A stretch of DNA of 23,045 bases, taken from the IMG/VR virus record IMGVR_UViG_3300021356_000181, positions 1-23,045 of that record. One strand, given 5' to 3'. The translations under genes were made by a program, and so were the position numbers. This document shows, piece by piece, positions 1 through 23,045 of this stretch; position 1 is the first letter of the stretch; each line of letters starts with the position of its first letter. The notes beneath the pieces are model-generated. The model had not been told where the DNA came from, ran no database searches, and saw only the letters and a program-made list of their open reading frames with translations. This DNA comes from a virus.

Positions 1-2
1 CT

Positions 3-368
3 GTAACACAATCTCGTGAAACACGCTCACTAATTGCTGGCGAAGATCTATCATCTTCTCAGTTTAAATTCGTAACACTAGAATCTGATGGTCAAGTAGA
101 TCTTGCTGACGCTGCAGGAGAGCGTTGCTTTGGCGTTTTAGAAAATGACCCAGCATCAGGTGGAGAAGCAACTGTTGTTGTTTCTGGTCAAACTCGCATC
201 ACATGTGGCGGCACTGTTGCTGCTGGTGCGCAACTTCAAACGGACGCATCTGGTGACGCTATCACAGCAGCATCAGGGGATGTCTCTATGGGATACGCAA
301 TGGAAGCTGGCGTTGACGGTCAAGTCATCGCTATGGAGCTTATCCAAGGCGGCAACATCCTAGCGTAA
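3..368 (+). CDS. Head decoration / DUF2190-like capsid protein, C-terminal part (5' end outside window)
   Basis: The gene is open from the window edge in frame 3 and stops with TAA at 366-368, giving 121 visible residues (VTQSRETRSL at the edge, GGNILA at the end). The sequence is rich in Gly, Ala, Val and Thr, with short beta-like segments such as GQVDLADAAGERCFGV and VVVSGQTRITCGGTV. This resembles DUF2190-type or other small beta-rich capsid cement proteins, which bind the outside of HK97-fold capsids. Its place directly upstream of the major capsid gene, 26 bases away, fits that role. The true start is outside the window, so full length is unknown. A different reading frame at 145-363 is a shadow. 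The family assignment is inference from composition and position. Confidence 0.7.
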   Translation, partial: VTQSRETRSLIAGEDLSSSQFKFVTLESDGQVDLADAAGERCFGVLENDPASGGEATVVVSGQTRITCGGTVAAGAQLQTDASGDAITAASGDVSMGYAMEAGVDGQVIAMELIQGGNILA

Positions 369-377
369 CCTATAGAT

Positions 378-385
378 AGGAAGGA
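378..385 (+). promoter_or_regulatory. Strong ribosome binding site of the major capsid gene
   Basis: AGGAAGGA lies nine bases before the ATG at 395. It partly overlaps a short inverted repeat CCTAT-AG-ATAGG (369-380). The repeat is too short to call a terminator, but it could slightly modulate access to the site. Confidence 0.6.
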
Positions 386-394
386 ATAACAACA

Positions 395-1405
395 ATGCCT
401 ATGCTAACCGCCTCACAGGTACATATTGATCAGCCGTTGACAAACCTGACAGTAGCGTACCTACAATCACAAGACAACTTTATCGCTGATAAGGTTTTCC
501 CAAACGTACCTGTTGATAAAAAGACCAACAAGTATTACATCTATGACCGCGAGAACTTCTTCCGCAATGAAGTTCAGCCTCGCGCTCCACGCACTCGTTC
601 ACAGCGCGTTGGTATGTCAATCTCAAACGCAACGTACACTTGTGACGTGCGGTCTTTGTCTACAGACTTTGACTTTGAGACACTGGCAAATGCTGACACT
701 GCTTTGGATATTCGTCGCGGTGCATCAGAAATGCTCACACACAATCTCTTGATTGACCGTGAAAAGCGTTTCATGTCTACGTTCTTTGGAGCGGGTATCT
801 GGACGACTGAGTACACTGGTGTTGCTAATGCTGACAACGACACTGCAGCAGAAGTCACACAGTGGGATGACTACACAAACTCAACCCCAATCGTTGACGT
901 AACGAATGCTCGCCGTGCGATGCAGGTTGCTTCTGGTGGCTTTAAGCCAAACAAAATGGTTGTTACCCGTGATGTTCACGACACACTGATCAACCACCCA
1001 GACATCCTTGCACGTCTTAACGGTGGTGCAACTGTGACCAACACGGCAATCATCACTCAAGCTAAACTGGCTGAGATCTTTGAGATTGCTGAGTATCACA
1101 TCATTGATGCGATTGAAAACACTGCAAAGGAAGGTCTCACTGAGTCTCTTGCATTTGTAGCAACCAAGAAAGCTGCATTGTACTACTGCCCACCATCAGC
1201 AGGTTTGATGGTTCCATCAGCAGGGTACAACTTCACATGGAACGAACTTGATAACGCATCTGGTTACGGTATCGACATTCGTTCTTACACAGGTGACTTC
1301 CTGCGTGTTGAAGGTGTTGCAGAGCTTCTTGAAGCTAACATGGCTTATGACCAAAAGGTTGTAGGTGCAGATCTTGGTGTATTCTTTAACACCATCTTGT
1401 CATAA
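395..1405 (+). CDS. Major capsid protein
   Basis: This 336-residue protein begins MPMLTASQVHIDQPLTNL and has the size, acidic/aromatic mix and position of an HK97-fold major capsid protein. Typical features are the early FIADKVFPNVPVDKKTNKYY segment, the RRGASEMLTHNLLIDREKRF helix near residues 107-126 (spine-helix-like) and the later GYGIDIRSYTGDFLRV strand region. It would form the icosahedral shell. It lies between the decoration-like protein and the head-tail connector genes, as is usual. A strong Shine-Dalgarno AGGAAGGA (378-385) sits nine bases before the ATG, stronger than at most genes here, in keeping with a high-copy product. No protease-cleaved scaffold (delta) domain is obvious at the N-terminus. 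Confidence 0.9.
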   Translation: MPMLTASQVHIDQPLTNLTVAYLQSQDNFIADKVFPNVPVDKKTNKYYIYDRENFFRNEVQPRAPRTRSQRVGMSISNATYTCDVRSLSTDFDFETLANADTALDIRRGASEMLTHNLLIDREKRFMSTFFGAGIWTTEYTGVANADNDTAAEVTQWDDYTNSTPIVDVTNARRAMQVASGGFKPNKMVVTRDVHDTLINHPDILARLNGGATVTNTAIITQAKLAEIFEIAEYHIIDAIENTAKEGLTESLAFVATKKAALYYCPPSAGLMVPSAGYNFTWNELDNASGYGIDIRSYTGDFLRVEGVAELLEANMAYDQKVVGADLGVFFNTILS

Positions 1406-1409
1406 GGAG
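1404..1409 (+). promoter_or_regulatory. Ribosome binding site that decides the start of the 1417 gene
   Basis: AAGGAG overlaps the capsid stop codon (TAA 1403-1405). Its spacing to ATG 1417 is seven bases but only four to GTG 1414, which favours the ATG. Confidence 0.6.
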
Positions 1410-1416
1410 TTAGGTG

Positions 1417-1815
1417 ATGACCCGACCACCTTTCCAATATGATAAGCCAGTCTTCGTGCGTAATCCTAACGGGTTACTGATGAATGGTAAGCGTTATGCT
1501 AAAGGTGATCTCGTTCCTTGGAAGGAGCGGGGTCTCCCGAAGTCCAACATTGAACGTATGTACAATGAGCTTCACCTTCATCATAACGAAGAGCTAGAGG
1601 TTACACTAAAACCTTCTGTCGGTGACGGTCTTACTGATATGGATGCAGAACAACTTGCAATCCTTGTTAAGACAATCAACGATAAGGTAAAAGCCAAGAC
1701 CTCTAATGAGGCTGAATACGACAGAAAAAAGTGTCGTGTATCTAAAATCAAAGATAAACAAATTGGCTTCATTCGCTCTTGGCGTGGAAGACATGGTGAC
1801 TTAGAGGCAGATTAA
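1417..1815 (+). CDS. Hypothetical protein between capsid and connector genes
   Basis: A 132-residue protein of unknown function. An upstream GTG at 1414 is possible, but AAGGAG at 1404-1409 is only four bases from it and seven bases from the ATG at 1417, so I prefer the ATG. The N-terminus (MTRPPFQYDKPVFVRNPNGLL) is proline- and aromatic-rich with short strand-like segments. The C-terminal half is helical and highly charged (KTINDKVKAKTSNEAEYDRK), ending in a basic stretch before LEAD. No catalytic motif is visible. The gene begins just after the capsid stop and overlaps the next start as TAATG. From position it could be a head accessory or connector-associated protein, but I cannot name a family. 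Confidence 0.75.
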   Translation: MTRPPFQYDKPVFVRNPNGLLMNGKRYAKGDLVPWKERGLPKSNIERMYNELHLHHNEELEVTLKPSVGDGLTDMDAEQLAILVKTINDKVKAKTSNEAEYDRKKCRVSKIKDKQIGFIRSWRGRHGDLEAD

Positions 1816-2279
1816 TGGCTTGGACTTATGACGAAACCGATCTTGTAACTACAAGTGCTTCTGGTAGAGTAAATGTGGTTCGCCTGTTGATTGGTGATAC
1901 AGATAATAACGACCAGTTGATCCAAAACGAAGAGATCATTTTCGCATTAGCTCAGTCCAATAATAATGTCTACTTTGCGGGATCTTGGGCAGCAAGTACA
2001 ATCGCTGCTAAATTCGCTCGTAGGGTAACTACAAAAATAGATGGGGCCTTATCATCGAACTACAGTGATTTGGCTAAACAGTATAAGGCCCTGTCTGCAG
2101 ACCTTCGTGAACAAGGTCAGAAATATTCTATGACATCTGCAAGTCTACGTGCTGGTGGTATATCTAATGCAGTTATAAAAGCTAACCGTAGATTAACTGA
2201 TAGACCTGACTCTAGCTTTGCTAAGGGCCAGTTTGATAACCCACCAACTGATGAACAGTATATCAGGGATTATGAATAA
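1815..2279 (+). CDS. Head-tail connector protein (gp6/gp15-like adaptor)
   Basis: This 154-residue, largely helical protein starts MAWTYDETDLVTTSASGRVN and contains RLLIGDTDNNDQLIQNEEI followed by a predicted helix bundle (WAASTIAAKFARRV). That layout, an early 'hR.LIGDtd.....l.deEI' segment and then helices, is typical of the HK97 gp6 / SPP1 gp15 connector family, which docks on the portal and forms the first ring of the neck. Position two genes after the capsid supports it. The start overlaps the previous stop (TAATG), and the stop overlaps the next ATG in the same way, so translation is probably coupled. The C-terminus (PPTDEQYIRDYE) is probably flexible. Confidence 0.75.
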   Translation: MAWTYDETDLVTTSASGRVNVVRLLIGDTDNNDQLIQNEEIIFALAQSNNNVYFAGSWAASTIAAKFARRVTTKIDGALSSNYSDLAKQYKALSADLREQGQKYSMTSASLRAGGISNAVIKANRRLTDRPDSSFAKGQFDNPPTDEQYIRDYE

Positions 2280-2632
2280 TGTCGTTTCGGTCTTACGACC
2301 TTCTGAAACTTGTAGATGAACACGGGGAGACCTTAACTCTCCGTAAGTATTCCTATGGTGCCTACAACCCCCAGACCTCAGCTTTGGCATCATCAAGCAG
2401 TACGGATTACACATTTACTGGTTACTTCTATAACTATAGTCTTGGGGTAATTGATCCTGAGAATATAAACAGAGGTGTACGTAAATGCGTGATCCCTGCT
2501 TTGGGGTTGACTGTCGCTCCTGATACTGAGGATGAGATTATAGGTAATGGAAACAAAGTTCATATCAATAACGTCCTTACTATGTTTTCTGGTGGCACTG
2601 CCCTCTGCTATATTTGTGATGTAAGCGAATGA
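2279..2632 (+). CDS. Putative head closure / head-tail joining protein
   Basis: A 117-residue protein starting MSFRSYDLLKLVDEHGETLT with a beta-rich body (TLRKYSYGAYNPQT, YTFTGYFYNYSLGVI, GNKVHINNVLTMF). Size, predicted fold and location between the connector and the gp10-like protein match head closure or stopper proteins (SPP1 gp16-like, small SH3-like barrel). These cap the connector and seal DNA inside the head. Direct sequence similarity is weak, so the role is inferred mostly from gene order. It overlaps the following gene by four bases (ATGA at 2629-2632). Confidence 0.6.
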   Translation: MSFRSYDLLKLVDEHGETLTLRKYSYGAYNPQTSALASSSSTDYTFTGYFYNYSLGVIDPENINRGVRKCVIPALGLTVAPDTEDEIIGNGNKVHINNVLTMFSGGTALCYICDVSE

Positions 2633-3045
2633 TTAAATCCTCTGTCAAAATTGATGAAGCGGCTATAGCTAGAAAAATAGAAGCTGCTAAAACAAGTATT
2701 TTAGAAGAAGTAAAGAATGAATTTAAGGCGATTGCAAGGGATGCAGTTAGGTTTTCCCCTGTAGATACTGGTGCTTTTGTTACATCTTGGTCGTTTGAGA
2801 CAGGCAAGTCAGGTAGACCAAGGGGTAAGAGTTCTCTCAATAGGCCAAGAAGACAAGATGAAATTAAGAAACGAGAAGAAGGTGAACAAAATCTTCTGTC
2901 TGATATAGATAAAATCCCTGACTTAGAAAGCACAAAAGTGGCTGTACTTCGTAATGGCGCACCTCATGCAGAGTATGTAGATTATGGCGATAGTAAAGAC
3001 AGAGGGCGTGTTATAAAGGGTAAATTAATAAGGCTTCACGGATGA
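2629..3045 (+). CDS. HK97 gp10-like neck / tail completion protein
   Basis: This 138-residue protein has an N-terminal helical part (MIKSSVKIDEAAIARKIEAA) followed by the characteristic phrase RFSPVDTGAFVTSWS near residues 41-55. 'SPvdTGaLr.SW' is the signature of the HK97 gp10 / tail completion family, which sits at the head-tail junction. The middle (about 65-90) is very rich in Lys, Arg and Glu, and a C-terminal segment (GAPHAEYVDYGD) matches the usual 'a.Yv.yvefG' end of this family. ATGA overlaps on both sides tie it to the neighbouring neck genes. Confidence 0.8.
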   Translation: MIKSSVKIDEAAIARKIEAAKTSILEEVKNEFKAIARDAVRFSPVDTGAFVTSWSFETGKSGRPRGKSSLNRPRRQDEIKKREEGEQNLLSDIDKIPDLESTKVAVLRNGAPHAEYVDYGDSKDRGRVIKGKLIRLHG

Positions 3046-3449
3046 GTAGCATATTTGTTGACATAAGACGTGGACTAGAATACGAACTCTCTCAGGTTAC
3101 TGATATTCCCTCTATAGCCTACGAGAACGTATCTTTTGATCCTACAACGGGAACCTCTTGGGTGAGACCTACCTTCATTCCTACTTCCCGTAGGCCAGCA
3201 GTTAGAGGCACAAGCCCACAACAACTCTACACAGGAATATTTAGGGTTGACTGCTTTGTGGCAGAAGGTAGTGGACCTTTAGCTGGTGACAATCTAGCAA
3301 ACAGTATAATCGACGCTTTTGAAGCTACCACAGATATCACATTTAACTCAAAGACGATATCTATAGATTATGCAGAAAGAGAGGAAGGTAGGCTATCCTC
3401 TCCTTGGTACTTCATTCCAGTCACTATTGGCTGGTATATATATAATTAG
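3042..3449 (+). CDS. Tail terminator protein (DUF4128-like)
   Basis: A 135-residue protein. VSFDPTTGTSWVRPTFIPTS followed by LYTGIFRVDCFVAEGSG and a late SPWYFIPVTIGWYI strand is the pattern of DUF4128 / lambda gpU-like tail terminators. These form a hexameric ring that ends tail polymerisation and joins the tail to the head. It lies just upstream of the major tail protein, the usual place, and starts inside the previous gene (ATGA). The next gene starts ten bases downstream with its own strong ribosome binding site, so coupling is looser there. Confidence 0.8.
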   Translation: MSSIFVDIRRGLEYELSQVTDIPSIAYENVSFDPTTGTSWVRPTFIPTSRRPAVRGTSPQQLYTGIFRVDCFVAEGSGPLAGDNLANSIIDAFEATTDITFNSKTISIDYAEREEGRLSSPWYFIPVTIGWYIYN

Positions 3450-3459
3450 GAGAAACTAA

Positions 3460-4431
3460 ATGGCTTTATCACAAGGCTCTCGTTCGCAGTTGGCATTCGG
3501 TGTTCAATCCGACTTTACAACTACGGCAACATCATTCACCAACCTACCATTCACTACGCACTCCCTTAACTTAACTAAGGATCGTGTAGCTGGTACAGAT
3601 ATTAATTCCCACCGTATGCCGACAGTTGATCGTCACGGCAACCGTACAGTATCAGGAGATATTGTAGCTGATCTTCGTCACGCAGAGTTTGATGAGTTGA
3701 TCCAAGCTGCTCTTATGTCAGATAATGACTTTGCTACAGGTTACACTGCAGGGGATGGCACAACAGTAACCAATGCTGCAATCATAGGTACAACGCCTAC
3801 CTTTCTTACCCTTGAAGATTATGCTGCTGACATTGACCAAGCAAGACTCTTTACGGGTTGTACAGTAAACACAATGGCAGTTTCTATGGCTCCTAACCAG
3901 ATGGTAACAGCTACCTTTGGTATAGTAGGTCGTGATATGTCTATATCAGCAACACAGAAAAGCACTACAGCTTCTGCAGGTGCAGCACCTTTTGATGCCT
4001 ATTCTGGTGATATTAAATTAGGCAACAAGGGAACACTTGGTTCAGCTTTGACTATTATCACTGCTCTTGACTTCACCCTGACTAACAGCTTTGCTCCAAC
4101 CCTTGTTATTGGAGAAAGCACTGCAGGTGATATGGAATTTGGAACTGCATCTTTGGAAGGTAGTGTATCTTGCTACTTTGAAGATGCTACGATGATCAAC
4201 CGTTTCCTCAACGAAACTGAATCAGCACTTGAAGTTTCTGTAGGTGATGGCTCTAATACGCTGACATTCCGTATGCCTCGTATTAAGATTAACTCTGCTG
4301 ATGTGGGAGTAGATGGCCCAACTTCACGGATCGTGAATATGTCCTTTACAGCCCTTCGTGATGACACCAGCCTTTCTGGAAGCAGCACAGACACAAACAC
4401 CATGTTCTATGTAACGAAATCTGGTGCATAA
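3460..4431 (+). CDS. Major tail tube protein
   Basis: A 323-residue protein starting MALSQGSRSQLAFGVQSDF, with HSLNLTKDRVAGTDINSHRM and the segment DIVADLRHAEFDELIQAAL. These are typical of the large (about 300 residue) siphophage tail tube family, in which an early beta strand is followed by '.v.Gd...el....fd.ll.aal'. The rest is Thr-, Ser- and Gly-rich beta sheet. Rings of this protein stack to form the tail tube. TAGGAGA before the ATG is a strong ribosome binding site, fitting a high-copy product. The gene is followed by an 82-base gap with hairpins, unlike the overlapping neighbours. Confidence 0.88.
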   Translation: MALSQGSRSQLAFGVQSDFTTTATSFTNLPFTTHSLNLTKDRVAGTDINSHRMPTVDRHGNRTVSGDIVADLRHAEFDELIQAALMSDNDFATGYTAGDGTTVTNAAIIGTTPTFLTLEDYAADIDQARLFTGCTVNTMAVSMAPNQMVTATFGIVGRDMSISATQKSTTASAGAAPFDAYSGDIKLGNKGTLGSALTIITALDFTLTNSFAPTLVIGESTAGDMEFGTASLEGSVSCYFEDATMINRFLNETESALEVSVGDGSNTLTFRMPRIKINSADVGVDGPTSRIVNMSFTALRDDTSLSGSSTDTNTMFYVTKSGA

Positions 4432-4513
4432 GAATCCTAGCTAGGATGAGGGGGGTGGTTGTCGGGTGCTGCTCCCCTCGCTTTAAAACCCGACTAGCCC
4501 GAAAGGAAACCCA
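4432..4513 (+). promoter_or_regulatory. Hairpin-rich gap after the major tail gene
   Basis: This is the longest clear gap in the structural block. It holds a perfect 14-base palindrome (ATCCTAGCTAGGAT, 4434-4447), a 7-bp stem GTCGGGT/ACCCGAC (4461-4467 with 4488-4494) and a competing 6-bp stem GAGGGG/CCCCTC (4448-4453 with 4474-4479) whose downstream arm lies in the loop of the 7-bp stem. No U-tract follows, so it is not a standard intrinsic terminator. It may stabilise the 3' end of the abundant tail-tube message or reduce readthrough into the low-copy chaperone gene. AAAGGA (4502-4507) is the ribosome binding site for the next gene. Confidence 0.5.
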
Positions 4514-4912
4514 ATGGACTTGAAAGACCTGACACCGACAAGTGATACTGTGGATGTGAACATTGTGCATCCTACGACACTAGAACCATTACTGAATGAT
4601 AATTCAGACCCAATGGTAATTACTATGTATGCTCCACATTCTAAGGAGTATAAGGCTGCAGTACATGAGCAGACGAACAAGCGTCTAAAGCAAGCGCAGT
4701 CAAAGAAGAAGGTAGATTTAACTGCTGAAGATATAGAAGACGCCACTCTTGATTTATTTGCCAAGACAACAAAATCTTGGAATATCACATACGATGGTGA
4801 AGAGCCAAATTTCTCTGTGAGTAAAGCAAAAGAGATTTATAGCGAAGTCTTCTGGATTAGAGACCAGATTGACGAAGCGGTGAGTAACTCTTTAAATTTC
4901 AAGAAGGCTTGA
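4514..4912 (+). CDS. Tail assembly chaperone, short form (lambda gpG-like)
   Basis: A 132-residue acidic/helical protein between the tail tube and tape measure genes, the classical position of gpG. Such proteins coat the tape measure protein and recruit tail-tube subunits and are absent from the finished virion. Residues 30-60 are strand-rich with a charged helix (EYKAAVHEQTNKRLKQAQ), and the C-terminal half (SKAKEIYSEVFWIRDQIDEA) resembles the end of many gpG-type chaperones. Near its end it carries an in-frame T TTA AAT slippery heptamer. Ribosomes slipping there make the longer form with the next reading frame. Termination in the normal frame occurs at TGA 4910-4912. Confidence 0.8.
   Translation: MDLKDLTPTSDTVDVNIVHPTTLEPLLNDNSDPMVITMYAPHSKEYKAAVHEQTNKRLKQAQSKKKVDLTAEDIEDATLDLFAKTTKSWNITYDGEEPNFSVSKAKEIYSEVFWIRDQIDEAVSNSLNFKKA
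4891..4897 (+). promoter_or_regulatory. -1 programmed ribosomal frameshift site (TTTAAAT)
   Basis: The heptamer fits X XXY YYZ and is in the correct register: zero-frame codons are TTA (4892-4894) and AAT (4895-4897). The -1 frame is blocked by TAA at 4885-4887 just upstream, and the zero frame ends at 4910-4912, so the shift must occur in a window of about 24 bases that contains this heptamer. A Shine-Dalgarno-like GGTGAG (4879-4884) lies six bases upstream and could stimulate slipping. I did not find a convincing downstream stem. Confidence 0.8.
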
Positions 4913-5250
4913 TTGAAGAGCTTCTCGACTTTGCAGAACATGAGTTCTCCATCAGTAAGCCCGACAAAAGCGGGATATCAGAACGTGAACACTTAGAACA
5001 AGTAGAAAGGCAGACTGGACGTAGACCAAAGGGATTGGATGGACCTGATTTTCCCACTTTGTTGTCTCACATCTGGTCTGCCTTTGTTGCATTAAGCAGT
5101 GGCAGAACTATGGGTTTCTCTGGCCCTAACCCGATTACCTACGAACAAATAAAAGCATGGAAGGAACTTACGAATACACCATTGTCTTCTTGGGAAGTAG
5201 AGGCAATAAAACGTGTGGACGTAATTTACATGGGTAGTTTTAATGGCTGA
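4897..5250 (+). CDS. Tail assembly chaperone, frameshift extension (lambda gpT-like)
   Basis: Read in the -1 frame after the slippery site, this continues the chaperone as FQEGLIEELLDFAEHEFSIS for 117 residues to TGA at 5248-5250. The fused gpG-T-like protein would be 245 residues. The segment contains LDGPDFPTLLSHIWSAFVAL and ITYEQIKAWKELTNTPLSSW, a pattern seen in phage GPT/DUF1799-like tail chaperone domains. A TTG at 4909 could in theory start it alone, but no ribosome binding site precedes it and the frame opens only at 4888, so frameshifting is much more likely. It overlaps the tape measure start by eight bases. Confidence 0.75.
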   Translation, partial: FQEGLIEELLDFAEHEFSISKPDKSGISEREHLEQVERQTGRRPKGLDGPDFPTLLSHIWSAFVALSSGRTMGFSGPNPITYEQIKAWKELTNTPLSSWEVEAIKRVDVIYMGSFNG

Positions 5251-7555
5251 TCTTGCAGATATTCGCATAGGTATTGATGTTGAAACAGGGGATGTCGCTA
5301 GGGCTGTACAAATGTTTGAGTCCTTCAAGCGCAAAACTGCCCAATTAAAGTTGGAATTAAATAAGGGTAATATAACTAAAAAAGCATATAATCGCTCTAT
5401 TCAGCAAATGGGAGCGCAGCTTGGTAAAGTAACAGGCAATACCAATCAAGCTAAAAGCGCCATGATGAAGTATAGGCTTGCGATAGAAAATGCAACTGAT
5501 GAACAACTTAAGTTTACTACAGCTTCTGGTAAAGGTATGCGTAGGATGGAGATCCTCGCACAACAAGCTGGTTATCAGATTGGAGACCTTGCTGTACAAA
5601 TTCAATCTGGAACTAATGCTGCTGTTGCTCTAGGTCAACAAGGCTCACAGTTGCTAGGCTTTTTTGGTCCTACAGGGGCTATTGCTGGTGCTGTTTTAGC
5701 TATCGGTACTGGTTTAATTGCTCCGTTCCTAAAAGCTAAAGATACAATTAAGGACACCACAAAAGAAATTGAATCTTTACGGTTACAAATCGACCTAATT
5801 AAGTTTGGTTTCAAAGATGAAAAGTCCTTTCAACTTACTATAGACATAGAAACAGCAAGGAAAAAGATAGACGAGTTTAAAGCCAATATTTCAAAATTAA
5901 AGTTGGTCCCAAGCGATACTTCCGCTGTTCAAGTGGTGAAGTATTTAGAAGCCATAGAATATCAAGAAGGTCTTATAAAATCCGCTATGGATGAGCTTAA
6001 AGTAAGAGCTGATCTTACGACAGAGTATATGATCCAAGAAGATAAACTCAAAAAACTTGAATCTTCACATAACGATTTAACCTCTGCTGCTAACGCTTAC
6101 TCTAAGGCTAACGAGGAAATTTCAGAAGAAAGGGCTAAAGAACTTGACCTACTATCAAAAATAGCTAATACAAACCCTAGAATAAAAAAAGAGCAAGATG
6201 CTCTGGTTTCTTCTGCTAAGGCTTACTCTTTAATTAATGGTCAAATATTACAAGAAAAAGTTGAAGAACTTGAGTTATTATCAAGGATAGCTAATACAAA
6301 CCCTAAGATAAGAAAAGAGCAAGATGCCTTAGTTTCTGCTGCTAAGGCTTACTCTTTAATTAATGGTCAAATATTATTAGAGAAGGCTGAGGAGCTTGAG
6401 TTATACGAGAGGCAATTTGCTAAACAAGACACAATAAATGAACTATTGCATTCTGAGTTAAAGTATGGTAAAGACAGCGCAAGATATAAAACACTACAAA
6501 ATAGTTTACAGGATCAGCAATTAAAAAAAGAAATTGAATTATTAAAACTAAGTGATACTCAGAAAAAGATATTGGTGTCACTAGTAAATGAGCAACGAAG
6601 GCTACTTGATCAATTAGATGAAGAAGAAGAAAAAAGAAAAAGGATAGCTGACTTAATAATACCCCCCGCCCTTGCAGCTAAAGGGGCTGGTTATGCGGCT
6701 TTAAGTGGTGAATTGGCATTAAGGCAAGCCACAGGTTTGGGTGTAGTAGAGGACAAGACGGATAAAAAGACTAAAGCTAAAGAATCTATGGCTTCCATAA
6801 TAAAAGGTATGGAAGAACAAGCTAACCTTCAAAGAAAATTAGTAGGTTTATCTGATCAAGAAGCTGATTACTTACGGGTACTATATAACCTAAAAGAACA
6901 AAATAAAACTGCCTCTGGAAAAATGACTGAGGCTGAACTTATACGGTCAGCAGAAAGAATAGCCGCCATAAACGCAGAAACAGCCGCTATGGAAGCGCAA
7001 ATGCAAAAGATACAAGATGTGGCTGATAGCTTTGAAACTCATTTCGGTGACGCCCTAATGGGTATTGTAACTGACTTCGATTTCCTAAATGACTCTATTG
7101 AAGACTTTGGATATAATGCAGAACAAGTCTTCAAGAATATGGCAAGGGAAATCATAAAAGAGCTTTATCGTATCTTTGTTGTTAAGAAGATCACAGGATT
7201 TATCTCTAGTGCTATAACTGGCACTTACAACGATCTAGGTAATGTAGGCAAGGGGGCTTATCTGCCCTCTGGTGATGGCGGTGGATACACAGGTAGTGGC
7301 CCTCGCTCTGGTGGACTAGATGGTAAGGGTGGTTTCCTAGCTATGTTGCACCCTAAAGAGACTGTAATAGATCACACTAAAGGTCAGTCTGCAGAGGGTG
7401 TTACTGTCGTACAGAACATCAATATTTCTACTGGCGTACAACAAACAGTTCGTAATGAGATAAGAACTTTGATGCCACAAATAGCTAATAGCGCCAAGGC
7501 AGCAGTGTCTGACGCTAAGAGGCGTGGTGGATCATATGGAAGGGCATTGTCGTAA
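5243..7555 (+). CDS. Tape measure protein
   Basis: A 770-residue protein that sets tail length and is ejected with DNA. The N-terminal part (residues 1-135) is helical. Residues 138-163 (FFGPTGAIAGAVLAIGTGLI) are a hydrophobic membrane-like segment typical of tape measure proteins. A long coiled-coil region follows, rich in Lys, Glu and Leu, including three tandem 42-residue units (276-401). The C-terminal region has the phage tape measure signature AREIIKELYRIFVVKKITGF followed by a Gly-rich linker and GGFLAMLHPKETVIDH. At roughly 0.15 nm per residue (family rule) it predicts a tail near 115 nm. The final residues overlap the next gene as TAATG. AT-rich codon use is stronger in the coiled-coil part. 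Confidence 0.93.
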   Translation: MADLADIRIGIDVETGDVARAVQMFESFKRKTAQLKLELNKGNITKKAYNRSIQQMGAQLGKVTGNTNQAKSAMMKYRLAIENATDEQLKFTTASGKGMRRMEILAQQAGYQIGDLAVQIQSGTNAAVALGQQGSQLLGFFGPTGAIAGAVLAIGTGLIAPFLKAKDTIKDTTKEIESLRLQIDLIKFGFKDEKSFQLTIDIETARKKIDEFKANISKLKLVPSDTSAVQVVKYLEAIEYQEGLIKSAMDELKVRADLTTEYMIQEDKLKKLESSHNDLTSAANAYSKANEEISEERAKELDLLSKIANTNPRIKKEQDALVSSAKAYSLINGQILQEKVEELELLSRIANTNPKIRKEQDALVSAAKAYSLINGQILLEKAEELELYERQFAKQDTINELLHSELKYGKDSARYKTLQNSLQDQQLKKEIELLKLSDTQKKILVSLVNEQRRLLDQLDEEEEKRKRIADLIIPPALAAKGAGYAALSGELALRQATGLGVVEDKTDKKTKAKESMASIIKGMEEQANLQRKLVGLSDQEADYLRVLYNLKEQNKTASGKMTEAELIRSAERIAAINAETAAMEAQMQKIQDVADSFETHFGDALMGIVTDFDFLNDSIEDFGYNAEQVFKNMAREIIKELYRIFVVKKITGFISSAITGTYNDLGNVGKGAYLPSGDGGGYTGSGPRSGGLDGKGGFLAMLHPKETVIDHTKGQSAEGVTVVQNINISTGVQQTVRNEIRTLMPQIANSAKAAVSDAKRRGGSYGRALS
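6068..6445 (+). repeat. Three tandem 126-bp (42-residue) repeats in the tape measure gene
   Basis: Units run 6068-6193, 6194-6319 and 6320-6445 (residues 276-317, 318-359, 360-401). The clearest shared DNA word, GCTAATACAAACCCT, recurs at 6164 and 6290, exactly 126 bases apart. Units 2 and 3 share QDAL.S.AKAYSLINGQIL at protein level. Unit 1 is more diverged (AANAYSKANEEIS) and the end of unit 3 has decayed. The sharper DNA match between later units suggests a recent in-frame duplication. Confidence 0.85.
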
Positions 7556-8184
7556 TGGCTATATCTTACCCACTCAGTTTACCTACAGCTATTGGTATAG
7601 CTAATATAGAGTTTAGGGCCTTAAATGCTGTAGCTTACTCTCGTAGCCCATTTACCTTCGCGGGGGTATCTTACGAGTATGCTGGTAAGATGTGGCAAGC
7701 AGATATAACCCTACCACCTATGAAAAGGGAAAACGCTGAACAATGGATAGCTTGGCTTATTTCCTTGAAGGGGCAAAAGGGAACTTTCTACCTAAATGAT
7801 CCTGCTGCTGTAACACCTTTAGGTTCAGCGCGTAATAGTGATACTGTGACGACAAATGGTTCTACTGCTGCTGGTAGTAATACAATCGCTATTACCAGCG
7901 CCCCTACAAGCCAGACAGATTACCTTAAAGCTGGTGATTATCTGCAGATTGGTACAGGTACATCAATGCAGCTATTTAAAGTTCTTGCTGATGTAGACAC
8001 AGATGGTTCTGGTGAAGCCACAATAGATGTATGGCCTGATGTAAGGGCTACGATCTCTACAGGAACCTCTGTTTATTTTGAAAGTGCAAAAGGTGTATTT
8101 AGACTAGCCTCTAACGAAAGTGCTTTCTCTATCAATGAAGCATCAACCTATGGTATCTCATTTGGAGCTATGGAAGCAGCATGA
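7555..8184 (+). CDS. Distal tail / minor tail protein
   Basis: A 209-residue protein immediately after the tape measure gene, the place of lambda gpM or a distal tail protein. The N-terminal part (LSLPTAIGIANIEFRALNAV and the later MWQADITLPPMKRENAEQW) matches a minor tail protein pattern in which strands are followed by 'R.naeqW.Awl.sLrG..GtFyL.DP'; here GQKGTFYLNDPAA. The middle and C-terminal parts (LKAGDYLQIGTGTSMQLFKV and later KGVFRLASNESAF) form a beta module frequent in phage tail tip proteins. It probably forms the ring below the tail tube. It overlaps both neighbours by one to four bases. Whether it is a true Dit homologue is inference. Confidence 0.75.
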   Translation: MAISYPLSLPTAIGIANIEFRALNAVAYSRSPFTFAGVSYEYAGKMWQADITLPPMKRENAEQWIAWLISLKGQKGTFYLNDPAAVTPLGSARNSDTVTTNGSTAAGSNTIAITSAPTSQTDYLKAGDYLQIGTGTSMQLFKVLADVDTDGSGEATIDVWPDVRATISTGTSVYFESAKGVFRLASNESAFSINEASTYGISFGAMEAA

Positions 8185-8732
8185 GTAGATCAGGTATAAC
8201 ATCCCTTCTTACGGCTCTTGAGGGTACAGATGTTCAACCCTTTTACGCTGTAGAGTTTGAACTAGATACAGCACCAATTAGACTGTGGACAGGCTATGGT
8301 GACAAGGTTATCAACAGTGATACTTACACAGGATCAGGTAACTTACTTACTATAGATGGCTTTGAGGAAATTGCAGATTTATCGGCTAAGAGTATCACTA
8401 TATCTGTTTCTGGCATACCTTCTAATTTGATTGAAGATGCGCTTACAGAGCCGTATCAAAGACGACCTTGTAGGGTTTACTTTGGTACAAGAGATCAATC
8501 TACAATAGTGGAAATATTCTCTGGCTTTCTAAATACTATGACCATTGAGGATAGTGGTGAGACAAGCACAATTTCTGTGTTGGTAGACAGTAAGCTGGTT
8601 AGGTTGGAAAAGGCCAGTAATCGTCGCTACACAGAAGAGAGCCATAGGGCTAGATACCCCAGCGATAACTTCTTTAGTTATGTGCAAAGTTTACAACAAA
8701 AGGACATCGTATGGGGCCGCGCCAAAGCCTAA
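8181..8732 (+). CDS. DUF2163-like tail tip / baseplate hub protein
   Basis: A 183-residue protein with an N-terminal FYAVEFELDTAPIRLWTGYG strand pair, then DGFEEIADLSAKSITISVSG and PCRVYFGTRDQSTIVEIFSG. This ordering (substrate-facing 'v.lw.G.gd' strands, then '...G.l..i.....sa.gi.lslsGip') is typical of the DUF2163 / GTA gp13-like or lambda gpL-like tail tip family. A helix-rich C-terminus (EKASNRRYTEESHRARYPSD) includes the common '.r.YT...q...yp.D..f.yv..l' ending. It overlaps the next gene by 22 bases. The protein probably links the distal tail ring to the J-like protein. Confidence 0.75.
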   Translation: MSRSGITSLLTALEGTDVQPFYAVEFELDTAPIRLWTGYGDKVINSDTYTGSGNLLTIDGFEEIADLSAKSITISVSGIPSNLIEDALTEPYQRRPCRVYFGTRDQSTIVEIFSGFLNTMTIEDSGETSTISVLVDSKLVRLEKASNRRYTEESHRARYPSDNFFSYVQSLQQKDIVWGRAKA

Positions 8733-9121
8733 ACCAATATATTAATACTGTAAGGAATAAACCATTTGAGTGGGGTAAGAATGATTGTCTTACGTTCACC
8801 AATGATGCTTTTCATGCTATGTATGGCAAAGGTTGGGCTGATGATTGGCTTGATAGATACTTAGCCGACAATACTCCCATCAGACGTAATGAGTTAATCA
8901 AAGAGTTTGGGTTTCGTAGCTTCTCAGAGGCTGTAGATCAACGCCTTAAGCGCATAGATCATATACCGCCACTAGGGGCTTTGGTTACTACAAAACACGC
9001 TGAGAAATGGATTATAGGCGTTGCTATGGGTATTTCTACGGGTACAAGAGCAGTGTTCTTATCAAAGAAGGGTGTTATACATTTGCCAATGGAGTCTGTG
9101 CATGAGGCTTGGGTGCTATGA
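8711..9121 (+). CDS. NlpC/P60-like tail peptidase (DUF6950-like, lambda gpK position)
   Basis: A 136-residue protein carrying FEWGKNDCLTFTNDAF at residues 19-34. The W-G-x-x-D-C phrase with Cys26 is the nucleophile motif of DUF6950 / NlpC-P60-type cysteine peptidases. A downstream PPLGALVTTKHAEKWIIGVA region holds a candidate His near residue 96. In lambda the matching gene, K, lies between L and J as here. Such enzymes may open peptidoglycan during DNA entry or process the tail tip. AAAGGA before the ATG supports this start although it lies inside the previous gene. The lambda gpK JAB/Mov34 domain is absent. Activity is inferred from family only. Confidence 0.78.
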   Translation: MGPRQSLNQYINTVRNKPFEWGKNDCLTFTNDAFHAMYGKGWADDWLDRYLADNTPIRRNELIKEFGFRSFSEAVDQRLKRIDHIPPLGALVTTKHAEKWIIGVAMGISTGTRAVFLSKKGVIHLPMESVHEAWVL

Positions 9122-12100
9122 GTAGGTACAAGCTAGGTGATCTAACCATTAAGAATTGGAACGCTTGGGATCGTGTAGTTCGTGATCCTGTTACCGTTGG
9201 CGTAATGATTACTCAGGGCATTGGGTATAGTGCTGCTGCTGCTGGTTTGGCTAGTGGGGCTATTGTTGCAGGTTTTGGTACGGCATTTGTCGGATACTTA
9301 GCCGTAACAGCCGTTACATCTTGGGCATTGTCTGCACTAGCCCCTAAACAAGATTTTGGTTCTGTTGGTTCATCTGGCATAATGGTCAATGCGCGTGATC
9401 CAGCAGCGCCACAGGATTTTGTTTATGGTAAGGTTCGCAAAGGTGGTGTTGTAACTTTCTATGAGACAACAGGTACAGATAACGTATTTCTGCATCAAGT
9501 AATTGTTCTGGCTGGTCACGAAGTAAACTCTATCGGTGATATTTATATTAACGACCAACTTGCAACGCTGGACGGGGAGTATATTACAACTGCTGGAAGT
9601 GGCGCAGAGCAAACTAACTGGCATAGAAAAATAAGGGTTAGGAAGCATAAGGGCGACCAGACCACTGCTGATAGCACTCTGACATCAGAAACATCACTAG
9701 GATCAAGTTTTATTGGTAACGATATGGCTTATCTCTACGTGCGGTATGAGTATGATCAAACTGTTTTTGCTAATGGGTTACCCCTAATCACTGCTGTTGT
9801 CGAAGGTAAAAAGGTTTATGATCCGCGCACAAGCACAACAGCGTACAGTGCAAACGCTGCTTTGTGTATTCGTGATTTCCTTGTGTCTGAATATGGTTTA
9901 GATGATAGTTCTATTGACGACACAGACTTCCAAGCTGCTGCTAATATATGCGATGAAAACGTAACCTTAGTTGATACAAGCACAGAGAAGCGGTACGAAA
10001 TAAACGGTATCGTTCAAGCCAATAGACCTATCGGAAATGTGCTTCAAGATATGGTTACTGCCTGTGCAGGGACGCTGTATTGGGGTATGGGTAGCTGGAA
10101 GCTAAAAGTAGGTGCATATTCAACCTATGTTAAAACCCTCACCTTAGACGACCTTAGAAGCCCTCTGAGCATAGAAACGCGCATAAATATGCGTGACAAC
10201 TTTAATAGGGTCACAGGTACATTTAATGATGCTGCAAATAAGTGGATCACGGCTGATTATCCAGAACTTTCCACAACTACTACTGCTGGTAGTTTTGTCA
10301 CGGGTCAAACCTATGCGATTACTTTAGTTGGTACTACCGACTTTACAGCTATTGGGGCTTCATCAAATACTATTGGTGTTGTCTTTAAAGCGACTGGCGC
10401 TGGATCAGGTACAGGGGCGGCTAGTATCTTCTTAGGTGAGGATAATGGTGAAAAGGCCGCATTAGATTTACCTTTGCCGTTCACAACAAGTGCAGCGATG
10501 GCACAGAGGCTTGCCAAACTGACTTTGCTTCGTGGTCGTGAGCAAATGACCATGACTGGTGAATTTGGCATGGAAGCATTTGAGCTTGAGGTAGGCGATA
10601 TTGTACGCTTCTCAGAGGAGAACCCTACTACTGGCGCAGTTCAGTATCGCTATGGCTTTGGCAGTCAGAATAGCGGCACGGGTAAAGAGTTTGAGGTTGT
10701 CTCTTGGAAGCTATCAGCTAATCAGGATGCGGGTGATTTACGCATTGCAATGACTTTGCGTGAAATATCTTCTGATGCCTTTTCTTGGAGTGCAGAAGAG
10801 CAAGCCATTGTTGCGAACAATGCGGATGTATCAAAGCTATCTCAAGTAAACCAAAATAAGAAAGCAGCAATCGTATTCCAAAACGGACTAGATTTACTTG
10901 TCGATGCGGTAAATCCGCAAGTGTCTTTAGTTAGTGCGGGTAGTTTTGTAACAAGCAATTCATATACTATTGTTTCTGTGGGCAACACAGATTTTACGGC
11001 AATAGGTGCAGCTAATAATGAAGTTGGCACTACCTTTACTGCTACTGGTGCTGGGAGTGGCACAGGTACAGCCTATGATAATACAAACTATGGCTCTGTT
11101 CAAGACGAAATAACAGCTAGTTTTAAATCAGCAAACCCACAACTCAGCCATATGAGCGAGATACCAGAAAATCAGGTGGTCTTTGCTAAATTCACCAACA
11201 ACGCCGATAGCACCCAATCAGCACTAAAGATTTGGGATTATGATAAGCAACTATGGCTAGAAGAAACAGATGACAATTATATTGTTGAAGGCTTATCAAA
11301 CGAGATTGTCACAAATGAGGCTGTTCTTGGGTATATTCAAAGTGCAGAAATATCAGCACAACAACTTAATGTAAATGATACGATTGATTTCGCTGATGGT
11401 GGTGCAATCCGCATTAATCGTGAAACTTATGATTTCTTGCCTTCAACTACGTCAGATAAAGCAAAGGGTGGTTTGTTCTTAGGAAACCCAGCGGGAACTG
11501 GCGCTGATGGTACAACCACAAACGCATTTTATGCCCTTAGCTCTTTCGGTATCAAAAACTCTACAGAATTACATGGTGTGGAGTTCACGCCAACTGATAC
11601 CAAAATAACCAATCCAACTATTATGAAAACGGCGCAAGGTACTGTCCAGAGTAGTAATATCCAATCAACCCAAACAATTACTATTAAGAGTGGCTCAACT
11701 AATCCAAATGCTGTTTCTCTTACAGTAAACGCCGTTGGCGGTGGTGGCGGTGGTGCGGCAGCAGTAGATCAAAGCACGGCTGGTGCGAATGGTGGAAATA
11801 CAGTCTATTATCTTATTTTAAATGGTAGCACCCAAAGCAATGTAACTGCCAATGGTGGAACGGGGGCTGGATATAATACTGGCGCTGATAAATGGCGTGG
11901 AGATACTGGTGCTGCAAGTGCCTATGCTTCTGGGGGATCAGGTGGTGGCTCTGAAAATGCATCAGGTGCGGCAGGGTCACTTGGATCAGGCGGCGGTGGT
12001 GGAGCGGGTCGTCCACCAGATTGGAACCAATCATCACGCAAAGGTGGTGCTGGTGGTGGGCATGGCGCACTAAGTACAACAACATATGATATTAGCAGCT

Positions 12101-12561
12101 ACTCAACTGTAAGTCTTGTTATTAGTCAGATTGGTTCGGGTGGATCAGGTGGTACGGGAAACCGAGGGAATGGTGGTGCTGGTGGTACTGGCGTTGTAAA
12201 ATATAATATTTCTACATCTGGACCAGAGGAAGTTCTTCTACAAAACTTTGGTGTCCGTTCTTATGTAAAATTTCAAGGTACAGGAACCGCTACTGTTTTG
12301 GGAAGCGAAAATGTCTCGACCCTTACAGATTACGGAACAGGACACTATAACATAGCATTCACAAATTCTCTAAGTTCAGCAAACTATTCAACAACAGCTT
12401 GCGGAAATAGACAAAACGGTAATTCATCGGAAACCGCACCAAATATAGGATTTTACTATAGTAGTCTTTATACCTCAAGCGGGTATAGAATACTTACTTA
12501 TGACAATAACACCGATGGGTTGCAAGATTGTGCTTTTGTCACTCTTACAAGTACAGAATAG
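9118..12561 (+). CDS. J-like tail tip / host specificity protein
   Basis: A 1147-residue protein. I place the start at ATG 9118, which overlaps the previous stop as ATGA; a TTG at 9109 is also open. Residues about 25-75 form an Ala/Gly-rich hydrophobic segment (lambda gpI-like), followed by the J-family phrase QDFVYGKVRKGGVVTFYET and HQVIVLAGHEVNSIGDIYIN. The central part is fibronectin/beta-rich tail tip. Two copies of a 47-residue module occur at residues 390-436 and 607-653. Residues 872-1027 are extremely Gly-rich (NAVGGGGGGAAAV, SGGGGGAGRPPDW). The last 100 residues (YVKFQGTGTATVLGSENVST) resemble a terminal domain common in marine phage fibres. It should form the tail tip and contact the host receptor. 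Confidence 0.87.
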   Translation: MSRYKLGDLTIKNWNAWDRVVRDPVTVGVMITQGIGYSAAAAGLASGAIVAGFGTAFVGYLAVTAVTSWALSALAPKQDFGSVGSSGIMVNARDPAAPQDFVYGKVRKGGVVTFYETTGTDNVFLHQVIVLAGHEVNSIGDIYINDQLATLDGEYITTAGSGAEQTNWHRKIRVRKHKGDQTTADSTLTSETSLGSSFIGNDMAYLYVRYEYDQTVFANGLPLITAVVEGKKVYDPRTSTTAYSANAALCIRDFLVSEYGLDDSSIDDTDFQAAANICDENVTLVDTSTEKRYEINGIVQANRPIGNVLQDMVTACAGTLYWGMGSWKLKVGAYSTYVKTLTLDDLRSPLSIETRINMRDNFNRVTGTFNDAANKWITADYPELSTTTTAGSFVTGQTYAITLVGTTDFTAIGASSNTIGVVFKATGAGSGTGAASIFLGEDNGEKAALDLPLPFTTSAAMAQRLAKLTLLRGREQMTMTGEFGMEAFELEVGDIVRFSEENPTTGAVQYRYGFGSQNSGTGKEFEVVSWKLSANQDAGDLRIAMTLREISSDAFSWSAEEQAIVANNADVSKLSQVNQNKKAAIVFQNGLDLLVDAVNPQVSLVSAGSFVTSNSYTIVSVGNTDFTAIGAANNEVGTTFTATGAGSGTGTAYDNTNYGSVQDEITASFKSANPQLSHMSEIPENQVVFAKFTNNADSTQSALKIWDYDKQLWLEETDDNYIVEGLSNEIVTNEAVLGYIQSAEISAQQLNVNDTIDFADGGAIRINRETYDFLPSTTSDKAKGGLFLGNPAGTGADGTTTNAFYALSSFGIKNSTELHGVEFTPTDTKITNPTIMKTAQGTVQSSNIQSTQTITIKSGSTNPNAVSLTVNAVGGGGGGAAAVDQSTAGANGGNTVYYLILNGSTQSNVTANGGTGAGYNTGADKWRGDTGAASAYASGGSGGGSENASGAAGSLGSGGGGGAGRPPDWNQSSRKGGAGGGHGALSTTTYDISSYSTVSLVISQIGSGGSGGTGNRGNGGAGGTGVVKYNISTSGPEEVLLQNFGVRSYVKFQGTGTATVLGSENVSTLTDYGTGHYNIAFTNSLSSANYSTTACGNRQNGNSSETAPNIGFYYSSLYTSSGYRILTYDNNTDGLQDCAFVTLTSTE
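10285..10425 (+). repeat. 47-residue module, copy 1, inside the J-like protein
   Basis: Codes for residues 390-436: AGSFVTGQTYAITLVGTTDF, then TAIGASSNTIGVVFKATGAG and SGTGAAS. The second copy lies 651 bases downstream. 'SFVtg..Y.I..vGtTDFTaIGA.sN..G..F.ATGaGsGTG.A' is a mobile module I recognise from many phage and bacterial surface proteins. Confidence 0.8.
10936..11076 (+). repeat. 47-residue module, copy 2, inside the J-like protein
   Basis: Codes for residues 607-653: AGSFVTSNSYTIVSVGNTDF, TAIGAANNEVGTTFTATGAG, SGTGTAY. It has the same length as copy 1, but many third-position differences at DNA level, so duplication or independent gain is old relative to the tape measure repeats. Confidence 0.8.
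11731..12200 (+). other. Glycine-rich adhesin region of the J-like protein
   Basis: Residues about 872-1027 contain repeated Gly runs (VGGGGGGAA, SGGSGGGSEN, GSGGGGGAGR, GGAGGGHG, GGSGGTGNRGNGGAGGTG). Gly-rich blocks of this kind form polyglycine type II helix sandwiches in the phage S16 gp38-type adhesin, where the loops between them bind receptors. Alternate-frame ORFs in this stretch are low-complexity shadows. Confidence 0.65.
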
Positions 12562-12570
12562 GGCAGAATA

Positions 12571-12807
12571 ATGGAATACGATTTACTTTGGACTGCTGGA
12601 TTAACTGCTCTATTAAGTTTGTTAGGTTGGGCCTGTAGGAACATGTACTCTGAAGTACAGAGAATACAGGTTCTTCTTAATAAAACAAGAGAAGAAATAG
12701 CTAAGGATTATGTCACTAAATCAGAAGCGCAAAGTGACATGAACAGAATAATAGACCGACTAGAAGCACTCGACGCCAAACTGGATAGGATAATTGAGCG
12801 TCGATGA
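12571..12807 (+). CDS. Small membrane protein with coiled coil
   Basis: A 78-residue protein with one N-terminal membrane segment (LLWTAGLTALLSLLGWA, about residues 5-21) and a charged helical tail that looks like a coiled coil (NRIIDRLEALDAKLDRIIER). No enzyme motif is present. It is nine bases after the J-like gene and overlaps the next gene as ATGA. Such proteins are frequent near phage lysis genes and might be holin-like, an antiholin or a structural accessory. One membrane helix plus a cytoplasmic coiled coil is not enough to choose. Confidence 0.75.
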   Translation: MEYDLLWTAGLTALLSLLGWACRNMYSEVQRIQVLLNKTREEIAKDYVTKSEAQSDMNRIIDRLEALDAKLDRIIERR

Positions 12808-13265
12808 TAGATCCCATAACGGCGATTTCAGCCGCCACTGCTGCTTTCGGATACCTCAAGAAAGGGATAGCCGTTGGCAAAGATTTGCAAGATATGGGAG
12901 GTCAACTCTCTAAGTGGGCTGGTGCTATAGCAGACCTAGATTTTGCTGATCGTCAAAACCAGAAACCCCCTTGGTATAAAGCGTTAGGTGGGGGAGTAGA
13001 AGCTCAAGCTATGGAAATCTTTGCAGCAAAGCAGAAAGCTGCTTCCATGAGACAGGAACTAAAAGACTATATATCGGTTATGTATGGCCCATCAAAGTGG
13101 CAAGAAATACTAGAGATAGAAGCAGACCTACGTAAACAAAAGCGAGAACACGAACACAGACGCATGGAAATAAAACAAGCCATAATAGAGTGGACTGTAG
13201 GTACTATTGTGTTTGTTGTTCTAATAGGTGGTCTTGTAGGGTTTGTATGGTTGGCTAATCAATGA
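12804..13265 (+). CDS. Hypothetical protein with C-terminal membrane helix
   Basis: A 153-residue protein. The N-terminus (MIDPITAISAATAAFGYLKK) is Ala-rich and amphipathic. The middle (PWYKALGGGVEAQAMEIFAA and beyond) is helical and strongly charged. Residues about 130-152 (TVGTIVFVVLIGGLVGFVW) form a membrane helix, leaving the bulk on one side. I have seen proteins of this general plan downstream of tail genes in marine phages but know no function. It is coupled to both neighbours by ATGA overlaps. A role in lysis or in the virion is possible; neither is shown by sequence. Confidence 0.75.
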   Translation: MIDPITAISAATAAFGYLKKGIAVGKDLQDMGGQLSKWAGAIADLDFADRQNQKPPWYKALGGGVEAQAMEIFAAKQKAASMRQELKDYISVMYGPSKWQEILEIEADLRKQKREHEHRRMEIKQAIIEWTVGTIVFVVLIGGLVGFVWLANQ

Positions 13266-13483
13266 ACATAGATTTAGGATTACTTGGCTATTTACCGTTA
13301 CCTTTAATGCCCTTCGATAAGGTACAACCCTTACCTAATAAGAAAGAACGTATTGTAGAAGAGACCCACAGATCTGTTGATAGAAAAGCAGAAGACTACA
13401 AATACGAAACAGCCTACGCATACCACCCGCATAATCAATCTAAATATCAACCAGCACAAATAGTGGACTTTGTAGTAGCATGA
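13262..13483 (+). CDS. Small hypothetical protein
   Basis: A 73-residue protein starting MNIDLGLLGYLPLPLMPFDK with a Pro/Leu-rich N-terminus, then a charged, Tyr-rich segment (RKAEDYKYETAYAYHPHNQS). It lacks a clear membrane helix and I do not recognise it. ATGA overlaps at both ends and the same strand and spacing as its neighbours make it a real gene. Its place between two membrane proteins hints at, but does not prove, a lysis or virion accessory function. Confidence 0.65.
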   Translation: MNIDLGLLGYLPLPLMPFDKVQPLPNKKERIVEETHRSVDRKAEDYKYETAYAYHPHNQSKYQPAQIVDFVVA

Positions 13484-13710
13484 AAATAACACCAGAATGG
13501 TTAGACAAGTGGCGTATATGGCCTCGCATGATCCTCACACTTTACGGGATTGCTTTCTATAACACAACAACTTGGTTCATGGCTCTGCCTGATCCCTCAA
13601 ATGCTCAGGCAGGATTCGTTAGCGTAATCGTGGGCGCTGGGGCAGGATTTTATGGAATATATGTAAATGGTAAAGCGCCTTCTGGTGGTAGCAACTCTAG
13701 TTCTAAGTAG
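13480..13710 (+). CDS. Putative holin
   Basis: A 76-residue protein with two predicted membrane helices (MILTLYGIAFYNTTTWFMAL, residues about 17-36, and AGFVSVIVGAGAGFYGIYV, about 44-62), joined by a short loop (PDPSNAQ), and a hydrophilic Ser/Lys C-terminus (GGSNSSSK). Size and two-helix topology suit a class II holin, which would time the opening of the inner membrane. It lies immediately before the spanin-like and endolysin genes, supporting a lysis role. Similar sequences with the W.MALPDP phrase occur in marine phages. Holin activity itself is inferred. The end overlaps the next gene by 44 bases. Confidence 0.6.
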   Translation: MKITPEWLDKWRIWPRMILTLYGIAFYNTTTWFMALPDPSNAQAGFVSVIVGAGAGFYGIYVNGKAPSGGSNSSSK

Positions 13711-14035
13711 TTGTGGACCCCTCTCTTATCTTAATCCTTTAAGCAATAGTGGAGGCCCTACTGTTAATGCAAACGTCTTGGCGGGAAAAGAAAATACACA
13801 ACAAGTGGTCGCACAACAAAATAGACAAGAAGCTGGCAGGGACATCGTTACAACAGAGAAGGAAGTCGAGGCCGAAAACGTCGAGACGATTAAGATATCA
13901 AACACAAATATACCAATCTGGGTCATCCTCTTGCTTGTGCTTGGGTGGCTATTGCCAACACCAACAAGTATTGCAATCTGGTTTGGGAACCTATTCACTT
14001 CAATCTTTCAAAGGAAGAAATCCGATGACATTTAA
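13667..14035 (+). CDS. Putative unimolecular spanin (u-spanin) lipoprotein
   Basis: A 122-residue protein with a lipoprotein signal peptide (MVKRLLVVATLVLSSC, lipobox L13-S-S-C16) and, at the other end, a membrane helix (residues about 82-107, including IPIWVILLLVLGWLLP) followed by a basic tail (FQRKKSDD). This double anchoring, outer membrane by lipid and inner membrane by helix, with about 65 periplasmic residues rich in Gln, Glu and Asn, is the design of u-spanins such as T1 gp11 (131 residues). They fuse the two membranes in the last step of lysis. It starts inside the putative holin gene and overlaps the endolysin start by 11 bases. The ribosome binding site is weak. Confidence 0.65.
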   Translation: MVKRLLVVATLVLSSCGPLSYLNPLSNSGGPTVNANVLAGKENTQQVVAQQNRQEAGRDIVTTEKEVEAENVETIKISNTNIPIWVILLLVLGWLLPTPTSIAIWFGNLFTSIFQRKKSDDI

Positions 14036-14492
14036 ACTTGGCGCTAGAAGCGAAGAAAGGCTACTAGGCGTAAATGAAACACTTGTGGATATTGTGCAAC
14101 GTGCCATTTCTCTCACTAAGCAAGACTTCTCAGTAATTTGTGGTAGAAGGACCAAACAAGAGCAAGAAGCTCTAGTTGCTAAGGGTGCATCACAGACTAT
14201 GAAGAGTAAGCATCTTGAAGGTAAAGCTGTAGACCTTATGGCTTATGTAGCTGGATCTGGTGGTCGTTGGGAACTTAATCTCTATGATGAAATTGCAGAT
14301 GCTATGGCACAGGCTGCTTGTGACTTAGGTGTTAGTAATTTGCGTTGGGGGGCTGCATGGCATATAGATGACCTAGCCTCTTGGTGGGAAAACAACAACA
14401 CTGCAGAAGATGCTATGAACGCCTATGTAGACCTAAGACGATCTCAGGGTAGAAGGCCATTCATAGACGCTCCACATTTCGAGCTTACATAA
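14025..14492 (+). CDS. Endolysin, M15/VanY-type peptidoglycan peptidase
   Basis: A 155-residue protein. I start it at ATG 14025, preceded by AAGGAAG (14011-14017); the frame is open further upstream to 13749, but that part only shadows the spanin gene. Zinc and catalytic motifs of the M15 family are present: SKHLEGKAVD gives His63 and Asp70, and IDAPHFE gives Asp148 and His151. These match the S.H..G.A.D and D.pHfe motifs of VanY and of the T5 endolysin, an L-alanyl-D-glutamate peptidase. No signal peptide or cell-wall binding domain is present, so release would depend on the holin. An insert between the motifs (WGAAWHIDDLASWWENNN) is longer than in T5 endolysin. Confidence 0.88.
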   Translation: MTFKLGARSEERLLGVNETLVDIVQRAISLTKQDFSVICGRRTKQEQEALVAKGASQTMKSKHLEGKAVDLMAYVAGSGGRWELNLYDEIADAMAQAACDLGVSNLRWGAAWHIDDLASWWENNNTAEDAMNAYVDLRRSQGRRPFIDAPHFELT

Positions 14493-14626
14493 AAAGAGAG
14501 GCCCCGCAAGGGGCCTTTTTTGTGTTTAGCTTTACGATATAGTTTTGGCTTTTTCTTATCGGGAATTACCTTAGATCTATATTTAGGTTGTCTAAGATCC
14601 TTAGCCATTGGGTTAGGTTTCCTCAT
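14444..14626 (-). CDS. Small basic hypothetical protein, overlaps terminator and endolysin end
   Basis: A 60-residue, very basic ORF. Its first 40 residues (MRKPNPMAKDLRQPKYRSKV then IPDKKKPKLYRKAKHKK) look like a family of tiny basic phage proteins with an 'NP.AkdLR.PKYR.r.v' beginning; that recognition is from memory and unverified. The ATG lies inside the previous gene's end, 14 bases from its stop, with only a weak AAGAAAG before it. Its C-terminal 20 residues are encoded by the terminator and by the antisense of the endolysin 3' end, so the tail may be unconserved. It might bind nucleic acid, given its charge. Confidence 0.5.
   Translation of the reverse strand: MRKPNPMAKDLRQPKYRSKVIPDKKKPKLYRKAKHKKGPLRGLSFYVSSKCGASMNGLLP
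14499..14521. terminator. Bidirectional intrinsic terminator between convergent blocks
   Basis: AGGCCCC (14499-14505), loop GCAA (14506-14509), GGGGCCT (14510-14516) form a perfect 7-bp GC-rich stem with a GNRA loop, followed by T residues to 14521. On the minus strand the same hairpin is followed by CTCTTTTT, so it can also stop transcripts from the right. It lies seven bases after the endolysin stop. Confidence 0.9.
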
Positions 14627-14804
14627 CTTTCTTATCCCATTCTATACATCGAAAGTCTGTTATCATCCAACCTTGTTTATAAAAGTGTGCAGCACCAACT
14701 TCCACTGACATTTGACATAATTCCTCTGTGGGACGTACAATAGGGTCTATTTGTGCCTGACATAAACCCTCATTTAAGCAGATAAGTAGGACTGCGCTCC
14801 ACAT
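14613..14804 (-). CDS. Small hypothetical protein with signal-like N-terminus
   Basis: A 63-residue protein starting MWSAVLLICLNEGLCQAQID. The hydrophobic N-terminus resembles a short secretion signal or membrane anchor, then a Cys-containing segment (VRPTEELCQMSVEVGAAHF) and acidic end (WDKKDEET). A strong GGAAGGA just before the ATG, overlapping the end of the DUF3310 gene, shows it is translated. Four cysteines occur in 63 residues. I do not know its function; short proteins with a similar 'llicl..g.C.....p......E.C' plan occur in marine phages. Confidence 0.65.
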   Translation of the reverse strand: MWSAVLLICLNEGLCQAQIDPIVRPTEELCQMSVEVGAAHFYKQGWMITDFRCIEWDKKDEET

Positions 14805-14805
14805 A

Positions 14806-15027
14806 TTAACTTCCTTCCATTTCTTCTATTAACCTATTTAGATACCATTGTGCCTTCTTTAAGTCTTCTAGTGGTTTTCCCTTGTACCTGTAGCGATGCA
14901 GGTATTTTTTTATATTCCCTTCAAGATAGCCCATAAACATCATAACATCCATATTATCCTTTAGATATTCAATGCACTCTATTTTACCTTCGCCGTAGTG
15001 TGGCGGGTGATTAACAACATCAGACAT
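14806..15027 (-). CDS. DUF3310 protein
   Basis: A 73-residue protein with VNHPPHYGEGKIECIEYLKD, FMGYLEGNIKKYLHRYRYKG and LEDLKKAQWYLNRLIEE. These three blocks (HP.HY...IE.I, GYL.GN..KYl.R, DL.KA.wYL..l) define DUF3310, sometimes annotated as a nucleotide kinase-like SaV protein. Its biochemical role is not firmly known, though it typically accompanies phage nucleotide metabolism or replication genes, as here. GAGGT precedes the ATG. It overlaps the previous gene by eight bases. Confidence 0.88.
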   Translation of the reverse strand: MSDVVNHPPHYGEGKIECIEYLKDNMDVMMFMGYLEGNIKKYLHRYRYKGKPLEDLKKAQWYLNRLIEEMEGS

Positions 15028-15502
15028 GTTTTACCTCGTATTTTGCATGTTCTTGTATAAAATCTAAGGGGAGAATGGTCATAAGGTCGCCTCTGTTTGG
15101 TCGGGTATGCAACCCCCACTCTCCCCTAAAGTAATCCACACACTTGTCTCTGACAATGTTTATAATGGTCTCTGGGTTTACAAGGTAAAAGAAGTCCTCT
15201 GCCTTAACTGCAATATACCTTGCTATGTCATTTGGTACACCCCAACCATCTACCGATTTCCACTCTGGGGGTCTTTTAACAGTTCTGAGTTCCCACCAGA
15301 TTGTGTTGTCAACAGGCCCATGCCTGTACTTTCTCTTTGCAGCTTTTACGTCAACATGACCAAACTCTTTGTCTAGTATGTCCCAATGCTCAAAGATATT
15401 CTCCTCTTTTGTTGCTTTACGGATGAAGTTATCCCCCCGTAGGGAGATAAACTCTTGTTCTGCTGCAGTGCCTTCATAAACTGATTTTGCGTTTTTTCTC
15501 AT
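15020..15502 (-). CDS. Putative PD-(D/E)XK-type nuclease-like protein
   Basis: A 160-residue protein I cannot assign to a named family. It has Glu15 in an early helix (TAAEQEFISLRGDNF), then HWDILDKEFGHVDVKAAKRK giving Asp41, Asp51 and Lys53. An early Glu followed by D-x9-D-x-K is the spacing of a PD-(D/E)XK nuclease core. IWWELRTVKRPPEWKSVDGW follows, with a further Glu71. A phage nuclease could be used in recombination or host DNA breakdown. Against this, the protein is described only by motif spacing. It starts within the ribonucleotide reductase stop (ATGA). Confidence 0.65.
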   Translation of the reverse strand: MRKNAKSVYEGTAAEQEFISLRGDNFIRKATKEENIFEHWDILDKEFGHVDVKAAKRKYRHGPVDNTIWWELRTVKRPPEWKSVDGWGVPNDIARYIAVKAEDFFYLVNPETIINIVRDKCVDYFRGEWGLHTRPNRGDLMTILPLDFIQEHAKYEVKHV

Positions 15503-17397
15503 GTGATGTCTACAATCTCACATACGTCACCAGAACAGGCCATTGTTTGCATACTCACTGTGTTGTCCTCTTGCTCATAGTCGGATAGTTTAGACCAATC
15601 AATCTTCTTTGGCATAATTGATAGTAGCATTTCATAGTCTGATTTACCACACTCTTGGTAGGGTGCTTGTTGATAAGAGTGGTCAGTGTGTGGCAAGAAC
15701 GACACACCAGACATTTCATCAAAGTGTTCATACACAAATGCCCCTACAGCCATCCATTCAGAATCACGTACTGATATTGTCACGCTGGGTTTATGCTCGC
15801 ACCAATGTCTCTGGTAGATTAACCACATTTCTAGCTGTTCAATAGCGGTCATGTCGTTACGTGTAATTGCACCATTTGGTGATTTCATAGGGAAGCTAAA
15901 CACTGTTGTTGTATCACCTTTAAACACACAGGGTTCATGTGGGATCTTTTGATCCTTCATAAATTGTGTCAGTGGGTCTTTATTATCCCCGCGTACAGTA
16001 CGGATATAATATGGAGAATGACGAGCATGGATGCCACTTGCGGAGTCAACCAACTGCGAGACTGTTCCTGATGGTTTAACGCAGCTAATCGCAGCAGAGG
16101 GCGGTATGTCAAGACGACTAGCCCATTCAGCATTAGTAGAGATAGCGACATTTCTAAGACGCTCCAAAGTTTTGTCCAGACCTTTATTCTTTGTGGTCAA
16201 AAGACGGTTATCCATTATGCCTGTGAGTGACACACCAAGCAGACGCTCTTCTTCTGTGTTTCGCTGCCACACCTTTCGCAGATAGGGGAAGTGTGTATAA
16301 GAGCTTTGGATGGTGCCAAGGATCGTAGCAATCTTAACTTTTCTCTCAAGGTCTTCCACATTGTCTGTAGAACGTACCACACACTCTGTAAGGTTGCAGA
16401 ATTGATACGGACGCAATATGATTTCGCTGCAGGGATTGGTTCCGAAATCATAGTTAGGATCACGTCTTTCATTCTTTGCAGCTTGCTTCTTAGATGCTTC
16501 ACGGTTGAATACTCCACGTTCACCTGACTTACTTTCCACTAGGGCGGTCCACTCACGCATGAATGTTTCCATGTCTGGACGCTCAGTATATGCAACACTA
16601 TTGTTAGCCAAGGCACGATGCGCTGCAGTTTCCCACCATTGACCTGACTTAGCATGACGCATACGGTCATCTGATAGGTTGGATAGACTAATCATTGCTG
16701 ACCTACGTACACCACCTACAACAACAATCTGACCAATGAAGCACATAAGGTCGTGACATTCAACACTAGATAGCTTACGTCCCTTTGCGTTCTTGAATGT
16801 CTGTACAGTGAAGTTGAATAGTTCAACTAAGGGCGCTGGGCCTGACGCTCTACCACCAAAAGTCTTAAGCCTTGCCCCTGCAGGACGAACCTTAGATACA
16901 TCCCATCTTGGAATCTCACCAGCCCAAAGGAGTGCCAAAAGTTGCCTAAATGCTTTAGCCCAACCTTCCTTGCTATCTCTGACTACGATGACAGTCTCAC
17001 TATCGAACAACTCAGGTATCTCAGGGAGTTTGGATATGTATTGTCTTTCGACACTGAACCCGACACCAGTACCACAGAGGAGAATGAACATAGCTTCATC
17101 GAAGGACTTAGGGTCATCTACGGGTAGATAGCTACAGTTATAACCTGCTGTATTGTCACGCTCTAAGGCTGGACCTGCAGTCATCATTGCCCTCATAGAA
17201 GGCATAACCTCAAGGTTTAGGATGGCGTCACGTATACTGTTGACATATGAGTCATCACCTATCTTGGGGCGAACAACATTATCCATGTAGCGTTCTACAG
17301 TCTCTGACCAGTCTTCACGTCCCTTGCCATCAAAATATTTAGCATAACGTGACTTAGCAATAAATGTCTGATAATCTGTTGGTAGATAGTTATTCAT
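15499..17397 (-). CDS. nrdJ: Class II (B12-dependent) ribonucleoside-triphosphate reductase
   Basis: A 632-residue monomeric-type class II reductase that makes dNTPs from NTPs using adenosylcobalamin. NPCSEI at 321-326 supplies radical Cys323 and Glu325 (NPCGEI in the Lactobacillus leichmannii enzyme, Cys408/Glu410). The redox pair is Cys88 (GYNCSYLPVDD) and Cys334 (FCNLTE), and Cys334 is 11 residues after Cys323, as Cys419 follows Cys408. The C-terminus ACSGDVCEIVDIT has the CX4C shuttle (Cys621/Cys626; Cys731/Cys736 in the model). It is about 100 residues shorter than that 739-residue enzyme, half the deficit lying between Cys88 and Cys323. No N-terminal ATP-cone is visible. It is coupled by ATGA overlaps to the MazG-like gene and the downstream gene. 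Confidence 0.93.
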   Translation of the reverse strand: MNNYLPTDYQTFIAKSRYAKYFDGKGREDWSETVERYMDNVVRPKIGDDSYVNSIRDAILNLEVMPSMRAMMTAGPALERDNTAGYNCSYLPVDDPKSFDEAMFILLCGTGVGFSVERQYISKLPEIPELFDSETVIVVRDSKEGWAKAFRQLLALLWAGEIPRWDVSKVRPAGARLKTFGGRASGPAPLVELFNFTVQTFKNAKGRKLSSVECHDLMCFIGQIVVVGGVRRSAMISLSNLSDDRMRHAKSGQWWETAAHRALANNSVAYTERPDMETFMREWTALVESKSGERGVFNREASKKQAAKNERRDPNYDFGTNPCSEIILRPYQFCNLTECVVRSTDNVEDLERKVKIATILGTIQSSYTHFPYLRKVWQRNTEEERLLGVSLTGIMDNRLLTTKNKGLDKTLERLRNVAISTNAEWASRLDIPPSAAISCVKPSGTVSQLVDSASGIHARHSPYYIRTVRGDNKDPLTQFMKDQKIPHEPCVFKGDTTTVFSFPMKSPNGAITRNDMTAIEQLEMWLIYQRHWCEHKPSVTISVRDSEWMAVGAFVYEHFDEMSGVSFLPHTDHSYQQAPYQECGKSDYEMLLSIMPKKIDWSKLSDYEQEDNTVSMQTMACSGDVCEIVDIT

Positions 17398-17741
17398 CTG
17401 TTGTCACCCGATCCATTTAGTTTATTTCGTTGCTTTCTGCTGTTTAGCTTCAGCATGTTTAGGTCCATCACTTTACGTAGGTTTGCATTATGCAGATTAG
17501 CCAATGCCGTAACGTAAAACAGAACATCCCCTAATTCCTGTAATATCTCCTGATGGGAATACGCTGTACTGTCTCTAAATGTCTTCTTGATCTTTTCTGC
17601 AACCTCACCAGCTTCACCCACAAGACCTAAAGTATTCTCTACCAGACGATCCTTACCTTTGGTCATTATCATACTCTCTACAAAGTTTGTGTAGCCCTCA
17701 AGGTCTTCTTGCATATCTCTGATATCTGTTTCGTTAATCAT
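17394..17741 (-). CDS. MazG-like nucleotide pyrophosphohydrolase
   Basis: A 115-residue all-helical protein with LVGEAGEVAEKIKK and HQEILQELGDVLFYVTALA. The two metal-binding pairs are Glu43/Glu46 (ExxE) and Glu69/Asp72 (ExxD), which define the MazG-like fold and coordinate magnesium for cleaving nucleoside triphosphates to monophosphates and pyrophosphate. Phage versions may clean aberrant dNTPs or alter host (p)ppGpp-linked signalling; the sequence does not tell which. It is placed between the methyltransferase and the reductase in a nucleotide metabolism group. GAGG lies before the ATG, and both ends overlap neighbours as ATGA. Confidence 0.9.
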   Translation of the reverse strand: MINETDIRDMQEDLEGYTNFVESMIMTKGKDRLVENTLGLVGEAGEVAEKIKKTFRDSTAYSHQEILQELGDVLFYVTALANLHNANLRKVMDLNMLKLNSRKQRNKLNGSGDNR

Positions 17742-18289
17742 GTTATATCCTCTACAACTCTTCCGTAAAACTCTGTTGGCCCATTTTGTTCAATATCAAA
17801 CAAGTACCAACAACAGTTATCTTTCCCTTGTCCCTTACTATTCTCTATCCACTTTACTCTACCTACGCTGACCACTTTCTTACAGTATGTCATGTAAATA
17901 GAAGACTGCTTTGTGTGCATCCAATCTGCATCAAATAGCAACCAAGTCTTACATGTCTGCATAAATTTTTCTATCAGGGGGTGTAAGATCGTCCTGTCCC
18001 AAGGTGGGTTTGTTATAATGTAGGTTTCTGGGTCATATTGATCAACCTCTAACTGTAGGGCATTTGCAGGTAGAATATCACTTCGTCTCGGTTCTATGTC
18101 GGTAGCAACAAGAAGACTAGCAGCACCGCCTGTAAGTTCGTCTATGTGGTCGATTAATCTTCCATCACCAGCACAGGGTTCTATGTACTCAAACGTGTAA
18201 GGTAAGTGTGGTATAAGAGGCTCTACAGCGGCTATGGGAGTGGGGTAAAAATCCCGTGGCCTTCTCTCATAATTACTACGTTTACCCAT
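17738..18289 (-). CDS. DNA N6-adenine methyltransferase (orphan)
   Basis: A 183-residue protein from ATG 18289, which has AGGAG (18297-18301) seven bases before it. The frame extends to ATG 18316, but that start lacks a ribosome binding site and overlaps the upstream gene. IEPCAGDGRL (residues 36-45) is the AdoMet-binding motif and TNPPW (93-97) the catalytic motif of adenine methyltransferases. RRPRDFYPTP near the N-terminus is a further trait of small phage enzymes of this group. There is no target recognition domain of the usual size and no nearby restriction enzyme, so it is an orphan. It may protect phage DNA or influence expression. Confidence 0.85.
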   Translation of the reverse strand: MGKRSNYERRPRDFYPTPIAAVEPLIPHLPYTFEYIEPCAGDGRLIDHIDELTGGAASLLVATDIEPRRSDILPANALQLEVDQYDPETYIITNPPWDRTILHPLIEKFMQTCKTWLLFDADWMHTKQSSIYMTYCKKVVSVGRVKWIENSKGQGKDNCCWYLFDIEQNGPTEFYGRVVEDIT

Positions 18290-18296
18290 GCCCTTG

Positions 18297-18301
18297 CTCC
18301 T
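18297..18301 (-). promoter_or_regulatory. Ribosome binding site deciding the methyltransferase start
   Basis: AGGAG on the minus strand lies seven bases from ATG 18289. The alternative ATG at 18316 has no comparable site. Confidence 0.6.
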
Positions 18302-18305
18302 GTAA

Positions 18306-18536
18306 TCAAGCATCATACATCCATGAGAGGTCTACTGATTTCACTATTGGCTCAATGCTACTGTCGAAGTGTTTCAAGTCTTTATATGCTGCATTGAAAT
18401 CTGGATAAGGGATGTCCTGTGGCTGACTTACCATCTTGCCCTCATGCTCTACCTTGCAGGTAAGCCACACATGCTCACCATCATCCCAAGGCCCATGTAC
18501 TACACCCCATATCTTAAAGAGTTCTTGTTGTGTCAT
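18306..18536 (-). CDS. Small hypothetical protein
   Basis: A 76-residue protein starting MTQQELFKIWGVVHGPWDDG. The frame is open to 18596, but ATG 18536 overlaps the previous stop as ATGA and is preceded by AAGGGGA, so I prefer it. Aromatic-rich (VWLTCKVEHEG, LSWMYDA), mildly acidic and without a membrane segment. I do not recognise the family. It lies between a nuclease and a methyltransferase gene, so it may act in DNA metabolism, which is only context. Confidence 0.65.
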   Translation of the reverse strand: MTQQELFKIWGVVHGPWDDGEHVWLTCKVEHEGKMVSQPQDIPYPDFNAAYKDLKHFDSSIEPIVKSVDLSWMYDA

Positions 18537-18880
18537 TTCTTTCCCCTTTGTTTCATAAGATGTAGATAGTCTTCCATAGGTACGATTGCAAGCCATTCCT
18601 TACGATCCCCCCGAAAAAATACGACAGGATCGTAAAAACCCTGTCGAGCTTGTTCCATCCAATCATACACTGTCTGTAAGTTCTTACGTCTTTTTACCTC
18701 TATTGTAACTGGTAAATACTTACGTGCCTTTGGACTAAGTTGTATGTCTTCCCCGTTTTGTCCCATAGCTGTAGACCTAACGTCATCTGGCTCAAGGTTG
18801 GGGAAGCGTTTAAGTATAGCGTCCCTAACTTCCTGTTGTCCTAGTCTCCCTTTTGCTTTACTTGAACTGGCGGTTCCCAT
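18533..18880 (-). CDS. PD-(D/E)XK nuclease, resolvase-like
   Basis: A 115-residue protein from ATG 18880, preceded by GAGGAAGG (18887-18894) at six bases; a GTG at 18907 is an alternative. It begins MGTASSSKAKGRLGQQEVRD (Glu17), followed by NGEDIQLSPKARKYLPVTIE with Asp45, Glu61 and Lys63, so an E...D-x15-E-x-K core is visible, plus Gln79 in the next helix. This is the PD-(D/E)XK layout of archaeal Hjc-like resolvases and related phage nucleases. It overlaps the exonuclease end by 40 bases. It could resolve branched DNA in replication or recombination. Confidence 0.75.
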   Translation of the reverse strand: MGTASSSKAKGRLGQQEVRDAILKRFPNLEPDDVRSTAMGQNGEDIQLSPKARKYLPVTIEVKRRKNLQTVYDWMEQARQGFYDPVVFFRGDRKEWLAIVPMEDYLHLMKQRGKK

Positions 18881-19557
18881 ATTTGACCTTCCTCTCTTCT
18901 TAACCACAGGAGCCTTGCGTTCTCTATCACCCTATCTACATCCCCGTCATATGCCTTGACACATTCTTCAAACAACTTTTCCTCTGTGTTGCAATCCTGT
19001 AACATCTTGTTCGCTGTTGCTGGCCCCACTTTATAGAGACCTAAGATGTTATCAGCATTATCACCAGATAAGATTTGAGAGTAAAAGAACTTCAAGCCAT
19101 CGAAGTCAGATACTGTGGTAAGTGTTCCTCTAGTTAAGTTGAAATGTTGACAGGCCAATTGTAGCATGTCTTTGTCGATGGAAGCAACAATACTAGATGG
19201 GCCATATTTCGTTACTGCCTTGCCTATAAGATCATCAGCCTCTTCATTCTCACTTACGATAGCGTCATGTTGATCAACAAGATGGTTTCGTGTAGCAGTG
19301 AGGTGACGAGGCTTTTCTCTTTTGGACCTGTTACCTTTATAGATAGCTGTAGTTGCTAGATCGTATCGAAAGTTCCCCTTGCCAGTAAGAAAAACTTCAT
19401 AGTCATCTTTACCAGCGAAGGGGAGTGCAGTTTCATCTAACACGTATTCGATTAAGGAGTCTACTTTATCTATAGCTTCTTGTTGTGGTTGGTCCTCTGT
19501 GGCGAAGGCTGCTCTGTAGGCGATGATGTCACCATCTATAAGCACCTTGCCAGACAT
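18841..19557 (-). CDS. 5'-3' exonuclease (T7 gp6 / flap endonuclease family)
   Basis: A 238-residue protein. It starts MSGKVLIDGDIIAYRAAFAT with Asp8 and Asp10, followed by NEEADDLIGKAV (Glu105/106, Asp108/109), SIDKDM (Asp128, Asp130) and LSGDNADNILGLYKVGPATA (Asp166, Asp169 and helix-hairpin region 173-186). This is the full acidic set and H3TH motif of the FEN/5'-3' exonuclease family. It would remove RNA primers and degrade host DNA, supplying an activity missing from the phage's DNA polymerase. It overlaps the upstream gene by one base (TGATG). Confidence 0.9.
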   Translation of the reverse strand: MSGKVLIDGDIIAYRAAFATEDQPQQEAIDKVDSLIEYVLDETALPFAGKDDYEVFLTGKGNFRYDLATTAIYKGNRSKREKPRHLTATRNHLVDQHDAIVSENEEADDLIGKAVTKYGPSSIVASIDKDMLQLACQHFNLTRGTLTTVSDFDGLKFFYSQILSGDNADNILGLYKVGPATANKMLQDCNTEEKLFEECVKAYDGDVDRVIENARLLWLRREEGQIWEPPVQVKQKGD

Positions 19558-19757
19558 CAGATGTCACTCCAGACCATCTCTCCATCGTCTTTCTCAAAGG
19601 CTACAGATTTCACATATGTAAATCCTGCTGCTTGAGTTGCCTCAGAGTAAAGCCAAGCTAGATCGTTTAAAGTTTCTACGTCTTCTCTTTCGATACTTGT
19701 TTTGCCCGTGAACCCATCGTCTTTAGATTCTGATTGAAAGGTGATCTGTACTTTCAT
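19557..19757 (-). CDS. Small acidic hypothetical protein
   Basis: A 66-residue acidic protein starting MKVQITFQSESKDDGFTGKT and ending GEMVWSDI. Predicted beta strand, helix (ETLNDLAWLYSEATQAAGF), beta strand. No motif I recognise. It starts one base after the ssDNA-binding-like gene stop with AGGA just upstream and overlaps the exonuclease start, so it belongs to the replication operon. Its role is unknown; a replication or nuclease regulator would be speculation. Confidence 0.65.
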   Translation of the reverse strand: MKVQITFQSESKDDGFTGKTSIEREDVETLNDLAWLYSEATQAAGFTYVKSVAFEKDDGEMVWSDI

Positions 19758-19758
19758 G

Positions 19759-20313
19759 TCATCCTACCATAAACAATTCATCGTCTTCTGAGATTTTATT
19801 CTCAGGCTCATAGGCGACATGCTCAGTAACACCTACATTAAGCAAACGCACACCAGCACCATTTGAGTATGTTTCAAACTGTACCTTCGCTTTCGTGCCA
19901 TTACCCAATGGGCCATCTTCTTCAAAGTTCCAGTATCGACGTGCATCACGTCCTTGTAGAAGGCTGACTACATTTGGCGCACCACCAAAGTCTACCTCTG
20001 TCTCTTCTCCTGTCTTACGATCAGTGAAGGTCTTTACGTCTTTGATTGCACGTTTCAGACGCATAAACTTACCAATACCATATTCTGAGTTACCCTCAAG
20101 AATACGATCATTGTTCATTGGTTTTGGGTCTAAACCTTCTGTAAGCAGTTGGTCAATTTGTGACTGGTCTGTAAAGTATGCGTTGACTGCATACTGACCA
20201 CCCTTCTGATAAATGGCTTGGGCTGCTCTAGGTCCGTCAGGATTACCGAAGTCGGCGTTCTCAGGGAAAACTTTTGCATACTCAAGAACCATGTCCATAG
20301 TGTATTTAGTCAA
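19759..20313 (-). CDS. Putative single-stranded DNA-binding protein
   Basis: A 184-residue protein beginning at TTG 20313: AAGGAG lies seven bases before it, while the next ATG (20298) is 22 bases away. The middle has KFMRLKRAIKDVKTFTDRKT and NVVSLLQGRDARRYWNFEED. LGNGTKAKVQFETYSNGAGV followed by VTEHVAYEPE resembles the OB-fold region of T7 gp2.5 / DUF2815-type ssDNA-binding proteins. The acidic C-terminus ISEDDELFMVG recalls the tails through which such proteins contact polymerase or helicase. Location between polymerase and exonuclease agrees. Direct evidence of binding is lacking. Confidence 0.65.
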   Translation of the reverse strand: MTKYTMDMVLEYAKVFPENADFGNPDGPRAAQAIYQKGGQYAVNAYFTDQSQIDQLLTEGLDPKPMNNDRILEGNSEYGIGKFMRLKRAIKDVKTFTDRKTGEETEVDFGGAPNVVSLLQGRDARRYWNFEEDGPLGNGTKAKVQFETYSNGAGVRLLNVGVTEHVAYEPENKISEDDELFMVG

Positions 20314-20379
20314 GTTGTCTCTCCTTTTTAGAGTCGGTACATATATATACAGGCATTTTTTAAGATTTTATACACAGAA
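20314..20379 (-). promoter_or_regulatory. AT-rich gap upstream of the ssDNA-binding gene, possible weak promoter
   Basis: This is the longest gap in the minus-strand block. Read on the minus strand it contains TATAAAAT and, 15-20 bases on, TATATATAT, either of which could be a -10 element, but no good TTGACA-like -35 is present. It also holds the AAGGAG site. No terminator hairpin is visible after the polymerase stop. Confidence 0.3.
20321..20326 (-). promoter_or_regulatory. Ribosome binding site supporting a TTG start
   Basis: AAGGAG on the minus strand lies seven bases from TTG 20313. It is one of the best Shine-Dalgarno sequences in this block, which makes the unusual start credible. Confidence 0.65.
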
Positions 20380-22233
20380 TCAGTGAATTTCTGCATAATT
20401 TTTTCCGAACTGTGCGTCAATACCTAATTCTACGTTTAGTTTTAGTTTGTCGTTTACTTTGCAAATAGTCTCCTCTAGTCTGTATTTGATTGATTCTACA
20501 TATCTTTCATCTACAAGTGCTATAATTTCATCGTGGAACTGTCCAATGATGTCTAGTCCAAACTCCTGACATTGAGCAACCCAATTATCAAAGCACCAAA
20601 CTCCTGTGCCTTGATTGAGTGTGCTGAACTTGTCTTTATCAGAGCGTAAAGAATACCACATCTTTGATACAGGGTTCTGCACCCACATACCGCCAAGAAC
20701 TTCTCTTACACGTAATTCGCTTGAGACCTTCTCTATTGACCAGTTACGCGACCAAAAGGCATCTAGTAGCTTCTGGGCATCCTTCTTACTCATACCTGTC
20801 TCACGCGCCAGCTTAGGCGCTCCTACGCCATATGTGGCAGAGTAGTTTACCACCTTGTAGTTTTTACGTAGGGCTTTTAGGCTACGTTCACCAGAATTAT
20901 GTTTGTCGATATCGTCTTGTGTAACAACACCAGCATGTTTAGCCAAGTCAAGGTGGGGGTCAAATCCTTCCTTACTCATTTCTGCAACATAATCTGGATC
21001 ATGTGGTTTCATGTAATGGCGCTTTGTTGTATCCTCTAGGGATGTCATATCTGCACCACACAACACATAACCATCAGGCGATGTTAAGCAACTCCTAATC
21101 TCTTTACCAAGTGGTCTATCGACAGAGGGTAAGTTTACCAAAGGTTTCGCGTGTCTAAATCGTAGTGTGTTCGTAAAACCTGCGACAGTGGCCTGTACGT
21201 ATCCGTCACGTTGGGATACCAACATTCCTTTGAGTAAACCAATTCTATGAGTAAGAACAGACAGACCGTCCAAAATAGTAATGCTAGGCTCTTTATCAGC
21301 CAACTCCAAGACACTTTCACAAAGCTCACCGTCCTTTCTTATCTGTGGGATCTTACGTTCACTCCCATCATCCTCTCTAACAAATTTATATGTGCGGGGT
21401 TGCCAACCAAGGTCAAACAGCCACATCTTTACCTGATCAGAAGAGTTAGGATTTCCCTGCTCTCTTCCTACTTCAACAACCATAGACTTGGTGGTGTAGG
21501 GCATACGGTTTGTCTTACACAATTCTATCCACCGCTCACCATGACTAGACAGGCTACCATCCTTCTTGTACATTATCTTTGGCTGCGTTCTCATTGCAGT
21601 CAGGATACGCTCTGGCATGGCTTTAGCCAATGCCTCAGTCTTCTCTTCTTTCTGTTGTTCCCAATCAGCCAGATATCCCTGCGCCCTATCTACGTCTAAT
21701 TTCCACTGCAGGGTCTCTTGCTTTGCAGCACACTTCATCTTGAAGGTCAGATAGTTTATCAGTTCATCTGCTGTTGGACCCTCAGTTTGTTTGTCGCAAT
21801 ACAGCTTGTTTAATTTAATCTCAAGGTCACGCCACAGACGCATGTTGATCTTAACGTCCTCATTGCATCTATGTGCATACTCCTCTTTAGTCAGGTTTTC
21901 CCAATCACTAATCTTTGGCTTTGGTACACCGTAGTCCTCACCATAGCTTTCTAAGCCATGCTTATTACGATGATGGTTGATGTACCATGATAACGCTAAC
22001 GTGTCGATCAGGGTAGCTTTGACCTCTATCCCTAGCACTTTTTCCACTGCGGGGATATCAAACCTCACAATGTTGTGACCGATCAAAACCTTTGCTTCTG
22101 TAAAGAATATACGCATAGCCTCATAGTCATAGGTATGCTGCACATCACCATTATTATCAGCCCAAGACAATACGTGTATCTTGGTGCTGTTTAGTCCATC
22201 TGTTTCTATATCAAATACTGGCATGTTTACCAT
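20380..22233 (-). CDS. polA: DNA polymerase, family A (T7-like)
   Basis: A 617-residue replicative polymerase with proofreading. Exonuclease motifs: DIETDGL (Asp8, Glu10), GHNIVRFDIP (Asp59) and RCNEDVKIN (Asp126). Arg122 stands where many relatives have the exo III Tyr. Polymerase motif A is GADMTSLED (Asp395, Glu400), motif B RKNYKVVNYSATYG (Arg456, Lys460, Tyr464, Tyr468) and motif C FHDEI (567-569). Tyr464 corresponds to E. coli Phe762 and T7 Tyr526. The 5'-3' exonuclease domain is absent, but a separate gene supplies it. The ATG at 22233 overlaps the upstream gene by 23 bases; ATG 22224 is an alternative. Confidence 0.95.
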   Translation of the reverse strand: MVNMPVFDIETDGLNSTKIHVLSWADNNGDVQHTYDYEAMRIFFTEAKVLIGHNIVRFDIPAVEKVLGIEVKATLIDTLALSWYINHHRNKHGLESYGEDYGVPKPKISDWENLTKEEYAHRCNEDVKINMRLWRDLEIKLNKLYCDKQTEGPTADELINYLTFKMKCAAKQETLQWKLDVDRAQGYLADWEQQKEEKTEALAKAMPERILTAMRTQPKIMYKKDGSLSSHGERWIELCKTNRMPYTTKSMVVEVGREQGNPNSSDQVKMWLFDLGWQPRTYKFVREDDGSERKIPQIRKDGELCESVLELADKEPSITILDGLSVLTHRIGLLKGMLVSQRDGYVQATVAGFTNTLRFRHAKPLVNLPSVDRPLGKEIRSCLTSPDGYVLCGADMTSLEDTTKRHYMKPHDPDYVAEMSKEGFDPHLDLAKHAGVVTQDDIDKHNSGERSLKALRKNYKVVNYSATYGVGAPKLARETGMSKKDAQKLLDAFWSRNWSIEKVSSELRVREVLGGMWVQNPVSKMWYSLRSDKDKFSTLNQGTGVWCFDNWVAQCQEFGLDIIGQFHDEIIALVDERYVESIKYRLEETICKVNDKLKLNVELGIDAQFGKNYAEIH

Positions 22234-22621
22234 CTCTTTCTAAGTATCTGATAGCCATTTTTAAGCCATCTATATTATCGCCTAAGTGTCCTATAGATAA
22301 GTTGCAATGATGACAAATCCAACCCCTAAAAGTTTCTTTTTCATAGCAATGATCTAGTACTAGGCGTATATCCGATTTACCACAACATTGACAAGACTCA
22401 GGCACAGGTGGTGCTACTTTTCGTATTCTTGATACAACATCGTTATGGCTTCTCTGACAAGACTTGCAACTTGTACTCCTACAATCTCTATGGTCGCCCG
22501 TAGCCCTTCGATACAACCTGAAAGCAGACTTTGGTTTTTCTATACCACAGTGACGACAGGTGATAGTCTCTTGGCTAGGGTCGTATAAATCCACCCCATC
22601 CTCAAACAGCTCACCCTGCAT
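22211..22621 (-). CDS. Endonuclease VII-like HNH protein
   Basis: A 136-residue protein. The N-terminal part holds a zinc-ribbon-like set TCRHCGIEKP and SCKSCQ (Cys22, Cys25, Cys52, Cys55). The C-terminal part has SCQCCGKSDIRLVLDHCYEK and FRGWICHHCNLSIGHLGDN, which contains Cys77/80, Asp90-His91, Cys103/106, Asn107 and His112. This is the zinc-bound HNH core of T4 endonuclease VII (PF02945-type), common both in recombination nucleases and in free-standing homing endonucleases. It lies between helicase and polymerase. It starts within the helicase stop (TAATG), with GAGGT upstream. Confidence 0.88.
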   Translation of the reverse strand: MQGELFEDGVDLYDPSQETITCRHCGIEKPKSAFRLYRRATGDHRDCRSTSCKSCQRSHNDVVSRIRKVAPPVPESCQCCGKSDIRLVLDHCYEKETFRGWICHHCNLSIGHLGDNIDGLKMAIRYLERDGKHASI

Positions 22622-23045
22622 TATATTACCTCTCTCAGTGTAAAACTATCTGAATCAAACTTCATCTTTCCAGCCCGTCCCTCTTCACTGCAGGGGCGGT
22701 TTTTTTGTACGCTGATATACGTAGTGTTACGTTCATCATAGTCTTCTGATTCTTTGTCACGCTGCAGGTCAATGATAACAGAGGCACGTTGACCAATCAT
22801 CTTACAATACTTTGGGTCTCCGTTTTCATTGGTATGAGCGATTGTCACGATCCCTACGTTTAACTCTGCTGCCAGCTTTGACAGTCTAATAGACAGATCT
22901 GCAAGCATAGCCTCTTTGCTCTCTTCTGATGTACCTGCTACCACGTCCTGTATTGGCTCAAAGAATACAAACTTACAATCACAGGCTTGGCTAAAGAAGC
23001 GTATCTGATCACACAGTTCATCAGATCCTTGACCATCTGGTAAAT
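22621..23045 (-). CDS. Replicative DNA helicase, C-terminal part (start beyond window)
   Basis: The gene is open to the window edge, giving 141 visible residues. A GTG at 22944 is not the true start, because the frame continues upstream with CKFVFFEPIQDVVAGTSEES, a Walker B-like strand and loop. Then come SIRLSKLAAELNVGIVTIAH with the sensor His, TNENGDPKYCKMIGQRASVI and IDLQRDKESED, followed by a late strand ISVQKNRPCSEEGRAGKMKF. These are the last elements of the RecA-like domain in DnaB / T7 gp4 helicases. Whether a primase domain is fused at the N-terminus cannot be seen. The stop overlaps the endonuclease start as TAATG. Confidence 0.85.
   Translation of the reverse strand, partial: LPDGQGSDELCDQIRFFSQACDCKFVFFEPIQDVVAGTSEESKEAMLADLSIRLSKLAAELNVGIVTIAHTNENGDPKYCKMIGQRASVIIDLQRDKESEDYDERNTTYISVQKNRPCSEEGRAGKMKFDSDSFTLREVI

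Follow-up and report, generated by a model that had tools for sequence, protein, structure and literature searches.

The phage studied here very probably makes its tail assembly chaperone in two forms, a short one (G) and a long one (GT), the long form arising when ribosomes slip back one base at a position that is conserved among its relatives. The DNA analysed is a virus record of 23,045 bases, the whole of which is called the window below. The case for the frameshift is built on the reading frames, family matches, the conserved position, the T start codons missing in most relatives and synonymous conservation. From these we infer slippage itself, its efficiency, the re-pairing of the tRNAs and a lambda-like role.

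The plus strand of the window carries, in order, head genes, a tail terminator, the tail tube gene, G, T in the -1 frame, the tape measure gene and distal tail genes; all features located below are on this strand unless stated otherwise. ORF and family searches of the window placed two overlapping ORFs between the tail tube gene (3460-4431; Pfam PF18906, Phage_tube_2, E 9.7e-39; phrog_290) and the tape measure protein gene (5243-7555; phrog_24, E 1.7e-12). The first, in the 0 frame (4514-4912, 132 aa), is a G-like tail assembly chaperone ORF (phrog_313, E 5.5e-7), and the second, in the -1 frame (4888-5250), is T-like (Pfam PF23812, Phage_TAC_18, E 6.2e-20). An AlphaFold model of G was obtained with a mean pLDDT of 83. 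In VIA, the model matched 3klu best (Z 4.8), followed by the tail assembly chaperone of HK97, 2ob9 (Z 4.7); both Z scores are middling, and the next match was at 3.0. Foldseek compared the model with 2ob9 at E 0.69, and structures other than these two were regarded as noise. Judged from sequence, G and T are the halves of a tail-chaperone pair of the lambda G/GT type. The G/GT tail assembly chaperones of phage lambda were reportedly described by Xu, Hendrix and Duda in 2004 (cited in PMC3483164 and PMC5313236). The window phage is related to a marine phage of Roseobacter. Genes for ribonucleotide reductase, DNA methyltransferase, DNA polymerase and endonuclease VII lie on the minus strand at 15499-22618.

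An earlier, sequence-only reading of this DNA had proposed a -1 frameshift in the chaperone, and the sequence and coordinates that it described were borne out base for base. From the ATG at 4514, the G frame ends with ...GTG AGT AAC TCT TTA AAT TTC AAG AAG GCT TGA, the stop being at 4910-4912, and the -1 frame is closed upstream by a TAA at 4885-4887. The heptamer that had been singled out, T_TTA_AAT (4891-4897), is indeed in register, and the predicted fusion does have 245 residues (128 + 1 + 116). A second in-register heptamer, A_AAT_TTC (4894-4900), overlaps the first and had been missed; a -1 shift at either would give the identical 245-residue protein, with S-L-N-F-Q-E-G across the junction. 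In the 12 plus-strand ORFs of the window, an in-register XXXYYYZ occurs at 19 of 3747 codon positions (TTTAAAT at two of them). About seven positions are available between the two stops and, therefore, one such heptamer would be found there by chance in a few per cent of cases. The presence of an in-register heptamer in the open interval is suggestive and not decisive alone.

To date, relatives of the locus have come mainly from IMG/VR, which was scanned six times with G proteins or alignments and once with a T alignment, at most the best 80 per scan being taken. These scans were the source of most of the loci L001-L474, and the remainder are named phages. The set used for the slip site began with 457 sequences; the window's own copy (L081), a G-less stretch of CRP-811 (L083) and the distant named phages (L229-L244) were left out. 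Thirty-five of the 457 were dropped, either with T off the contig (29), with no G stop (5) or with G cut (1). Many of the 422 that were kept are the same contig fetched repeatedly, and 203 unique relatives remained, the window included, which form 58 clusters at 90 per cent identity. Since the relatives are phylogenetically linked, the counts given below overstate their independence.

The T match was found in the -1 frame in all 203 unique relatives. Near the end of G, a Phe codon four codons before the stop is preceded by T (N_NNT_TTY) in 192 of them; this position is three bases downstream of T_TTA_AAT and is taken by A_AAT_TTC in the window. The commonest form is G_GAT_TTT (160 relatives), followed by A_AAT_TTC in the window clade (12), G_GGT_TTT (5), A_GCT_TTT (4), A_AAT_TTT and A_AGT_TTT (3 each), T_AAT_TTT (2) and one each of G_GCT_TTT, A_GAT_TTT and A_GTT_TTT. 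On the tree of the 58 clusters, the letters of the heptamer change at least 13 times while a usable site is kept. Synonymous identity at the two slip codons was 0.96 and 0.97 across the 58 clusters, against expected values of 0.50 and 0.54; elsewhere in G, Phe is encoded by TTT 138 times and by TTC 129 times (counted in an earlier set of 108). The remaining 11 relatives are one clade around L377 (among L377-L392), which has GAC TTT at the position and T_TTT_TTG six bases upstream, starting at -22 counted from the G stop. This clade lost the T before TTT, and its slip site appears to have moved. In L013 and L014, both with T_AAT_TTT, a stop of the -1 frame occupies -16 to -14 and the AAT codon is at -15. 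The shift must therefore follow the decoding of AAT, so that no slippery codon other than TTT is left.

Taken together, the relatives indicate that the slip site probably lies at the conserved position, as A_AAT_TTC in the window, and that T_TTA_AAT is probably not the main site. A shift mainly or only at the latter has in its favor that it is a full X_XXY_YYZ heptamer, in register and inside the open interval, and that it recurs at the same place in the distant relative L087. However, conservation of this heptamer, which the earlier reading had suggested as a check, did not emerge: TTTAAAT is present in 13 of the 203 relatives, namely the 12 of the window's own clade and L087, where it too overlaps A_AAT_TTT at the conserved place. 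It is missing from the sister lineage L078 (SH-aLRT 95), which reads GCA AAT TTT, i.e., A_AAT_TTT, and it is the next codon pair that is conserved instead. The frameshift itself is unaffected by this result, and a leading role for T_TTA_AAT is improbable. Slippage of the RNA polymerase instead of the ribosome might also join the two frames, as many relatives have a short T-run at the site, but these runs count only three to five T, whereas runs known to cause polymerase slippage have about eight or more, and their fixed codon phase would suit ribosomes better; this route is scarcely credible. The alternative that the earlier reading had itself named is that T is made separately, with no fusion, by re-initiation at a TTG (4909) overlapping the G stop (TTGA). 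This TTG stands in the -1 frame of the window and could in principle start T, and overlapping stop/start pairs are a common device for translational coupling. Such a start is unlikely to be general, however, as the TTG is present in 18 of the 203 relatives, while in 145 the -1 frame offers no ATG, GTG or TTG from its upstream stop as far as T residue 15 (His in 185). In addition, the AAGAAGG of the window ends one base before the TTG, which is too close for a Shine-Dalgarno sequence, and in CRP-6 (L082, 2938; CRP6_gp44) the annotated T start falls within the conserved part of T. Separate translation is thus rated very unlikely. The start of gp44 is probably misannotated, and the protein should probably be the frameshift product of gp45.

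A GGTGAG resembling a Shine-Dalgarno sequence had also been pointed out in the sequence-only reading. It does lie where described (4879-4884, six bases before T_TTA_AAT), but it is not conserved, being present in 11 of the 203 relatives and, among the cluster representatives, in the window alone; a role as a stimulator is not claimed for it. GAGGAGG is found within 24 nt before the slip site in 80 of the 203, the window not being one of them, and could be explained by IEEA-type coding.

Homologous G or T were found in 17 records of named phages, including CRP-6 (G_GAT_TTT). As in-register heptamers within the open interval, A_AAT_TTT was found in the Acinetobacter phage MD-2021a and in Effie, A_AAT_TTC in phage 438212 and G_GGA_AAG/C in Mannheimia phage 1152AP2 and Pasteurella phage Pm86. 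In-register T-runs are present in the open interval of the Rhizobium phages P106B and X2_24, the Vibrio phages AQKL99 and 1.207.B, and DMU1, K21lambda1 and Almagne, lying 55-109 nt before the G stop in the last three. The homologue in Acinetobacter phage DMU1 is annotated gpG/gpGT. In Tlacuache, no in-register XXXYYYZ was found upstream of the T homology. The T homologue of Curvibacter phage P26059A (L237, 1220) and Limnohabitans phage DC31 (L241, 1214) is in the +1 frame, and both have AAC TTT CGA before the G stop, which is a possible +1 shift site. In Rhizobium phage RHph_X2_24 (L233, 1946-2572), the T ORF is separated from the tape measure gene by what is annotated as a putative homing endonuclease.

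RNA folding was assessed in windows of 27 codons against synonymous resampling. Two minima were found across G and T, at the T start (mean z -2.7) and at T codon 36 (mean z -3.8), while values in G ranged from -0.8 to +0.5. The first minimum corresponds to a structure just 3' of the slip site (SL1), with a mean z of -2.96 and values below -2 in 41 of the 58 clusters. In a stem scan, a long-range stem of at least 6 bp was found in 48 of the 58 clusters, the 5' arm starting 4-12 nt past the heptamer in 42 of these; the arms of SL1 differ between clades. The window has a weak counterpart (4906-4911 with 4956-4961; z -1.2, not significant), and its folding is matched by 23 of 200 resampled sequences. 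The statement of the earlier reading that there is no evident stem thus holds directly 3' of the site in the window, but not for most relatives, and it fails further downstream in the window itself, where a strong stem is found inside T.

This second stem (SL2; 5006-5019 with 5072-5085, 14 bp closing a loop of roughly 50 nt) begins about 105 nt after the slip site and has a z of -4.1, or -3.0 with synonymous resampling. Across clusters its mean z is -3.55, with values below -2 in 52 of the 58, and all 14 positions pair in 154 of the 203 relatives when small offsets of the 3' arm are allowed. Synonymous constraint on the codons of SL2 ranks among the strongest in T. The covariation score exceeded that of all 500 shuffles, but the pair types did not, as 214 of the 500 shuffles reach them, and versions of SL2 that were slid reach as many double-change pairs. 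When five pairs were followed on the tree, 11/87 and 22/76 changed the right way, 23/75 was mixed, and 9/89 and 20/78 were uninformative or against; none was significant. The case for SL2 as a conserved structure leans on synonymous conservation and folding energy, the covariation being mixed. Because only frameshifted ribosomes would translate this stretch, SL2 may shield a poorly translated message or may aid frameshifting at a distance. A covariance model of SL2 was run on the 17 named outside records and matched P26059A (E 3e-4), 1152AP2 (E 0.008), Tlacuache (E 0.011), DC31 (E 0.1) and Almagne (E 0.27), scores that partly reflect protein homology, with folds that differ. A trade-off, in which relatives with a full X_XXY_YYZ heptamer are without SL1, had a rank test p of 0.009 (7 versus 51 clusters). 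It was dropped, as the tree gives it no support: of the independent pairs, two are supported and none agrees with it, whichever pairing is chosen, and L394 and L377 are counterexamples.

Upstream of G, the leader contains a candidate H-type pseudoknot (4447-4494), predicted from base complementarity. Its hairpin (4447-4480) consists of stem A, 4447-4459 with 4468-4480, in which 13 of 13 positions pair, and of the loop TGTCGGGT (4460-4467). Site 1, ACCCGAC (4488-4494), is complementary to the loop bases GTCGGGT (4461-4467) in 7 of 7 pairs. A second possible partner of the loop, site 2 (4509-4515), lies at the G start codon and offers 6 of 7 pairs in the window. The same plan is seen in the relatives: a 13 bp hairpin, an 8-nt loop of the form N-GUCGGG-U and then ACCCGAC or a near copy 4-20 nt on. 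GUCGGG is present in 201 of the 202 sequences with enough upstream DNA, L039 being without it, and 12 or 13 of the 13 positions of stem A pair in 187 of the 201 when the best copy of the motif is used. In the alignment of the 58 clusters, which has 35 distinct rows, stem A cells are paired in 91 per cent of cases, against 67.6 per cent after shuffling. Double changes occur in 12 of the 13 pairs, which gives the first stem compensatory support, and the covariation score is 0.727, compared with 0.269 for shuffled columns (standard deviation 0.023) and 0.24 or less when the partner is slid by 1-3 columns. A complement or near copy at site 1 was found in 57 of the 58 clusters; the loop hardly varies and, therefore, covariation cannot show this pairing. 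Directly abutting the pseudoknot stem in the window is a perfect hairpin, P0 (ATCCT[AGCT]AGGAT, 4434-4447). A perfect hairpin of at least 4 bp within 40 nt upstream of stem A was found in 56 of the 58 clusters, with differing arms, this being a raw count. P0 is of the CCT-AGCT-AGG type with a 4-nt loop, and one form among the relatives has a GCAA loop.

Pairing of the loop with the G start was compared with that at other starts, with G-U pairs allowed and, for either set, the best-scoring of seven offsets used. The heptamer at the G start pairs in 7 of 7 positions in 43 of the 58 clusters and in 6 of 7 in 11 more, whereas among 187 other ATG starts, taken from mechanical ORFs of at least 100 aa, none reached 7 of 7 and 17 reached 6 of 7. 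When viral contigs were searched for the loop and site 1 only, at least 116 matches were found in newly fetched loci, 113 of them with the stem. A G homologue follows just downstream in 112 of these 113, the exception ending at a contig edge, and the element is thus tied to G in what was scanned. A pattern scan of genome contigs gave at least 120 matches; in none of those listed did the stem reach 11 of its 13 pairs, and one was unscorable, which is taken as background. A separate, earlier scan of genomes for T relatives yielded none. No covariance-model match was found in Rfam at E up to 1 for the window (4400-5400) or for L013, L075, L335 and L463. Among 18 named leaders tested, the pseudoknot was found in two, the window and CRP-6, and was not found in the other 16. 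The possibility that the tail tube protein extends through the leader was set aside, as stop codons crowd the leader on inspection.

One view of the leader element is that it acts as a transcription attenuator or as a stabilizer of the mRNA 3' end between the abundant tube message and that of the chaperone. Stem A is GC-rich and directly follows the tube gene, and short T-runs come after it in several relatives. However, a terminator scan, which used a simple consensus only, gave nothing at stem A in the window, and a terminator would not need a near-invariant loop that is complementary to the G start in 43 of the 58 clusters; we consider this view somewhat unlikely. Instead, the loop GUCGGGU may pair either with ACCCGAC, which would leave the start accessible, or with the CYCGA box where G starts, which would shut it, and this pairing would adjust the amount of G that is translated, a protein, a host factor or kinetics perhaps deciding between the two. 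It is tentatively proposed that the chaperone message is an RNA-controlled dosing cassette, in which the leader sets G and the slip site with its stems sets the GT fraction, and that the leader belongs to a new chaperone-specific RNA family. The leader of T4 gene 32 also contains a pseudoknot. The likeness is one of placement, both being upstream of the ribosome binding site of a phage gene; unlike in gene 32, the loop here is complementary to a further site, at the start codon, and the element is not known to be bound by a protein.

In the frameshift model, most ribosomes would translate G and terminate at 4910. A minority would slip back one base at the conserved Phe position (A_AAT_TTC, 4894-4900, in the window) and enter T, which would give the 245-residue G-T fusion. 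During the slip, tRNA-Asn would re-pair from AAT to AAA and tRNA-Phe from TTC to TTT. Slippage at T_TTA_AAT, a codon further upstream, may contribute in the clade of the window. GT would be made at a low ratio to G and, as in lambda, G may act on the tape measure while GT recruits the tube protein. In-register X_XXY_YYZ heptamers in the overlap, A_AAT_TTC and T_TTA_AAT, are present in the window, and the near-canonical G_GAT_TTT is present in most relatives. Against the model, G_GAT_TTT, the commonest heptamer, is not a full X_XXY_YYZ and its P-site re-pairing from GAT to GGA would be poor, and the SL1 stem of most relatives is weak in the window.

Gene order, the -1 frame relation, a slip site near the end of G and the chaperone families are shared with lambda G/GT (PMC5009743). 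Lambda uses a site of the G_GGA_AAG type, whereas the relatives of the window usually have G_GAT_TTT. The window group further differs from lambda in its conserved stems, one 3' of the slip site and one within the gene, and in its leader pseudoknot candidate. G_GAU_UUU is the frameshift site of pea enation mosaic virus (PMC5009743), and it is also reported for a Fusarium virus and other eukaryotic RNA viruses. The heptamer and the -1 direction are identical, but those systems are RNA viruses on eukaryotic ribosomes and this one is a tail gene of a DNA phage, so the likeness is an analogy only. Downstream hairpins are described for pea enation mosaic virus (PMC4737148), as they are found here in the relatives of the window. 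The alternative phage motif 'twoonefour' of PRFect (PMC10885494) would include GGATTTT, judged by its name alone; the PRFect motifs came from inspecting annotated frameshifts, and GGATTTT is absent from the main text.

No report of a GGATTTT frameshift in a phage was found in the open-licence literature, which does not show its absence from print. The reports of GGAUUUU frameshifts among the matches listed in that literature concern, by title, eukaryotic viruses or their hosts, or are a general review. A conserved intergenic pseudoknot motif with phage tail genes was likewise searched for in the open-licence literature, and no report was found. The main text of the papers on CRP-6 and related phages (PMC6918029, PMC8528129) does not contain the words 'frameshift', 'chaperone' or 'pseudoknot'. 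The frameshift is of a known kind, and the leader RNA seems to be new.

Assembly of the lambda tail hinges on the G to GT ratio (PMC5009743), so the setting of this ratio matters for long-tailed phages. CRP-6, the one isolate that matches the phage group, is marine, and its phage type is reported to be ubiquitous in the ocean (PMC6918029). The group appears to use a slip site that, in the literature found, is otherwise met only in eukaryotic RNA viruses. The findings suggest that the annotated T starts in such phages, as in gp44 of CRP-6, are wrong. Should the leader pseudoknot indeed act as a switch of translation, it would represent a new means by which a phage doses a morphogenesis chaperone.
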